Assembly (NCBI RefSeq): GCF_040362765.1
Contig: NZ_BAABWK010000001.1
Span: 1,403,501-1,467,500, forward strand
DNA length: 64,000 bases
Source of the DNA: Pyruvatibacter sp. HU-CL02332
Lineage (GTDB): Bacteria > Pseudomonadota > Alphaproteobacteria > CGMCC-115125
Direction: 5' to 3'
The notes under the pieces are model-generated. The model did not search any database, was not told where the DNA came from, and saw only the letters and a list, made by a program, of their open reading frames with translations. A program made the position numbers and the translations under genes. This document shows positions 1 to 64,000 of the stretch, piece by piece; the first letter of the stretch is position 1; every line of letters starts with the position of its first letter.

Positions 1-1778
1 TCTTCTGGGTAGATCAGTGTGGTTGACAGGTTCTGTGTCACGCCGATGTTTTCAACGCCATCCGGAGCGATCGGGATGTTACCCAGACCCGGAATTGCGA
101 TCGTCGTGGAGGTACCGATGAAGATACCGCACTTGATGAGCGCAACCTGACGCATGTTCACTGTGGACTGGCCAGCAGTGATACCCGCGAGATCAGCAAC
201 AGCAGTTGCGTTACCCAGAGCACCGTAAACAGCAGCAGCAGTTGAAGCCATGGCTGCAGCGGACGCATTCGGGTCAGCAACATTCACGCCTTCGAGGAAG
301 CCACCATTGGCAAGTGAGGTATCCGCAAAGTCACGGTTACCAGCGCCAAGAAGCGCGCCACAAGCCTGTGCACCAGAAGCAATGGCCGTACCGGTGGAAC
401 CAGGAGCCTGAATGCTTGTTTCAACCTGAGCGATGCCGTCTGGCTTCACCTGGGCGATTGGCAGACGGGAGTGGTACTTCATGTAGTAGAAGCCAAACTC
501 GGTTGAGTTCAGAGCTTCTGAGTACCAGCGAAGAGCAACACCGAACTGACCTTCGTCCTTGGCGTTGATGTCACGACCACGGGTCGTGCCTTCAAGAGCA
601 TGAACGTTGGACACATCGTCAACGATGTTCGTGCCGGTGCTGGCGCTAGTGTAGCCGTTCAGGAGAATTGTCTGAGCGGAGCCATCTGTCGGCAGGTTTG
701 TCAGGTAATGCTGCGATGAAGCAGTGGAGCAACCCGTACCAACCAACTGAGCATAACGTGCAGCCTGACCAAGTGCCGCCGCAAGGTTACGCGTGGCGTT
801 GGTTGTGTTGTCACAGTTACGCAGGTTTGGACCGGAGCGCAGTGAGCCGGAATAGAAACCGACACCCTGGTTACCACCGATGCTGGAGTTGGCATTCGCC
901 ACGTCTGAACCAGCGAACGGCGTACCGGCTGGATCAAGCTGGAATGGTTCCCAGTCAAGCTGGTAGAACGCTTCCAAAGACAGGTCGAATGGCAGACCCA
1001 CAGAACCGTACAAGGCCCAGACCGGAATCAGGCCTTCCTTGATTTCCACACCTGGACGACGGAATGCGCTGACGTCAACTGGGTTGACCGCGTTGATGCC
1101 GTTGAAGATGAAGGTACCTTCACCCCAGGAGATAACCTGCTTACCAGCGCGGAAGTTGACCGGCAGGCTGCCGAGATCAAAGTCAGCTGACAGGTAAAGG
1201 TCGAGCAGGCGAATGTCGCGGCCCACTTCTTCCTTGTTGTTGTCGTCAATACCGAACCGGTTGTACGAGCTGTCATTATCCAAAACAGCGTCATAGAACT
1301 CCGTGGCACGGGCGAACAACGTGAAGTTGCGCCATGTGGCCTGGAAGTCGTGGTTGGCTTTGATGTTGGCAGACGTCAGATCGCCGGCACCGAAGTTCAA
1401 GAAACGGTCGTCCGTGTTGGGCGAGTCGTCAAAGTTGAACGGCACGACAGTGCCGCCAAGGGCACCGTTGTTTGTTGACGTCACCGGCGCAACAGATGCC
1501 GGGAAACCAAACAGGTTGGCAGTACCCGTAGGCACCAGAGTCGTAACGCCAATTGTGCTGGCCTCACGTGGGTCGAAGTTACCGCCGTTGAATTCTGTCA
1601 GGAACGCAGAGCGCGCATCCTTGGTCTTCATCTGAACACCGACGGAAACCGTCGTGTCAAAGAAGATTTTCAGTTCGCCGAACTCAGTAGACAAAGCATG
1701 TGCTTGTCCCCCTGAGACCAGCAGACCCACACCCACGGCACTGCCTAGGAGTGCGGATCGCAAATTGCGAGTAGTCAT
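1..1778 (-). CDS. DUF1302 family outer-membrane protein (3' part missing)
   Basis: The reading frame is open from an ATG at 1778 through the left edge of the window, so about 592 residues are present and the C-terminus is missing. The N-terminus is a clear Sec signal peptide (basic start, hydrophobic core, cleavage near GQAHA). The body is rich in Gly, Asn, Thr and aromatic residues, with segments such as FRAGKQVISWGEG and WRNFTLFARATEFYD that are typical of DUF1302. This family is predicted to form outer-membrane barrels and often sits near lipid, sterol or hydrocarbon metabolism genes; the transported substrate is unknown. AGGAGGA lies 8 bases before the ATG and supports the start. A complementary TCCTCCT upstream could mask it. 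Confidence 0.85.
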   Translation of the reverse strand, partial: MTTRNLRSALLGSAVGVGLLVSGGQAHALSTEFGELKIFFDTTVSVGVQMKTKDARSAFLTEFNGGNFDPREASTIGVTTLVPTGTANLFGFPASVAPVTSTNNGALGGTVVPFNFDDSPNTDDRFLNFGAGDLTSANIKANHDFQATWRNFTLFARATEFYDAVLDNDSSYNRFGIDDNNKEEVGRDIRLLDLYLSADFDLGSLPVNFRAGKQVISWGEGTFIFNGINAVNPVDVSAFRRPGVEIKEGLIPVWALYGSVGLPFDLSLEAFYQLDWEPFQLDPAGTPFAGSDVANANSSIGGNQGVGFYSGSLRSGPNLRNCDNTTNATRNLAAALGQAARYAQLVGTGCSTASSQHYLTNLPTDGSAQTILLNGYTSASTGTNIVDDVSNVHALEGTTRGRDINAKDEGQFGVALRWYSEALNSTEFGFYYMKYHSRLPIAQVKPDGIAQVETSIQAPGSTGTAIASGAQACGALLGAGNRDFADTSLANGGFLEGVNVADPNASAAAMASTAAAVYGALGNATAVADLAGITAGQSTVNMRQVALIKCGIFIGTSTTIAIPGLGNIPIAPDGVENIGVTQNLSTTLIYPE

Positions 1779-2490
1779 TTGAGCGATCCTCCTCGATCCT
1801 CGCTTATTAGACGTAATGACGAAGCTAGGAGGAGTAGGGGCTCTAAAATATAGAGCACGTTCCCTGTCCCCCCGGCCAGTCAGCATCCCTCGCGCCTAGA
1901 CCACTGGATGACCCCCTGTGAGTCAACCCGATTGTGATGGAATGTGACGCCGCGATAACATCATTGGGTACGGGTATGGCTTTTTGGTCACGTTTTGAGC
2001 AGTTTTGTTAACGATACGCTAATCATTCACTCCATGCTGCGGTGCAATATATCCATATGTTCAGTCGCTTAGCAGGAGAGCGATCCCGCCTTCGGGACGA
2101 ATCAAAACTGCCCCTTTTAGCGCCAGAAAGGCGTGCAAATCAGCAACAGCCGCCCCACGAAAAACGCACTCAGTGCGGTTGTTCCGGGACTAGTCCCCAG
2201 CTGCCCGCTCCGCCTCAGAGCATCGTCTGGCGACAGCTGTTTCGTCCTCAAAGCGACCCGCAATCCGGGATTTACTTCGTCTTCAGGCCTGCCGGGCCAC
2301 TTTTGGGCGCAAGCTCTCCTGAGTGCGCCTGATCTGCCTCAAGGCCAAATCTCATCGTCATGCCAATCTTCCTGTCAGGAGAGTGTGATGTCGAGTTACG
2401 GTTTGGACAGACACACCGGCAGCCACACTGGCCCCACGGCCCAAAATCAATCTCAGCGTGCCCAAGCAAGCACGCACAAAGGATCGCCTG
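1779..2490. other. Intergenic region between divergent DUF1302 and beta-helix genes
   Basis: About 0.7 kb has no convincing gene; short frames here lack ribosome sites and family likeness. It holds a perfect GCTCTA-aaata-TAGAGC palindrome at 1840-1856, a CGCAC-tca-GTGCG hairpin at 2165-2177 and a GGGACTAGTCCC palindrome at 2186-2197. A candidate minus-strand promoter, TTGACT with a 17-base spacer to TGGTCT, lies around 1900-1928 and would serve the DUF1302 gene. AAAGGA at 2479-2484 is the ribosome site of the gene that starts at 2491. Confidence 0.5.
1787..1833 (-). promoter_or_regulatory. Possible Shine-Dalgarno-masking hairpin in the DUF1302 leader
   Basis: On the minus strand TCCTCCT (1833-1827) precedes the ribosome site AGGAGGA (1793-1787) by 33 bases and is its exact complement. 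Pairing would hide the only good ribosome site of the DUF1302 gene. The 7-bp match is seen in the sequence; a thermometer or riboregulator role is inference. Confidence 0.35.
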
Positions 2491-3861
2491 ATGACCGTGA
2501 CGCAGCACCAACCCACACCATTCCAGCTCACTCTCAGCCTGTTTGCCGCACTGACCATTGCGACCGCTGTGCCAGCCATGGCGCAGTCGAACGAGCCCGT
2601 TGCGCCAGAAACCTCACAAACGGCGGAAGAGAGCGTGCCGGATCGCGCCGCATCCGAAATGACCGCGGCTCCGGATGCCTACACAGCCATTCAGCAGGCC
2701 TTGATGATGGCCGAACCTGGTGCCGTCATCGAACTGGGCCCGGGCCGATATGAATTGACCGAAGGGCTGTCCCTCAATGTGGACGACGTCACCATCAAGG
2801 GTGCGGGCATGGATCAGACCATCCTGTCCTTCCGCACCCAGGAAAGTGGTGCCGAGGGCCTTTTGGTGGAGTCCTCCGGCGTCGTCCTGATGGATTTTGC
2901 CGTGGAAGACGCCAAGGGTGACGCCATCAAGGTCATTGGCGCCGATGGCATCTCCTTCATCCGCGTGCGTACGGAATGGACAAACGGTCCTGACCCGCTC
3001 AACGGTGCCTACGGCCTTTATCCGGTCGCGTCCAAGAATGTGCTGATTGATGGTGCCATCGCCCGCGGCGCATCTGACGCTGGCATCTATGTCGGCCAGT
3101 CAGACAACATCGTCGTGCGTAACTCGTTGGCCGAATACAACGTGGCTGGCATCGAGATTGAAAACAGCTACGTCGCCGACGTCTATGACAATGTGGCCCA
3201 GCACAACACCGGCGGTGTTCTTGTGTTTGACCTCCCCAACCTGCCGCAGCAGGGCGGACATTCCGTCCGCGTCTTCAACAACAAGATCATCAACAATGAC
3301 ACGCCCAACTTTGCCCCCGCCGGCAACATCGTTGGTGGTGTGCCCATGGGCACCGGCGTCATGGTGATGGCCAATGCAAAGGTGGAAGTCTTCGACAATG
3401 AGATTTCCAACAACGGCACAGCCGGCGTCATGATTGTCGCCTACCCAAATGAATTTGAAGACGACAATTATTATCCGTATCCGGAAGGCATTTCCGTGTG
3501 GGGAAACAGTTTCACCAGCAATGGCATGGCACCTGACAACGACATCGGTGAGTTGATTGCTTCGATCTCCGGCACGCCCGTTCCCGATATCGTGTGGGAC
3601 GGCAACATCCCCCTGTGGCATTACTTCACCGGCATCCCTGAAGACCGCGGCGTCTACATTGGCGACAACGCAGGCAGCGACCCTGAAACCGGGCAAGCCA
3701 CCTTCATCGACGTGGATGTGATCGGCTACTTCGCCTGGAACTGGTTCCACTCGCCAAGCCGTGAGCTGCCAGATCATGCCGGCGGCGGCACGCGCCTGGC
3801 GGGCGCTAATGTTTCAGCACCAGGCTCAGAGGCTGCATCCAGTGAGGCGCCCCAGCAGTGA
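2491..3861 (+). CDS. Secreted parallel beta-helix protein (TIGR03805 type)
   Basis: This 456-residue protein starts with a signal peptide (hydrophobic LTLSLFAALTIATAVPAMA, cleavage near residue 31). It continues as repeated short turns rich in Asn, Gly, Val and Asp (for example VFNNKIINND, VEVFDNEISNNGTAG), the pattern of right-handed parallel beta-helices. From memory, TIGR03805 members occur in two-gene pairs with TIGR03806 cytochrome-like proteins, which is the arrangement here; the function of the pair is unknown. The ATG at 2491 with AAAGGA upstream is preferred over an in-frame GTG at 2458. The stop overlaps the next start (GTGA), so translation is probably coupled. Confidence 0.85.
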   Translation: MTVTQHQPTPFQLTLSLFAALTIATAVPAMAQSNEPVAPETSQTAEESVPDRAASEMTAAPDAYTAIQQALMMAEPGAVIELGPGRYELTEGLSLNVDDVTIKGAGMDQTILSFRTQESGAEGLLVESSGVVLMDFAVEDAKGDAIKVIGADGISFIRVRTEWTNGPDPLNGAYGLYPVASKNVLIDGAIARGASDAGIYVGQSDNIVVRNSLAEYNVAGIEIENSYVADVYDNVAQHNTGGVLVFDLPNLPQQGGHSVRVFNNKIINNDTPNFAPAGNIVGGVPMGTGVMVMANAKVEVFDNEISNNGTAGVMIVAYPNEFEDDNYYPYPEGISVWGNSFTSNGMAPDNDIGELIASISGTPVPDIVWDGNIPLWHYFTGIPEDRGVYIGDNAGSDPETGQATFIDVDVIGYFAWNWFHSPSRELPDHAGGGTRLAGANVSAPGSEAASSEAPQQ

Positions 3862-4937
3862 CCATCCGGCGTGTAAGTAAATGGCTCGTTGTCCTGAGTA
3901 TGGCATGGGCCGCCGCAACATCAGCGCATGCAGCCGTCAACGACGCCGCCATCACCGGCAGCGTCGCACCCAAGGCATTGTCCGAGTATGGCTTCTTTGA
4001 TGACCTGAAGGCGCACACGCCTGCGGACCGCGTCTTGCCCTACGATCTCATCACACCGCTGTTCACGGACTACGCTGAGAAACTGCGCTTCGTCTATGTC
4101 CCTGAAGGCAAGACCGCTCAGTACAATCCTGATGATGTCTTTGCATTGCCGGTGGGCTCTGCCCTCATCAAGACATTTGCCTACCCGCAGGACGCCCGCG
4201 CACCCGGTGAGAACCTGCGACTGATTGAGACGCGCATTCTGGCGCACACCCCCAAAGGCTGGCGGACCTATCCCTATGTCTGGAATGCGGACATGACCGA
4301 CGCCGCGCTGTCTCCCTTGGGCGCCAAGCTCGACGTTTCATGGATTACCGCTGACGGCACCAACCGCACCATTCGCTATGCGGTGCCGAACATGAACCAG
4401 TGCCGCTCCTGCCACGTCAAAGGCACGGGCCGCGACCGCACTACGGTCCCCATCGGGCCGGAAGCCAAGCACCTCAACAAAGACTATTCGTATACGGATG
4501 GCATCACCAACCAGCTCACCAGGTGGACCGAGGCAGGCATCCTGACAGGCACACCGGACAGTCCTGATGACGCCCCCCGTATTGCACAGTGGGACGACGC
4601 CACACTACCTGTCGCTGACCGCGCGCGCGGCTACCTGGATATCAATTGCGCCCACTGCCACGCGCCTGATGGCCCGGCTCATACATCGGGCCTCTATCTG
4701 GACACCCGCGCCACCACACCTGCGCAATTCGGCATCTTCAAACGCCCTGTTGCAGCAGGCCGCGGATCAGGCGGGCATGATTTTTCAATCAACCCCGGCG
4801 ACCCTGAGTCTTCCATCATCGTCTACCGCATGGACTCGACTGATCCGGGCATCATGATGCCGGAGCTTGGCCGCTCCACGATCCACCGCGAGGGCGTTGC
4901 TCTCATCCGCGAGTGGATCGCTGGCATGGACGACTAG
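3858..4937 (+). CDS. Diheme c-type cytochrome, SO2930/HNE_0200 (TIGR03806) family
   Basis: The 359-residue product has an N-terminal signal sequence (VVLSMAWAAATSAHA) and two heme-c attachment motifs, CRSCH at residues 182-186 and CAHCH at 264-268. It should therefore be a periplasmic diheme protein. The LPYDLITPLFTDYAEKLRF segment is typical of the SO2930 family. It starts at a GTG that overlaps the stop of the beta-helix gene, so the two are co-translated and probably act together. An electron-transfer or oxidoreductase role linked to an extracytoplasmic substrate is plausible, but the partner reaction is not known. Confidence 0.88.
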   Translation: MTIRRVSKWLVVLSMAWAAATSAHAAVNDAAITGSVAPKALSEYGFFDDLKAHTPADRVLPYDLITPLFTDYAEKLRFVYVPEGKTAQYNPDDVFALPVGSALIKTFAYPQDARAPGENLRLIETRILAHTPKGWRTYPYVWNADMTDAALSPLGAKLDVSWITADGTNRTIRYAVPNMNQCRSCHVKGTGRDRTTVPIGPEAKHLNKDYSYTDGITNQLTRWTEAGILTGTPDSPDDAPRIAQWDDATLPVADRARGYLDINCAHCHAPDGPAHTSGLYLDTRATTPAQFGIFKRPVAAGRGSGGHDFSINPGDPESSIIVYRMDSTDPGIMMPELGRSTIHREGVALIREWIAGMDD

Positions 4938-5044
4938 TGCCGCCACCCATTTTCCCCTTAGGTAGCCATGCTGACACAGCCCCCTGACTCCCAAGACACC
5001 ACGGGCTAGACTATCGCCAACAAAAAACACGACAGGGAAATGAC

Positions 5045-5464
5045 ATGACCAACACAGCAACCGGCGGCTGCCTTTGCGGCGACATAACCTACTCTTTTGA
5101 TCGCGATCAGGTGGTCTCTAGCCACCATTGCCATTGCACGGACTGTCAAAAGTCCACAGGCAGCGGCAAGGCAACAATCGTGTTCGTCCCATCTGCTGCG
5201 GTCGACATGAAGGGTGACCTCAAAACCTACACGGTGCAGGGAACAGCAGGCAGCCATGTCAAACGCGGCTTCTGCGGCAAGTGTGGCTCTCCCCTTGTGA
5301 GCTTCATTGAAGAAAACCCCGGCCTGACAATCATCAAGGCAGGTTCCCTGTCCGACAGCAGCTGGGTGCAGGTGGCTTCAAGCTTCTGGTCTGACTCTGC
5401 TCAGTCCTGGTCACCGGTTGATCCAACCTGCGACTCGGTTCCCCAGAATCCCAACATGGGCTAG
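5045..5464 (+). CDS. GFA (CENP-V/Gfa-like) zinc-binding family protein
   Basis: This 139-residue protein matches the glutathione-dependent formaldehyde-activating fold. Cysteine clusters are seen at C9/C11 (GGCLCGD), C29/C31/C34 (CHCTDC) and C77/C80 (CGKCGSP), the usual two zinc sites. Family members include Gfa, but most have no proven substrate, so no specific reaction is assigned. A ribosome site (AGGGAAATGAC) precedes the ATG. A second GFA gene lies at 22326-22847; the two diverge clearly. Confidence 0.88.
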   Translation: MTNTATGGCLCGDITYSFDRDQVVSSHHCHCTDCQKSTGSGKATIVFVPSAAVDMKGDLKTYTVQGTAGSHVKRGFCGKCGSPLVSFIEENPGLTIIKAGSLSDSSWVQVASSFWSDSAQSWSPVDPTCDSVPQNPNMG

Positions 5465-5507
5465 CGAACCGCATATCGGGCAGAACGAGACGGCAAGGAA
5501 GACACCC

Positions 5508-7232
5508 ATGACTCACGACCTCATCATCCGCGGCGGCACCATCGCTGACGGCACCGGCGACGCCGCATTCACCGGCGACATCGCCATCAAGGACGATGTG
5601 ATCGTCGAAGTCGGAACCGTATCCGGCACTGCCACCCGTGAGATTGATGCCAAGGGCGCGCTCGTGACACCGGGCTGGGTTGATATCCACACCCACTATG
5701 ATGCCCAGGCAACATGGGACACAGCCCTTGCGCCTTCTTCCTGGCATGGCGTCACAACCGCCGTCATGGGCAATTGCGGCGTCGGCTTTGCCCCCGCCGC
5801 CCCTGACAAGCACGACTGGCTCATCGGCCTGATGGAGGGTGTGGAGGACATTCCCGGTGCCGCCATGACCGAAGGGCTGACATGGGGCTGGGAGAGCTTT
5901 CCGGAATATCTGGATGCACTGGACCGCCACTCCTATGCCATCGACATAGCCGCCCAAGTGCCCCACGGCGCAGTGCGCGGCTACGTCATGGGCGAACGTG
6001 GTGCCAAGAACGAAGAAGCCAGCGAAGACGATATCGCCCGCATGGCGCAGATCGTCGAAGACGGCGTGCGCGCCGGAGCCGTCGGCTTCTCCACCTCCCG
6101 CACTTTTTTGCACAAGGCCACCGACGGCGAATACGTGCCCGGCACCTTCGCCAAGGAAGACGAACTCTTCGGCATCGGCGACGCCCTCAAGCGTGCAGGC
6201 CACGGCGTCTTCCAGATGACCTCCAACCACAAGGATATGGACAAGGAGTTCGGCTGGATGGAGCGCATGGCGCGCGACCTTGGTGTCACCGTCACGTTCA
6301 ACCTCGTCCAGACCGACGAAGCACCCGAACTGTGGAAAAAGATGCTCGGCCTTCTCGACAAGGTAGATGCAGAAGACCTGCCGCTCTACGCGCAGGTCGC
6401 CGGACGCCCCGCAGGCATCCTCATGGGCTGGGAATGCACGGTACATCCCTTTATCGCCTTCCCAAGCTGGGCCGAGCTTGCCGCTCTGTCTCCAGCGGAT
6501 CGCCGCACCCGTGTTGCTGATCCAGACTTCCGCACACGGATGATCAACGAGACACCTGCCGACATGACAGGGTTCGGCCTGTTCGTCACACGGTCTTTTG
6601 AAAAGATGTTCGTGCTGGATGCAGGCGACGGCTCCGCCCCGGACTACGAACCAACGCCTGAACAAAGCGTTGCGGCCATCGCCAAGGCGCAGGGCATCAA
6701 GCCTGAGCAGGTGATCTACGACGCCATGTGCGCCAATGGCGGTGAAGGCCTGCTCTACTTCCCGCTGTTCAACTACACGTCCGGCGCCATGGATCCGATC
6801 CACACCATGCTGCAGCACCCGCGGACTAACATTGGCCTGGGTGACGGCGGCGCCCATTGTGGTGCGATCTGCGACGCGTCCATTCCCACCTTCATGCTGA
6901 CCCATTGGGTCAAGGGCCGCACCCGCGGCGACAAGCTGCCGCTCGAATTCATCGTCAAGCGCCAGACCCGCGACACCGCGCTTCTGTATGGCTTCGCCGA
7001 TCGTGGCCTCATCAAGCCAGGCATGAAAGCCGACATCAACATCATCGACCTGGACAAGCTGGCCATCCCAGCCCCCCACATGGCCCACGACCTGCCGGCA
7101 AACGGCAGACGTCTGGTGCAGGAAGCCACCGGCTACATCGCAACCCTCAAGTCAGGCGTCGTGACGTTTGAAAACGGCAAGGACACCGGCGCACGGCCGG
7201 GCGGATTGTTGCGCGGGCCTCAGTCAGCCTAG
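5508..7232 (+). CDS. Amidohydrolase, N-acyl-D-amino-acid deacylase-like
   Basis: The 574-residue protein has the layout of the D-aminoacylase branch of amidohydrolases. An N-terminal beta-sandwich segment ([13 protein letters not shown]) is followed by the metal motif HTH at residues 61-63 and an NCGVGFAP segment. The C-terminal [10 protein letters not shown] and SFEKMFV segments are also typical. Expected chemistry is hydrolysis of N-acyl-D-amino acids or a related amide; the substrate cannot be read from sequence. The ATG at 5508 has AAGGAAGA upstream and is preferred to an in-frame start 90 bases earlier that lies inside the preceding gene. The stop overlaps the convergent gene by four bases. 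Confidence 0.85.
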
Positions 7233-7612
7233 GCAGACACCCGAGCCATCTCGGACTCAAATGTCTTGAGATCAAAATAATCGCGCCATTTGCGGATGAT
7301 CTGGCCATCCATTTCAAACGCACCCATGACGGGCAGTGTCATCCATTTGCCGTTGATGAGGAACTTGTCGCTGCGCTCCGTCAGCACGGTGCCGTCAGCC
7401 GTTTCCGAGATGGCGTGCATGACCCAGTCGATTTCACTGGCGGAGTTGAAGAAGGCTTCAAGCACGCCACGGATCGCAGCGGTGCCGGTGACCGGGTCCA
7501 TGGGCAGATTGTGATAAAAGCTGTCTTCATCGAAGAAGCTCATGATCTTGTCGAAGTCGCGCGCATTCCACGCCCCGACAAAGTCCATCACCGCCTGCGT
7601 GTTCGCTGACAT
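7229..7612 (-). CDS. Limonene-1,2-epoxide hydrolase-like protein
   Basis: This 127-residue SnoaL-like protein keeps what look like the limonene-epoxide hydrolase catalytic residues: Y33 and N35 (FYHNLPM), R80 and D82 (ERSDKF) and D111 (WRDYFD). It is therefore likely an active epoxide hydrolase that adds water in one step, rather than a non-catalytic fold relative. The natural epoxide is unknown; terpene, steroid or fatty epoxides are possible. It is followed by the TerB gene start across about 10 bases on the same strand, so the two may share a transcript. Confidence 0.82.
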   Translation of the reverse strand: MSANTQAVMDFVGAWNARDFDKIMSFFDEDSFYHNLPMDPVTGTAAIRGVLEAFFNSASEIDWVMHAISETADGTVLTERSDKFLINGKWMTLPVMGAFEMDGQIIRKWRDYFDLKTFESEMARVSA

Positions 7613-7623
7613 GGCGCTCGCTC

Positions 7624-8088
7624 CTATTTGCTCATCAGAGCAAACAGCTTAGAGCGGACTTCGTCGCGGTAATAGTCCGGCACCCGCAGCAGGTTGGACG
7701 CGCGGTTCATGAGGTTTTCCTCAAACACATCGACCTTGCCGTCTGCGGCAACAATCTCGAACATCATGTCCAGCACTGAGATGCGCCCGTCCCGGTCCAT
7801 CTTTTCCGTCACGACATTTGTAAACTTGAAAAGGTCCGTCGCGTCGCGCTCCGCTTCCTTGGCTTCCTTGAACAGGTCTTCGGCTTCACGATCAGACAGC
7901 TCGAACTGGCTCTTGAGAAGATCAACAAGCTTCATCGCTTCCTCGATGGTTTCCTCCCCGTCGATCACAAGTGAGCGCACCAGCAGCGTGGCGATGGCCT
8001 TTTGCAGCTGCTGGTCTTCCGCCGCAGCGTCCTCTTCATCCCCAATCAAAGATTTGAAACGAGCGGTGATGTCATCAAGAAAACCCAT
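7624..8088 (-). CDS. TerB family (tellurite-resistance-like) protein
   Basis: The 154-residue protein is an acidic, helical TerB-like domain; IVAADGKVDVFEENLMNRASNLL near the C-terminus is the characteristic repeat segment. TerB-like domains are linked to tellurite resistance clusters, but stand-alone copies like this are common in alphaproteobacteria and have no established role. No other ter genes are nearby. It lies just upstream of the epoxide-hydrolase-like gene on the same strand. Confidence 0.85.
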   Translation of the reverse strand: MGFLDDITARFKSLIGDEEDAAAEDQQLQKAIATLLVRSLVIDGEETIEEAMKLVDLLKSQFELSDREAEDLFKEAKEAERDATDLFKFTNVVTEKMDRDGRISVLDMMFEIVAADGKVDVFEENLMNRASNLLRVPDYYRDEVRSKLFALMSK

Positions 8089-8231
8089 GGGACGCTTTTC
8101 CTTCTGCCTTGAGGCATGAACAGGTGGATTGCGACCACATATAAGGGGAAATCATGGGGCGGTCAGGTGCAAAGTGCCCTGGTGCCAGACATCGACTTCA
8201 CAAGCCCGGCCTGTGGTGAGAAGAGACCTGT

Positions 8232-8840
8232 CTACGCCATGGACTGGCCAGGTTCACTTCCCTTTCTGCCCGACGACACCTTCCAGATCCGATAGATCTC
8301 AAGTCCCACCAGGGGTAAGAAATGGACTAGGGCCCCACCAAACGTGTTGTGGATAAAAATCCAGTGCAGCAATGTGGCAACCGCAGCCACATAAACAAGC
8401 CGCTGCAGGTTCCCCCATCCTTTGCCCATGGTGCGCACGGACACGGAATTGGATGTCATCGCCAGGGGAACAAATATCAAGAAGGCAACCCAGCCGGTCC
8501 AGATCCCAAACCTGACAGCGTCTTGCAGCACCAAAGACAGGGTCCCAAGGTCAATGACATAGTAGAGCGTGTGGAGCGCCGCATAGCCGAAGGCCGCCAC
8601 GCCAAGATACCGGCGCCGCTGCATCAGCCACGCCGTCCAGCGCGCGCCGGGAAAAAGCATACGCAAGGGCGTGAGCATCATTGCAATAATCATGAACCGG
8701 GCAGCAAATTCGCCTGTCGGGTGCAGTAGCTCTTCAATGTCCCGGCCGTTGAGCGCACCGTTGATCATGCCAATTGACGGCAGGGTAAGGATCAACCAGA
8801 AGAAATAGGGCGAGTTTAGAATTGTTTTGATGTGTTTCAT
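8232..8840 (-). CDS. Ferric reductase-like transmembrane protein (MsrQ/YedZ-related)
   Basis: The 202-residue protein has about six hydrophobic segments and histidines in membrane helices (AALHTLYYVI, TLLHWIFIH), as expected of the heme-binding ferric-reductase-like domain shared with MsrQ. MsrQ normally pairs with the molybdoprotein MsrP, which is absent here, so the partner and role are open. The ATG at 8840 is chosen because GGGAGG lies 8 bases upstream; the longer frame begins with TTG inside that ribosome site. Confidence 0.75.
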   Translation of the reverse strand: MKHIKTILNSPYFFWLILTLPSIGMINGALNGRDIEELLHPTGEFAARFMIIAMMLTPLRMLFPGARWTAWLMQRRRYLGVAAFGYAALHTLYYVIDLGTLSLVLQDAVRFGIWTGWVAFLIFVPLAMTSNSVSVRTMGKGWGNLQRLVYVAAVATLLHWIFIHNTFGGALVHFLPLVGLEIYRIWKVSSGRKGSEPGQSMA

Positions 8841-9130
8841 TCTCCGGCCTCCCAACCATCCCGCACTTGAAGCTATGCATCAACGCAGGCCGGTTCAACA
8901 CCGGGAAGACAGATGTCCCACCCCACACCTGCCTGCGGCAGCTTGAATTTCCGCCAGATGTATAGGCTGGAGACGCGGTAAAAATCTTTCGCAGCACATT
9001 GAACCGGTGCTTCCGGGGGTGCCGGGTCAAGAGGATAGGCTTCGTTGGATTTTTCAAGCTTCTGCGACCATCGCCTGCGATCAACCTCTCGCCGTGAGAT
9101 TGAAGTCCAGTGAGGTTGAGAGAGAGCCGG
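8841..9130. other. Intergenic stretch with a long-range inverted repeat
   Basis: No gene is convincing in these 290 bases. CCGGTTCAA at 8890-8898 is repeated in inverted form as TTGAACCGG at 8999-9007, so about 100 bases could be closed by a 9-bp stem. I could not match it to 6S, SRP, tmRNA or RNase P RNA. It may be a leader or a small RNA, or chance. Confidence 0.3.
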
Positions 9131-9206
9131 TGGTGCCGCTTAGGTGACTTGAACACCTGACCCCGTCATTACGAATGACGTGCTCTACCAGCTGAGCTAA
9201 AGCGGC
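9131..9206 (-). tRNA. tRNA-Thr (anticodon CGU)
   Basis: The 76-base minus-strand sequence folds as a full cloverleaf. The acceptor stem GCCGCTT pairs with AAGCGGC, the D arm contains AGCTCAGCTGG, and the anticodon stem CGTCA/TGACG holds loop TTCGTAA, giving anticodon CGT. The T arm is AGGTG-TTCAAGT-CACCT. The discriminator base is A and CCA is encoded. Confidence 0.97.
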
Positions 9207-9382
9207 TTGACCATTGTGAGGCTGGCCCGCGAAAAGCGGGGTGACCTGACCGGCGGGCGCGGAAGATAGGGGGAATATGGCCCCGCTGCAAGTCATGAAG
9301 CAGGGCAAATCCACCTACCGCCAGTGCGCGCTGAGCCTACCCATTGATGGTTAATAGAACCTTGGGCGACACGGCCCCGCCT

Positions 9383-9832
9383 TCAACTCGCCGGATAGCG
9401 CAGCCGCAGCATCATGTGACCTGAGTCCTCGTGGAACCGCTCCGACACCGGAACAAAGCCATAGGCGTCATAAAACCGGCGCCCCACTGCATTTTCCTTG
9501 AAAACATCAAGCTCGAGCTTTCCATGGATATCACGCGCCTTGTCCATCAGCATGCGGCCAGCGCCGGTCCCATGCGACCCGGACTGCACAAAAATCGCAC
9601 CGACCTCCGTGGTGCCCTCGCCCACCATCAGGGCAATGAACCCGACAACCTCCCCATCGCACTCACACACCCAAGTCTCGGTATTGGGCAGATAGACATT
9701 GGGAATGTTGTAGCGCTCCGTGTCCTTGAAGGTTTCAGACAGGAAGGGGTGCCCCACCAAAGTAGCACTCTCCCAGGCGGCCATCACCGCATCAAGATCA
9801 GTATCCGCATATGCCCGGAGGGTGTTCGTCAT
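9383..9832 (-). CDS. GNAT family N-acetyltransferase
   Basis: The 149-residue protein has the GNAT core. A central strand GEVVGFIAL is followed by the acetyl-CoA binding loop QSGSHGTGAGRMLMD, then NAVGRRFYDAYGFVPV near the C-terminus. It should transfer an acetyl group to a small molecule or peptide amine; the acceptor is not predictable. The gene stands alone between the tRNA and the terminator of the next gene. Confidence 0.85.
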   Translation of the reverse strand: MTNTLRAYADTDLDAVMAAWESATLVGHPFLSETFKDTERYNIPNVYLPNTETWVCECDGEVVGFIALMVGEGTTEVGAIFVQSGSHGTGAGRMLMDKARDIHGKLELDVFKENAVGRRFYDAYGFVPVSERFHEDSGHMMLRLRYPAS

Positions 9833-9865
9833 GGGTCAGGTCCATTTGGGCCCAGGTTTTGCCAA

Positions 9866-9900
9866 GAAAAAGGGGAAGACGCGTCTGCTGCATCTTCCCC
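9866..9900 (-). terminator. Intrinsic terminator of the alpha/beta hydrolase gene
   Basis: On the minus strand GGGGAAGA and TCTTCCCC (plus positions 9872-9879 and 9893-9900) form a perfect 8-bp stem with a 13-base loop, followed by TTTTTCTT. It lies about 30 bases after the stop of the hydrolase gene. Confidence 0.8.
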
Positions 9901-9928
9901 AATCTGAAATTCTGAGTTGCGGGCGATC

Positions 9929-11050
9929 TTACTCAGCAGCCTCTTCAACCACGTCCTCTTCGGCGTCCTCGATGACATCGCCTTCAGCCGCGTCTTCTGC
10001 GGCCTCCACAGTCAGGGAGCCGTCATCTTCGACGGTAACCGTTGCTTCGAGCGGCGGCATCACCGGCGCAGCAGGTGCGGCCGCGGAGGCTGCGTTGGCA
10101 GCCATGAACGCCCGCACGTCATTGGCACTGACGTCAGCGACCTCTTCCATCGGGATGTGGCCTACATTCTCGTACACCACCAACGTGGAGTTAGGCAGCA
10201 GCTCATCAAACCGGTAGCCAACGGAGACCGGGATCAGCGGATCCTTGTCACCCCACATGACGAGGGCAGGCATCTCCAGGGACTGAACTGTTTCAGGCGG
10301 CACCTGAACCCGCGGCGTACCAAAGCGCGCGCGTGTGGCGTCCCGCGTGCCTGTCATGACATTCAGCTCGATGTAGCGATCCACCATTTCGTCGGTCACC
10401 ACAGACTGGTCAACGAACACACCGCGCAGACCATCTTCAAAAATGAACCGCGGCGTGAGCCAGCGAAGCGCGGTGCTGACCACAGGCATGTTCACAAGGG
10501 AGAACGACCTCGCTGCATCACCGGAAGACGTTTCTGCTTCTTCCCGCGCAATGCCGGAGGAGCAGACAAGAATGAGCCCCTCAAGATCTTCGGGATACGC
10601 CACCGCATAGTTGAGCGCCACAGCGCCACCCATGGAGTTGCCAGCAAGAGTGAACTTCTCAACACCAAGCTTGCGCACCACTTCGCGGGTGAAAGCCGCC
10701 ATTGCGGTCACTGAGTAATCCGCTTCAGGCGTGGCACCCGTCAGACCATGGGCAGGCATATCCAGCGAGATGACCCGGTAGGTGTCCCCTAGGTTTGCAA
10801 CCCACGGCTCCCACGTATGGAGCGATGCATTGGACCCGTGCACAAGCACGAGAACATCACCATCCGGATTGCCCTCGTCACGCACATGCGCAACCGCGCC
10901 CGACCGCAATTCAATGTACTGGGATGCCTCACTGCCATACTTGGCCTGAAGCTCTTGGCGCGGAATATCAAACCGCAGCCACGCCGCAATAATGACTGCG
11001 ACGGCCACCAGAATGAGCGCAACAACGCCCAGGAAAAGCCTCTTAAGCAT
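9929..11050 (-). CDS. Membrane-anchored alpha/beta hydrolase with acidic tail
   Basis: The 373-residue protein begins with one transmembrane anchor (LFLGVVALILVAVAVIIAAW). An alpha/beta-hydrolase domain follows with the oxyanion loop HGSN (71-74), nucleophile elbow GNSMGG (Ser139), an acid in WGDKDP and the histidine in NVGHIPM. The catalytic triad is thus complete. The last 60 or so residues are a low-complexity Ala/Pro/Val/Glu/Asp tail outside the fold. Likely activity is ester, lactone or haloalkane-type hydrolysis at the membrane; the substrate is unknown. A clean terminator follows. Confidence 0.82.
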   Translation of the reverse strand: MLKRLFLGVVALILVAVAVIIAAWLRFDIPRQELQAKYGSEASQYIELRSGAVAHVRDEGNPDGDVLVLVHGSNASLHTWEPWVANLGDTYRVISLDMPAHGLTGATPEADYSVTAMAAFTREVVRKLGVEKFTLAGNSMGGAVALNYAVAYPEDLEGLILVCSSGIAREEAETSSGDAARSFSLVNMPVVSTALRWLTPRFIFEDGLRGVFVDQSVVTDEMVDRYIELNVMTGTRDATRARFGTPRVQVPPETVQSLEMPALVMWGDKDPLIPVSVGYRFDELLPNSTLVVYENVGHIPMEEVADVSANDVRAFMAANAASAAAPAAPVMPPLEATVTVEDDGSLTVEAAEDAAEGDVIEDAEEDVVEEAAE

Positions 11051-11119
11051 CTCTTGATCCCCCTATGGTCGGCACGGCGTTGCCTGCCGCATCCCAGGCC
11101 GACGTCGTCCAATCTGGTT

Positions 11120-12796
11120 TTACCAGGAGGCGCGCCGGTCTTCGTCTTCTTCATCAAACGCAGCCGGACCTGGATCATCCGGGCGCGGCGGCATGAAATC
11201 AATTTCTTCGTGGATATCAATCAATTCAGGCGCTGGGGCTGCAACCGGAGCAGGCGGCACGGGCTGTTCGTTTGAGTTGTCCGCTGATGCCACCTTTGCA
11301 GGCGTGATGTCCTTCGCCGCTGGTTGGACCTCTGGCGCTTCTTCCTCAGGTGCAGGCGGTGTCGGTGCGGCAACAGGTACGGGCAGCACAACGGCTTCAG
11401 CTGCCTGTGCCATGGCTTCTTCCGTTGACGAGCTGCCAATCGGCATGACGGCGTCCGTCGGCGCACGCCATTCAAACGCATCAAACGCCCCGGTCGTCGG
11501 CACCACAGGTGCCCAGCTCGTGGTGCGATATCCATCCGCCACCCACTGAGCGTCTGCCGGTGCCTTGACCGAGCGCGACAGCCATTCGCGCGTCGCACCC
11601 ATGTCGCCCATGCCCTCAGACAGTTCTGCCATCAACATGCAGATGCGACGGCTGGGGAATGGCTCGGCATACGCAATAAGCTGCTCCCGCGCATCATCAA
11701 ACCGCCGGGCGGCAATGGCAGCCCGGGCAACAAGCACATGGCTTTCCACGTGATCGGGATTGCGAGCGGCCAGAGCGCGGGCGCGCTTGAGGCGTTGTTC
11801 CGCAGCTTCAACAGGGAAAATATCCAAAAAGACATTGGCAAGGTCGGGATGCGGTGACCGTGCCCAGGCATCTTCTATGATCTTCTGCGCACGGCGGGCA
11901 CGCCCGTCTTCAAACACCAGCCGCGAGGCAAGGGCTGCAGCCGGCACGAGGTCCGGCGCTAGGTCACGCGCCTCAATGGCATGGCGAAGGGCACCGGCGC
12001 GGATGGCCTGAACCGACAGTGTGTCGCCGCCGTCAATGTCTTCTTCGTCACGCGGTCCGTCCGGCGCTTCGATCTTGGCAGCTTCTGATTGCGCCAGCGC
12101 GGTCAGAAGCACCGCCCGGCGGCGGCGCGCATCGGTGCGCTCCACCAACCCCTGCCCCAGACCCTTGTCCAGCGTCTCAAGGGCCGCTTCGTAACTGCCC
12201 TGCCGCGCTTCAATGGCAAGCTTGCCTTCAAATGCCCAGGGTGTTGCGGGCGACGCATCAAGTGCGCGCGCCGCATGGACCCGCGCCTGATCAAGGTCAC
12301 CGGACGTCATGGCATGCTCGAACAATCCCTTGAGCGCCAGACCATGGGTTTCAGGCGCGGCAAGCATTGCCCTGAAGGCCTTGCCGCTTGCCACTTCGTC
12401 GCCATTGAGTTTCGCCGCCTGAGCTGACAGCAGCAATGTCATGGCGGGCTGGTCCAGCAGCTTGTCTGCCTTGTCCGCATAGCGCCGTGCCGACTGACCA
12501 TCGCCTGAGGCCACAGCCAGCAGACCGCGCGACAGCGCCTCATAGCCGCGCACTTCCTGGCGTGACTGCCAGAAGCTCACAACATTGCCCGGCCCGTGCA
12601 TCACGAAACTGATAATACGCTCCGCGAAAATCGCGAGGCCCACCAGCAAGGCAACCAGACCCAGCGCGGTCGCCACACTCATGGCGATCTGCCGGTCACC
12701 CACGGTCGCGACAATGTCACCGGGGACCCCGGCAATGGCGGCCGTCAGTGCGGCTAGAACAGCGACAATGAAAAAATACCAAAGGGCGCGGATCAT
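11120..12796 (-). CDS. HemY-type TPR membrane protein of the heme operon
   Basis: The 558-residue protein has two N-terminal membrane segments (ALWYFFIVAVLAALTAAIAG and ALGLVALLVGLAIFAERII). A VVSFWQSRQEVRGYEALSRGLLAVASGD stretch marks the HemY_N domain and TPR-like helices follow. The C-terminal 120 residues are Pro/Ala/Glu-rich and probably disordered. It is the tetratricopeptide HemY of proteobacterial heme loci, not the coproporphyrinogen oxidase of that name. Its start overlaps the upstream stop (ATGA), showing coupling to the mitofilin-like gene. It may scaffold heme synthesis enzymes at the inner membrane. Confidence 0.85.
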   Translation of the reverse strand: MIRALWYFFIVAVLAALTAAIAGVPGDIVATVGDRQIAMSVATALGLVALLVGLAIFAERIISFVMHGPGNVVSFWQSRQEVRGYEALSRGLLAVASGDGQSARRYADKADKLLDQPAMTLLLSAQAAKLNGDEVASGKAFRAMLAAPETHGLALKGLFEHAMTSGDLDQARVHAARALDASPATPWAFEGKLAIEARQGSYEAALETLDKGLGQGLVERTDARRRRAVLLTALAQSEAAKIEAPDGPRDEEDIDGGDTLSVQAIRAGALRHAIEARDLAPDLVPAAALASRLVFEDGRARRAQKIIEDAWARSPHPDLANVFLDIFPVEAAEQRLKRARALAARNPDHVESHVLVARAAIAARRFDDAREQLIAYAEPFPSRRICMLMAELSEGMGDMGATREWLSRSVKAPADAQWVADGYRTTSWAPVVPTTGAFDAFEWRAPTDAVMPIGSSSTEEAMAQAAEAVVLPVPVAAPTPPAPEEEAPEVQPAAKDITPAKVASADNSNEQPVPPAPVAAPAPELIDIHEEIDFMPPRPDDPGPAAFDEEDEDRRASW

Positions 12797-14286
12797 TGCG
12801 CAGCGCCCCCATCTTCAGCCGCGGGGACTTCTGGAACCAAAGTCTCCGCCGCGGGAAGGTCTGCGTCCGGTTGGTGTGCCGTTGCCAGATCTGTCAGCAG
12901 GGATTTGCGCATGTCCGTGATTAAGCCGTTCACATCCGCCCGCGCACGCGCTGTCTCCAGCCACGGCGCCAGCGCCTCTGCCGCCGGGCCTTCAATGGCG
13001 GCAGCTTCTGCCACGGCAGCTGATACATCTCCATCACTCAGTGCGGCTTCTGTGCGGGCCAAACGTGCTTCCAGCCCATCACCTTCAACAGCGCCGGTCT
13101 GGCGCACGGTGATGAGTGACAGGGCGTTGCCGGTAAATCGTTGCCACACACTATCAGCAGCACCCGCCGCCTCAGCTCGCATTGCTTCGCGCGCTGCCGG
13201 CTGGAAGGACCGCAACAGCGAGGATGCATCTGCAACACCAGTTGACGCAGCCTGCTCCAAGGCCGCCACTTGCTCCGCACCCGGAGCAAGTTGATCGACG
13301 GCTGCAAGTTCGCTCTCAAACGGCTTCCCGTCATTGGCTGCCCCCGCAAGGCTCGCCAGGGCAATACCAAGGGCGGCGCGGCGGGCGGCTTCCGGGCGGT
13401 CAACGCGCGCTTCCACAGTTGCAAGCCGGGCCTCTGTGGCGTCGTCAGCAGCTGCCAGTGAAGAAAGGCGATCGCTCTGCGCCGCCAGCGTGTCCTTTGT
13501 GGCATCCGCCCGCGCACTCAGGGCACCAAGCTCAGCCTGCATAGTGCCAAGCTGTGTGCCCTGTGTTGTTTGCTGTGACCCGATGGCAGCAACCCCTGCC
13601 TCCATGGCAGCGACACGCCGTTCTGCGGATGCTGCGTTCTGCACAGCTTCTTCGGACGCAGCCACCCGTGTTTCCAGCGCAGTGATGATTGTCTGTAGCG
13701 CCTCGATCTGGTCTGGCTGAACCGCTGTTGCAGCAACGCCTACGGCGGTTTCCGTATCTGCAAGCCTGCCGTCAATCTCGGTGATCAACCGAAGCGCGGC
13801 ATTGAGGTCGTCCGCGCTTGCCAATGCATCCACATCAGAGCCGGTTGCAGCGGCCAGTTGGGATTCCACGTCCGTCAATTTGGTATCAAGCGCCCCGCGG
13901 GCTTCTTCAGCATCACGCAGCTCTCCGCCCAGACGTTCAACGTCGCGCAGCAGGGCTGCAATACGTGTGTCCGCCGATTCAAGTTGCGCACTTACGTCTG
14001 ACGACGCACTGCCGCCACTGAGCACCGCCTGCCCGGTCTGTTCATTGAGCAGACCCGCCTGCCACAAAACCGCTGCCAGAACGGCCGCGCCGCCAAAAAA
14101 CGCCGCGATGGGCGCAGCTACTGTCATGGCCGATCCGCCACCGCTGCCGGATGCAGGCTTGGCCGGTGCATCCGTCACATCTTCCGCCGTGCCATCAATG
14201 ACACGGGCTTTGCGCTTCTCCTCGCCGGAGGGCGCACTTGTTGTGGCGTCGGCAGGCTTTTCGTCAGGGGTATCGCTGCTGCTCAT
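12793..14286 (-). CDS. Mitofilin-like (COG4223) coiled-coil membrane protein
   Basis: The 497-residue protein has a short polar N-terminus, one transmembrane helix (VAAPIAAFFGGAAVLAAVLWQAG), a long Ala-rich coiled coil, and a C-terminal domain containing WQRFTGNALSLITVR. This layout is that of the alphaproteobacterial COG4223 family, regarded as relatives of mitochondrial Mic60/mitofilin. The family typically sits between hemD and HemY, as here. It is expected to shape or organise the inner membrane and intracytoplasmic membranes. The ATG at 14286 is chosen because upstream residues look non-coding; no strong ribosome site is visible, so the start is less certain. Confidence 0.82.
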   Translation of the reverse strand: MSSSDTPDEKPADATTSAPSGEEKRKARVIDGTAEDVTDAPAKPASGSGGGSAMTVAAPIAAFFGGAAVLAAVLWQAGLLNEQTGQAVLSGGSASSDVSAQLESADTRIAALLRDVERLGGELRDAEEARGALDTKLTDVESQLAAATGSDVDALASADDLNAALRLITEIDGRLADTETAVGVAATAVQPDQIEALQTIITALETRVAASEEAVQNAASAERRVAAMEAGVAAIGSQQTTQGTQLGTMQAELGALSARADATKDTLAAQSDRLSSLAAADDATEARLATVEARVDRPEAARRAALGIALASLAGAANDGKPFESELAAVDQLAPGAEQVAALEQAASTGVADASSLLRSFQPAAREAMRAEAAGAADSVWQRFTGNALSLITVRQTGAVEGDGLEARLARTEAALSDGDVSAAVAEAAAIEGPAAEALAPWLETARARADVNGLITDMRKSLLTDLATAHQPDADLPAAETLVPEVPAAEDGGAAQ

Positions 14287-14381
14287 GGGGTCGCAAAAAA
14301 CTCTTGTGTTAGGGGGCCAAATCAGGCGCGCCAGAGGACCAAAACGGATGGTCCATACGGGTCGCAAAGACTAGAGGGCAC

Positions 14382-15101
14382 TTAAGGAGACAACAAGGCA
14401 ATGAGATGCGGTGTTTCAGGCGCAGTTGCAACCTTGCAATGTGCCGAATTAGGCGCAGAAATCTGCGCTGAGAGCGCTTCTGCCACCGCAGGAGACAGGC
14501 AATAGGCATCAATGTCCGCCAGTTTGCCCAAAAGACCCGCTTTTTCGGCCAAATCAGCAAGCAAACGGGCACTTCTGGGGGAAAACAGCAGTACGCCGTC
14601 CAGATCACCCGCCAAAAGTCCACTGATGACACTCTCAGGCAGCGTCTCCAAAGGCCGCGCCTCATAGCCAACCACGCGATTGACCGTGAAGCCCTCCGCT
14701 TTCAGTGACCCTGCAAGGTCACCTGCCGCTGCTTTGCCTGAGACATGAATGAGAGATCCGTCCTCAGGCGACAGCCTGGCGGTGACCAGCGCTGCCAGAG
14801 CATCAACGTCACCGTCAGCCGTCTCGACCCGCATCCAACCCGCATCCCGCGCCGCCTGGGCGCTGGCCTTGCCAACCGCAAAGGCGGTCATGCCATCCGG
14901 CGGCGCGCCAATCTGCTCAGCAAACGCCCTGACCCCATTGGCACTGGTGAACAAAACCGCCCGCACACCGACCAGGTCAATGGAAAGATCGCGAACAACC
15001 ACCTGCATCAGGGGCGCGACAAGCACCTCATGCCCAAGCCCCCGCAGAGTGTCCGCCAGCGCGGACGCATCAGGCTCTGGACGTGTGACGAGAAGATGCA
15101 T
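14382..15101 (-). CDS. hemD: Uroporphyrinogen-III synthase
   Basis: The 239-residue product closes hydroxymethylbilane to uroporphyrinogen III with ring-D inversion, the branch point for heme, siroheme and cobalamin. Segments typical of HemD are LLVTRPEPDASALADTLRG at the N-terminus, LFTSANGVRAFAE, and LFSPRSARLLADL in the second lobe. HemD is poorly conserved, but its position six bases downstream of hemC makes the call secure. Confidence 0.92.
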   Translation of the reverse strand: MHLLVTRPEPDASALADTLRGLGHEVLVAPLMQVVVRDLSIDLVGVRAVLFTSANGVRAFAEQIGAPPDGMTAFAVGKASAQAARDAGWMRVETADGDVDALAALVTARLSPEDGSLIHVSGKAAAGDLAGSLKAEGFTVNRVVGYEARPLETLPESVISGLLAGDLDGVLLFSPRSARLLADLAEKAGLLGKLADIDAYCLSPAVAEALSAQISAPNSAHCKVATAPETPHLIALLSP

Positions 15102-15107
15102 GGGCGC

Positions 15108-16058
15108 TTAGCCCATATTGGCGACGAAATCCTCGCCAGCTTCTTGTTTCAGCGTACGACCTGCGCGGGTGCCCAGCGCCCGTGCGTCGGCCACAGCCGC
15201 ATCGTCTTCAAAACGGAAGGCCTGCGAGCCATCTTCGGCCAGCAACACGGCTGTGAGTTTTATGCGGCCGCCTGGTATCAAAACCGCATGGCCCCCAATT
15301 GGCGTTCGGCAGGTGCCATCCAGTTCAGCCAGCATGGCCCGTTCACACCCAACGCATAGGCTGGTGTCGGCATCATCCAGTACTGCCACCGCAGCGCGCA
15401 CATCTTCTGCGTCCTTGCGGATCTCAATACCGATGGCGCCCTGCCCTACAGCCGCAATCATTTCGGGCGCATCAAGGAGGCACGTCGCCTTGTCCTCAAG
15501 GCCCAGACGCTTGAGGCCCGCCAGCGCCAGCAACGTGCCCTGCACGTCGCCGCTGGCCAGTTTGTCGATGCGCGTCTGCACATTGCCGCGAAAGTTGACA
15601 ATCTTGATGTCCGGACGCATGGCCCTGATCTGTGCACCGCGCCGCAGCGAGGCCGTGCCCACAACAGCCCCTTGCGGCAGATCGCGAGGGTGTGCCGCCG
15701 CCGGGCTCACCCAGGCATCGCGCGTATCTTCGCGTGGCAGCATGGCAACGATCTCGAACGCGTCATGCAGGACCGTCTCCACATCCTTCATGGAGTGGAC
15801 GGCCAGATGAATCTCACCTTCATGCAGGGCTGTTTCCAACTCCACCGCAAACAATCCCTTGCCGCCGATCTCCGCCAGCGGACGCACCTGCTCCCGGTCG
15901 CCGCTGGTAACAATCGGCACAATCTCGACTGCTGCGTCCTCAAGCCCATGGGCCTCGCGCAGGCGGCGCGCCACTTCGTTTGCCTGCACCAGCGCAAGCG
16001 GGCTGCCGCGCGTACCTATGCGCAACGGGTGGTCAGCAGTGAACGGGGCGGATGTCAT
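15108..16058 (-). CDS. hemC: Hydroxymethylbilane synthase (porphobilinogen deaminase)
   Basis: The 316-residue enzyme joins four porphobilinogen units into hydroxymethylbilane. Seen motifs are LRIGTRGSPLALVQANE near the N-terminus, SMKDVET, GTASLRRGAQI, and LDGTCRTPIGG, where Cys250 should carry the dipyrromethane cofactor. The ATG at 16058 is preferred because the upstream in-frame extension has no family likeness; a GAGG lies just upstream. It is divergent from tsaD with about 100 bases between starts, so both promoters share this gap. Confidence 0.95.
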   Translation of the reverse strand: MTSAPFTADHPLRIGTRGSPLALVQANEVARRLREAHGLEDAAVEIVPIVTSGDREQVRPLAEIGGKGLFAVELETALHEGEIHLAVHSMKDVETVLHDAFEIVAMLPREDTRDAWVSPAAAHPRDLPQGAVVGTASLRRGAQIRAMRPDIKIVNFRGNVQTRIDKLASGDVQGTLLALAGLKRLGLEDKATCLLDAPEMIAAVGQGAIGIEIRKDAEDVRAAVAVLDDADTSLCVGCERAMLAELDGTCRTPIGGHAVLIPGGRIKLTAVLLAEDGSQAFRFEDDAAVADARALGTRAGRTLKQEAGEDFVANMG

Positions 16059-16156
16059 GAAACCTCGACGAAACAAGTACTTGTGTGCTTTATGCGCTCT
16101 TTCACCAACACGGGCCCCAGACACCGGCGACAACGCCAGCGCTGCAACGCGCGGGC

Positions 16157-17263
16157 ATGGATAGCACATCAACGGCAATGACCAACCACATGGACGCCCA
16201 CACACCGACGGCACCCCAGTTTACAGTCCTCGGCATTGAAACAAGCTGCGACGAAACCGCCGCGGCCATTGTGCGCGGCACGCCGGGTCAGCCCGGTGAG
16301 ATTCTCTCCAATCTGGTGCTGTCCCAGTTCGAGGAGCACGCGCCTTATGGCGGCGTGGTCCCGGAAATTGCCGCCCGCGCCCATATTGACCATCTTGATT
16401 CGCTGGTAGCCTCCGCCCTGCGCGAAGCTGACGTGTCGCTTGGCGATCTGGACGCCATCGCCGCCACCTCCGGCCCCGGCCTTGTGGGCGGCCTGATGGT
16501 CGGCCTTGTGACCGGCAAGTCACTGGCCTTTGCCGCAGACAAACCCTTTGTCGCGGTCAACCATCTGGAAGCCCACGCCCTCACCGCACGCCTCGTTGCT
16601 GCCACACCTTTTCCTTATCTGGTCCTGTTGGTCTCAGGCGGCCACAGCCAGCTTCTCGAAGCACGCGGCGTCGGTGACTACACCTTGCTGGGAACGACCC
16701 TGGACGATGCGGTAGGCGAGGCCTTCGACAAGACAGCAAAGCTCATGGGACTTGGCTATCCCGGCGGGCCGCATGTTGAAAAATGGGCCCTCAAGGGCGA
16801 CCCCAAACGCTTTGACCTGCCACGTCCCATGAAAGGCCGTCCGGGTTCGGACTTTTCATTTGCCGGCCTCAAGACCGCCCTGCGCCAGACGGTGACAAAA
16901 CTGGCACCCCTGACCGAAACAGATCTCGCTGATGCCGCCGCCTCGTTTCAGGCTGCTGCCGCGGACACCATCGAAGACCGCACGCGCAATGCCATGCGCA
17001 CCATGCGTGATGCATCTGATGCTGATGGCCCCATTCCCTTTGTGGTGGCGGGCGGCGTGGCCTCCAACAAGATGCTCCGGGCGCGGCTTGAAGACCTTGC
17101 AACCTCTGAAGGCTTTGCGCTGACAGCGCCACCATTGCCCTTGTGCACGGACAACGCGGCCATGATTGCCTGGGCAGGCGTAGAGCGCATGGCCATTGGC
17201 TCAACGGATGGCCTCGATACGGGCCCGCGCCCCCGCTGGCCGCTGGCCGACCTCACCGCATAG
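16157..17263 (+). CDS. tsaD: tRNA N6-adenosine threonylcarbamoyltransferase
   Basis: TsaD transfers the threonylcarbamoyl group from TC-AMP to A37 of ANN-decoding tRNAs, working with TsaB and TsaE. The protein has the ASKHA motifs [15 protein letters not shown], the metal motif HLEAH (about residues 136-140), [26 protein letters not shown] and [13 protein letters not shown]. The exact start is uncertain: ATGs at 16157, 16178 and 16190 are all possible and none has a good ribosome site. Divergence from hemC, and gpsA further downstream, are typical of alphaproteobacteria. Confidence 0.95.
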
Positions 17264-17284
17264 AAAAGAGGAGTGGATGTTTTG

Positions 17285-17665
17285 ATGACATCAAAATACC
17301 GAACGTTGTTGGTGTGGATAATTAGCTCAACTCCGCTATTCACGGTTATGGCCTTGTCCCAAACAACGGAGGGAACGGTTGCATCAGTGCTCGCCGCTCT
17401 CAATGCAGCTGGATTTGCATACTTCATGCTTGCAAGAACAACGTTTAGCCGATGGATCGTCACACTCATCTTGACACTCATCGCCCTTGCGTTTGCCGGT
17501 TCCCTTACATTTTTTTCCGTGATTGCTTTCTCAGACGACGCACTCATCGTCGTTGAAAATCAGGACGCTGTTTTGAGAAGCAGTATGGCCTGGGCGTTTG
17601 GCTTCATACTACTCGAGATTGCGTGCATCATCTGGTTTCGAAGAGTAGCCAGGGCCTCAACATAA
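17285..17665 (+). CDS. Small hypothetical four-helix membrane protein
   Basis: The frame encodes about 126 residues with four hydrophobic segments (LLVWIISSTPLFTVMAL, ASVLAALNAAGFAYFML, WIVTLILTLIALAFAGSLTFFSVIAF, AWAFGFILLEIACIIWF). No family is recognised. AAGAGGAG at 17265-17272 serves as ribosome site. It favours the ATG at 17285 (12 bases) or the TTG at 17282 over the GTG at 17273. Base composition is more AT-rich than the flanking tsaD and gpsA, which suggests an accessory insertion. Its stop lies within the T-run of the opposing terminator. Confidence 0.6.
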   Translation: MTSKYRTLLVWIISSTPLFTVMALSQTTEGTVASVLAALNAAGFAYFMLARTTFSRWIVTLILTLIALAFAGSLTFFSVIAFSDDALIVVENQDAVLRSSMAWAFGFILLEIACIIWFRRVARAST

Positions 17666-17696
17666 AAAAATGGGGCCGCACCTGAAATGCGGCCCC
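17663..17696 (-). terminator. Strong intrinsic terminator for the tiny-gene transcript
   Basis: On the minus strand GGGGCCGCA and TGCGGCCCC (plus 17688-17696 and 17672-17680) form a perfect 9-bp stem with a 7-base loop, followed by ATTTTTTTAT. The T-run is on the minus-strand side, so it ends transcription coming from 18166 downwards. Confidence 0.88.
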
Positions 17697-17703
17697 AGTT
17701 GGA

Positions 17704-17757
17704 AACCCTTCACCTGTGCCCGGGGATGTGAGCGTCAGCAAAGGGAGGAAGAAGGGT
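17704..17757 (-). ncRNA. 3'-UTR hairpin exposing CUUCCUCCC
   Basis: ACCCTTC and GAAGGGT (minus strand; plus arms 17751-17757 and 17705-17711) can close a stem whose large loop contains TTCCTCCC (complement of 17743-17750), an anti-Shine-Dalgarno motif. It lies just before the terminator. The pairing is seen in the sequence; function as a small RNA domain is inference. Confidence 0.45.
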
Positions 17758-17758
17758 G

Positions 17759-17812
17759 CGGACAGTCCGGCCAGGTCCCCGGAGGAGGAGAGGGACCCGA
17801 CAGGTCTGTCCG
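17759..17812 (-). ncRNA. Two-tier hairpin with a CUCCUCCUCC loop
   Basis: An outer 7-bp stem CGGACAG/CTGTCCG (17806-17812 with 17759-17765) encloses an inner 6-bp stem GGTCCC/GGGACC (17792-17797 with 17774-17779). The 12-base apical loop on the minus strand is TCTCCTCCTCCG, almost wholly anti-Shine-Dalgarno sequence. This resembles in principle the CCUCCUCCC-loop small RNAs known from Rhodobacterales, but the host gene differs. It could be a 3'-UTR-derived regulator of translation. Confidence 0.55.
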
Positions 17813-17821
17813 AATTCTTGA

Positions 17822-17965
17822 TTAGATGACGTTTGCCGCCTGTGCGAGCAGCGCCACCACATAGGCAGCCAGAACGGCTGTGCCCACGAACACACCGACT
17901 TTGGTGCTGAGTGAGGTAGGCAGAAGCTCTGGGAGCTGGTTGGTCTGGTTTGCTGTGTTGCTCAT
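17822..17965 (-). CDS. Tiny single-pass membrane protein B (47 aa)
   Basis: The 47-residue product has a polar N-terminus (MSNTANQTNQLPELLPTSL) and one membrane helix (VGVFVGTAVLAAYVVALLAQA). GGAGACGACC directly upstream is a fair ribosome site. The helix resembles that of the second tiny protein encoded just upstream: AAYVVALLAQ against AVYAVALIAE. This shared pattern and the terminator 130 bases downstream support a real gene. No family is recognised; a small regulatory subunit or a membrane-stress peptide are both possible. Confidence 0.6.
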   Translation of the reverse strand: MSNTANQTNQLPELLPTSLSTKVGVFVGTAVLAAYVVALLAQAANVI

Positions 17966-18033
17966 TGGTCGTCTCCATCACACGCTGTTTCAGCGAAACG
18001 GAAATTCAGGATCATCCTGTGGTGAGATTTTGG

Positions 18034-18050
18034 CTGACGGGAGGCGTCAG
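18034..18050 (-). ncRNA. Hairpin with CCUCC loop overlapping the stop of tiny gene A
   Basis: CTGACG and CGTCAG form a perfect 6-bp stem with a 5-base loop that on the minus strand is CCTCC. The stop codon of the upstream tiny gene (18047-18049) is inside the stem. It is the third CCUCC-loop structure in this one inferred transcript. Confidence 0.5.
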
Positions 18051-18166
18051 ACAATTACGCCGCGGGTCATGACTTCAGCGATCAACGCCACTGCATAAAC
18101 AGCGACTGCCACAACCGGCAGATGGCGACTGATTGGACTGGAAAGTCTGAATGATGCGTACCGCAT
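18047..18166 (-). CDS. Tiny single-pass membrane protein A (39 aa)
   Basis: The 39-residue product has a basic N-terminal part (MRYASFRLSSPISRHL) and a membrane helix (PVVAVAVYAVALIAEVM). TTGAGGG lies 6 bases before the ATG. It is about 80 bases upstream of the second tiny gene on the same strand and shares its helix pattern, so the two look like tandem paralogues. No known family is recognised. Confidence 0.55.
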   Translation of the reverse strand: MRYASFRLSSPISRHLPVVAVAVYAVALIAEVMTRGVIV

Positions 18167-18201
18167 GATGTGCCCTCAATTCCCTAGCTGGTGCCCCCAA
18201 G

Positions 18202-18261
18202 GCCCCTATGACCTGGATGCGAACACCACCGGACCCCGTCCGGCTCACTCGATATAGGGGC
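18202..18261 (-). promoter_or_regulatory. Structured 5' leader of the tiny-gene transcript
   Basis: An 8-bp stem GCCCCTAT/ATAGGGGC (18254-18261 with 18202-18209) closes about 44 bases that hold a second perfect hairpin CCGGAC-GGG-GTCCGG (18229-18243). It begins about 35 bases before the start of tiny gene A on the minus strand. A structured leader is suggested; ligand or protein control is not known. Confidence 0.4.
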
Positions 18262-18277
18262 ACTCTAAATGAAAAAC

Positions 18278-18303
18278 AATGAACGCTTCGCAAATTGTTC
18301 ATT
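18278..18303. promoter_or_regulatory. Inverted repeat upstream of the tiny-gene transcript
   Basis: AATGAAC (18278-18284) and GTTCATT (18297-18303) are perfect 7-bp arms with a 12-base spacer, in the expected promoter region of the tiny genes. A weak minus-strand promoter (TTGCGA, 17 bases, ATTTAG) overlaps it. It could be bound by the TetR protein encoded immediately upstream. Confidence 0.35.
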
Positions 18304-18482
18304 CTTTAGACGCGGTCGAATGATGCCGATAACACACTGAAAAATAAGGAATAATTGGACTTGAAGGCCGATTCCAGAAGTGGACCACAGCGGACCATGC
18401 ATGGCAGGAATGCGCAAAATGCCGATTTTTCAACCGAATTTCAGCCCGGCTCAAATCACAGGCACATCGTGAAAATCAGGCG

Positions 18483-19133
18483 TCAGCCGGTCTTCTGGAC
18501 ATTGTCTTCGTCGGCCTGCGGGCGTTCACCGCCCACAAACAGGGTGCGATCCGGGCATAGCCCGCCCAGCACCAGGTCAAAAACCCCGGACAGTTCCCTC
18601 TCGAGATTGTCCAGCGTCAGCCGCGACCAGAGCTGCGGATAGCTGAACTTCATGGTGGCGGACTGAATCATCTCCGCCGTGAAGTTCACATCATTGGTGG
18701 CGAACTCGCCCAGCTCGCGGCCATTGGCGATGATCTCCATCATGATGGAGCGTTCCCGTTCCAGCATGTCCGTGGAGAATGTCGGCCGTTCCGCTGATAC
18801 CGTGTGTGCCAGCTCGATGATCTTGGGATCTTTTTCAAGGTTCGTGTAGGTCATGCGCAGCTTGCCAAACAGATAGTCCCGCATGGCCTGCGTGGCGCTC
18901 TTGCCCGGTGCACGGATGGCTTTGGCAAGCTCTTCCATGGTCTCGACCGTCGCCCGGCTTGCAATTTCCTCGGCAAGATCGAGCTTGCCCTGAAAAAAGC
19001 GATAGAGATTGCCCGGTGACATGTCACAGTCCCGCGCGATCTCAGCCATTGTGGTCTTGCCGTACCCGTAGTGGAGAAACCGCTCCCGCGCCGCCTCCAA
19101 TATACGTTCCCTGATGTCGTCTTTTTCTGTCAT
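18483..19133 (-). CDS. TetR/AcrR family transcriptional regulator
   Basis: The 216-residue protein has the TetR DNA-binding domain: RILEAARERFLHYGYGKTTMAEIARDCDMSPGNLYRFFQGKLDLAEEI at about residues 9-57. A ligand domain with no obvious relatives follows. The ATG at 19133 gives the canonical TetR N-terminus; a TTG 36 bases upstream is possible. It is divergent from gpsA, and the gap contains TGAAT-N12-ATTCA. Downstream on the same strand lie the two tiny membrane genes, which it may control. The inducer is unknown. Confidence 0.88.
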   Translation of the reverse strand: MTEKDDIRERILEAARERFLHYGYGKTTMAEIARDCDMSPGNLYRFFQGKLDLAEEIASRATVETMEELAKAIRAPGKSATQAMRDYLFGKLRMTYTNLEKDPKIIELAHTVSAERPTFSTDMLERERSIMMEIIANGRELGEFATNDVNFTAEMIQSATMKFSYPQLWSRLTLDNLERELSGVFDLVLGGLCPDRTLFVGGERPQADEDNVQKTG

Positions 19134-19204
19134 GACCTGCGAGTGTAAGGTGCGAGAATGAATAATCAACGAACCATTCAGTCAAAACAGGTTTCATCCC
19201 CCCA

Positions 19205-20215
19205 ATGACCGTCGCAGACCCAAAAATCCACAGCATCGGCATCATTGGCGCAGGCGCCTGGGGCACGGCCCTGGCAAGCATTGCAGCACGGGCCGGCCGG
19301 GACGTGACCCTGTGGGCCTACGAGCCTGAAGTGGCCGACGCGATCAACGCGACCCACGAGAACACCACGTATCTTCCCGGCATCGCGCTGGACGACAGCA
19401 TTCGCGCCACAACGGATCAGGACACTGTCGCCAAGGCGGATGCGGTTCTGCTCGTCTGCCCGGCCCAGACCATGCGAGGCGTTACGAGGGAGCTTGCCGC
19501 CAGCGTCAGCGCCGGGACACCGATCGCCATTTGCGCCAAGGGGATTGAGCAGTCCACAGGCAAACTGATGACGCAGGTTCTTGAAGAAACCGTGCCTCAC
19601 GCGATCCCCGCAGTCTTGTCAGGGCCCTCTTTTGCGGCAGACGTGGCCAGCGGATTGCCGACAGCGGTGACACTGGCTTGTGCAGATGAAGAAGTTGGCG
19701 CTGCATTCGTTGATGCCATCGGCATTCAGACGTTCCGTCCGTACCAGGCAACGGATCTTGTGGGTGCTGAAATCGGTGGGTCTGTCAAAAACGTGCTGGC
19801 CATTGCCTGCGGCATTGTTGAAGGCAAGAAGCTCGGCGCATCCGCCGCGGCCGCCCTGACAGCGCGAGGCTTTGCAGAACTCACACGGTTGGGCGTGGCA
19901 CTGGGCGCACGGGCCGAAACGCTAGGCGGCCTGTCCGGCCTTGGCGACCTCATCCTGACCTGCGGGTCACTGCAAAGCCGCAACATGTCTCTTGGCGCAG
20001 CCCTTGGCGAGGGGCGATCACTTGCGGACATCCTGGGTGAGCGCGTTTCCGTCGCTGAGGGCGTTGCAACGGCGCCGGCCGTCGTGGCTCTGGCCCGCAC
20101 CCATGGCGTGGAAATGCCGATCTGCGAAGCCGTTGCGTCCGTCGTCATGGGTCAGGCAAGCGTCGACGAAGCGATTACCGCTTTGCTGTCGCGTCCGTTC
20201 AAGCGCGAGGCCTAG
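19205..20215 (+). CDS. gpsA: Glycerol-3-phosphate dehydrogenase (NAD(P)+)
   Basis: The 336-residue enzyme reduces dihydroxyacetone phosphate to sn-glycerol 3-phosphate for phospholipid synthesis. It has the nucleotide motif [14 protein letters not shown], the segment [12 protein letters not shown], the [17 protein letters not shown] active-site stretch and the GLGDLILTC motif. Length is as usual for GpsA. In many alphaproteobacteria it follows tsaD directly; here about 1.9 kb of other genes separates them. Confidence 0.96.
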
Positions 20216-20631
20216 TTCTTAGCGGGGCGCCACATGGGCCCAACGATCATCAGCAGCACAAGAATGTTCCAGACGGCATTTTGCCAGGCACCCGATGCAA
20301 TCGAACCCGCGCTGTCCAGAAAGAACCACGCCAGCGCCCCGACCAGCAAAGACTTACGCACGCCTTCCGGCTCGGCATCATAGACCCATACCGAAAGGCA
20401 CCAGATCATCACGCCCCAGCCAAACAGAAACCCGCCCAGCAGCGCCGACACGAAATGCATCGTTGGACCTTCATAGGTCTGCTGGCCGTCTACCGGCCAA
20501 ACCAGCACATCCAATGAAAAGCGAGCTACTTCAGAGTATTCCGGCATGGTTGCCAGAAAGGCGACCGGCCCGAATGAGGCGATCACAATCGCTGAAATCT
20601 TGAGCCAGAACTTGTGAAAGTCATGAGACAT
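20212..20631 (-). CDS. Conserved hypothetical membrane protein
   Basis: The 139-residue protein has about four membrane segments, with [23 protein letters not shown] in the middle and [17 protein letters not shown] at the end. I do not recognise a named family. The stop codon shares the CTAG with the gpsA stop, so the genes converge with no gap. Membrane location is the only firm statement. Confidence 0.7.
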
Positions 20632-20791
20632 GGCGCTCTCCTGTTTCCATGAGGGTCAATTTTGTAGCAGGCGCTACATTTTGTCCAGCCCCTGGATCTG
20701 TCTTTGCCTGCCGGCAGGACAACAGCTCGCTTGCATGCGCCCCGCCGGTCGCGCATCTTGCCTGCCGAACCGACACACAAGGACACGCCTC

Positions 20792-21070
20792 ATGCTTTTT
20801 GCCCTCACCTGCATCGACAAACCCGACAGCGAAGCCCTGCGCCTTGCCAATCGCGACGCGCATCTCGCCTATTGGGGCGAAACCGGCAAGGTCAAACTGG
20901 GCGGCCCCTTCACGGATGATGCAGGCGAACACATGGAAGGGTCGTTCCTGGTCATCGACGTGGCAGACCGGGCTGAAGCAGAGCATCTGCAGGCCGAAGA
21001 TCCCTATCAGACAGCCGGGCTGTTTGCGCGCGTCGACATCCGTGCGTGGAAGTGGCTGCTGGGCAACTAG
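20792..21070 (+). CDS. YciI family protein (first copy)
   Basis: The 92-residue protein is a YciI/YCII domain of dimeric ferredoxin-like fold. RDAHLAYWGETGKVKLGGPFTDD contains the conserved His, and AEDPYQTAGLFARVDIRAWKW is the family C-terminus. AAGGA 8 bases upstream fixes the ATG at 20792. YciI proteins may have a His-Asp catalytic pair, but the physiological reaction is unknown. It is followed two bases later by a second YciI copy and then an EVE gene, a typical alphaproteobacterial order. Confidence 0.9.
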   Translation: MLFALTCIDKPDSEALRLANRDAHLAYWGETGKVKLGGPFTDDAGEHMEGSFLVIDVADRAEAEHLQAEDPYQTAGLFARVDIRAWKWLLGN

Positions 21071-21072
21071 CC

Positions 21073-21396
21073 ATGGCGCAGAACAATCGCCTGTGGATCG
21101 TGCTGGGCACCGACTATCCCGACAATCTGGAAAAGCGCATGGCCGCGCGGTCAGCACACTTTGCCTATTGGGATAATCAGAAGGACGCGGATGGCAAAGC
21201 CATCATGCAGATGGGAGGCCCCGTCACCGATGAGCCCGGAGACCGGATGATCGGATCGATGTTCCTGTTGCGCCTGCCCACGCTGGCTCAGGCGCAGGCC
21301 CTGCTGGCAGAAGACCCCTATGTCACCCAGGGCGTATTTGAAACCTATGAGATCAGACCCTGGAAATGGCTGGTCGGAACGCCGGAGAATGTCTGA
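21073..21396 (+). CDS. YciI family protein (second copy)
   Basis: The 107-residue protein shares the YciI layout with its neighbour: SAHFAYWDNQKDADGKAIMQMGGPVTDEPGDR, then AEDPYVTQGVFETYEIRPWKW. An extra short loop follows the conserved His. It starts two bases after the stop of the first copy, and its stop overlaps the EVE start (TGATG), so the three are co-translated. A heterodimer of the two copies is possible but not shown. Confidence 0.88.
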   Translation: MAQNNRLWIVLGTDYPDNLEKRMAARSAHFAYWDNQKDADGKAIMQMGGPVTDEPGDRMIGSMFLLRLPTLAQAQALLAEDPYVTQGVFETYEIRPWKWLVGTPENV

Positions 21397-21824
21397 TGGC
21401 CTATTGGCTCTTTAAATCCGAACCCGGAACATGGTCATGGGATGATCAGGTCAAGTGCGGCGCCAAGGGCACCGAGTGGGACGGCGTGCGCAACTACATG
21501 GCCAACAACTTCATGAAAGAGATGAAGATTGGCGACAAGGGCTTCTTCTACCACTCGGTGAATGAAAAGCAGGTCGTTGGCATCGTCGAGGTCATCGGTG
21601 AGCACGTGATGGACCCGACCGACGCCAAGGGAAAATTCGGCATGGTGCAGCTCAAGGCTGTAGAGCCCGTGCCAAACTTCGTGACCCTCGCAGACATCAA
21701 AGGCGACCCAGCCCTCGAAGACATGGTGCTGGTCAAGAACTCACGTCTTTCTGTCCAGCCGGTCACGCCCGCTGAGTGGAAAAAGGTCTGCGCCATGGGT
21801 GGCTTGAAGAAAGCGCCTAAGTAG
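21396..21824 (+). CDS. EVE domain-containing protein
   Basis: The 142-residue protein is a single EVE domain (PUA-like fold), recognisable from AYWLFKSEPGTWSWDDQ, GVRNYMANNFMKEMKIGDKGFFYHS and the C-terminal LVKNSRLSVQPVTPAEW. EVE and the related YTH domains bind modified bases in RNA or DNA. Stand-alone bacterial copies have been suggested to act on modified nucleic acids, but no role is proven. The ATG at 21396 overlaps the preceding stop. Confidence 0.93.
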   Translation: MAYWLFKSEPGTWSWDDQVKCGAKGTEWDGVRNYMANNFMKEMKIGDKGFFYHSVNEKQVVGIVEVIGEHVMDPTDAKGKFGMVQLKAVEPVPNFVTLADIKGDPALEDMVLVKNSRLSVQPVTPAEWKKVCAMGGLKKAPK

Positions 21825-22248
21825 CCGCGCGTTCGCCGAGACTTTCAAAGAAACGCAGCAGATACCCGTCAGGATCAGCAACCGCAAACTGCCGGTTGCC
21901 GCGTTCCATATTGTCCGCCCGATACCACTTGTCTTCTAGCGGCAGATAGAGCGCCACATCAGCCTCCGCAAGCCTTGCCAGTATCGGCGAGACGGCATCG
22001 ACCTCGATCTGAAAGTTCACCCCACGCCCGAATGGCTTATCAAGCACCGCGCCATCAACGGCAAAGGTACGACCCTTGTCCCCTTGATCCAGCATCACCT
22101 GCGCGGCACCCAGCTCCAGAAAGCCGAAGCCTTCTTCGGGTCTTTGATAGCGGACGGAAAATCCCAGCAGGTCACGATAGAAGGCGACGCTGGTGGCGTA
22201 GTCACTGACGGTGAGTTCGGGGACAAGAGTATTTTGCACGGCGTCCAT
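21817..22248 (-). CDS. VOC family (glyoxalase/bleomycin-resistance-like) protein
   Basis: The 143-residue protein has the vicinal-oxygen-chelate pattern of two beta-alpha-beta units. LTVSDYATSVAFYRDLLGFSV opens the first and RQFAVADPDGYLLRFFESLGE closes the second. It may be a metal-dependent lyase or dioxygenase, or a drug-binding protein. An upstream in-frame ATG at 22299 would add 17 residues encoded by a 15-base tandem repeat, so the start is uncertain. The stop overlaps the end of the EVE gene. Confidence 0.85.
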   Translation of the reverse strand: MDAVQNTLVPELTVSDYATSVAFYRDLLGFSVRYQRPEEGFGFLELGAAQVMLDQGDKGRTFAVDGAVLDKPFGRGVNFQIEVDAVSPILARLAEADVALYLPLEDKWYRADNMERGNRQFAVADPDGYLLRFFESLGERAAT

Positions 22249-22268
22249 TCCTGATGTCTGCTGTCCTC

Positions 22269-22312
22269 TGGCCTGATGTTCTATGGCCTGATGTCCCATG
22301 GCTGATGTAAGA
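22269..22312. repeat. Imperfect 15-base tandem repeat at the VOC gene start
   Basis: Three copies occur: TGGCCTGATGTTCTA (22269-22283), TGGCCTGATGTCCCA (22284-22298) and a diverged TGGCTGATGTAAGA (22299-22312). Read on the minus strand in the VOC frame it would give five-residue repeats (GHQA, EHQA). Confidence 0.7.
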
Positions 22313-22325
22313 GGGACATTCTATA

Positions 22326-22847
22326 GTGGCCCGCCATTCACTGGACCCTTATCGCAGCATGACGATCCTCAAGCCACCACCCTTGCCCCTCACTGACGGC
22401 TGCCAGTGCGGCGCCGTGCGCTACACGATTTCAGGCCCGCCGGTCGTCTTCTATCTGTGCCATTGCACCGAGTGCCAGAAGCAGACCTCAAGCGCCTTCG
22501 GCGAAAGCCTGAGGGTGCAGCGTGCGGACTTTGAGATGGAAGGGCCAACAAAAGTCTTCCTGCGCCCCATCTCAAAGGGCGGTCATCAGACCTGCACATT
22601 CTGCGAGACCTGCGGCACACGACTGACCCATCAACGCCCCGGCTATGGCGACAAACTGAACGTCAAGGCCGGCACCCTGGATCATGCATCCTGGCTCGTG
22701 CCCGCGGGACATATCTGGGCATCCTCAAAGCAGGCACATGTCACCATTCGTGCGGATGAACTGACCTATCCACACCAGCCGGAAGCAGATGCTGATCTGG
22801 AAGCCCGGTGGCAGGCAATGACGCCCACCTGGTACCCGGCCACATGA
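22326..22847 (+). CDS. GFA (CENP-V/Gfa-like) family protein
   Basis: The protein has the two GFA zinc clusters: C26/C28 (GCQCGAV), C45/C47/C50 (CHCTEC) and C93/C96 (CETC). The GTG at 22326 has AGAGGGA 9 bases upstream; an ATG at 22359 is the alternative and would remove 11 residues without touching the domain. The stop overlaps the start of the Rieske gene (ATGA), which suggests the two products are made together. No substrate is known. Confidence 0.85.
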   Translation: MARHSLDPYRSMTILKPPPLPLTDGCQCGAVRYTISGPPVVFYLCHCTECQKQTSSAFGESLRVQRADFEMEGPTKVFLRPISKGGHQTCTFCETCGTRLTHQRPGYGDKLNVKAGTLDHASWLVPAGHIWASSKQAHVTIRADELTYPHQPEADADLEARWQAMTPTWYPAT

Positions 22848-23233
22848 CGCCCAACCACATGCCAGCGGAACCTTGGCACACTCGCGCCGGCGCGCCGGCG
22901 CCCGGCACGCAGCTTTGCGCCCTGTCTGAGATTCGCGAACCCGGCGCCCGCGGCTTCTTGTTCGGCGAAGGCAAGGAGCGGTTTGACATGTTCGTCGTCC
23001 GGCGGGGCGACAGCGTCGTCGCCTATGTGAACGAATGCCCCCACGCCTTCACGCCGCTGGAAACCTGGCCGGACAAATTTCTGACGCTGGCCGAAGACGA
23101 AATCATCTGCTCCACCCATGGCGCACTCTTCAACATCGGCGATGGCCTGTGCACGTCCGGACCATGTACCGGCAAATCCCTCATTGCCATTCCGGTCATC
23201 ATAGATGATGGTATGATCACCATCAGCCAATAA
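22844..23233 (+). CDS. Rieske [2Fe-2S] domain protein
   Basis: The 129-residue protein is a stand-alone Rieske domain with ligands C65-P-H67 and C89-S-T-H92, spaced 21 residues apart. The usual disulphide cysteines of respiratory Rieske proteins are not apparent, so it resembles ferredoxin-type Rieske proteins of the nitrite-reductase small-subunit or dioxygenase class. No oxygenase subunit is adjacent. Coupling to the GFA gene by a 4-base overlap may mean they share a pathway. Confidence 0.87.
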   Translation: MTPNHMPAEPWHTRAGAPAPGTQLCALSEIREPGARGFLFGEGKERFDMFVVRRGDSVVAYVNECPHAFTPLETWPDKFLTLAEDEIICSTHGALFNIGDGLCTSGPCTGKSLIAIPVIIDDGMITISQ

Positions 23234-23273
23234 GGCAAACTACAAAATCGCACTGCCGGGGGAGATATACAAA

Positions 23274-23675
23274 ATGGACATTCTCATTAATCTGAACTGG
23301 CTGGCAGTGCTTGCTGCCGCGGTCGCAGGCTTTGCCACCGGTGCTGTCTGGTATGGCGTTTTTGCCAAGCCCTGGATGGCCGCTGCAGGCCTCACCGACG
23401 ACGACATTGAGCAGGAAGCCTCGACCTATATTTTTGCAGGTGTCCTGCAGATCGTCATGGCCATCACCATGGCCATCGTCATCGCACAGACAGGCATAGC
23501 GTCGTGGCTGAGTGGTGCCATCCTTGGCTTTGTGATCGGCATCGGCCTCGTGACAGCCAACAAGGCATTGAACGCAGCCTTTCAGGGCACCAGCCGCAAC
23601 CTAGTCATCATCGATGGCCTGCACGCGGCCGTCGCCTTTGCCTTCATGGGCGCGATCCTCGGCGGCTGGCAGTAA
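23274..23675 (+). CDS. DUF1761 family membrane protein
   Basis: The 133-residue protein has four membrane segments and the DUF1761 signature GAVWYGVFAKPWMAAAG near the N-terminus and GLHAAVAFAFMGAILGGW at the end. The function of the family is unknown. GGGGGAGATATACAAA upstream gives the ribosome site. Confidence 0.88.
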   Translation: MDILINLNWLAVLAAAVAGFATGAVWYGVFAKPWMAAAGLTDDDIEQEASTYIFAGVLQIVMAITMAIVIAQTGIASWLSGAILGFVIGIGLVTANKALNAAFQGTSRNLVIIDGLHAAVAFAFMGAILGGWQ

Positions 23676-23689
23676 CGCTCCTTCCGCAT

Positions 23690-23771
23690 CCCCGGACTTG
23701 ATCCGGGGTCCACTCTCGGCCGCTATGCAGTTGATCGTTTGCGAGTAGGCCCCGGATCAAGTCCGGGGACA
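23690..23771. repeat. REP-like inverted palindrome pair
   Basis: CCCCGGACTTGATCCGGGG (23690-23708) is itself a hairpin and is repeated in inverted form at 23749-23768. Similar CCGG-CTTGA-CCGG elements are widespread between genes in alphaproteobacteria. A related pair lies at 29978-30064. Confidence 0.8.
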
Positions 23772-23850
23772 CGAGGCCTGTGTGTTCTGCCCATAGTCCA
23801 TTTGACCCCGATCAAAGCATTTCTGCGGCATGCCGGGCATTGTCCGGCCC

Positions 23851-24348
23851 ATGACACGCAGTAAAACCCTCATCATCTTTTTCTCCCGCACCGGACGCAC
23901 CCGCCGACTGGCGCAGCGCCTTGCACAGCTTCTTGGTGCTGATATCGAGGAACTAGAATGCCCACGCTATCGCCTCGGCCTCTTTGGCTGGTGGCGCTAC
24001 CTGCGCGCGGGGTTCAACAGTGTTCAGGGCAATGTACCGCCCATCAAGGACCTGCAGAAGAACCCGGCAGACTACGACCGCATCCTGCTGGGCACGCCGA
24101 TCTGGACGAGCTATCCCTCGCTGCCGATGCGCGCGTTTCTCAGAGATACACCGGAGCTGCCTACAAGCGTCGCCGCCTTCCTCACCTATGGCGGACAGTC
24201 CGAGCCGGACAAAGCCTTTGACATGATGGCGGACATGCTCGGCCAACCAATCAAGCATCGTCTGGCGATCAAGACAGAGGACGGCAAGCTGCCGGACATG
24301 GACGCCAAGGCCGCCCGCTTCGCCAACATCCTTGAGAGTGACGCCTAG
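23851..24348 (+). CDS. Flavodoxin-like protein
   Basis: The 165-residue protein has a flavodoxin fold: the phosphate loop LIIFFSRTGRTRRLAQRLA at residues 6-24, YDRILLGTPIWTSYPSLPMRAFL, and the third loop AAFLTYGGQSEPDKAF. It should bind FMN and act as an electron carrier or quinone-type reductase. The start at 23851 gives the standard N-terminus; an ATG 21 bases upstream is possible. Its stop shares CTAG with the convergent creatininase-like gene. Confidence 0.86.
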   Translation: MTRSKTLIIFFSRTGRTRRLAQRLAQLLGADIEELECPRYRLGLFGWWRYLRAGFNSVQGNVPPIKDLQKNPADYDRILLGTPIWTSYPSLPMRAFLRDTPELPTSVAAFLTYGGQSEPDKAFDMMADMLGQPIKHRLAIKTEDGKLPDMDAKAARFANILESDA

Positions 24349-25091
24349 CTGGCGGCGAATGTTTCAAAACTGCTCTTCAGCCCGGTAACGGACAACGCCA
24401 CCAGCTTGCCGCCGTCTTCAGGGTTCGCAAGTGTCGGGTCTGACCCCATGCGGCCGTCAGGAAACTTGGTGCGATAGTCTTCCGCATCCGTGAACCGGCC
24501 ATTGGGCGCGATCTTGGGAGTGACCTCCGCCGTCTTGATCGAGTCCGGATAGGCCCATTGCGTCACCGCAACTTCAGATGGCGTCGCGTGGCTGCCATGT
24601 CCCTTGCCGTAGGTTTTCATGCACATGTCCATGACCGGCTTGTAGTCCCACCAATTGTCCAGCTTGCATTTGATCGGACCCCGGTTGGAAGCGTCACCCG
24701 CAAGCGAGCGGTCTGCATAAATCTCTGAGAAGGCCGCATTGATGGTGGCAATGTTGCCGCCATGACCGTTGAAGAACAGCACCCGCTCAAACCCGTGCAC
24801 CGCCAGCGACGACACCCAGTCGTGAATGGCCGCAATCATGGTGGAGGGCCGCAACGTCATTGACCCGGCAAAGCCCAGATGGTGCTGCGCGCAGCCTACG
24901 TTAAAGGTCGGCCCCACCAGAATGTCCGCGTCCTTCTGGGCCTCATGGGAGATGATCTCCGGACACAGCGCATCCGTGCCGATCAGCCCTGTCGGCCCAT
25001 GCTGCTCGGTCGAGCCGATGGGAATGACGATGGCTTTAGAGCGGGTCAGATAGTCATCGACTTCCTGCCAGGTGGAGTGGTGCAGCAGCAT
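24345..25091 (-). CDS. Creatininase family protein
   Basis: The 248-residue protein has the creatininase/MftE fold and its metal ligands: E and H in GSTEQHGP, D in IGTDALCP, and H in FFNGHGGN. It should be a metal-dependent amidohydrolase acting on a cyclic or linear amide. No creatine pathway or mycofactocin gene is nearby, so the substrate is open. The following GNAT gene is upstream by 5 bases on the same strand, suggesting one transcript. Confidence 0.87.
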   Translation of the reverse strand: MLLHHSTWQEVDDYLTRSKAIVIPIGSTEQHGPTGLIGTDALCPEIISHEAQKDADILVGPTFNVGCAQHHLGFAGSMTLRPSTMIAAIHDWVSSLAVHGFERVLFFNGHGGNIATINAAFSEIYADRSLAGDASNRGPIKCKLDNWWDYKPVMDMCMKTYGKGHGSHATPSEVAVTQWAYPDSIKTAEVTPKIAPNGRFTDAEDYRTKFPDGRMGSDPTLANPEDGGKLVALSVTGLKSSFETFAAS

Positions 25092-25096
25092 GTGGG

Positions 25097-25591
25097 TTAG
25101 CCCTTTATGAGATACTCAAATTCGATTTCGTCGCGAATGGGAATGCCCTTCTCGCCGGTCAGAGGAATTTCCGGCTTCAGCTTTCGGGCCTCCGCAATGG
25201 CATTGATGCCCACCCGCGCGATGGTCATCCCGATGACCTGATAGAACCCGATGGCGCGCAGATTGTCATTCGTCGTCACAAGATGCACGCGACGCACCCC
25301 CATGGTCCGCGCCATCTCAAACAGATCAAGCATCAGCGCGCGCCCGGTTCCCCGCACCGCGCCAGTTGCCGCAAGAGCGACAACCTCAAGCTCGTCGCCC
25401 TCAATCAGATAGGCAGCCACACCGGTAAATTCATCCCCCGACACGGCCACCCGCACCGGCAGCGTGAACGGATCAACCTTGCGCCCAAGGGACACCACAC
25501 TGTCTCCCCATTGCTGCCGCAGCAGGTCATGGGCATCACGCAGCAGCGCCTCGTCCGGGTCCTGAATGGCAATATGATCAGCAGTGGTCAT
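25097..25591 (-). CDS. GNAT family N-acetyltransferase
   Basis: The 164-residue protein has a GNAT core with EVVALAATGAVRGTGRALMLDLFEMA (acetyl-CoA loop) and LVTTNDNLRAIGFYQVIGM. The ATG at 25591 is taken because the extension further upstream reads over a divergent GNAT gene on the other strand. It probably forms an operon with the creatininase-like gene; starts of the two divergent GNATs are only 45 bases apart. Confidence 0.83.
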   Translation of the reverse strand: MTTADHIAIQDPDEALLRDAHDLLRQQWGDSVVSLGRKVDPFTLPVRVAVSGDEFTGVAAYLIEGDELEVVALAATGAVRGTGRALMLDLFEMARTMGVRRVHLVTTNDNLRAIGFYQVIGMTIARVGINAIAEARKLKPEIPLTGEKGIPIRDEIEFEYLIKG

Positions 25592-25636
25592 GCCCGACAG
25601 CTTGACCCAACTCACCGGGTTCCGGCAAATCACCCC

Positions 25637-26101
25637 ATGACAAAGATCACCATCAGACCCGCCACGCCTGACGACGCAGCGGCCATTGCCCGCGCCTTCA
25701 CGCCCGCCCGCGCCGCCATGCCCGGTGTGCCGGTGATTCACACAGCCGACGAAGATTTGTGGTTCATCACCCACAAGATGCTGCCTGAATGCTCGGTGGT
25801 GGTGGCAGAAGCTGGCGGCACCATCGCCGGCGTTGCCGCCTATACGGACGCTTGGCTTGAACAGCTCTATGTAGACCCGGCCCATCACCGAAAAGGCATC
25901 GGGCTGGCGCTGTTGACCCATGTGATGCGTGAACGCCCCCAAGGCCTTGAGCTATGGGTGTTCCAGAGCAACACCCCGGCCCGTGCCCTGTATGAATCCC
26001 AAGGCTTCCGCTGCGTCGAGATGACCGACGGACAAACCAATGAAGAAAAATGTCCCGATGCACGCTATAGCTGGCCGGGAACCAACCACTCACCTACCTG
26101 A
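25637..26101 (+). CDS. GNAT family N-acetyltransferase
   Basis: The 154-residue protein begins ITIRPATPDDAAAIARAF and carries the acetyl-CoA motif LYVDPAHHRKGIGLALLTHVM and the late motif NTPARALYESQGFRCVEMTDG, so it is a complete GNAT. The ATG at 25637 is chosen because upstream in-frame sequence runs antisense through the neighbouring GNAT. It precedes the CoA-transferase by 15 bases and may be co-transcribed with it. Confidence 0.85.
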   Translation: MTKITIRPATPDDAAAIARAFTPARAAMPGVPVIHTADEDLWFITHKMLPECSVVVAEAGGTIAGVAAYTDAWLEQLYVDPAHHRKGIGLALLTHVMRERPQGLELWVFQSNTPARALYESQGFRCVEMTDGQTNEEKCPDARYSWPGTNHSPT

Positions 26102-26116
26102 CACGGACCACGCACC

Positions 26117-27367
26117 ATGACCGAGACAAAAAATACGGGCCCTCTTGCAGGCGTCAAAATCGTTGACTGCACCTCGGTGGTGCTCGGCGCCTATGCCATG
26201 CAGATCCTCGGTGATCTGGGAGCTGAGGTCATAAAGATCGAAGCGCCGACGGCGGAAGGCTCGCCGGGTGGCGACATCTTGCGCTGGGGCGGCAAGTCAC
26301 CAGTGGGCCCGGGCATGGGGCCGCTCTTCATGACCTACAACCGCAACAAACGGTCCGTGATGCTCGACCTCAAGAAGGAAGAAGCCCGCGAAGCCCTGCG
26401 CACCCTCATCAAGGATGCCGACGTCTTCGCCTCCAACATCCGCTACGCGGGCATGGAGCGACTGGGCATCGACTATGAGGGTGTCAAGAAGATCAATCCT
26501 GAGATCGTCTATGTGCACGCCGCGGGCTTCGGCAAGGACGGCGCCTATGGCGGCCTGCAGGCCTATGATGATCTCATTCAGGCAGCATCCGGCGGCACCG
26601 ACCTGCTGCCGCGCGTCAACAAGCGCGCCGGCCTTGAAGGCGAACAGTTTGAACGCCCCGCCTATCTGCCAAGCCTTGTCGCCGACAAGACGACCGGCCT
26701 GCACATGGTCTACGCGACGCTCGCCGCGCTCTATCACAAGCAGCGCACCGGCGAAGGTCAGTTCGTGGAAGTGCCCATGCTGGAATGCTTCACCAGCTTC
26801 ACCATGAGCGAGAACCTCTATGGCCACTGCTTCGAGCCCCCCGTGGGCGGCTACGGCTACTCCCGCGTGCTGAACCCGAACCGCCGCCCCTTCAAGACCA
26901 AGGACGGCTATCTCTCCATTGTTCCGTATTCGGATCGTCAATGGGATGACTTCTTCGAGCTTGGCGGCCGCAAGGGCCTGCTGCAGGAAGACGACCGCTT
27001 CAACACCTACCAGAACCGCACCCAGAACGTGCTGGCGCTCTACGCCCTAGTGGAAGAAGTCGCCCAGACCCGCACCAGCGAGGAATGGATCGACCTCTTA
27101 AAGCAGAAAAACATCCCTGCCATGCGCGTCAATCGCCTCGACGACGTCACCAGCGACCCGCATCTGCAGTCCATCAGCTTCTTCGAACACCACCAGCACC
27201 CCACCGAAGGCACTTACGTGGCCATGAAGCAGCCGGTGAATTTTGAGAAGACCCCGGCGACGCACAGGCACCACCCACCAGCGCTGGGCGTGGACACGGA
27301 GGCAGTGCTGCGCGAGGCTGGGCTGAGTGAGGAAGAGATTGCCGCCGTGGCGACGGGCCAAGCCTAA
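26117..27367 (+). CDS. CaiB/BaiF family CoA-transferase
   Basis: The 416-residue protein is a class III CoA-transferase. It has GVKIVDCTSVVLGAYAMQILGDLGAEVIKIEAP at the N-terminus, YNRNKRSVMLDLKKEEAREAL, and the YDDLIQAASGG stretch near the expected catalytic Asp (about residue 155). Such enzymes move CoA between organic acids or lipids by ping-pong chemistry. The acid is not known; bile-acid, methyl-branched or aromatic acids are all used by relatives. The acetyl-CoA synthetase downstream suits organic-acid activation. Confidence 0.9.
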   Translation: MTETKNTGPLAGVKIVDCTSVVLGAYAMQILGDLGAEVIKIEAPTAEGSPGGDILRWGGKSPVGPGMGPLFMTYNRNKRSVMLDLKKEEAREALRTLIKDADVFASNIRYAGMERLGIDYEGVKKINPEIVYVHAAGFGKDGAYGGLQAYDDLIQAASGGTDLLPRVNKRAGLEGEQFERPAYLPSLVADKTTGLHMVYATLAALYHKQRTGEGQFVEVPMLECFTSFTMSENLYGHCFEPPVGGYGYSRVLNPNRRPFKTKDGYLSIVPYSDRQWDDFFELGGRKGLLQEDDRFNTYQNRTQNVLALYALVEEVAQTRTSEEWIDLLKQKNIPAMRVNRLDDVTSDPHLQSISFFEHHQHPTEGTYVAMKQPVNFEKTPATHRHHPPALGVDTEAVLREAGLSEEEIAAVATGQA

Positions 27368-27445
27368 TGTGATCATGAAGCAAACGGGACGGGTTCTGCT
27401 ATTTTCGATTTTCTAATTTATTGGGCTTTTCCGGCGGGGATTGCG

Positions 27446-27823
27446 GTGCTGGCAATGATCGGGCCACTTGCATACCAAGGACCCCATTGGAACCTATCCC
27501 GAGTTGGCTTTGTCACGGTGCTAATCATTGTTTTCGTGCTTGTCTACTTACCGCCGAAACTCAGTGTAGCCATCACCGGTCACACCATGGATTTCAAAGG
27601 TGCGGTCCCGGAAACCGAGATTTTTAGGCTCGCCTACTTAATAGGTATGTTGCTCGGCCTCGCGTTCATTGGCGCTGCTTCTGTTGCCAGACTTCGACAT
27701 GCCGGGCGGCCGGATCTCTTGGCTCTGATTACCCTGATACCTGGTCTAAATCTTGTCCTGTGGATTGCATTGTGCTTCCTGCCACCACACGGGAAAGAAC
27801 ATGCAACGAGCAAGAGTCTATAA
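27446..27823 (+). CDS. DUF805-like small membrane protein, start doubtful
   Basis: The frame gives 125 residues with three membrane segments. The C-terminal half (MDFKGAVPETEIFRLAYLIG, then ARLRHAGRPDLLALITLIPGLNLVLWIALCFLPP) resembles DUF805 membrane proteins. The first usable start is a GTG at 27446 without a ribosome site. Upstream in the same frame the sequence still reads IFDFLIYWAFPAGIAV back to the preceding gene's stop, with no standard start. An ATG at 27375 in another frame meets a stop at this point, so the 5' end may be frameshifted or decayed. Confidence 0.5.
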   Translation: MLAMIGPLAYQGPHWNLSRVGFVTVLIIVFVLVYLPPKLSVAITGHTMDFKGAVPETEIFRLAYLIGMLLGLAFIGAASVARLRHAGRPDLLALITLIPGLNLVLWIALCFLPPHGKEHATSKSL

Positions 27824-28004
27824 AAGGACTATGCAGCTAGTCTTTTTGACCCATCTCAATGCCTCTGGCGCTTGCCCCGCACCACTACCCGTCCCCATAA
27901 TGCGGCCAAGAAAATGTCATGGGCTGGGAGGGTCTTCTGACTGACGGTCGGGCTGCGACACGCGCCCTCACCTCCCGGACCACAATTGCGTTCAGGGAGC
28001 CACC

Positions 28005-29957
28005 ATGTCCGACGAAGTGATCAAAGTCCCCGCCGACTGGGCGAAGTCTGCTTATGTGGATGACGCCAGGTACAAGGAGATGTATGCCCAGTCCATCAAG
28101 GACCCAACAGCCTTCTGGGGTGAGCACGGCAAGCGGGTGGACTGGATCAAGCCTTACACCAAGGTGAAGGACGTCTCGTACCATGAGCGCGACCTGCACA
28201 TTAAGTGGTACGAGGACGGCACCCTCAATGTCTGCTACAACTGCGTCGACCGGCATGTCGCAGACAAAGGCGACCAGGTAGCGATCATCTGGGAAGGTGA
28301 CGACCCCTCCGTTGACCAGTCCATCACCTACACGCAGCTGCACCACCACGTGCAGCGCTTCGCCAATGTGCTGAAGGATCAGGGCGTCAGGAAGGGCGAC
28401 CGCGTCACCATCTATATGCCGATGATCCCCGAAGCGGCCTACGCCATGCTGGCATGCGCACGCATCGGTGCGGTGCACTCCATCGTCTTTGGCGGCTTCT
28501 CGCCGGACGCACTGGCAGGCCGCATTCTGGATTGCGACAGCAAGTTCGTCATCACGTCTGACGAGGGCGTGCGCGGCGGCCGCCCTGTACCGCTCAAGGA
28601 AAATACCGACGACGCGCTCGACTCATGCCCGGACGTTCAAAGCGTCATCGTGGTGGAACACACCGGCGGTTCCGTCTCCATGAAGGAGGGGCGCGATGTC
28701 TGGTACCACGAGGTCGCAGGCCGCGTGGACCATGACTGCCCATGCGAAGAAATGGGCGCGGAAGACCCGCTCTTTATTCTCTACACGTCCGGCTCCACCG
28801 GCAAACCCAAGGGCGTGCTGCACACCACCGGCGGCTATCTCGTCTACGCGTCGATGACCCATCAATATGTCTTCGACTACAAGCCCGGCGACATCTACTG
28901 GTGCACGGCGGATGTGGGCTGGGTCACCGGCCACAGCTACATCGTGTACGGACCATTGGCCAATGGCGCCACGACCCTGATGTTTGAAGGCGTGCCGACC
29001 TATCCGGATTCGTCGCGCTGCTGGCAGGTCTGCGACAAGCACAACGTCAACATCTTCTACACTGCCCCCACCGCCATCCGCGCCCTGATGCGCGAAGGCG
29101 ATGAGCCGGTGACAAAAACATCGCGCAAGAGCCTGCGTCTGCTCGGCTCCGTGGGCGAACCCATCAACCCGGAAGCGTGGAACTGGTATCACCGCGTGGT
29201 CGGCGACAGCCTCTGCCCCATCGTCGACACCTGGTGGCAGACGGAGACCGGCGGCATTCTGATTTCGCCCCTGCCCGGTGCAACGGACTTGAAGCCCGGC
29301 TCGGCCACGCGCCCGTTCTTCGGTGTGGAACCGGTACTGGTGGACAATGACGGACACCCCCTCAAAGGCGCCACATCCGGCAATCTGTGCATCGCGGATT
29401 CATGGCCCGGCCAGATGCGCACGGTCTATGGCGACCACAAGCGCTTCTTCGACACGTACTTCAGCCAGTTCAAGGGCAAGTATTTTTCCGGCGACGGCTG
29501 CCGCCGCGACGAAGACGGCTATTACTGGATTACCGGCCGCGTCGACGACGTGCTGAATGTCTCCGGCCACCGCATGGGCACTGCCGAAGTGGAAAGCGCC
29601 CTCGTGTCCCATCCACTGGTGGCGGAAAGCGCCGTCGTCGGCTACCCGCACGACATCAAGGGCCAGGGCATCTATGCCTATGTCACCCTAAATCAGGGCG
29701 AGGAACCGTCAGACGAGTTGAAGAAGGAACTCGTCCAGCACGTCCGCAAGGAAATCGGCCCCATCGCCTCACCTGACCTGCTGCAATGGGCCCCCGGCCT
29801 CCCCAAAACCCGCTCCGGCAAAATCATGCGCCGCATCCTGCGCAAGATCGCCGAAGATGATTTTTCAAATCTCGGCGACACCTCCACGCTGGCTGACCCA
29901 AGCGTCGTGGAAGACCTGATCAGCAACCGCCAGAATCTCGGCGGCGAGAGCGCTTAG
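28005..29957 (+). CDS. acsA: Acetyl-CoA synthetase
   Basis: The 650-residue enzyme converts acetate, ATP and CoA to acetyl-CoA. All adenylate-forming motifs are seen: [69 protein letters not shown] and [11 protein letters not shown]. Lys606 in the last motif is the site regulated by acetylation in other bacteria. Length and motifs match Acs closely. The ATG has AGGGAGCC upstream. It suits growth on acetate or on fatty acids and alkanes. Confidence 0.96.
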
Positions 29958-29977
29958 AGCCCAATCGCTCTGCTGGG

Positions 29978-30064
29978 CCCTCCGGTCAAGCCGGAGGGAC
30001 AGCGGGAGTGTTGTGCATCCAGCCTCACAACCTTGGTTCTCCCTCCGGCTTGACCGGAAGACCC
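29978..30064. repeat. REP-like inverted palindrome pair
   Basis: CCCTCCGG-tcaag-CCGGAGGG (29978-29998) forms a perfect 8-bp hairpin. An inverted, slightly diverged copy lies at about 30038-30064 (CCCTCCGGCTTGACCGGAAG). There is no T-run, so it is not a simple terminator. The CCGG-CTTGA-CCGG core is shared with the pair at 23690-23771. Confidence 0.78.
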
Positions 30065-30113
30065 ATGGGCGTGTGCACTACGCACCGGCGCCGCAATTCG
30101 GGATCCACACACC

Positions 30114-30908
30114 ATGACCACCAAAACCGTCCTCATCACCGGCGCCTCTGCGGGCATCGGCAAATGCTTCGCTGAGTTCTATGCAGCTAAGGGCTATGAC
30201 CTCATCCTGACGGCCCGGCGCCTTGATCGCCTGACGGAGATTGCGTCGGCGCTATCCGCTGCCCACGGCATCAAGTGCGAGACGATCTCGGCTGATCTGG
30301 CAGACCCTGCCGCACCAGATGCCATCTGGGCCGAGATCACCGCACGTGGTCTCCAGGTCGATGTGCTCATCAACAATGCCGGCTACGGCATGAATGATCA
30401 CTTCGTCGATTATGATTGGGCAGACCATCGAGACTTCATCCAGATCATGGTGACGGCCTATGCGCATCTGTGCCGCCTTGCCTTGCCCGCCATGCTGGAG
30501 CGCAAATACGGGCGCATCATCAATGTAGCATCGCTTGCAGGCCTCGCACCGGGCACCCTGGGCCACACCATGTATGGCGCGTCCAAGGCCTTCCTCATAA
30601 AAATGTCTGAGAGCCTGTCGCTGGAAACAGAAGGCACCGGCGTCCACGTCACCGCCGTCAATCCCGGCTTCACGCGCTCGGAGTTTCATACCACCGCTGG
30701 CGTGCAGGAGACCGTGGACAAGATGCCAAAGTGGATGTGGATGCAGGCACCCGACGTTGTCGCTGAAACTTATGACGCCAGCGAGAAAGGTCTCGCGCAG
30801 ATCATTCCCGGCCGCGCCAACCGCATCACTGCCTCCATCCTGCGGCATTTCCCACCGCGACTGGCATTGTCGCTGTCGCGCCGACGCTCCGCCATGCAGG
30901 ACAAATAG
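30114..30908 (+). CDS. Short-chain dehydrogenase/reductase
   Basis: The 264-residue protein is a classical SDR with the cofactor motif TGASAGIG (residues 9-16), NNAG at 87-90, catalytic Ser140 and the YxxxK pair Y154/K158. The second cofactor stretch TARRLDRL suggests NADP(H) preference. The substrate is unknown. It follows acsA across the repeat pair, so it is probably transcribed separately. Confidence 0.9.
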   Translation: MTTKTVLITGASAGIGKCFAEFYAAKGYDLILTARRLDRLTEIASALSAAHGIKCETISADLADPAAPDAIWAEITARGLQVDVLINNAGYGMNDHFVDYDWADHRDFIQIMVTAYAHLCRLALPAMLERKYGRIINVASLAGLAPGTLGHTMYGASKAFLIKMSESLSLETEGTGVHVTAVNPGFTRSEFHTTAGVQETVDKMPKWMWMQAPDVVAETYDASEKGLAQIIPGRANRITASILRHFPPRLALSLSRRRSAMQDK

Positions 30909-30917
30909 AGCCAGCCG

Positions 30918-31619
30918 CTACCGGCAGATGCCCCAGCCGCCGACTTCAAAATGAAAATGGTCTTTGTGGTTCACATTGTAGTCCGGCGACAGAACCGTCT
31001 TGAACACACCACACGACCCATCACGCACCTCTTGAAGAAACGCTGATTTGTTTCCGCTTCCATCCCAGTCGTTAAGCACAGACACCTGCTGGCCGTCCGC
31101 CAGCCAGAACCCACCCACATCCAACGCCTGGCCCGTTGCGTGCGCACTGCGCCGGCCGCCAATGGCTCCATTGACGTTGCGGCAGGAATAAGTGCCGAAA
31201 TGCACGACGCGGGAAACATCCGTACCAAGATGTTTTTGTGCGGCGGGCGCCACCACATGCAGTTCCCATTGGGCCAGCGCAGCCATCATCGGGCAGGTAA
31301 TGGTAATGCCGCCGCCATAGCGGTAGCGCGCCTGCTTGAGCAGCAGCCCCTGGTCCATGCCGCAGCCTGTCTCATCACTGGCAATACTGTGATCATCCAC
31401 CTCAAGACCAGCCGCCCGCACGGCATTCACGCAGGCGGGAAAGGATCGATTGATCCGCGCCAGCTTCAAAGGCGTAACAAAGTTGGGTTCAACAGTGAGG
31501 TCAATCGGCGTGGACGGATCATAGCGGTCCGGCAGGAGCGGAAAGGCAAAGACGGAAAGCAGCGCCAGAGCGAACACGAGAATGAGCGGGCGCCATTTGC
31601 GCCACCAATCCTTCAACAC
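30918..31619 (-). CDS. Extensin-like C-terminal domain protein
   Basis: The 233-residue protein has one N-terminal membrane anchor (LILVFALALLSVFAFPLL) and an extensin-like domain. Hallmarks are CGMDQGLLLKQARYRYGGGITITCPMMAALAQWE, SYSCRNVNG-like cysteines, SAHATGQALDVGGFWLADG and the end NHKDHFHFEVG. The His/Asp pattern is like D-Ala-D-Ala metallopeptidases of the M15 fold, so a cell-wall role in the periplasm is likely but unproven. Confidence 0.87.
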   Translation of the reverse strand: MLKDWWRKWRPLILVFALALLSVFAFPLLPDRYDPSTPIDLTVEPNFVTPLKLARINRSFPACVNAVRAAGLEVDDHSIASDETGCGMDQGLLLKQARYRYGGGITITCPMMAALAQWELHVVAPAAQKHLGTDVSRVVHFGTYSCRNVNGAIGGRRSAHATGQALDVGGFWLADGQQVSVLNDWDGSGNKSAFLQEVRDGSCGVFKTVLSPDYNVNHKDHFHFEVGGWGICR

Positions 31620-31676
31620 GCATCAACTCCGCGCAGCGGTGCTTCAAAACCCTGCATTCTAAAAATCGCCGGGACT

Positions 31677-31895
31677 CTAGAAATCGGATGTAATCCCGTT
31701 GCGTTCCCAGTCACCAAAACGGGTTGGTTCTTCCCCCGACGGGCCGTTGATTTCAGCCGGCCGGTCCTTGGCGATCTTCTCCGCCGCCGCACGTCGTTCC
31801 TCAGCTTCCGCCAGGGCGCGGCGGGCTGCCGGTGACAGCACTTTGGGAGGGTCCTGGGGCTCGCCGGAAGGCTGGTCAGGGGTCTCGTCGCTCAT
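31677..31895 (-). CDS. DUF1674 protein (SDHAF4-like)
   Basis: The 72-residue protein ends in GEEPTRFGDWERNGITSDF, the conserved tail of DUF1674. The mitochondrial homologue SDHAF4 binds the flavinated succinate dehydrogenase subunit A during assembly, so a complex II assembly role is inferred. The N-terminal half is polar and likely unfolded. It is divergent from htpX. Confidence 0.9.
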   Translation of the reverse strand: MSDETPDQPSGEPQDPPKVLSPAARRALAEAEERRAAAEKIAKDRPAEINGPSGEEPTRFGDWERNGITSDF

Positions 31896-32060
31896 TGGGT
31901 CTCACTCGTCTTGAAGCCGCCATATGCTGGCTCCATATATTATTCTACGGGGCCAATGGGATTTTGAGGAAGGATATAGACCTTCCTGTGGCAGCATCCA
32001 AACCAGCATGAAGGCTGGCGGGATGCACCTTTTGTTGTGTGGTGAAGGCAGGAGCACAAA

Positions 32061-32933
32061 ATGGCCAACGGTTTGCGGACGGGTGTCCTGATTGCGGCAA
32101 TGACCGCACTCTTTTTGGGTATTGGCTATCTCATCGGCGGTTTCGGCGGTGCGGCCATCGCATTTGTCATCGCCCTGGGCATGAACGCCTTCGCCTACTG
32201 GAACTCCGACAAAATGGTGCTGCGCATGTATGGCGCCCGCCAGGTGGACGAAGCCTCAGCCCCTGATCTGGTCAAGATGGTGAAGCAGCTGGCGCAGAAT
32301 GCTGACCTGCCCATGCCCAAGGTCTTTATCATGGACAACGACCAGCCCAATGCCTTTGCCACGGGCCGCAACCCGGAAAACGCTGCCGTCGCTGCAACCA
32401 CCGGTCTCCTGTCCCGCCTCACGCCGCAGGAAGTGGCGGGCGTCATGGCGCACGAGCTGGCCCATGTGAAAAACCGCGACACCCTGACCATGACCATCAC
32501 CGCCACCCTAGCCGGTGCGATTTCCATGCTGGCCAATTTCGCGCTGTTTTTCGGCGGCAGCCGCAACAACCCACTGGGCATCATTGGTGCCATCGCCTTG
32601 ATGATCCTGGCCCCGCTGGCAGCGGCTGTGGTTCAGATGGCCATCAGCCGCGCCCGGGAATATGAAGCGGACAAAATGGGCGCTGAAATCTGCGGGCGGC
32701 CTTTGTGGCTGGCCTCTGCCCTTGAGAAAATTGAGGGATTTGCGTCGCGTATCGACAACAATGTGGCCGAACGCAACCCGGCGTCAGCCTCCCTGTTCAT
32801 CATCAATCCGCTGCACACCCAAAAGAGCGACGCGCTGTTTTCTACCCATCCCAACACGGCCAATCGGGTCGCAGCGCTGCGGGCCATGGCAGGTGAAACA
32901 GGCTCGCCTGAAAAGGCACGCCCCTGGGGGTAA
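32061..32933 (+). CDS. htpX: Membrane zinc metalloprotease HtpX
   Basis: The 290-residue M48 protease degrades misfolded inner-membrane proteins. It has two N-terminal membrane helices, the zinc motif HELAH (131-135) in [14 protein letters not shown], two central membrane helices and the third ligand in REYEADKMG. The length fits alphaproteobacterial HtpX. Its place ahead of rsmB is a typical gene order. A start ribosome site GAAGGCAGGAGC lies upstream of the ATG. Confidence 0.95.
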
Positions 32934-32994
32934 AGCACCCGCCGGAACACGCAGCCTTTTACTTGCGCGCTCAAGCTGCGTATAGCTGCGCGCC

Positions 32995-34365
32995 ATGAAC
33001 ACACCTCGACCAAAAAACAAGGCGCGCCCCAAGCGCCCCAACGCCAACAAAACGCCGGGCCTTGGCGCACGCCGCGCATCTGCAGCTCTGCTGGCTGCCG
33101 TCATGACGGAGGGCCGCCCGCTGGATGAGGCGCTGGCTGCCGAGCAGGACGTAAACGGCACCCTGGCGCGGCTGGACCCGCGAGATCGCGGCTTTGCCCG
33201 CACGATCGCGGCAACCGCCCTGCGCCGACAGGGTCAGATCACCGACATCCTGACCCATTTCCTCGACAAGCCCCTGCCAGAGAAGTCCGGCATCGCCCCG
33301 CAGATCCTCTACGGCGCCATTGCAGAGCTCTTGTTTTTGGATGTGGCACCTCATGCCACGGTAAGCGCCTGTGTGGCGCTCGCGAAAACCGACAAGAACG
33401 CGCGCCACTTCTCAGGCCTGCTCAATGCAGTGCTGCGCCGCGCCTCCCGCGAAGGTGCCGAGCTGCGCGACGCCCAGGATGCCGTTGCGCTCAACACACC
33501 CGAATGGCTGCTGACCAGTTGGCGCGAGACATATGGCGACGAAACGGCGTCTGCCATTGCGACGGCTCATCTGACAGAAGCCCCGCTTGATCTCTCCGTT
33601 AAGTCTGACGCTGCGGGCTGGGCTGAAAAGCTCAAGGGCGAAGTCCTGCCCACAGGCAGTGTCCGCCTGACCGAAGGCGGTCGGGTTGATACGCTGGAAG
33701 GATACAAGGACGGGGAATGGTGGGTCCAGGATGCGGCGGCAGCCCTGCCCGCAAAGCTGTTCGGTGACGTGAAAGACGCCCGCGTGCTCGACCTGTGTGC
33801 AGCACCCGGCGGCAAGACGCTGGAACTGGCAGCGGCAGGCGCCAACGTGACGGCGCTGGACCGCTCAGCCAAACGACTGGTCCGTGTGACCCATAATCTC
33901 AAGCGCACAAAGCTGAACGCAAAGGTCGTCACGGCAAATGCGCTGGGCTGGGAGCCCGACGGGGACGACAAGACCTTCACCCATGTGCTGGTGGATGCGC
34001 CGTGTTCAGCCACCGGCACCATCCGGCGGCACCCGGACATTCCCCACCTCAAATCTACGTCTGATTTGGCAAAGCTGGTGATGCAGCAGGAAAAACTGCT
34101 GGCCAAGGCAGCTGAGCTGACAGCCTCCGGCGGCACGCTGATTTATTGCACCTGCTCGCTTCAGCCCGAAGAAGGCGAGCAGCGGATTGAAAAATTCCTG
34201 GCGGCAAATCCTGCTTTTGAACGCAGCCCAATCACCAAGGCAGACCTGCCGGGTCTTGAAGAGGCGGTAACACCTTTGGGCGACATGCGCACTTTGCCCA
34301 CGTTCTGGGCGTCAGAAGGCGGCATGGACGGCTTTTTTGCAGCCCGCCTTAAACGTGCCGAATAG
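32995..34365 (+). CDS. rsmB: 16S rRNA (cytosine-967-C5)-methyltransferase
   Basis: The 456-residue protein has an N-terminal NusB-like domain (ARRASAALLAAVMTEGRPLDEAL to about residue 150) and a RsmB methyltransferase domain. SAM motif I is DLCAAPGGKTLELA; the release cysteine C337 is in DAPCSATG and the nucleophile C387 in YCTCSLQPEEGE. It should methylate C967 of 16S rRNA. Length and motifs are normal. Confidence 0.95.
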   Translation: MNTPRPKNKARPKRPNANKTPGLGARRASAALLAAVMTEGRPLDEALAAEQDVNGTLARLDPRDRGFARTIAATALRRQGQITDILTHFLDKPLPEKSGIAPQILYGAIAELLFLDVAPHATVSACVALAKTDKNARHFSGLLNAVLRRASREGAELRDAQDAVALNTPEWLLTSWRETYGDETASAIATAHLTEAPLDLSVKSDAAGWAEKLKGEVLPTGSVRLTEGGRVDTLEGYKDGEWWVQDAAAALPAKLFGDVKDARVLDLCAAPGGKTLELAAAGANVTALDRSAKRLVRVTHNLKRTKLNAKVVTANALGWEPDGDDKTFTHVLVDAPCSATGTIRRHPDIPHLKSTSDLAKLVMQQEKLLAKAAELTASGGTLIYCTCSLQPEEGEQRIEKFLAANPAFERSPITKADLPGLEEAVTPLGDMRTLPTFWASEGGMDGFFAARLKRAE

Positions 34366-34423
34366 GGCGGATATCCCCTCTCATTTGTTGCCGTGAACCG
34401 CCCGGCTCTGCTACGTCAAAGAC

Positions 34424-35083
<660 letters not shown>

Positions 35084-35136
35084 CCGACAAACGATCCCCG
35101 TATGTAGACGGGCAAAACAGGAGATGGCGTAAGACA

Positions 35137-37032
35137 ATGAGCGGCCCGGCAGAACTGACCGGACATCTCGCAGCCCGCTCCCTCGGGCTTGCCACCCGCA
35201 CGCTTGCCAATCTTGCTTATTCATCCAAGCCCTACCGCCTGACCCTGGGCGGCCCTATGCCGGACGCCATCGTGCTCAACCCGCCGGAACTGCGCCCTGC
35301 CAGAACCCAAACAGGCGAACGCATTCTCAACGGTCGCTTTGATCTCGACGGCGGCACCCTGGAAAGCACCGGCCAGAACCCGTTCCTGCTGGACGCACCA
35401 TCACCTGCCTTCGCAGACGAACTTCACGGCTTTGGCTGGCTACGTCACCTCGCCATCCTGCCTGGCGATGACAAGACTGCCACCACCCAGAAGCTGGCAC
35501 AGCTATGGCTGGACAGCAGCGGCCAATGGAACACTGTTGCATGGCAGCCCCATGTAATCGCGCGCCGGATCATCTCCTGGTCCAGCCATGGCGGCATGCT
35601 GCTTGAAAATGCCGAGCTGATTTATCGCTCGACCATGCTGCGTTCCATGGCATCTCAGGCGCGCCATCTGGCGCGGACAGCGCGCCGCGCACCCGATGGC
35701 CCCAAGCGGCTGACCGCAGCCATCGGCCTGACACTGTCGGGGCTGACCCTCACCGAAGGCCGGACCCGGCAGACAAAGGGTCTTGTGCTGTTGCTACGAG
35801 AACTTGACCGCCAACTGTTGCCGGATGGCGGACACATCAGTCGCAACCCGCAGATTCAGTTAGAATTGCTGACAGATCTCGTAACCCTGCGCGACGCCCT
35901 CATGGCCCGCAATGTGGAGGTCCCATCCACGGTACTAAGTGCCATCGACCGTGCCATGCCCATGTTGCGCTTCTTCCGACATGGAGATGGACGTCTGGCC
36001 ATGTTCAACGGCGCTGATGAAAGTACCGGCGGTGCCGTGGATGCAGTCCTCGCCCGCGATGACGCCAATGGCAGACCTTTCGGATTTGCGCCGCATTCAG
36101 GCTTCCAGCGTGCCGCTGCAGGACGCACACTCATAGTTGTGGATGCAGGCGCACCGCCTAAACCTGCCCATGCCACCCAGGCCCATGCGGGCTGCCTGAG
36201 TTTTGAAATGAGCGCCGGGCGTCATCGGCTGATCGTCAATTGCGGCCCCAGCCATATGCACGCCCAGACACCACAGGCGGATCAATGGTCGGACGTCGCC
36301 CGCGCCACTGCTGCCCACTCCACGGTGACCGTGGACGACACATCATCTGCACACATTCTGCAGGCCCGCTGGCTACGGCGGATGCTCGGCCCGCGTCTGG
36401 TGCGCGGCCCCAAGCTTGTGGAAAGCCGCCGCACCGAAGAAGAGCGCGGCGTCTGGCTGGAAATGCGCCATGACGGCTACATCCAGCGCTTTGGCCTGGA
36501 GCATGAGCGCCGGGTGTACCTTTCCGCAGACGGTGATGATTTTCGCGGCGAAGACACCCTGTTTCGCCTGCGACCGGCTGCTGCCGCGTGGTGGGACCCG
36601 TTCAGGTTCTTCTCAAATGGCGAGCGCGAGGAAGACTTCACCATCCGCTTTCACCTGCACCCTGACGTCCGGGTTTCCCTCGCCCATGACGGCACCACCA
36701 TTCTGGCGCTGCTGCCCAATGGTGATGGCTGGCAGTTTCGCGCCAGCGGCAACGCGGAAATGGGCCTGGAAGAATCGATCTATATGGGCCAGTCCGGCCC
36801 GCCCCGTCGGTCGCAGCAGATCGTGGTAAGCCACCACGTGTTCCGCGATGAAGCCCACGTCAAATGGAGTTTCCGCAGGCTGACCACCAAAAATCTGGGC
36901 ACCGCGGACGAATCCACCACAAAGCCTGAGCAAACCGATGCCTTTGCCCAAGAGGATGCGGAACCGGCAGTCCCGCCCATCGGCGTCCCACCTGCACCGG
37001 CAGACCCCACCGAGACTCCACAAGACGCATAG
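35137..37032 (+). CDS. Heparinase II/III family protein
   Basis: The 631-residue protein has an N-terminal alpha-toroid (segments around [23 protein letters not shown] and [27 protein letters not shown]) and a C-terminal beta-sheet domain of the heparinase II/III type. That domain begins near [29 protein letters not shown]. It may be a polysaccharide lyase acting on acidic sugars. The family is conserved next to purH in alphaproteobacteria, and no sugar has been assigned to that group. The last 40 residues are Pro/Glu-rich. purH starts 86 bases after its stop. Confidence 0.9.
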
Positions 37033-37118
37033 CAGCTGTGGGCTTCATGCCGCCCGCCAAACGTGCTATCGCGCCCGCATTCACATATGCACCCGTCCTT
37101 CAAAGGCTTGTCTCCGTC

Positions 37119-38732
37119 ATGACCGAACACCAGTCCCCCATTCGCCCCGTCCGCCGCGCCCTTTTGTCCGTATCCGACAAGACCGGCCTGATAGACTTTG
37201 GCAAGGCGCTGGCGGAGCGTGGCGTGCAGCTGGTATCGACCGGCGGCACAGCCAAAGCCCTGCGGGATGCCGGACTGGACGTCGCTGACGTTTCTGACAT
37301 CACCCAGTTTCCGGAAATGATGGACGGTCGGGTCAAGACACTGCATCCCGGTGTCCATGGCGGCCTGCTCTATGTCCGCGGCAACGCCACCCACGAAGAC
37401 GCCGCCAACAAGCACAACATCGTGCCCATCGACCTGTTAGCGGTGAACCTCTACCCGTTTGAAGAAACCATCGCCGCACAAGCAAAGGCGGGGGTTGCCG
37501 ACTACGACACGTCGATTGAAAACATCGACATCGGCGGCCCCGCCATGATCCGCGCCGCTGCCAAGAACCACGACGGTGTTGCCGTCGTGGTGGACGCCAG
37601 CGACTACGACGCGGTGCTGGCCGACATGGACGCCAACGACAACAAGACCAGCTTCAAACTGCGCCAGCGCCTTGCCGCCAAGGCTTATGCACGCACAGCC
37701 GCCTATGACGCCGCGATCTCCAACTGGTTTGCCAATGAGATTGAAGACGACGCGCCAACCTATCGCGCCGTAGCAGGCACCCTGGCGCAGACACTTCGAT
37801 ATGGTGAGAACCCGCACCAGAATGCAGCCTTCTACACAACAGGTGAAAATCGCCCCGGCGTTGCGACAGCAACCCAGCTGCAGGGCAAGGAGCTGTCCTA
37901 CAACAACCTCAATGACACCGACGCGGCCTTTGAATGTGTCGCCGAGTTTGGTGCAGACCAGCCCGCCGTTGCCATCATCAAGCATGCCAATCCGTGCGGC
38001 GTTGCCCTGGGCGGGTCGCTGCTGGAAGCCTACGAGAAAGCCCTGCGGTGTGATCCGGTCTCAGCCTTTGGCGGCATCATCGCGCTCAACGGCACGCTCG
38101 ATGCCGCGACGGCAGAAAAAATCTCCGGCATCTTCACCGAGGTGATCATTGCACCCAACGCCGATGACGCCGCGCGCGAAATCATCGCAAAGAAGAAAAA
38201 CCTCCGCCTGCTGATTACCGGTGGTTTGCCCAACCCCGAAGCAAAGGGCTTCACCGCCAAGACGGTTGCGGGCGGCATGCTGGTCCAGTCCCGCGACGCA
38301 GGCCGCATCATGCCGACAGACCTCAAGGTCGTGACAAAGCGCGCGCCCTCGGAGCAGGAATTGAGTGATCTTCTGTTTGCCTTCCGCGTTGCCAAGCATG
38401 TGAAATCAAACGCCATCATCTATGCCAAGGACAACGCAACCGTCGGCATCGGCGCCGGTCAGATGAGCCGCATCGATTCAAGCCGCATCGCTGCGCGCAA
38501 GTCGGAAGATGCCGCCAGGGAAGCAGGCCTCACCGAAGCCCTGGCCAAGAGGTCCGTTGTTGCCTCAGACGCTTTCTTCCCCTTCGCAGATGGCCTGTTG
38601 AGCGCCGCAGAAGCCGGGGCAACAGCTGTCATCCAGCCTGGTGGATCCATTCGCGATGATGAGGTAATTGCCGCAGCAGATGACGCAGGCCTTGCCATGG
38701 TCCTCACCGGCATGCGTCACTTCCGTCACTAG
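37119..38732 (+). CDS. purH: Bifunctional AICAR formyltransferase/IMP cyclohydrolase
   Basis: The 537-residue protein performs the last two steps of IMP synthesis. The N-terminal MGS-like cyclohydrolase domain shows [35 protein letters not shown] and [19 protein letters not shown]. The formyltransferase domain has [36 protein letters not shown] and IQPGGSIRD. The ATG at 37119 gives the standard start; the longer frame overlaps the non-coding gap. Confidence 0.97.
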
Positions 38733-38752
38733 GTACAACGGGAGAGTTAGCC

Positions 38753-39073
38753 ATGCTTGTCACGACCACCAACAGCATCGAAGGCCGCAGGATCACCGAG
38801 TACAAGGGTCTCGTCGCTGGCGAGGCCGTGACCGGTGCCAATGTGGTGCGGGATATCTTTGCAGGCCTGCGTGACTTCTTCGGCGGGCGCTCGGGCTCCT
38901 ACGAAAAAGTATTCCGCTCCAGCCGCGAAGCCGCCATTGAAGACATGGTCGCCAACGCGCAGGCCATGGGCGCCAATGCGGTCGTGGGCGTGGACATCGA
39001 TTATGAGTCAGTCGGCGCCAAAGGTTCGATCCTCATGGCCACCGCATGCGGTACAGCCGTGGTGATTGAGTAG
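38753..39073 (+). CDS. YbjQ family (UPF0145) protein
   Basis: The 106-residue protein matches the YbjQ fold: [48 protein letters not shown], then [20 protein letters not shown]. The family has been described as putative heavy-metal-binding, without strong proof. GGGAGAG before the ATG is the ribosome site. It may be co-transcribed with purH, 20 bases upstream. Confidence 0.93.
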
Positions 39074-39076
39074 CCC

Positions 39077-40507
39077 CTAGGTGTGAAGTCCCTCTGACCG
39101 CTCTTCCTTGACGAAGAACATCAGCGCCAGACCGGACAGCAGAAACACGAGTACGATGGAAAGACCCAGCCGCTGATTGCCAGTGGCCTGGGTCACGATG
39201 CCAATGGTGAGCGGCGCAAGGAATGTCGTTGCCTTGCCCGCCAATGCATAGAGGCCAAAGAACTCAGCCATCATGTCGCGTGGGGCCAGACGCGCCAGCA
39301 TGGTGCGGCTTGAGGCCAGGGCCGGGCCAACGCCAAGCCCGAACAGACAGGCGATGACGAGAAACGCGATCTCGCCACTGCTTGAGAAGGGCGCAGCCCC
39401 TTCCGCCCGCGGCGCAACTTCAAAGACAAAGAACATCGTGTCGCTGTCAACGGAGACGAGGGCAACCGATGTGAGGATCACCACCACCAGTGCACCGACA
39501 ATCGTCCGCTTGCTGCCGATGCGCGCATCAATGACCCCGCCAAGAAACCCGCCAAGGGCTGAAAACAGCGTGACGACAATGCCGAAGACAGCAAGCTCCA
39601 GGGCACTCCAGCCAAACAGCGCGCCCGCAATAATGCCGCCGAACATGAAGACGGCTGTGCAACCATCGTAGTAGAGCATCCGCGCAATGAGGTAGAGACC
39701 GACATTGCGGAAGTGTTTGAGCCGCCGGAATGTTTCGCCTAGCTGGCGAATGCCCTGGCGCGCCGCCGCAACACGCTTGAGCCCGGTCCTGGGCTGGTCC
39801 GGAGTCAGCAAAAACAGCGGCAGCATGAAGACCAGAAACCACAGGCCTGCCAGTGGGCCCACAATGCGCTCGTCTTCATAGGCTGACCTGTCCAGCCCCA
39901 ACAGTGGCGCATCAGGAATGAACGACGCTTCGATATTGCCGGGCAGCTGAAACGCAAACAGCACGATCGCCAGGGCAAAGATGCCCGCCACCTGCGCAAT
40001 GCCATATCCAACGCCGGACAAGAGCGCCATGCGCCGCTCGGTTGAAATATTGGGGAGCATGGCATTGGCAAACGTTGTGACGAACTCAGCAGAGATCGAC
40101 GCGACAATCACCAGAACCATGATCGGCAACAAGGCACCGCCGGGCTCGGCGATCCACAAACCGATACAGCCGAAAGAGACGCCCAGCAGGAAAAACCCGA
40201 TGAACGGTTTGCGCGGCCCCGCTGCGTCTGCCATGGCACCGAGAATGGGGGACATCAGCGCAATAGCAATGCCCGCAATCGCCTGCGTGTACCCCCAATA
40301 AGCCTGGCCGTCAGCCGCATCACCCTGAAAGAAGACGTTGGCGAAGTAGTTTGAAAAAAGAAAGATCGTGATCAGTGAGAAGTAGGGCTGGTTCGCCCAC
40401 TCATACATAAGCCACCCGACCTGACCACTGGTGTGGTTGGACGGTTCGCCATGGGACGCTGTTTGCGTCGCAGTATCTTCTTCGCCGCGCGGCCAGCCTT
40501 CACTCAT
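39077..40507 (-). CDS. UMF1/Atg22-like MFS transporter (third of three)
   Basis: The 476-residue protein has about twelve membrane helices and the UMF1 entry motif SGQVGWLMYEWANQPYFSLITIFLFSNYF, followed by PILGAMADAAGPRKPFI. UMF1-type MFS proteins are related to the yeast vacuolar amino-acid effluxer Atg22; bacterial substrates are mostly unknown. It starts only three bases after the stop of the second transporter, so it is translated from the same message. It is clearly paralogous to the two upstream copies. Confidence 0.9.
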   Translation of the reverse strand: MSEGWPRGEEDTATQTASHGEPSNHTSGQVGWLMYEWANQPYFSLITIFLFSNYFANVFFQGDAADGQAYWGYTQAIAGIAIALMSPILGAMADAAGPRKPFIGFFLLGVSFGCIGLWIAEPGGALLPIMVLVIVASISAEFVTTFANAMLPNISTERRMALLSGVGYGIAQVAGIFALAIVLFAFQLPGNIEASFIPDAPLLGLDRSAYEDERIVGPLAGLWFLVFMLPLFLLTPDQPRTGLKRVAAARQGIRQLGETFRRLKHFRNVGLYLIARMLYYDGCTAVFMFGGIIAGALFGWSALELAVFGIVVTLFSALGGFLGGVIDARIGSKRTIVGALVVVILTSVALVSVDSDTMFFVFEVAPRAEGAAPFSSSGEIAFLVIACLFGLGVGPALASSRTMLARLAPRDMMAEFFGLYALAGKATTFLAPLTIGIVTQATGNQRLGLSIVLVFLLSGLALMFFVKEERSEGLHT

Positions 40508-40510
40508 CTC

Positions 40511-41986
40511 CTAGTGGTCTCCATCGGCACGTTCGGCGCGCGTCTCGTTGACGAAGATCATGACGGCCATGCCCGCCAGCAGCAGGAGCAGAATGGACGC
40601 AAAGCCTGCCCGCTGGCTGTCAAACATGTCTGTCGAGATGCCCACAAGGATCGGCGCAACGAATGCTGTTGCCGTACCCGACAGCGCATAGAGCCCGAAG
40701 AACTCCGTCATCATTTTTGCCGGAGCAATGCGCGCCAGCATGGTGCGCGAATTGGCATAAGCCGCCGTGATGAAAATCGCGATGATGATTACAACGCACA
40801 GATAAAGAAGCTCAGGCAGCGTCTTGAAGAAAGGCAACGACCAGATTGGTCCGGTGCTTTCATAGGGCTGGAAAAACAGTTCCGTTGGTGTGATCGATAC
40901 CGCCAGCAGCAGACCCAGCGTCGTGCCGCCAATCGACGTCATGATGGCGATCTTGGAGCCGAAGGTATCATCGAGCCAGCCACCGATGAGACCGCCCAGA
41001 ACAGCAAACACCGACAGGATGATGCCGTAGACCAGCATGTCCAGGGTGCCCCAGCCGAACACGCCTGCGGCATAAACACCACCGAAGATCAGCACCGCCG
41101 TCTTGCCGTCATTGTAGAGCATCCGCGCGCCCAGATAGGTGGCAACATTGCGGTAGTGCTTCAGGCGCATGACGGTCAGCACCACGCGGCGCACGCCCTT
41201 CTGCATCGCTTCCCACGCACCGATCGTATTCTTGGCAGCGTCCGGCGTGAACAGGAACAGCGGCAGGGAGAATGCGGCAAGCCACATGCCCGCTACAGGT
41301 CCGGAAATCCGGCTGTCCTGGAACAGCGACTGGTCGAGACCGAAAAGCGGGGTATCCGGAATAAAGCTCCACGGCACATTGCCGGGCAGCGTGAAGAACA
41401 CCAGCATGAAAATCAGGATCAGCAGGCCACCGAGATTGCCCAGCGCGAGCCCAAGCCCCGACAGAAAACCAATCCGCGAATGCGGCGCGATGGAGGGCAG
41501 CATAGAATTATGAAACACCGCCGAAAACTCATAGGCGATGGTGATGGTCACAATGCAAAGCGCAACACCCCAGATGCCAATGCCGCCATCGCCGGGCAGC
41601 GCAAACCACAGGGCAATCATCGCGGGCACCATCACCAGCGTGAACGCAATGATCCAGGGTTTGCGTGTGCCGCCGAGATCCGCGATGGCACCGAGGAACG
41701 GCGCCAGAATGGCAATGGCCGCCCCGGCAAAGCCATTGATGTAGCCCCAGATCGCCTGACCCTGAACCGGGTCACCGACCACATGATTGGAGAAGTAGGG
41801 CGCAAACACATAGATGGTGATGAGCAAGACATACGGATTGCGCGCCCACTCAAAAATTGCCCAGGAAATCTGACCGCGCCGGTCAGCGGGAGTGCCGCCA
41901 TCAGCAGACTGTGTATCCGGCCCCGGGTTATCAACACCGGCAGGTGTGGACGGGGTGATGGGGATTTCAGTGACGTCCTGTGACAA
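40511..41986 (-). CDS. UMF1/Atg22-like MFS transporter (second of three)
   Basis: The 491-residue protein shares the UMF1 layout: RGQISWAIFEWARNPYVLLITIYVFAPYFSN, PFLGAIADLGGTRKPWI, and a TMLARIAPAKMMTEFFGLYALSGTATAFVAP stretch near the C-terminus that recurs in all three copies. It lies 74 bases after the first transporter and 3 bases before the third. Distinct N-terminal charge and loop residues suggest different substrates or functional divergence rather than a very recent copy. Confidence 0.9.
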   Translation of the reverse strand: MSQDVTEIPITPSTPAGVDNPGPDTQSADGGTPADRRGQISWAIFEWARNPYVLLITIYVFAPYFSNHVVGDPVQGQAIWGYINGFAGAAIAILAPFLGAIADLGGTRKPWIIAFTLVMVPAMIALWFALPGDGGIGIWGVALCIVTITIAYEFSAVFHNSMLPSIAPHSRIGFLSGLGLALGNLGGLLILIFMLVFFTLPGNVPWSFIPDTPLFGLDQSLFQDSRISGPVAGMWLAAFSLPLFLFTPDAAKNTIGAWEAMQKGVRRVVLTVMRLKHYRNVATYLGARMLYNDGKTAVLIFGGVYAAGVFGWGTLDMLVYGIILSVFAVLGGLIGGWLDDTFGSKIAIMTSIGGTTLGLLLAVSITPTELFFQPYESTGPIWSLPFFKTLPELLYLCVVIIIAIFITAAYANSRTMLARIAPAKMMTEFFGLYALSGTATAFVAPILVGISTDMFDSQRAGFASILLLLLAGMAVMIFVNETRAERADGDH

Positions 41987-42060
41987 ACCTTGTGTGCCTC
42001 CCGGCGAGTGGGCCGCGGTTGATCCGGGTCCCGCTTATGTCGTGTTGGGGTGTGGGGAAC

Positions 42061-43494
42061 TCAATCGCTGATGGCTTCTTCCCGGCGCTCAGCAACCCCG
42101 AAGAGCAGCATAAAGCCAACAACCAGAAAGGCCACAATCACTGCCAGGCCCGCGCGCTGGCTGTCGTAAGCCAGTGTTGCCCAGGCAATGGCGAGCGGCG
42201 CCAGAAACGCTGTCGCCTTGCCGGAGAGCGCATAGAGACCGAAGAATTCCGTCATCATGCTCGGGGGTGCCATGCGGGCCAGCATGGTGCGGCTTGCCGC
42301 CTGCGCCGGGCCACCTGAAATGCCGATGAGAATACCGAACACGAGATAGATCTGCTCCCCGATGCTGGAGAACGGTGCTGCGCCCGGCTGTGGTGGCTCA
42401 ACAGGAACCGTGAAAAAGATCGTGTCCGGACCAATGGAGGCAGAGCCGATGGTCGCAACGATGAGGCCGAGCACGGAGATCTGAATGGTCCGCTTCGAGC
42501 CGATCTTGTCGTCGAGCCAACCGCCCAGAAAAGCACCGGCCGCTGCAAAGATTGACAGGATGATGCCGAACAGGCCGAGCGTCATGATCTCCCAGCCAAA
42601 GATGCCCGCCGCATAAATGCCGCCAAACGCAAAGATAGCGGACAGACCATCGAAGTAGAGCATGCGCGAAAACAGATAGAGCGCAATGTTGCGGAAGCGG
42701 CGCAGGTGACCCAGCGTGGTCTTGAGCTGCACAAGGCCCTGGCGCACTGCCGCGCCCGCCTTTACGCCCGTCGCAGGTGCATCCGGCGTGAACACGAAAA
42801 GCGGGATCACAAAGATCGCAAACCAGATGGCGACCATGGGCCCTGAAAACCTGTCCGCCTCGGACATGGCCGGGTCCAGACCAAACAGCGGCGGCTGCCC
42901 CAGCATGGTGAGGCCGGTCTCGCGATCCGCGGCCAGAAAGAACAACACGATGATCAGTGCCAGAAGGCCACCCACATAGCCGATGCCCCAGCCAAAGCCG
43001 GACAACGTGCCCATGCGTCCAGTTGAAACAAGCGAGGGCAACATGGCGTTGTTGAAAACAACCGCGATTTCCATGGCGATGGCTGCGCAGGCAACCGCCA
43101 CCATGATGGGCGCAGGATTGATTGCCCCTTCGCCGGGCAGGGCAAACCAAAGGCAGGAGACAGCGAGACAAAAGCCAACGCCGCAGGCAGCAAGCCATGG
43201 CTTGCGACGACCGGTCTGATCAGCAATGGACCCGACGATGGGGGAGATGAACGCAATGGCCAGCCCGGCATAGCCGAGTGCCTGACCCCACAGCGCCTGA
43301 CCCAGCGTGGCGTCACCCACATAGGTGGCAGCGAAGTAGGGAGCAAAAATGAAAGTAGTGATGAGCGCGAAATAAGGCTGGTTGGCCCAGTCAAACAACG
43401 CCCAGGAGACCTGACCACGACGCGGCGCAACTGGCCCGCCAATGGCACTTGTGACGCCTGTGGTGGCAGCGCCGGTATCTACACTCATACTCAT
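42061..43494 (-). CDS. UMF1/Atg22-like MFS transporter (first of three)
   Basis: The 477-residue protein carries RGQVSWALFDWANQPYFALITTFIFAPYFAA, PIVGSIADQTGRRKPWL and TMLARMAPPSMMTEFFGLYALSGKATAFLAP. It is the promoter-proximal member of the tandem set and begins 59 bases after the TetR gene on the same strand. The set therefore reads as TetR-UMF1-UMF1-UMF1. Direction of transport is not predictable; relatives are thought to export or release small molecules. Confidence 0.9.
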   Translation of the reverse strand: MSMSVDTGAATTGVTSAIGGPVAPRRGQVSWALFDWANQPYFALITTFIFAPYFAATYVGDATLGQALWGQALGYAGLAIAFISPIVGSIADQTGRRKPWLAACGVGFCLAVSCLWFALPGEGAINPAPIMVAVACAAIAMEIAVVFNNAMLPSLVSTGRMGTLSGFGWGIGYVGGLLALIIVLFFLAADRETGLTMLGQPPLFGLDPAMSEADRFSGPMVAIWFAIFVIPLFVFTPDAPATGVKAGAAVRQGLVQLKTTLGHLRRFRNIALYLFSRMLYFDGLSAIFAFGGIYAAGIFGWEIMTLGLFGIILSIFAAAGAFLGGWLDDKIGSKRTIQISVLGLIVATIGSASIGPDTIFFTVPVEPPQPGAAPFSSIGEQIYLVFGILIGISGGPAQAASRTMLARMAPPSMMTEFFGLYALSGKATAFLAPLAIAWATLAYDSQRAGLAVIVAFLVVGFMLLFGVAERREEAISD

Positions 43495-43553
43495 CCCCCT
43501 GAACCCGAGGGGACTCTATCAGGCGCAGGGGTCCGGTCTACCCTGTTGACGCA

Positions 43554-44192
43554 TCATTGATGGGCAGTGGCAGACCGAAGTTCCATCGCATCCACAAGAA
43601 GGCCAAGCGTGGTCAGTGCTCGCGCCTTCCAGTCACTCATATCCACAAGGCGGGATACTTCGTGCTGGCGCAGGCTGACATACCCATGCAGCAACGCCCA
43701 TGTCTGCACCGCAGCGTCCTGTTTCTCCTTGTGGGTCGCTGTATCGGGAAGCAGCTTGGCCACATGCCACAACATCGTGTTGAAGGCCTTGGCGCCGACC
43801 AGTTCAGCGTCATGGGACGGCACAAATTCCGCATCCCGTTCGCCGAAGATAAGCCGATAGTGAGCTGCGTGGCTTTCCGCCATGTCGAGATATTGCTGCG
43901 AGGCACGCATGATGGTGTCCCGGTCGGAGAGACCAGCATCGGCAACGGTCATGCTCTCGATCACCAGATTGAAGCCCTCGATATACAGCGCATCCAGAAT
44001 GCCCTGCTTACCCTGGAAGTGGCTGTAGATGCCGATGGTGGACGTCCCCGCCCTGGCAGCAATGGCACGAACGCTGAGCGACTTGATGCCACCTTCCAGA
44101 AATATGTCAGACGCCGCAGCCAGAATATTGGCCTTGGGATTGTCTGGATTTTGAGGCTTGGCCTCGGTTTTTCTAGCTGCTTTGCCGCTCAT
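43554..44192 (-). CDS. TetR family regulator of the UMF1/flavoprotein locus
   Basis: The 212-residue protein has an N-terminal TetR helix-turn-helix (ANILAAASDIFLEGGIKSLSVRAIAARAGTSTIGIYSHFQGKQGILDALY) and a C-terminal ligand domain. The ATG at 44192 follows the usual basic N-terminus; an upstream GTG at 44234 is less likely. Two near-identical ATAAC-N3-GTTAT operators lie in the gap to the divergent flavoprotein gene, so it very likely represses that gene and its own operon. The inducer may be the flavoprotein substrate. Confidence 0.9.
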   Translation of the reverse strand: MSGKAARKTEAKPQNPDNPKANILAAASDIFLEGGIKSLSVRAIAARAGTSTIGIYSHFQGKQGILDALYIEGFNLVIESMTVADAGLSDRDTIMRASQQYLDMAESHAAHYRLIFGERDAEFVPSHDAELVGAKAFNTMLWHVAKLLPDTATHKEKQDAAVQTWALLHGYVSLRQHEVSRLVDMSDWKARALTTLGLLVDAMELRSATAHQ

Positions 44193-44227
44193 GAAAAGGA
44201 TCGATCTTGAAAATGGGGAGACAGCGC

Positions 44228-44256
44228 TTGACACACCATAACACTGTTATTAGATA
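44228..44256 (+). promoter_or_regulatory. Sigma-70-type promoter of the flavoprotein gene
   Basis: TTGACA (44228-44233) is followed by a 17-base spacer and TAGATA (44251-44256), a near-consensus promoter pointing to the gene at 44348. The spacer contains operator 1, so repressor binding would block RNA polymerase. Confidence 0.7.
44238..44250. promoter_or_regulatory. TetR operator 1
   Basis: ATAACACTGTTAT is a perfect palindrome (6-bp arms around a central C) within the promoter spacer. Confidence 0.75.
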
Positions 44257-44268
44257 TCCGCCCAGAAC

Positions 44269-44281
44269 ATAACAGCGTTAT
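44269..44281. promoter_or_regulatory. TetR operator 2
   Basis: ATAACAGCGTTAT has perfect 5-bp outer arms and matches operator 1 except at two central bases. The centres are 31 bases apart, about three helical turns, so two dimers would bind the same face of the DNA. Confidence 0.72.
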
Positions 44282-44347
44282 ATCAAAGATCAAACCGAAA
44301 TCTCCTGAACCCGCTAGGGCTCACAGACATCACAAGGGTGAAAGTTC

Positions 44348-45778
44348 ATGACCGAGATACTGGAAACGGATTATCTGATCGTCGGCGCAGGTGCCATGGG
44401 CATGGCCTTTGTGGACACGCTGCTCAGCGAAACTGATGCACGCATTCTCATCGTCGATGGCCACGCCAAGCCCGGTGGTCACTGGAACGATGCCTACCCC
44501 TTCGTGACCCTGCATCAGCCCGCCTCCTTCTACGGCGTGGCGTCGCGCGAACTCTCCACCGGTGAAAAGGACCAGGCGGGCCTCAACAAAGGCCTGTGCG
44601 ACCTGTCATCAGGCGCCGACATCAATTCATACTTTGACCATGTGATGCGCCACACCTTTCTGCCGAGCGGACGCGTGCAGTACTTTCCCATGAGCCACTA
44701 CACAGGTGACTTCAACAGCGCGCACACATTCCATTCCCTCACCAGCGGCAAGCAGTACGAGGTGAAGGTCGCGAAGAAGATCGTCAACGCCACCTTCCTG
44801 AAAAACTCGGTGCCCTCCACCCACACGCCGAACTTTGCAGTCGAGGATGGCGTCAATTTCATGCCCCTGAATGACCTGCCGAAGGTCGACACTGCTCCTG
44901 ACGGCTATGTAGTCATCGGCGGAGGCAAGACCGGCATCGACGCCTGTCTGTGGCTGCTGGAAACCGGTGTCGACCCGGATAGCATCTGCTGGATCAAGTC
45001 CCGCGACGCCTGGCTTCTGGATCGCAGCAATACCCAGCCGACACCGGAGTTCTTTGAAACCACAATCGGCACCCAGGCCGGCCAGATGGAAGCAATCGCC
45101 AGTGCTGAATCTCTGGAGGACATGTTCGACCGTCTGGAGGCTTGTGGCTACTTCGTGCGCCTGGACAAGAGCGTCAAGCCGACCATGTTCCACGGCGCGA
45201 CAATCAGCCCGCTGGAACTGGAAGCCCTGCGCCGCATCAAGAACATCGTCCGCATGGGCCGTGTGCAGAAAGTGGGTGCGACTGAAATCATTCTGGACGA
45301 GGGTACCATCCCCACAACACCGGGCACGGTACATGTGGACTGTTCGGCGACAGCGGTCACCAACAAGGAGACGACCCCTGTCTTCAACAGGAATATCATC
45401 ACCCCGCAGTTTGTGCGCTCCTACCAGCCTCTGTTCAGTGCCTCCCTCATCGCCCACACAGAAGCGATCTATGGCGATGACGACGAAACCAAGAAGAACC
45501 AGATCTGCGGCGTCGTCCCCCTTCCCGACAGTCTTGAGGACTTCGTGCGCTTCACCTTTGCGGCCATGATGAACCAGTACACCTGGTCACAGGAGCCCGG
45601 CCTTGATGTGTGGCTGCAAAACAACCGCCTGGACGGCTTTTCCAAGATGATCGCCGGCATCTCCCCGGACGACGAGAAGCGCATGGCTGTCCTCAAACGG
45701 ATCCGCAAGGCAGCCGTTCCCGCGGTGACCAAGCTTGGCGAGTTTCTGAGCGAAATCGAGAAGAAAGCGGCCGCCTAG
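44348..45778 (+). CDS. FAD/NAD(P)-binding oxidoreductase
   Basis: The 476-residue protein begins with a dinucleotide-binding motif (DYLIVGAGAMGMAFVDTLLSE, with IVDGHAKPGGHW following) and has a second nucleotide site GYVVIGGGKTGIDACLWLLE near residue 180. This two-site layout is that of flavin-containing monooxygenases and related oxidoreductases, but I could not see a clear FMO fingerprint, so the reaction is open. It is divergent from the TetR-UMF1x3 operon and shares its operators. The likely model is modification plus transport of one class of compound. Confidence 0.8.
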   Translation: MTEILETDYLIVGAGAMGMAFVDTLLSETDARILIVDGHAKPGGHWNDAYPFVTLHQPASFYGVASRELSTGEKDQAGLNKGLCDLSSGADINSYFDHVMRHTFLPSGRVQYFPMSHYTGDFNSAHTFHSLTSGKQYEVKVAKKIVNATFLKNSVPSTHTPNFAVEDGVNFMPLNDLPKVDTAPDGYVVIGGGKTGIDACLWLLETGVDPDSICWIKSRDAWLLDRSNTQPTPEFFETTIGTQAGQMEAIASAESLEDMFDRLEACGYFVRLDKSVKPTMFHGATISPLELEALRRIKNIVRMGRVQKVGATEIILDEGTIPTTPGTVHVDCSATAVTNKETTPVFNRNIITPQFVRSYQPLFSASLIAHTEAIYGDDDETKKNQICGVVPLPDSLEDFVRFTFAAMMNQYTWSQEPGLDVWLQNNRLDGFSKMIAGISPDDEKRMAVLKRIRKAAVPAVTKLGEFLSEIEKKAAA

Positions 45779-45957
45779 CTCTCAGGATACCAGCCAACCA
45801 TCGGCCCCCGGGCGCGCTTGCCGTAGCGTTATGGGTGGGATTCCGGCAGATATGCGCGCTTGTACTCGCATTTGGCGGCGCAGGCAGGTAGGTTTGCCGG
45901 TAACCACGCGCATGTGCTGCGCGATACAGACCAGCGTATCCAAAAGAGGCCTGCCCC

Positions 45958-46980
45958 ATGAGCACCCAACAGCAATCCGATCTGCGTAACGACTGGACCC
46001 GCGACGAGGTCAATGACCTGTTCGCCATGCCGTTCAACGATCTGCTGTTTGCAGCCCAGACGGCCCATCGCCGCTATTTTGATCCCAATGAAGTGCAGCA
46101 GTCAGAGCTGCTGTCCATCAAGACCGGCGGTTGCCCCGAGGATTGCGGCTACTGCTCCCAGTCCGCCAAATTCGAGACCGGCCTCAAGGCCTCCAAACTG
46201 ATGGAAGTCGAAAAGGTGCTGACCGAAGCCCGCAAAGCCAAGGAGCGCGGCGCCACCCGCTATTGTATGGGCGCTGCCTGGCGCTCGCCCAAGGACCGCG
46301 ACCTGGACGCCGTGTGCGCCATGGTGGAAGGCGTCAAGGACATGGGCATGGAAGCCTGTGTGACCCTTGGCATGCTCGACGCCATGCAGGCCAAGCGCCT
46401 GCGCGATGCGGGCCTCGACTACTACAACCACAACATCGACACCGGCCGCGAGTACTACAAAGACATCATCACAACGCGCACCTTCGATGATCGCATCGAT
46501 ACGCTGGCGCATGTGCGCGACGCAGGCATTCACGTGTGTTCCGGCGGCATCATCGGCATGGGCGAGGAAAAGAAGGACCGCGCCGACATGCTGATGGAAC
46601 TGGCCAACCTTCCCGAACACCCCGAAAGCGTGCCCATCAACTCGCTGATGAAAGTCGGCGGGACCCCACTGGGCGAAGTGGAAGATCTGGACCCGCTGGA
46701 CTTCGTGCGCACCATCGCCGTTGCAAAAATCATGATGCCCGCCTCCATGGTGCGCCTGTCAGCGGGCCGTGAACACATGTCTGATGAATTGCAGGCCCTG
46801 TGTTTCCTCGCCGGCGCCAACTCGATCTTCATCGGCGACAAGCTGCTTACAACGGACAACCCGGGTGAAGACCACGACAAGGCGCTTCTGGCACGCCTTG
46901 GCATGAAGCCCATGGCAGCCCACACCGCAGCCCCCGAAGTGAAGCCGGAACACATCGTTCCGTCTCACGCGGCCGAGTAG
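45958..46980 (+). CDS. bioB: Biotin synthase
   Basis: The 340-residue radical SAM enzyme inserts sulphur into dethiobiotin. The SAM-cluster cysteines are C59, C63 and C66 in [13 protein letters not shown]. Other motifs are [38 protein letters not shown] and [31 protein letters not shown]. No other bio genes are adjacent. The 179-base gap upstream shows no BioR-type TTATMKATAA site that I could find; AAAAGAGG before the ATG is the ribosome site. Confidence 0.97.
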
Positions 46981-47022
46981 GCCGAAGACCCTGCACTCCG
47001 GGAAACTGTCTGGAAATACGGC

Positions 47023-47787
47023 CTATTTGACCGGGGTGTCTGCTTCCGGTGCTTCCACAGCATCATCAACAGCCTTCTGCCATCCTGACCGCTTCAGCGC
47101 CCGGCGAACCCACCAGGCAAAGACGATCCACAGCACGATGATACCCGCCATCAGGGCCAGGTCCATTGGATCACGGCTGGCGAGGAAGTCACCAAGGCTC
47201 GCACCCACATAGGCGACCACCGCCACCTTGGGGATGGTGCCAAGTCCCGTCCCAATGAGGAATTTGGCAAAGCTCACATGGCTGGCACCGAACGCCATGT
47301 TGAGAATGACGAAGGGCATGGTCGGCACGACGCGGCTGACAGCACTGGCCAGAATGCCATGGCGTCCAAGCGCCTCACTGATTGAATTGACGCGCACACC
47401 GGCAAACCGCCTCAGTGCCTGCGCGCCTGAGAAGTGCCCGGCCCAGTAAAAGACCGACGAACTGACAAGTGTCGCGCCCCACGCATAGGCAAAGCCAAGC
47501 CACGGACCGAAAACGACAATGGCCGCGGCTTGCAAAAGGAATTGTGGCGCGCCGAGTGCACCAAGCCCCACATAAACCAGAACAACCGCAAGCGGCGCGA
47601 GGATGGGATCATCCACACTGGCAATCATCGACGCGACATCGCCCTCGCCTTCAAGAGCAAGCCAGGCGCTGCCGAACAGAATGAGTGTGAGCGCTGTGCC
47701 GAACGCAAAGAACGCAAGGCCGATGACCATGACGGCCCGGCTGTCGAGCGCCCTCAACCGCGCCTTGATGCGTTCAGCAAGTGGCAT
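47023..47787 (-). CDS. TVP38/TMEM64 (DedA-like) membrane protein
   Basis: The 254-residue protein has about six membrane segments. The SNARE-associated domain pattern is ALGAPQFLLQAAAIVVFGPWLGFAYAWGATLVSSSVFYWAGHF, then RVVPTMPFVILNMAFGASHVSFAKFLIGTGLGTIPK. Relatives act in membrane homeostasis and some are lipid scramblases or flippases for carrier lipids. It follows the GT2 gene by 18 bases on the same strand, which suits a role with a polyprenyl-linked sugar. Confidence 0.9.
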   Translation of the reverse strand: MPLAERIKARLRALDSRAVMVIGLAFFAFGTALTLILFGSAWLALEGEGDVASMIASVDDPILAPLAVVLVYVGLGALGAPQFLLQAAAIVVFGPWLGFAYAWGATLVSSSVFYWAGHFSGAQALRRFAGVRVNSISEALGRHGILASAVSRVVPTMPFVILNMAFGASHVSFAKFLIGTGLGTIPKVAVVAYVGASLGDFLASRDPMDLALMAGIIVLWIVFAWWVRRALKRSGWQKAVDDAVEAPEADTPVK

Positions 47788-47805
47788 GGTCTGCCAGAAC
47801 TCCGG

Positions 47806-48576
47806 TTAGTCCGCTTGGTGACTGTCGTGGATGGTGTCGGGCCGGGAGATACGCCGCTGCAGCCACATGACGCCCGCAATATCAAAAATGCTGACGAACA
47901 GTCGGTCGAGCGTGCCGTATTTCGACGTGCCGTGCTCACGAAAGCGATGCTGCACATCATGGTTGATCACACGGTACCCATGCCGCTGCATGAGCGCCGG
48001 CAGGAACCGGTGCATGTGATTGAAATAGGGCAGCTCCATAAAGGCGTCGCGCGGAAACAGCTTGAGGCCACAGCCCGTGTCCGGCGTATCGTCCTTGAGA
48101 AGGCGGGCACGAATACGGTTGGCCCAGCGCGACGACACACGCTTGATCCACACATCGCGCCGCTTCATCCGGCGACCGGCGACCATCAGGTCTTCAGCAC
48201 CTTCGAGCCTGCCCCACATGGCCGGAATGTCAGCCGGCACGTTCTGCCCGTCCCCATCCAGGGTCACGATCATCCGGCCCCGGGCGTAGCGTACGCCGGT
48301 GGCCACAGCACGGCTTTGGCCACAGCTGTTGGAATGAGTGATGATTCGCAGCGCCGGAAACGCCTGCTGCGTCTCTTTGAGCTTTTGCGGGGTCACATCG
48401 TCAGAGCCGTCATCCACATAGACGATCTCGTAATCTGCCCCGGTTTCGCGCAGGGCAGCATCGATTTCAGTCACCAGCGGAAGGATGTTTTCTGCCTCGT
48501 TCTTGACCGGCACAACGGCCGAAATCGCGAGGCTTTCAGGCGTAGTGGCCACAGGCGTGGGCTCCCCAGAAGGCAT
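47806..48576 (-). CDS. Glycosyltransferase family 2 (dolichol-phosphate-mannose-synthase-like)
   Basis: The 256-residue protein is a GT-A fold glycosyltransferase: AVVPVKNEAENILPLVTEID, YEIVYVDDGSDD, the metal motif in LDGDGQN, and DTGCGLKLFPRDAF. No C-terminal membrane helices are seen, so it is likely membrane-associated through substrate only. It should add a sugar to a polyprenyl phosphate. It forms a pair with the TVP38-type gene. Confidence 0.9.
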   Translation of the reverse strand: MPSGEPTPVATTPESLAISAVVPVKNEAENILPLVTEIDAALRETGADYEIVYVDDGSDDVTPQKLKETQQAFPALRIITHSNSCGQSRAVATGVRYARGRMIVTLDGDGQNVPADIPAMWGRLEGAEDLMVAGRRMKRRDVWIKRVSSRWANRIRARLLKDDTPDTGCGLKLFPRDAFMELPYFNHMHRFLPALMQRHGYRVINHDVQHRFREHGTSKYGTLDRLFVSIFDIAGVMWLQRRISRPDTIHDSHQAD

Positions 48577-48673
48577 GCAGTCTTATCCGAAAGGGCCTCT
48601 TAGCACATTAGCGGCCCAAAGCACGCTTTTTGCGCAGGTTGAGGTAAATGGCAGCTGGCGGGTCTGACGTGGC

Positions 48674-49435
48674 CTAGGTCGGGATAAAGATGAAGTTGAA
48701 GACGTAGTTGGCCTTGCCGTCCGCTGACCTGTGGTGCACCTCAGGGTCAAAATGCGTAAGCGAGGTCAATTGGCCACGCCGCATGAAAAACCCCTGAAAG
48801 CCCATCTCACCGATCTCGCCCAGCATGTCCTCAATCGGCTCGCCCGTATGTGCCTCTTCCAGCTCGATGAGCAGGTTGGGCCGCTCGCGCTTCAAGGTTT
48901 CCCGCGCCCCGGCAATCACCGGTGCCTCAAAGCCTTCAACATCGATCTTGATGAACCCGATATTGCGCAGATCATAGCTGTCCAGCGTGCGCGTCTGCAC
49001 CGTGACTTCCCCATGGGGAATATCCGCCTTGCGTGTGGACAGTGACCCGCCCTGATTGGAGTAGCCCTTGCGGCGCTGGGGAATGAACAGCCCTGCATCG
49101 CCGTCGCTGTCTGACAGGCCCACCGCATAGCTCGTGGCATTCTTCGGCAGCACCCGGTTCAGGATACCCAGCATCTTGGGGTTGGGCTCAAAGGCATGAA
49201 CATGCTGCGCCGTGCGCGCCATCCACCATGTGTAGACACCGCGATTGGCCCCGATATCAATCGCGTCCTTATCGCGGGCACACAGATATGGCACGAGACC
49301 AAATTCCGGCTCGCCCTTGCGCAGTTCGCGATTGACCCGCCTGCGGATATCAACCGACGGCGGAACCAGCGCCAGCTTCACCCGCTCGGTCAGATCCGTT
49401 GGTGGTGTCCAGTCGGACGTATTGTTCGCACTCAT
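48674..49435 (-). CDS. FkbM family methyltransferase
   Basis: The 253-residue protein has a SAM-binding FkbM core: DAIDIGANRGVYTWWMARTAQHVHAFEPNPKML as motif I and IGFIKIDVEGFEAPVIAGARETLKRERPNLLIELEE as the later motif. FkbM-type enzymes methylate sugars, lipids or polyketides at hydroxyls; the acceptor is unknown. Its start overlaps the MFS gene stop on the opposite side of the message (ATGA), but the MFS gene is downstream-to-upstream in map order: MFS first, then FkbM. Confidence 0.9.
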   Translation of the reverse strand: MSANNTSDWTPPTDLTERVKLALVPPSVDIRRRVNRELRKGEPEFGLVPYLCARDKDAIDIGANRGVYTWWMARTAQHVHAFEPNPKMLGILNRVLPKNATSYAVGLSDSDGDAGLFIPQRRKGYSNQGGSLSTRKADIPHGEVTVQTRTLDSYDLRNIGFIKIDVEGFEAPVIAGARETLKRERPNLLIELEEAHTGEPIEDMLGEIGEMGFQGFFMRRGQLTSLTHFDPEVHHRSADGKANYVFNFIFIPT

Positions 49436-50733
49436 GCCTGCTGCACCTCTTCAAGGCCACCGGCAACCACTGCCGCGCCCGCGCACATGACTGCGAATAC
49501 AGCAATCACCACCCATGTGCCAGCCAGTGACGCCAAGGCACCAAACACAGCCGCGAGCATCAGCAGCCCGCCCACAATCGTGTTCGACAGGGCTGTATAG
49601 GCTGCCCTGTTATCGCCGGACCCCATATCGACAATGTGCGTAGACCGCCCAAGGCGTACACCCTTGTAGGCAATCATCAGTACAAAGAGGACCACGGCCA
49701 TGGCATAGGCCAGAACCCATGTTGGCGCCAGAAAGGTAACGCTCAGGGCCAGCACCATGGAGACGCAGCCAAGCATGCCGGAGTAAATCAGCACCCGCCG
49801 CGACGAGCGGTCAGACAGGCGGCCCCAGAAGTACGAACTGACGACAGACGCCAGGCCCGAGGCAACAATGAAGGGGCCAAGCTGTGAGAGATCCGTGCCA
49901 CCGCGCTGCGCCACAATGGTGACCAGATAAGGCGGCGCCAGGCCGGTAGCAATCAGCAGTCCGCGCGTCGCAATGAAACGTTGCAACTGCCTGTCTTCGC
50001 GCAGAAGGGACAGCTGGGACATGGCGGTAGAAAACGCGTTGCCGCCCCCTTCTGTTGCGCCCGGCTCCTCACGCAGGGTGAGAAACACCACAGCCGCCAC
50101 GGTCCAGCAGCCGCCTGCAATAAAGAGTGCGGCAGACACCACCTCAACAGAACGCGTGAGAACATCAAACGAGAGCGCCAGCCCAAACGCCAGCACCACA
50201 AAAGCGGCAATACTGTCCGCCGTGCCGGTGGTCGTGCCGCGCTTGGCCTTGGAAACGGTTTTGCCCAGCACGTCCTTGTACGCGACGGAGGCGACCGACC
50301 GCGACAGGGCAAAAACGGCAAGCAGGCAGACAACAATCCACCCCACCATCGCACCATCAAAGATCAGCACCACGGCACCCATGGCAGCAACGCACACGCC
50401 CTGGATCAGGCTGGAAATTGCCCACGCCCATTTGCGCACCGGCAGCGCACGGATGGCTCCAGCGGCAAACAGCTGCGGCACCAGCGCCCCCGCCTCACGC
50501 AATGGGACCAGCAGGCCAATGAGAAACGCCGGTGCGCCAAGCGCGTTGAGCACCCACGCAAGAATGAGTTTGGGGTCAGACAGGCCGTCCCCCGCTTTGG
50601 TCGCGGCCAGGCTTATGAGGTGAGCAGAGACGTTTTCCGGCTGTGCATTGCACGCACTTTCAGGGATGTCGCGGCAGACCCGGCCTTCGTCATCGCCGAA
50701 AAGCGCGTCATATGCCGTGTTGTGCAAAGCCAA
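49432..50733 (-). CDS. Major facilitator superfamily transporter
   Basis: The 433-residue protein has about twelve membrane helices after a 60-residue polar N-terminus. Helix-rich segments include LILAWVLNALGAPAFLIGLLVPLREAGALVPQLFAAGAIRALPVRKW and VASGLASVVSSYFWGRLSDRSSRRVLIYSGMLG, the latter an MFS loop motif. The substrate is not predictable. Its stop overlaps the FkbM start (ATGA), so a link with a methylated product is possible. Confidence 0.85.
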   Translation of the reverse strand: MALHNTAYDALFGDDEGRVCRDIPESACNAQPENVSAHLISLAATKAGDGLSDPKLILAWVLNALGAPAFLIGLLVPLREAGALVPQLFAAGAIRALPVRKWAWAISSLIQGVCVAAMGAVVLIFDGAMVGWIVVCLLAVFALSRSVASVAYKDVLGKTVSKAKRGTTTGTADSIAAFVVLAFGLALSFDVLTRSVEVVSAALFIAGGCWTVAAVVFLTLREEPGATEGGGNAFSTAMSQLSLLREDRQLQRFIATRGLLIATGLAPPYLVTIVAQRGGTDLSQLGPFIVASGLASVVSSYFWGRLSDRSSRRVLIYSGMLGCVSMVLALSVTFLAPTWVLAYAMAVVLFVLMIAYKGVRLGRSTHIVDMGSGDNRAAYTALSNTIVGGLLMLAAVFGALASLAGTWVVIAVFAVMCAGAAVVAGGLEEVQQA

Positions 50734-50868
50734 ATCAAACGTCTCCAGTGGTCTTGAGTAATCTCATGTCGAAGTTTCGCAGGCCAGAAACCACCGCAGC
50801 ACCCCGATTTCAAGGCTGACAGCCCGCCAGCCTTAATCACAGGCACTTTTCCCCTTGCGGACCAATTG

Positions 50869-50902
50869 AATGCGGAGTTACGCTACGCATTAAGTGAATG
50901 CG
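50869..50902. promoter_or_regulatory. AATGCG half-site cluster upstream of CYP153 genes
   Basis: AATGCG (50869-50874) and CGCATT (50886-50891) are inverted with an 11-base spacer, and a third AATGCG follows at 50897-50902. They lie 47-80 bases before the first P450 start, close to a weak promoter (TTGCGG, 17 bases). They may bind a substrate-responsive regulator. Confidence 0.4.
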
Positions 50903-50948
50903 CAGCGCCAGACCCAAAATGCTGCCACGCTTTGGAGGGACAAGACCA

Positions 50949-52208
50949 ATGAGCCAGGCTTTCAAGCACACGCCACCGGCCACACAGCCGCTGACCAGCA
51001 AGACCAATGTTGCCGATCCGGCATTGTGGGAGAGCTACAGCTACTTCCCGATCTTCGAGCAAATGCGTCAGGAAGACCCGGTACATTACTGCGCGGAGAG
51101 CAATTACGGCCCCTATTGGTCCGTCACCCGCTACGACGACATCATGGCGGTGGATACCAACCACCATGTCTATTCGTCAGACGCACATCTGGGCGGCATC
51201 ATCATCGATGATGGCATTCAGAATGACCCGGAGAACGACTTCAAGGCGGTGAACTTCATCGCCATGGACAAGCCGAAACACGACGAGCAACGAAAATCGG
51301 TGAACGGCATCACCAACCCCAACAATCTCCAGCATTTTGGCGACATCATCCGCAAGCGCACGTCGAACTTGCTGGACGACCTGCCGGTAGGCGAGGAATT
51401 CGACTGGGTGTCGACCGTGTCCATCGAATTGACGACACAGATGCTCGCCACCATGTTCGATTTCCCTTTCGAAGACCGCCACAAGCTCACGCGCTGGTCT
51501 GATGTATCCACTGCGGAGCCAGGGTCAGGCATCGTTGAAACCCAGCAGCAGCGCATCGACGAGCTGATGGAGATGGCCGCCTATTTCAGCGACCTGCAAC
51601 AAAGCCGCAAGGACAAGCCGGACAACATCGACCTGCTCACCATGATGACCCACAGCCCGGCCATGGCGAACATGCCACCGGAAGAGTTTCTGGGAAATCT
51701 CTCCCTACTCATCGTTGGCGGCAACGACACAACCCGCAATTCCATGACCGGCGGCGTGTTCGGTTTCAGCCTGTTCCCGGACCAATGGGACAAGATGGTC
51801 GCCGACCCCTCGCTCATCGACAACGCGGTCGCTGAAATCATCCGCTGGCAGACCCCCCTTGCCCATATGCGCCGTACCGCCCTGGAGGACGCGATCCTCG
51901 GCGGCAAACAGATTCGCAAGGGCGACAAGGTGGTGATGTGGTACGCCTCGGGCAACCGGGACACAGCCATCTTTGATGACCCGGACAAGATCATCATCGA
52001 CCGCAAGAATGCGCGCCGCCATCTGTCATTTGGCTTCGGCATCCATCGCTGCATGGGCAACCGCATCGGTGAATTGCAGCTGCGCATTTTGTGGGAAGAA
52101 GTTCTCAAGCGCTTCTCCCGCATCGAAGTGACCGGTGAGCCGGCGCTTACAAACTCAAACTTCGTCAAGGGCTACACGTCCCTGCCCGTCAAGTTGCATG
52201 CACTCTAG
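50949..52208 (+). CDS. CYP153-type cytochrome P450 (first copy)
   Basis: The 419-residue soluble P450 has the I-helix motif GGNDTTRNSM, the ExxR motif EIIRW, and the heme loop FGFGIHRCMGNR with ligand Cys368. GGNDTTRNSM and HLSFGFGIHRCMGNRIGELQLRILWEE are typical of CYP153, the bacterial family that hydroxylates terminal carbons of medium-chain alkanes and fatty acids. GGAGGGA 8 bases upstream fixes the ATG at 50949. The ferredoxin and ferredoxin reductase that CYP153 enzymes need are not in the window. Confidence 0.92.
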   Translation: MSQAFKHTPPATQPLTSKTNVADPALWESYSYFPIFEQMRQEDPVHYCAESNYGPYWSVTRYDDIMAVDTNHHVYSSDAHLGGIIIDDGIQNDPENDFKAVNFIAMDKPKHDEQRKSVNGITNPNNLQHFGDIIRKRTSNLLDDLPVGEEFDWVSTVSIELTTQMLATMFDFPFEDRHKLTRWSDVSTAEPGSGIVETQQQRIDELMEMAAYFSDLQQSRKDKPDNIDLLTMMTHSPAMANMPPEEFLGNLSLLIVGGNDTTRNSMTGGVFGFSLFPDQWDKMVADPSLIDNAVAEIIRWQTPLAHMRRTALEDAILGGKQIRKGDKVVMWYASGNRDTAIFDDPDKIIIDRKNARRHLSFGFGIHRCMGNRIGELQLRILWEEVLKRFSRIEVTGEPALTNSNFVKGYTSLPVKLHAL

Positions 52209-52220
52209 GAGGTCATCCCG

Positions 52221-53480
52221 ATGAGTCAGGCTTTTACCTATACGCCCACATCCGATGTGGAACTCAGCAGTGCCACAAACATTGCTGATCCAGATATCTG
52301 GTCAAACTATGAGTACTTCCCGATCTTTGAAAAGATGCGGAACGAAGAACCGGTGCATTATTGTGCGGATAGCACCTACGGGCCGTACTGGTCTGTCACC
52401 CGCTATGAAGACATCATGGCGGTAGACACCAACCACCACGTCTATTCGTCAGAAGCAGACTTCGGCGGGATCGTCATCGACGACCGGATCGCCATTGATC
52501 CGGAAACCAACTACAAGTCCGCCAGCTTCATCTCGATGGACCAGCCCAAGCACGACGACCAGCGCAAGTCCGTAAACGGCATCACCAACCCGAACAACCT
52601 TCAGCATTTCGGCGATATTATCCGAACACGAACGGTAAACCTGTTGGACAGCCTGCCGGTCGGCGAAGAGTTTGACTGGGTGCCGACAGTCTCCATCGAG
52701 CTGACGACCCAGATGCTGGCCACGCTGTTTGATTTCCCATTTGAAGATCGTCACAAGCTGACGCGTTGGTCTGACGTGATCACCGCGGAACCTGAGTCTG
52801 ACATCGTCGAGAACCAGGAAGCCCGCGTTGCAGAACTCAACGAGATGGCCGCGTATTTCGTGGAGCTTCAGAAAAGCCGGATCGACAAGCCGGACAGCAT
52901 TGATCTTCTGACCATGATGACCCACAGCCCGGCCATGGCGAAAATGCCGCCGGAAGAATTCATGGGCAATCTGGCGCTGCTCATTGTGGGCGGCAACGAC
53001 ACCACCAGAAACTCGATGACAGGCAGCATCTTCGGCATGCACCTGTTCCCCAACGAGTTTAAGAAGATGGTGGCGGACCCTTCTCTCATCGACAATGCAG
53101 TCGCTGAAATCATCCGCTGGCAGACACCCCTGTCGCATATGCGGCGCACCGCCTTGCAGGATGCTGTGCTGGGCGGCAAGCAGATCCGCAAGGGTGACAA
53201 GGTCGTGATGTGGTACGCGTCCGGCAACCGCGACACAGCGATCTTTGATGATCCCGACAGCATCATCATCGACCGCAAGAATGCGCGCCGTCATCTGTCG
53301 TTTGGCTTTGGCATTCACCGCTGCATGGGCAACCGCATCGGTGAGCTTCAGTTGCGCATTTTGTGGGAGGAAATCCTCAAGCGCTTCTCCCGCGTGGAAG
53401 TCACCGGCGAACCGGTGCTGACGCATTCCAACTTCGTCAAGGGATACGCATCCCTGCCAGTTAAACTGCACGCCCTCTAG
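52221..53480 (+). CDS. CYP153-type cytochrome P450 (second copy)
   Basis: The 419-residue protein has the same length, motifs and heme ligand position (Cys368) as the first copy, with long identical runs such as SGNRDTAIFDDPD, so a tandem duplication is clear. Differences concentrate in the N-terminal 20 residues, around residues 75-100 (AHLGGIIIDDGIQ against ADFGGIVIDDRIA) and residues 190-215, the latter near the expected F/G substrate region. AGGAGGT 8 bases upstream is a strong ribosome site. A strong terminator follows. Confidence 0.92.
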   Translation: MSQAFTYTPTSDVELSSATNIADPDIWSNYEYFPIFEKMRNEEPVHYCADSTYGPYWSVTRYEDIMAVDTNHHVYSSEADFGGIVIDDRIAIDPETNYKSASFISMDQPKHDDQRKSVNGITNPNNLQHFGDIIRTRTVNLLDSLPVGEEFDWVPTVSIELTTQMLATLFDFPFEDRHKLTRWSDVITAEPESDIVENQEARVAELNEMAAYFVELQKSRIDKPDSIDLLTMMTHSPAMAKMPPEEFMGNLALLIVGGNDTTRNSMTGSIFGMHLFPNEFKKMVADPSLIDNAVAEIIRWQTPLSHMRRTALQDAVLGGKQIRKGDKVVMWYASGNRDTAIFDDPDSIIIDRKNARRHLSFGFGIHRCMGNRIGELQLRILWEEILKRFSRVEVTGEPVLTHSNFVKGYASLPVKLHAL

Positions 53481-53505
53481 ACGCAGCATATACGTGCAGT
53501 GGCAG

Positions 53506-53539
53506 CACCCGGTCCTCACAAGGTGAGGCCGGGTGTTTT
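53506..53539 (+). terminator. Intrinsic terminator of the CYP153 operon
   Basis: CACCCGG-(t)-CCTCAC and GTGAGG-CCGGGTG form a 13-bp stem with one bulged T and an AAG loop, followed by TTTT. It lies 26 bases after the second P450 stop. Confidence 0.9.
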
Positions 53540-53542
53540 GCG

Positions 53543-54337
53543 TTAGAGCGCTTGCCAGATGATGAAAGCACCGACACACATAACGAGCACCGCAAAGACA
53601 ATGGTGAGCAGATTGCCCGCGTCACCCAGGGCCTTGGAGGCGCGCTGTCCGGCAAACCCGCCCACTACGCCACCTGCAATCATGGCCACGGCAACCGGCC
53701 AGTTCACCAGACCCGAAACCGCATAGTTCGCAGCAGTCGTCGCGCCAAACGCCAGCACGGCAACAAGTGATGTCCCCACGGCGATGCGCATGGGCATGTG
53801 TGTTGCAGCCATCAGCCCCGGCGCGATCAAGAACCCACCGCCAATGCCGAAGAACCCGGCAGCGGTCCCCGCACCAAATCCGAACGGAACAAGACGAGGC
53901 AGAAGCGCGCGCGCGGATTGCAGCGTCAACCGTACATCAGGCTGGTCCTCACTGGACTTGGGCACAATCGTCCAGATGCCAATCAGAATCATGGCACCAC
54001 CGAACGCTGCCAGCAGCAAATCGCCATCTATCGCCTTGCCGAGGCTTGAGCCCGCATAGGCGCCAATGATGCCGGCAATGCTGAAGACAACAGCGCAGCG
54101 CCATTTGACGGTTCCCGCGCGGGCATGAGCAACCAGACCTGAGGCCGCATTGGCCGCGACACCAACGGCGGCCGTGCCAATGGCCATATGCGGGCTGGCC
54201 ACGCCGACCACATAAAGCAGAAGCGGGACAGCGAGGATGGATCCGCCACCGCCCACCAGCCCAAGGACGAAGCCCACAAGCACACCCACACCGCTGGCAA
54301 GCGCCAGCATGCTCGGGTCTGCCAGAAAGACATCCAT
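53543..54337 (-). CDS. TSUP family (TauE/SafE) sulfite exporter-like protein
   Basis: The 264-residue protein has about eight membrane helices with the TSUP pattern GVGVLVGFVLGLVGGGGSILAVPLLLYVVG at the N-terminus and its echo FGFGAGTAAGFFGIGGGFLIAPGLM in the second half. TSUP proteins move sulfite, thiosulfate or sulfonates. Its start overlaps the rhodanese stop by one base (TAATG), placing it in the persulfide operon, where sulfite export fits. Confidence 0.92.
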   Translation of the reverse strand: MDVFLADPSMLALASGVGVLVGFVLGLVGGGGSILAVPLLLYVVGVASPHMAIGTAAVGVAANAASGLVAHARAGTVKWRCAVVFSIAGIIGAYAGSSLGKAIDGDLLLAAFGGAMILIGIWTIVPKSSEDQPDVRLTLQSARALLPRLVPFGFGAGTAAGFFGIGGGFLIAPGLMAATHMPMRIAVGTSLVAVLAFGATTAANYAVSGLVNWPVAVAMIAGGVVGGFAGQRASKALGDAGNLLTIVFAVLVMCVGAFIIWQAL

Positions 54338-54885
54338 TACGCGTTGGCCCCAGCGGTGTCAGAGTCGGACATTTCAGGGGCCCGGTTCCAGGGCATCAAA
54401 GCCAGCAGCCGTGCCATGCCACACCAGCCCGACGCACCGGCAAAGAACAGGCCTGCGCCGACGAAAGCGGACAAGCCAAAGAAGCCGGGCGAAACAAGAT
54501 AGCCAAGCACCACGCCCAGCATCACGAGGCCACCGGCGGTCATCTGAACCTGCCGCATGATCTCAAGCGGAGCGTTGGGTGTTTTCTCAACCGCAAGACC
54601 AGCCTTCTTCCAGGCATCAAGACCACCCTCCAGGACATAGGCCGTGCCGGGGGCCGATGCCGACAGAACGCCCGCAAGGGCCTGCGTGCGGTTGCCGGAA
54701 CGACAATGGAAGATGACATCACCCGAATCGCCCCCAAGCTCAGTGGGCACTTTGGAGGCGGGAATGCAGCGCGATCCGGCAATGCGTTCACGCATATGCT
54801 CATCGCGCTCGCGCACATCAATCAGGCGCGTGCCCTGGGCGACACGCAGCTTTGCGTCTTCTGGGGTAATCGGGTGAAGCGTCAT
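54337..54885 (-). CDS. Rhodanese-DUF2892 membrane sulfurtransferase
   Basis: The 182-residue protein has an N-terminal rhodanese domain (LIDVRERDEHMRERIAGS, active-site Cys61 in FHCRSGNRT) and a C-terminal two-helix DUF2892 membrane part (GGLVMLGVVLGYLV and LSAFVGAGLFFAGASGWCGMARLL). This is the YgaP-type layout. It should carry sulfane sulphur at the inner membrane. It overlaps both neighbours by one to four bases, so the ArsR-rhodanese-TSUP genes are tightly coupled. Confidence 0.93.
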   Translation of the reverse strand: MTLHPITPEDAKLRVAQGTRLIDVRERDEHMRERIAGSRCIPASKVPTELGGDSGDVIFHCRSGNRTQALAGVLSASAPGTAYVLEGGLDAWKKAGLAVEKTPNAPLEIMRQVQMTAGGLVMLGVVLGYLVSPGFFGLSAFVGAGLFFAGASGWCGMARLLALMPWNRAPEMSDSDTAGANA

Positions 54886-55265
54886 GATTTTCGTCCTTTT
54901 CGTACTGGGGAAGCAGTTTCGGTTTCTGGCGGACAGAACATGTCGTGCAACAGCATCACCAGCCGCTCCACGCGGGTATCGCTGATGCGGTAGAGCACCG
55001 ACTGGGCCTCACGCCGCGTTTCGACCATGCCGTCATCACGCAGCAGCGCCAGATGCTGAGACAGGGCCGACTGGGAGAGCCCCACGTCAGACGCAAGCGA
55101 CCCGACCGAAGCCTCCCCCACCTCGATCAATCGACACAGCACCAGCAGACGCCGCTCATTGGACATCGCCTTGATAAAGGCTGCGGCTTCGGCGGCCTTT
55201 GCGGCCATGTCCTGCGCCTGCCCTGTGGCCGGTCGGCCAGCGGGTGCTTTTGTCGCAACGTTCAT
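54882..55265 (-). CDS. bigR: BigR/SqrR-type ArsR family persulfide sensor
   Basis: The 127-residue protein has an ArsR winged helix (LASDVGLSQSALSQHLALLRDDGMVETRREAQSVLYRI) and exactly two cysteines, C44 and C111. They match the pair that forms a polysulfide bridge in BigR and SqrR; metal-binding cysteines of ArsR or SmtB are missing. It should repress the locus until sulfide or persulfide builds up. A perfect AT-rich inverted repeat lies in the divergent gap. Confidence 0.88.
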   Translation of the reverse strand: MNVATKAPAGRPATGQAQDMAAKAAEAAAFIKAMSNERRLLVLCRLIEVGEASVGSLASDVGLSQSALSQHLALLRDDGMVETRREAQSVLYRISDTRVERLVMLLHDMFCPPETETASPVRKGRKS

Positions 55266-55275
55266 TCTGCATCCC

Positions 55276-55316
55276 TATATATTAGATATTGCTAAATTAG
55301 TGTTTCCTAATATATA
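55276..55316. promoter_or_regulatory. BigR-type operator
   Basis: TATATATTAG (55276-55285) and CTAATATATA (55307-55316) are perfect 10-bp arms with a 21-base spacer that contains a further CTAAATTAG. It is the only strongly AT-rich stretch nearby and sits between the ArsR gene and the hydrolase gene. Confidence 0.75.
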
Positions 55317-55353
55317 TGTCAAGCAACATGACCTCGAGAATGTGGAGAGCAGC

Positions 55354-56226
55354 ATGACTAAGCACCCGGACGTGCAGGCCTTCTTTGATCCCCAGACCAA
55401 TACGGTGAGCTATCTGGTGTCGGAGCCAGATGGCGCGGCCGCGCTGATAATCGACCCGGTGCTGGACTACGACCACGCAGGCGGCACATTCCACACGGCT
55501 GGAGCGCAGGCGATCCTCGATGCAGCGAACGAGCGTGGCCTGACCGTTGAGTGGATACTCGAAACCCACGCCCATGCGGACCATCTGTCCGCAGCCCCCT
55601 ATCTCAAGGAAAAGACCGGCGCCCCCATCGCCATCGGCGAGCACATCACGCAGGTGCAGACCATCTTTGCACCGGTGTTCGCTGCCAAGGATGTAAGCGG
55701 CACCGGTGCTGAGTTTGATCGGCTGCTGAGCGACGGCGACACGCTGACCGTCGGCGCCCTCACCGTGGACGTGATGCACACCCCCGGACACACACCCGCC
55801 TGCGTGTCGTACCGCATTGGCGATGCTGTCTTTGTGGGCGACACGCTGTTTATGCCGGACTACGGCACCGCGCGTACGGACTTTCCAGGTGGTGACGCCC
55901 ACGCGCTCTACACATCCATTCAGCACATTCTGTCATTGCCACCACAAACGCGCCTGTTCATGTGCCATGACTATCTGCCCACCGAAGGCCGAAAGACCCA
56001 TGCGTGGGAAACGACCGTGGCCGACCAGCGCGCCCGCAACGTGCATGTACATGAAGGAACCAGCGAGGCGGCGTTTGTCGAGATGCGCAATTCTCGGGAT
56101 GCCGGCCTGCCGGCGCCGCGGCTGCTATTGCCATCGGTTCAGGTCAACATTCGTGCCGGACACCTGCCACCGCCCGACGACAACGGGACGACCTATCTGC
56201 GCATACCGGTGAAACCAGCCGCCTAG
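55354..56226 (+). CDS. MBL-fold persulfide dioxygenase-like hydrolase (Blh type)
   Basis: The 290-residue protein is a metallo-beta-lactamase fold enzyme with THAHADHLSA (H72, H74, D76, H77), GHTPAC and GDTLFMPDYGTARTDFPGGD. These segments match the ETHE1/Blh group, which oxidises glutathione persulfide to sulfite. Unlike some Blh proteins it has no fused rhodanese; a separate rhodanese is in the opposing operon. GGAGAG upstream supports the ATG at 55354. Divergence from bigR with a shared operator implies induction by sulfide. Confidence 0.88.
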   Translation: MTKHPDVQAFFDPQTNTVSYLVSEPDGAAALIIDPVLDYDHAGGTFHTAGAQAILDAANERGLTVEWILETHAHADHLSAAPYLKEKTGAPIAIGEHITQVQTIFAPVFAAKDVSGTGAEFDRLLSDGDTLTVGALTVDVMHTPGHTPACVSYRIGDAVFVGDTLFMPDYGTARTDFPGGDAHALYTSIQHILSLPPQTRLFMCHDYLPTEGRKTHAWETTVADQRARNVHVHEGTSEAAFVEMRNSRDAGLPAPRLLLPSVQVNIRAGHLPPPDDNGTTYLRIPVKPAA

Positions 56227-56236
56227 ACGACGCGCG

Positions 56237-56818
56237 CTACCAGCTCTGCGTGCCCGGATCGCCCTTGATGGGCCCCTTGATGGCGGACGTTACCCAGCCT
56301 GCATAGTAGCCGCCGGGCTGCGGTGTCACTTGTTCCTTGCCAACAAAGCACGCGTCAACGCGGGCAGGATAAAACGCGATCCACCCGGCAATACGGGCCA
56401 TGTTGGGATCAAGATCATCCAGTGGCTCAGGATATGAGAAGGCTGCGTACTCAACGCGCGCGTCCGGCAGCACCAGATCATGGTGCACAGCGGCCCCTTT
56501 CCACTCGCACACCGTCACATAGTCGGTCTCGCGCAGCACGCCATCAACAACGTCCTCCGGCGGCACGAAATAGACCGGCGCACCAGCCGTCTCGACCACA
56601 CGCAGGGCCCGGTCGCTTTTCGCAATCACCTGCCCTGCATGCTCGACACGCACCGGTCCCATGGCACCACGCAGTTCAGGCGGACGGGGATAGTCCCAGA
56701 CGGATTCCTCGCCGGGCGCCACAGGATCAATCTGGGCTGGCCGCTCGCTGTTGCGCCAGGCGTTACGCCCCGCTCCCACGCGGTCCAGTAGCCATTGCTT
56801 GTCTGGTATCTTTGTCAC
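56237..56818 (-). CDS. DUF427 family protein
   Basis: The 193-residue protein contains the DUF427 core: RVEHAGQVIAKSDRALRVVETAGAPVYFVPPEDV, CEWKGAAVHHDLV, and AAFSYPEPLDDLDPNMARIAGWIAFYPARVD. The fold is a small beta-barrel of unknown function; the Trp-Lys-Gly segment is invariant in the family. It lies 12 bases after the thioesterase gene on the same strand and is probably translated from the same message. Confidence 0.92.
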   Translation of the reverse strand: MTKIPDKQWLLDRVGAGRNAWRNSERPAQIDPVAPGEESVWDYPRPPELRGAMGPVRVEHAGQVIAKSDRALRVVETAGAPVYFVPPEDVVDGVLRETDYVTVCEWKGAAVHHDLVLPDARVEYAAFSYPEPLDDLDPNMARIAGWIAFYPARVDACFVGKEQVTPQPGGYYAGWVTSAIKGPIKGDPGTQSW

Positions 56819-56830
56819 GCTTGGGCTGCC

Positions 56831-57631
56831 TTAAGGATAAACAGCAAGGGTCTGCTCGCTGACGGCCGCCGCCTGCCCTTCGGGCGTCCACAACGTTGTG
56901 ACGTGGTGACCAAAGCCATCGCGCAGTGACGTCAGCTTGGTGTGAATAAGCCACCAGCCACTTTCATCAACCGGCTTGGGCGGCTCGAACAGCGACACCG
57001 ACCACGCCACGGTGCTGGACTTGGCAAGGCCCGGCATCACGCCGATAGCGGGTGATGGAATGGCGTCTGAGAACAGAACGCTCAATGCCTCAAGGCCGAT
57101 CTGGCCATCACGCGCCCGCAGCCAGGTAAGGCTGTCCGTCTCCGTTGACCCTGAATAGGGAATGGCACCGCGCACCCAGCGAAACTCGAAATGCTGCAGG
57201 AACTTTGGCATCAGGCCGTCCACATAGGGGGCGGGCTCAATCGTATCCGGCCCCGGCGTATCTGCAGGCGGCACCGGCGGCGGCACGCGATCCACACTGT
57301 CCAACGGCAGACCAAAGATTGCCCGCGTCGTGGCAACACGCTCACCGTTCTGGAACCCGATGGCCCGGATCTGGGTGAGGTTGCGCCCGTCGCGCTCCAT
57401 GGAAGGCTCAAAGCGCAGAGCCCCTGGCCCGGACGGCCGCACAAAGGTCGTCTGCAGCGCCCGCAAGCGCCGGTCCGGTGCTGCCAGGTGACGCGCCGCC
57501 ATCAGACCCAGCGCCGCAACGAGACCACCAAAGGCAGCCCGGCCCTGAAGCCAGTCATCTGTCAGTGTGTAGATGGTGGCGTCGCCGTCACGCTCAAATT
57601 GGGTGGTCAGATGTTCAAGTGTTGTGAGCAT
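56831..57631 (-). CDS. Acyl-CoA thioesterase-like (double hotdog) protein
   Basis: The 266-residue protein has two hotdog halves: DDWLQGRAAFGGLVAALGLMAARHLAAPDRRLRALQTTFVRPSGPGALRFEPSMERDGRNLTQIRA, then SVAWSVSLFEPP and a C-terminal GFGHHVTTLWTPEGQAAAVSEQTLAVYP. This is the TesB-like thioesterase family, which hydrolyses acyl-CoA to free fatty acid. It is divergent from a TetR gene with a strong operator between, so both may answer to fatty acids or acyl-CoA. Confidence 0.87.
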   Translation of the reverse strand: MLTTLEHLTTQFERDGDATIYTLTDDWLQGRAAFGGLVAALGLMAARHLAAPDRRLRALQTTFVRPSGPGALRFEPSMERDGRNLTQIRAIGFQNGERVATTRAIFGLPLDSVDRVPPPVPPADTPGPDTIEPAPYVDGLMPKFLQHFEFRWVRGAIPYSGSTETDSLTWLRARDGQIGLEALSVLFSDAIPSPAIGVMPGLAKSSTVAWSVSLFEPPKPVDESGWWLIHTKLTSLRDGFGHHVTTLWTPEGQAAAVSEQTLAVYP

Positions 57632-57710
57632 GGAGGTTTGCTTTCAGTCTGTTTGCCCAAGATTTGGCTCGATTCCTGGAAGAAGCAAGTAAATGCCTGC
57701 TTTCCCAGCC

Positions 57711-57764
57711 CATGTAGGCATTGACAACATACAGGACCATTCTTATGTTGGCATTGTCTACATA
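57711..57764. promoter_or_regulatory. Operator: 21-bp imperfect inverted repeat over the TetR promoter
   Basis: Arms at 57711-57731 and 57744-57764 match as inverted repeats at 17 of 21 positions by my count, with a 12-base spacer. Key parts are CATGTAG/CTACAT outside and CAACATA/TATGTTG inside. It overlaps a promoter, TTGACA (57721-57726), 17 bases, TATGTT (57744-57749), directed at the TetR operon. Confidence 0.75.
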
Positions 57765-57775
57765 AGGAGCGATCT

Positions 57776-58399
57776 GTGTCATACCATCATGGAAGCCTGC
57801 GCAAGGACCTCATCGAGCGCGCGGCGGAAGTCATTGCCAGCGACGGCATCGAGAAGCTGAGCCTGCGGGCATTGGCACGCGACCTTGGCGTGTCCCACAC
57901 GGCTCCGGCGCGTCATTTCAAGGACAAGGCCTCCCTCATCAAGGCATTGGCTCAGGAAAGCTTCGGCGTTCTCATTACAGAGCTCGACGCAGCCACAGAA
58001 CGCGCCGGCAGCGACCCCATGGCCCGCTACAACGCCATCGGCAAAGCCCTTGTCCACTTCGCGCTGGACCGGCCTGCCTACTTCAGAGCCATGTCTCATC
58101 CGGATGTGCGCGACGGATCAGACAAGGAACTTGTGCGCATGCATGCCGCCTACATGTCCCGCCTGCTTGACGCAGCCAAGGCCGCGCAGGCCGTAGGCTG
58201 GCTGCCCGGCAAGACCCCGGAATTCGCGGTGCTCTATTCCAGCGCCGCCGCCTACGGCATTTCACAACTCCTGACCAACACCTTGGACAAGAGTTTGCTC
58301 GCCGGCATTGATCCCAGCGCCCTTGGCGATGAGGTGATCGACCTGGTTGTGGCACCCAACAGCACACCCTCAATTTCCAACTCAGGAGATGCATCATGA
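57776..58399 (+). CDS. TetR family regulator (WHG domain) of the desaturase operon
   Basis: The 207-residue protein has the TetR DNA-binding domain (HHGSLRKDLIERAAEVIASDGIEKLSLRALARDLGVSHTAPARHFKDKASLIKAL) and a WHG-type C-terminal domain (YNAIGKALVHFALDRPAYFRAMSHPDV). The GTG start at 57776 has AAGGAGC upstream. Its stop overlaps the start of the next gene (ATGA). It most likely represses its own operon through the 21-bp inverted repeat, with a fatty acid or acyl-CoA as candidate ligand. Confidence 0.9.
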   Translation: MSYHHGSLRKDLIERAAEVIASDGIEKLSLRALARDLGVSHTAPARHFKDKASLIKALAQESFGVLITELDAATERAGSDPMARYNAIGKALVHFALDRPAYFRAMSHPDVRDGSDKELVRMHAAYMSRLLDAAKAAQAVGWLPGKTPEFAVLYSSAAAYGISQLLTNTLDKSLLAGIDPSALGDEVIDLVVAPNSTPSISNSGDAS

Positions 58400-58602
58400 A
58401 GGACATGATCCTCGCCACCCTGAAAAACCTGTTCGCCATAGGGCCGATCCTGTTTGGCGTGGCCTTTCTGGCACCGGTGTTTTCAGAACTTATGATCGCC
58501 GCAGACATCACACAGCCCTTCGGACTGCCACCCATCGCCATCGGCCTCGTCGCAGGTCTTGGCTGGGGCAGCTACGCCTATGTGAAAGGAAGCTGGGTAT
58601 GA
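58396..58602 (+). CDS. Small two-helix membrane protein in the desaturase operon
   Basis: The 68-residue protein has two membrane segments (LFAIGPILFGVAFLAPVFSELMIAA and IAIGLVAGLGWGSYAYV). It overlaps the TetR gene and the desaturase gene by four bases each (ATGA at both ends), so all three are translated as one unit. I recognise no family. It may be an accessory subunit of the desaturase or assist its membrane insertion. Confidence 0.8.
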   Translation: MKDMILATLKNLFAIGPILFGVAFLAPVFSELMIAADITQPFGLPPIAIGLVAGLGWGSYAYVKGSWV

Positions 58603-59507
58603 GCACGATGATGAACGCAGCCACCAGCGCACCACCCCTGACCCATGAGCGCGATGCTGAACTGCGCCGACAGGAATTTGCCATCGCCAAGAAATACACC
58701 GGCGGCACGCCCTGGCGTATTGTCTTCTGGGGACTGGGCAATGTGGCCGTCTGGCTCTCCCTGTGGCCGCTGGTGATGACCGGTGTCCTGCCCCTATGGG
58801 CGGGCTTCATCCTCGCCACCCTGTGTGTGACCGTCTGCTATCTGCCGTCACACGAAGCGCAGCACAACAACATCGCGCGCCCCAAAACATCCCTGCGCTG
58901 GCTCAACGAGTTGGTCGGCCATGTCTCCACCATTCCCATGGTGCTGCCTTATCGGACGGCACGGCTCACTCACCTTGAGCACCACGCCCACACCAACAAT
59001 CCCGAGCTCGACCCGGACTATGGCGTGACCGCCGATGGCTGGTGGCCAGCCATCTCAAAATCGCTCCGCGCCCGGATTAACCGCAGCGGCGCGGGTCAGA
59101 ACGCAGCCTATGCAGCCGCCCTTGACCGGATCGGTGGTGAAGCCGCCGCCAAAGCCCGCATTGAAGCCCTTGCGATGAACCTCGCCTATTGGGGCGTACT
59201 CACCGCCCTCGCCTGGAGCGGATTTGCGCTGGAAGCCCTGCTGCTGTGGTGGCTGCCGCGCCATGTGGGCGTGACCTATATCTCGCTGCTGCTCAGCTGG
59301 GCCCCGCACCATCCCGGAGAACTGACCGGCCGCTACAAGGACACCCGCGCCTTCAAGTACCGCTTCGGCAATATCCTTGCCATGGGGATGGAGTATCACA
59401 TCATCCATCACCTCCACCCATCGATACCGCTGCACAAGAACATGCCCGCCTATCGGGAGCTGAAACCCATTCTTGAAGAACGCGGCTGCGATCTGGGCGG
59501 GCTATAG
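58599..59507 (+). CDS. Membrane fatty acid desaturase/hydroxylase
   Basis: The 302-residue protein has four or so membrane helices and the three histidine boxes of the diiron desaturase superfamily: HEAQH, HLEHHAH and HIIHHLHP. It may introduce a double bond into acyl chains or hydroxylate a lipid. The PLHKNMPAYRELKPILEERG tail also occurs in beta-carotene-hydroxylase-like members, so the substrate is open. The ATG overlaps the previous stop. A second, different desaturase-like gene begins at 63241. Confidence 0.88.
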   Translation: MSTMMNAATSAPPLTHERDAELRRQEFAIAKKYTGGTPWRIVFWGLGNVAVWLSLWPLVMTGVLPLWAGFILATLCVTVCYLPSHEAQHNNIARPKTSLRWLNELVGHVSTIPMVLPYRTARLTHLEHHAHTNNPELDPDYGVTADGWWPAISKSLRARINRSGAGQNAAYAAALDRIGGEAAAKARIEALAMNLAYWGVLTALAWSGFALEALLLWWLPRHVGVTYISLLLSWAPHHPGELTGRYKDTRAFKYRFGNILAMGMEYHIIHHLHPSIPLHKNMPAYRELKPILEERGCDLGGL

Positions 59508-59557
59508 GCTACACTGCGCGCTGAACAAACAATTTCAGCGCGCAGGAACTCCCCAAC

Positions 59558-60781
59558 ATGCGAACGATCATCCGCAACGGCCATGTGCTTGACACCGCAA
59601 CCATGCAAATGACTGGCGAGCAGACGGTGGTCATTGAAGATGGTGTGATTGTGGATGTCGGCACAGCTGCATCCGGCGCCCAAGCTGATCTCGACATGGA
59701 CGCCGCCGGCCAGTTTGTTCTGCCCGGTCTCATCGATGCTCATGTGCACTTCCGTCTGGCGACACTGGATTTCAGCAAGCTCGCCACATGGACCGAAGTT
59801 GAATACGGCATCGCCATGACGAAACTCGCCCGCGAGACACTTACGCGGGGCTTCACCACCGTGCGCGACATTGGCGGTGATGTATCGGGCCTCATGCGTG
59901 CGATCCGCACCGGTGCCATTCCCGGCCCGCGCATCTTTCATGCAGGACGCATGCTGTCGCAGACCGGCGGTCATGCAGATGCGGAAGGCGGCCCCCGGCC
60001 TGTACCGACCTGTGCCTGTGAAATGCGCCATACGGCTTTCGGCATCGTCGCCGATGGCGTGGAAGCCGTCCGCAAGGCAGCGCGGCACAATCTGCGCGAC
60101 GGCGTCGACTTTCTGAAGATTCATGTCTCAGGCGGTGTTGCCACACCGTCTGACCCGCTCGACTCGATCCAGTACACACCCGACGAGATCCGCACCGTGG
60201 TGCAGGAAGCGCAGCACCGGCATACCTATGTGGCTGCCCACGCCTACAGCCCGCAATCCATCTCCATGGCCGTGACAAACGGTGTGCACACCATCGAGCA
60301 CGGCAACCTGATTGACGCGGACGCCGCTTCCAAAATGGCCGACGCGGATGCAGTGTTGGTGCCAACGCTTGTGACCTATCTGGCCATGCAGGAGGTTGGC
60401 AAACAGCTCGGCCTGCCGCAGACCAACATCGACAAGAACAAGGTGGTGGCCGACGCAGGCATTGCGTCGCTGGAAATTGCCAAGCAGGCAGGCGTTACCA
60501 TGGGCTTTGGCACAGACCTGATTGGCGAGACCCAGGGAATGCAGAACCGCGAGTTTTCCATTCGCGCTGAAGCCCTGTCAGCCGCCGAGATACTTCACGC
60601 CATGTATGTGGTGAACGCGCAGCTGTGCCGTCTTGAAGGAACGGTGGGTGTCGTGGCACCCGGAGCGGCTGGTGACATCGTCATTGCAAAGACGAACCCG
60701 CTCGACGACATCAACGTCCTTGCAGACCCGCAAAACAACTTTGCGCACATCTTGCAGGCCGGGCAGCCGATTGCACGATAA
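59558..60781 (+). CDS. Amidohydrolase family protein (prolidase-like)
   Basis: The 407-residue protein has an N-terminal segment IIRNGHVLDTATMQMTGEQTVVIEDGVIVDVGTAA, the metal motif HVH in GLIDAHVHFRL (about residues 68-70), a likely carboxylated Lys in FLKIHVSGG, AAHAYSP and TIEHGNLID, and the catalytic Asp in FGTDLIGE. This is the COG1228 group that includes imidazolonepropionase-like and Xaa-Pro or carboxypeptidase-like enzymes. No His-degradation genes are near, so peptide or amide hydrolysis is more likely. Confidence 0.88.
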   Translation: MRTIIRNGHVLDTATMQMTGEQTVVIEDGVIVDVGTAASGAQADLDMDAAGQFVLPGLIDAHVHFRLATLDFSKLATWTEVEYGIAMTKLARETLTRGFTTVRDIGGDVSGLMRAIRTGAIPGPRIFHAGRMLSQTGGHADAEGGPRPVPTCACEMRHTAFGIVADGVEAVRKAARHNLRDGVDFLKIHVSGGVATPSDPLDSIQYTPDEIRTVVQEAQHRHTYVAAHAYSPQSISMAVTNGVHTIEHGNLIDADAASKMADADAVLVPTLVTYLAMQEVGKQLGLPQTNIDKNKVVADAGIASLEIAKQAGVTMGFGTDLIGETQGMQNREFSIRAEALSAAEILHAMYVVNAQLCRLEGTVGVVAPGAAGDIVIAKTNPLDDINVLADPQNNFAHILQAGQPIAR

Positions 60782-60799
60782 GCGGATCGCCTAGCTACG

Positions 60800-61270
60800 C
60801 TAGGACCGGTTAAGACCGGGAATGCCAAACAGCGCCAGTTGCAGGCTCTGCGCGATCCGCTCTGCCCGCTGCATGAAATAGGCGACCGTCTTCTGGGACC
60901 CGGACAACTCTTCCAGAGTTTGCCGGAAGAGACCAAGCCAGATGGCAAAGTGTTCTTTTTGAATGGATGCGTGCTTTTGATGTGCAGGAACCGGCTTGCC
61001 CGAATAGCGCCCTGCATTCATGGCGACGGACGCCCAGAAGTCTTTCATGGTCGCCAGATGCGGACCCCAGTTGTCTCCGATGGCCGCATTGAAGATCGGG
61101 CCCAGCGTCGTGTCATCACGAATACGCCCGTAGAACGTCTCGACGAGCCGGTCGATGAAGGCATCATCAATGCCAAGCGACGCCGCATTGTCCTGAATTT
61201 CCTTGCGCCGTTCCTCTGCCGTTCTAAGGCGGGTGCGCGGCTCTTCCGGGGTGGTGGGGTTATTTGTCAT
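60800..61270 (-). CDS. Group III truncated hemoglobin
   Basis: The 156-residue protein has the 2-over-2 globin pattern. FIDRLVETFYGRIRDDTTLGPIFNAAI is helices B to E, HLATMKDFWASVAMNAGRYSGKPVPAHQKHASIQKEHFAIWLGLF covers E to F with a candidate proximal His, and a last helix ends at ALFG. Group III globins are thought to handle NO, oxygen or sulfide. The ATG at 61270 gives the usual short N-terminal extension; an upstream GTG at 61312 is possible. Confidence 0.9.
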   Translation of the reverse strand: MTNNPTTPEEPRTRLRTAEERRKEIQDNAASLGIDDAFIDRLVETFYGRIRDDTTLGPIFNAAIGDNWGPHLATMKDFWASVAMNAGRYSGKPVPAHQKHASIQKEHFAIWLGLFRQTLEELSGSQKTVAYFMQRAERIAQSLQLALFGIPGLNRS

Positions 61271-61384
61271 CGTGACGTCAGCATGGCCTGAGATGGCCGC
61301 ACTTAAAACCACAGGGGCACTCTTCAGGCTGCGCTACGTCGCCTCACCCGGCCCGGACATGAGCATATCCGGGCCGAACGCAGT

Positions 61385-62224
61385 CTATGCAGTGGCGGAA
61401 ACGATCCAGACACCCGCACCAAGCATCACCTTGTCGTCCACCATCTTGGCTGCCATGGCGTCTGTCAGGTCACTCAGGACCGCTTCTTTTTCAGCGTCGG
61501 TCTTGTCCATCATCACCCGTGAGATCGGCCCGCGAAGCATCAGGCTTTCTGCAGCATCGCGCGCAGAACTGCCCTGGTTGAGCTTGGTCGCAAAGGGCTC
61601 TGCCTTGGCGTTGGACCATCCCGCATCGCCCAGAATGCCGAGCGTGCGCTCAATGTCTGCAAAGGCGAAGGGACCCGGCGCATACGGATCCGGCGGCGGT
61701 GGAAATCCCACATGCTTCTTGGCAATACCAAGCCCGATATGCACCCACTCGTTCTCACGCACCGGCTGCCAGCAGATGAACACCATCCGGCCACCTGGCT
61801 TGGTGTGCGCATGAATATTCTTGAAAGCCACTGTCGGCTCCTCAAAGAACATGACACCGAAGCGCGAGATCACCAGATCAGCAGCATCACCCAGGCCCTC
61901 GGTCTGCGCATCACCCACAGCAAAGCTGGCATGGCTCGCGCCCTGCGTTTCTGCACGGCTCTTGGCGAGGTCCAGCATGGGCTGGGAAATATCGACGCCA
62001 TGAACAGAGCCGGAAGTACCCACCGCCGCGGCGGCCTTCAGCGACGTATCGCCGGTGCCGCAGCCAATATCGAGAACCCGCTCGCCTTTCGCAGGCACGG
62101 CATGTGCCATCAACTGCTCCGTAAACGGAGCAAGGAAGCGATCCATCTCTTCCTGGCCGGAAACCCAGCTGGAGCCACCATTGCCGTTCCAGAATTCCTT
62201 CTGGTCCTGATTGATTGCGGTCAT
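61385..62224 (-). CDS. Class I SAM-dependent methyltransferase
   Basis: The 279-residue protein has motif I RVLDIGCGTGDTSLKAAAAVG, motif post I VHGVDIS and DLVISRFGVMFFEEPTVAFKNIHAHTKPGGRMVFICWQPV, a UbiE-like arrangement. The KEFWNGNGGSSWVSGQEEMDRFLAPF N-terminus is shared with many uncharacterised alphaproteobacterial methyltransferases. Its start codon abuts the SDR stop with no bases between, so the SDR and this enzyme form an operon and probably modify the same substrate. Confidence 0.9.
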   Translation of the reverse strand: MTAINQDQKEFWNGNGGSSWVSGQEEMDRFLAPFTEQLMAHAVPAKGERVLDIGCGTGDTSLKAAAAVGTSGSVHGVDISQPMLDLAKSRAETQGASHASFAVGDAQTEGLGDAADLVISRFGVMFFEEPTVAFKNIHAHTKPGGRMVFICWQPVRENEWVHIGLGIAKKHVGFPPPPDPYAPGPFAFADIERTLGILGDAGWSNAKAEPFATKLNQGSSARDAAESLMLRGPISRVMMDKTDAEKEAVLSDLTDAMAAKMVDDKVMLGAGVWIVSATA

Positions 62225-63004
62225 CTATCGGCCACCCTGTCCGTCATCTACGGTAATCACCGTCCCGGTGACGCATTCAGACGAAGGCGACAGCAGGAAC
62301 AGCAATGTTGAATCCATCTGCTCAGCTGTGCAGATGCGCTTGCGCGGGAAGTGCTTTGAAAAGTCACCCATCCGCTCAAGCATGCCTTCGAGCATTTCCG
62401 TCATGAAAGCGCCCGGGGCGATCCCGTTTACATTGATGTTGTAGCGCGCCCATTCAACCGCCAAGGCTTCCGACATGCGCGCAATGGCGCGCTTGGTGAT
62501 GGAGTAAAGCGCAGCCCCATTGCCGTCATACCGGTAGGCGGCAACGGACGCGATGTTGACGATGCGGCCGGGCTTCTCAGCGGCGATCAACCGTTTGGCG
62601 ACTTCGGCTGCAAGAATGTATGGCCCGCGCAGATTGGTATCGATGACCCGGTCAATCAGATCGACTTCCATCTTGTGCGCACGCTGCGCGTCAGGAATGC
62701 CGGCATTATTGATGAGGATGTCGACCGTCCCAAACGCTGCTTCCGCATCGGCCACAACTTTCTTGATGTTGTCGGCATCGGTCATGTCCAGCGGCAGCGC
62801 GAGCGCTGTACCGCCCAGGCTTTCGATCTGGGCTTTGACTTCCTCAAGACGCTCGACCCGTCGCCCGGTCAGCACAACTTTGGCACCACTTTGCGCCAGC
62901 ACATGGGCAAACCGCTTACCCAGTCCCGAGGTCGTTCCCGTCACCAGCGCCACGCGGCCAGATAGGTCCGACGAAAATCGCGGGGCTTCAATTGCTTCAG
63001 CCAT
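62225..63004 (-). CDS. Short-chain dehydrogenase/reductase
   Basis: The 259-residue classical SDR has the cofactor motif TGTTSGLG near residues 23-30, NNAG, a catalytic Ser in IVNIASVAAYR, and Y/K in ALYSITKRAIAR. The TGRRVERL stretch suggests NADP(H). It resembles 3-oxoacyl-reductase or steroid-type SDRs. It lies directly ahead of the methyltransferase. GGGAGATG upstream of the ATG provides the ribosome site. Confidence 0.92.
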   Translation of the reverse strand: MAEAIEAPRFSSDLSGRVALVTGTTSGLGKRFAHVLAQSGAKVVLTGRRVERLEEVKAQIESLGGTALALPLDMTDADNIKKVVADAEAAFGTVDILINNAGIPDAQRAHKMEVDLIDRVIDTNLRGPYILAAEVAKRLIAAEKPGRIVNIASVAAYRYDGNGAALYSITKRAIARMSEALAVEWARYNINVNGIAPGAFMTEMLEGMLERMGDFSKHFPRKRICTAEQMDSTLLFLLSPSSECVTGTVITVDDGQGGR

Positions 63005-63171
63005 TCAAACATCTCCCTGTCGTGTTTTCGGTAATTTTTGTCGCCCCATCCTTACCGGTCCCCAGGATCAGCGGCAAATTTCCAGGACAAATTGGCGTGC
63101 ATGACAGCCATCCATTTGCGGAGTATAACTACGCACAAATGCCCGCACGGCTCCAGCCGTTGCAGCGCAAC

Positions 63172-63210
63172 ATATATGCCCCAATATGAACTCATATCGG
63201 CGTATATCAC
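63172..63210. promoter_or_regulatory. Imperfect palindrome upstream of the terminal desaturase gene
   Basis: The stretch ATATATGCC...ATATGA-ac-TCATAT...GGCGTATAT reads as a near-palindrome with a central ATATGAACTCATAT (63184-63197) and outer ATATATGCC/GGCGTATAT arms, one base out of register. It is 30-70 bases before the start at 63241, a likely operator position. Confidence 0.45.
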
Positions 63211-63240
63211 CGTCGTGTTTCATGCCCGGAGATGTCCTGA

Positions 63241-64000
63241 ATGCTGCCTGAGCTCAAACCCCACAGCGACGCCATGGCCACCACCGCCCACGCCATGATC
63301 GGCGGTGTCGTCTGGCAAACCGTTGCCCTGTCACTGGGGGCAGCAGCAGTCATCATCACCATCATGACCCTTGGCGCTTTGGAACTTGTACCGCTCTGGG
63401 CTGTAGCCATCGTGATCTATGTCAGCGTGTATCTGAGCTACACAGCGCTGCATGAGTCAGTGCACCAGAACATCACCGGCGGCCGCCAGGATCTAGCCTG
63501 GATCAACCGGGCCATCGGTACATTGTCCGCATTCTTTCTGTCTCACTCCTGTGAGATGCATCGCACGATCCATCTCACGCACCACCGCAATACCAATGAC
63601 CCCGAGCATGATCCCGACCATTGGGTGAAGGGATCAAACTGGCTGATGACGCTGCTCCGCAGCATGACGATCTTTAACGGGTACTTTTTGTTTTGCCGCC
63701 GCCACTGGGACGACAAACGCATGCGCCGTGCCTATTGGATCGGCCTGCGCGACACGATGATTGCCACCGTTGCATTGGTGGCGATAGCGGTGTTTGTGGA
63801 TTGGAAGCTGGCGCTGTTTGGTTATGCGATACCCGCCATGCTGGCCGCCATGACGCTGGGCCTGTTGTTCGACTACTTCGTGCACACACCGCACAAGGCC
63901 CGCGCAAGGTTCGAGAACACCCGCGTGTTTGTGTTTCCTGGCTGGCTCGACACGCTGGTCACCTGGGCCTATGTGCAGCAGAACTATCACGGCGTGCACC
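63241..64000 (+). CDS. Fatty acid desaturase-like protein (3' part missing)
   Basis: The frame is open from an ATG at 63241 to the right edge (253 residues seen). It has membrane helices and the histidine boxes HESVH and HLTHH. A further box, NYHGVH, is cut by the window end, and an FVHTPHK segment also resembles a His motif. It belongs to the membrane desaturase/beta-carotene-hydroxylase-like superfamily. CGGAG upstream is the ribosome site. It is divergent from the SDR-methyltransferase pair and differs clearly from the desaturase at 58599. Confidence 0.85.
   Translation, partial: MLPELKPHSDAMATTAHAMIGGVVWQTVALSLGAAAVIITIMTLGALELVPLWAVAIVIYVSVYLSYTALHESVHQNITGGRQDLAWINRAIGTLSAFFLSHSCEMHRTIHLTHHRNTNDPEHDPDHWVKGSNWLMTLLRSMTIFNGYFLFCRRHWDDKRMRRAYWIGLRDTMIATVALVAIAVFVDWKLALFGYAIPAMLAAMTLGLLFDYFVHTPHKARARFENTRVFVFPGWLDTLVTWAYVQQNYHGVH

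Follow-up and report, generated by a model that had tools for sequence, protein, structure and literature searches.

A TetR-linked membrane micropeptide unit with a structured 3′ end in a marine alphaproteobacterium

The minus strand of a marine alphaproteobacterium, read from position 18303 to position 17664 of the window (the whole 64,000-nt stretch of DNA analyzed), raises the question of whether a short, highly structured transcript serves to encode peptides, to act as a regulatory RNA, or both. The preliminary description of this DNA had pictured a compact single transcript with a structured leader, two membrane peptide genes, three CCUCC-loop hairpins and a terminator, and the fit of one promoter, two genes and one terminator (Table 1) is that of a single transcript. 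Sequence comparison supported this unit and its promoter, and the two-tier hairpin and the terminator both proved real. The leader, however, had been begun too far upstream: the stretch 18303-18251 corresponds to operator and promoter DNA, so that the transcript would be nearer 580 nt. The 644-nt region as a whole had an MFE z of -3.3 relative to shuffles, and the Rfam search at gathering cut-offs returned a tRNA as its sole match. The preliminary description did not include the adjacent TetR gene or its operator, nor did it recognize that the two peptides share an ancestor and are part of a class-wide module.

Table 1. Features of the micropeptide locus, in window coordinates.
Feature	Position	Strand	Remarks
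TetR-family regulator gene	18483..19169	minus	5′ of micropeptide unit, same direction; divergent from gpsA
Palindromic operator AATGAACAATTTGCGAAGCGTTCATTG, candidate TetR site	18277..18303	minus	Overlaps -35 box
-35 hexamer TTGTTT	18274..18279	minus	Sequence and conserved spacing to -10
-10 hexamer TATATC	18251..18256	minus	17 nt after TTGTTT; predicted transcription start ~18244
5′ leader hairpin CCGGACGGGGTCCGG	18229..18243	minus	Kept in 4/4 genus members
Micropeptide 1, 39 aa, single TM, MRYASFRLSSPISRHLPVVAVAVYAVALIAEVMTRGVIV	18047..18166	minus	SD GAGGG
Inter-peptide hairpin CTGACG-CCTCC-CGTCAG	18034..18050	minus	Begins at/overlaps micropeptide 1 stop codon
Micropeptide 2, 47 aa, single TM, MSNTANQTNQLPELLPTSLSTKVGVFVGTAVLAAYVVALLAQAANVI	17822..17965	minus	SD GGAG
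Two-tier hairpin, loop CUCCUCCUCC	17759..17812	minus	Loop keeps CCUCCUC across genus
Near-invariant element CACCCUUCUUCCUCCCUU...GGUGAAGGGU	17705..17758	minus	Two competing helices
Intrinsic terminator, GC-rich stem 17697-17671 and T run	17664..17697	minus	Convergent with tsaD; kept in 4/4 genus members

Two membrane micropeptides of one family

Both open reading frames had a Shine-Dalgarno (SD) site and encoded one hydrophobic stretch. Among the four genus members, pN/pS was 0.16-0.20 for the 39-aa peptide, except for 0.38 in the closest pair, and 0.08-0.49 for the 47-aa peptide. These sequence comparisons indicated that both evolve as coding sequence under purifying selection, in agreement with their earlier reading as genes.

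Comparison of the sequences further indicated that the 39-aa peptide and the 47-aa peptide belong to a single family and descend from a common ancestor. The aligned micropeptides had in common the motif LxxYxVALxxQ/E near the end of the single TM helix; its polar Tyr and Gln/Glu, located within and next to that helix, are conserved. Their N-termini were mostly positive (mean +1.3 versus 0.0), which by the positive-inside rule suggests an N-inside topology. In the following, families of the class are numbered, f1 being the window's own genus. When the window's family was left out of the training, the HMM recovered in the window's genome (G000) the 39-aa peptide at E 3.5e-5 and the 47-aa peptide at E 7.6e-5 among 3768 frames, and held-out HMMs recovered both at E 1e-6 to 1e-4. 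Such held-out tests succeeded for f10, f126 and f100, were weak for f19, f4 and f123, and failed for f92; the peptides of f43 lay mostly outside the loci searched in this test.

The micropeptides downstream of the operator described below were 29-52 aa in length, with one to three per locus. Strong matches to the family HMM across the class were almost confined to the TetR/operator loci and to f43, in which the peptides occur away from TetR, behind an operator-like palindrome, in three or four tandem copies (L149, L150 and L151). In the f43 genome G171 the tandem set was convergent with tsaD. Class searches with the genus-only alignment of each peptide gave no credible match beyond the genus, and the homologues beyond it were reached through ar14-like matches in f19 and then through the TetR gene. 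No entry matching the family was present in Pfam, NCBIfam, PHROGs or the PDB; assignment of the 47-aa peptide to DUF5665 was rejected (17.3 bits versus a cut-off of 27). A public Candidatus Phaeomarinobacter contig encodes a 62% identical 47-aa peptide.

The TetR gene, its operator and the class-wide module

The product of the gene 5′ of the micropeptide unit belongs to the TetR regulators, with both Pfam domains above their cut-offs (TetR_N, PF00440, 1e-13, 51.2 bits; TetR_C_27, PF17935, 2e-12, 47.5 bits). Its PDB matches were only remote TetR relatives, e.g., 3f0c, DarR and QacR. In two f19 loci (L034 and L045) a TetR gene was followed by the palindrome and promoter seen in the window, a single small TM peptide gene, hairpins with CCUCC and a terminator; because this order matches that of the window, 385 class genomes were searched with the TetR protein. 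At an orthologue threshold of E below 1e-35, orthologues were identified in 41 of the 385 Alphaproteobacteria sampled.

The operator palindrome, which terminates in TTG, had a single match to its pattern in the window and 0 in 100 shuffles. A 33-nt matrix derived from 18 sites located an operator 18-571 nt beyond the stop codon of TetR in 32 of the 41 orthologues, with scores above 20 relative to a shuffled maximum of 3.6, and 14 of these 32 sites were outside the training set. In addition, 27 of the 32 had a TATAT-like box 16-17 nt after TTGnnn. The strict palindrome pattern was found in 25 of the 33 genomes searched from the TetR-orthologue set, about once per genome and nearly always at the TetR locus, against 2 matches for its reversed control. 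Inspection by eye revealed no equivalent operator upstream of the TetR gene itself. The arrangement, an inverted repeat that is conserved and overlaps the neighboring unit's promoter, would fit a local repressor site, and based on these sequences TetR most likely represses the micropeptide unit through the operator. Loci of TetR relatives with other genes downstream (L093, L097, L098 and L070) were also considered. The operator precedes other genes in three relatives, NAD-binding/NmrA-like genes in G288 and G196 and the gene of a Tat-like protein in G030, and the TetR regulon is thus not always one of micropeptides. In G007, a TetR relative is followed by a LolA gene, without the operator.

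Comparison across the class indicated that the constant core, located between tsaD and gpsA, consists of a TetR gene, then the operator and promoter, then one to four micropeptides with a single TM each; it is this module, and not the CCUCC hairpins, that is constant. Micropeptides accompanied the operator in most of the 32 loci, and most loci with flanks to compare had gpsA in divergent orientation on the 5′ side of TetR and tsaD in convergent orientation on the 3′ side of the peptides. The locus was present in all four genomes covering the order (G000-G003). In f10, TetR was found in 21/21 genomes and the operator with peptides in 19/21; in f40, three genomes had TetR directly against tsaD, without operator or peptide. 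In the TetR tree, which has long branches, f1, f19 and f10 grouped together with support of 97/96, and f4 and f123 lay close to them.

Around the window locus we recognized the TsaD-GpsA-YciI-EVE / HemC-HemD neighborhood. HemC/HemD-TsaD-GpsA-YciI-EVE is a known alphaproteobacterial neighborhood (PMC7641849), and the gene surroundings are the same, whereas the unit of TetR and micropeptides, antisense between tsaD and gpsA here, is absent from the neighborhood as presented in the available part of that source. No published description of the module was found in the open-licence literature. A micropeptide family absent from the searched databases, with a likely dedicated switch, spans many alphaproteobacterial families. 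Annotation usually skips peptides this short, and for that reason their function has gone unasked; having roughly a single operator per genome makes the TetR regulator easy to test.

CCUCC-type hairpins at the 3′ end

The window contains 128 CCTCC/CTCCC blocks, of which only 8 are within stems of at least 8 bp, and two of those 8 are at this locus, an enrichment beyond what chance would give. Over 28 loci, CCTCC/CTCCC was in hairpin loops 24 times, compared to 6.0 ± 2.3 times in dinucleotide shuffles and 0 times on the reverse strand. Hairpins with CCUCC or CUCCC loops occurred 3′ of the peptides in three neighboring families and, more weakly, in two more. When the flanks were shuffled around fixed CCTCC/CTCCC motifs, the blocks located in stems were 21/34 in f10 (2.2 shuffled), 8/13 in f19 (0.5 shuffled), 4/10 in f4 and f123 together (0.5 shuffled), 3/8 in f1 (0.75 ± 0.9 shuffled, a weak excess alone) and 0/7 in other families. 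Among the 19 f10 genomes with operator and peptides, 16 had such a hairpin, with unrelated stem sequences. Hairpin stems were replaced and pyrimidine loops retained, well above shuffled controls.

Within the genus, the stems of the two-tier hairpin were replaced in G003 and G002 and the CCUCCUC loop was retained. The inter-peptide CCUCC hairpin, correctly placed by the preliminary description, was found in G000, G001 and G003 and lost in G002. The third stem fared less well: no covariation was seen in its 7-bp ACCCUUC/GAAGGGU helix, and an equally good 9-bp helix, which uses the same 3′ strand and has two one-sided changes, competes with it and buries the CCC. Covariation cannot reveal the fold of this element, as it is nearly invariant. 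Compared across relatives, the loops were kept amid changing stems and recurred in homologous loci of other families, in support of the preliminary description, but they were not fixed in every hairpin or locus, and f126, f92, f43, f100, f146 and f55 had peptides without CCUCC hairpins. The many loci that keep peptides and have no such hairpins indicate that the core does not require them. The hairpin trait was clustered on the TetR tree (3 changes versus 12.9 for shuffled labels), a pattern suggesting that the micropeptide module is the older part and that the hairpins were gained afterwards. Because related peptide loci occur with and without CCUCC hairpins, the module lends itself to studying by comparison how the 3′ end of an mRNA becomes a regulatory RNA.

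Based on analogy with characterized RNAs, an anti-SD role of the CCUCC loops is plausible. There is a sizable, if lesser, chance that they have no riboregulatory role, being pyrimidine-loop hairpins for 3′-end stability or RNA processing, and that only the peptides matter. The families that lack the hairpins are consistent with this, as are the alternative folds of the third element and the predicted status of the anti-SD function. However, the strand-polar enrichment and the retention of loop identity across unrelated stems argue against it, as does NfeR1, in which this motif has been tested by experiment as an anti-SD seed (PMC10746234).

Relation to known RNAs and proposed mechanism

The ar14/NfeR1 RNAs (SmelA075/A099 in Sinorhizobium) have several hairpins with CCUCCUCC anti-SD loops, variable stems and an intrinsic terminator (PMC10746234, PMC3927594). 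The window locus resembles them in its anti-SD-type loops, variable stems and terminal terminator, whereas ar14 is a stand-alone 123-nt non-coding RNA and the hairpins here come after two peptide genes with a TetR-linked operator. The ar14 model (RF02344) aligned over its full length (1-123) at 17809-17667 on the minus strand with 23.1 bits, below the cut-off of 58.8, which was exceeded in no sampled class genome, all matches being sub-threshold. Three hairpins each with a CCUCCUCCC loop, as in ar14, were not found: the CCUCCUCC loop occurred only in the two-tier hairpin, the third element carried UUCCUCCCUU and the terminator loop carried none. CcsR1-4 of Rhodobacter are processed from the 3′ UTR of the small-protein mRNA of ccaF1 (DUF1127) (PMC8625941), and the Rfam name of the family derives from the CCUCCUCCC motif. 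The likeness is that of an RNA at the 3′ end of a small-protein mRNA; the CcsR host protein, however, is a DUF1127 RNA-binding protein and here it is a TM micropeptide, neither peptide having DUF1127. The CcsR1 score at the locus was 15.2 bits (RF02791, cut-off 65.3) and that of MmgR/suhB 23.6 bits (RF00519, cut-off 41).

A bona fide MmgR/suhB RNA (71 bits) was located at G000:C1:745441-745518 (L026), so that this sRNA family is represented separately in the genus. RNAs with CCUCC loops 3′ of DUF1127 genes, mentioned in the preliminary description, were also observed in the class genomes searched; at L032 (G025:C1:245431-245585, minus strand, with upstream sequence) a DUF1127 gene is followed by a long, CcsR-like tandem array of CUCUCCUCCUCCCU-loop hairpins. 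A 3′ UTR of this type was also found with a different protein class, at L053 (G141:C118:5445-5532, minus strand), where a Phasin_2 gene (86 bits) is directly followed by CCUCC-bearing hairpins and a terminator.

By score the 3′ end is not ar14, CcsR or MmgR; by analogy it may work like these RNAs. The full-length ar14 alignment, the sub-threshold CcsR1 and suhB matches and the retention of loops while stems change could also mean that the transcript is in essence an ar14/CcsR-type small RNA with anti-SD action in trans, its peptide ORFs being incidental or minor. We consider this improbable, as the scores are far below gathering, the true MmgR is elsewhere in the genome, and the peptides are under purifying selection and conserved more widely than the hairpins. 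A parallel in organization is VcdRP of Vibrio, in which one RNA encodes a 29-aa protein, which binds citrate synthase, and has a C-rich seed that pairs with translation start sites (PMC8672173). The window RNA would likewise combine small proteins and a C-rich pairing region; the VcdRP sequence is unrelated, and function at the window locus is only predicted.

The reading that we favor, with reasonable though not high confidence, is a locally controlled, TetR-switched micropeptide operon with a structured 3′ end acting as a 3′-UTR riboregulator. The TetR protein, made just upstream, would hold the palindrome over the -35 box and keep the promoter shut until relieved by a signal molecule, which is probably hydrophobic or linked to membrane stress. 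Derepression would yield the ~580-nt RNA, from which the two related micropeptides would be translated; each would span the inner membrane once, most likely with its N-terminus inside, and we infer their target to be either a membrane protein or the membrane. The CCUCC-type loops of the 3′ end would pair with SD sequences, either in cis or, as CcsR and NfeR1 do, in trans. If this is true, the RNA hairpins could silence other genes by covering their ribosome-binding sites. More tentatively, we speculate that TetR-switched tandem membrane micropeptides (LxxYxVALxxQ) form an undescribed class-wide family, and that in one branch their mRNA acquired anti-SD hairpins and became a dual-function RNA coupling membrane remodeling to translational silencing.

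It is unlikely that the micropeptides are membrane toxins, as in type I toxin-antitoxin systems, with TetR holding them in check: they are small, hydrophobic, present in up to 3-4 tandem copies and under a repressible promoter, but their constant chromosomal position between tsaD and gpsA in different families, with a vertical pattern, the conserved polar residues of the TM helix region and the lack of any antisense RNA gene noticed argue otherwise.

Between tsaD and the micropeptide terminator there is also a 130-aa predicted membrane ORF (17273-17665, plus strand), with no Pfam match, which looks specific to G000 and G001 based on tsaD being closer in G003 and G002.
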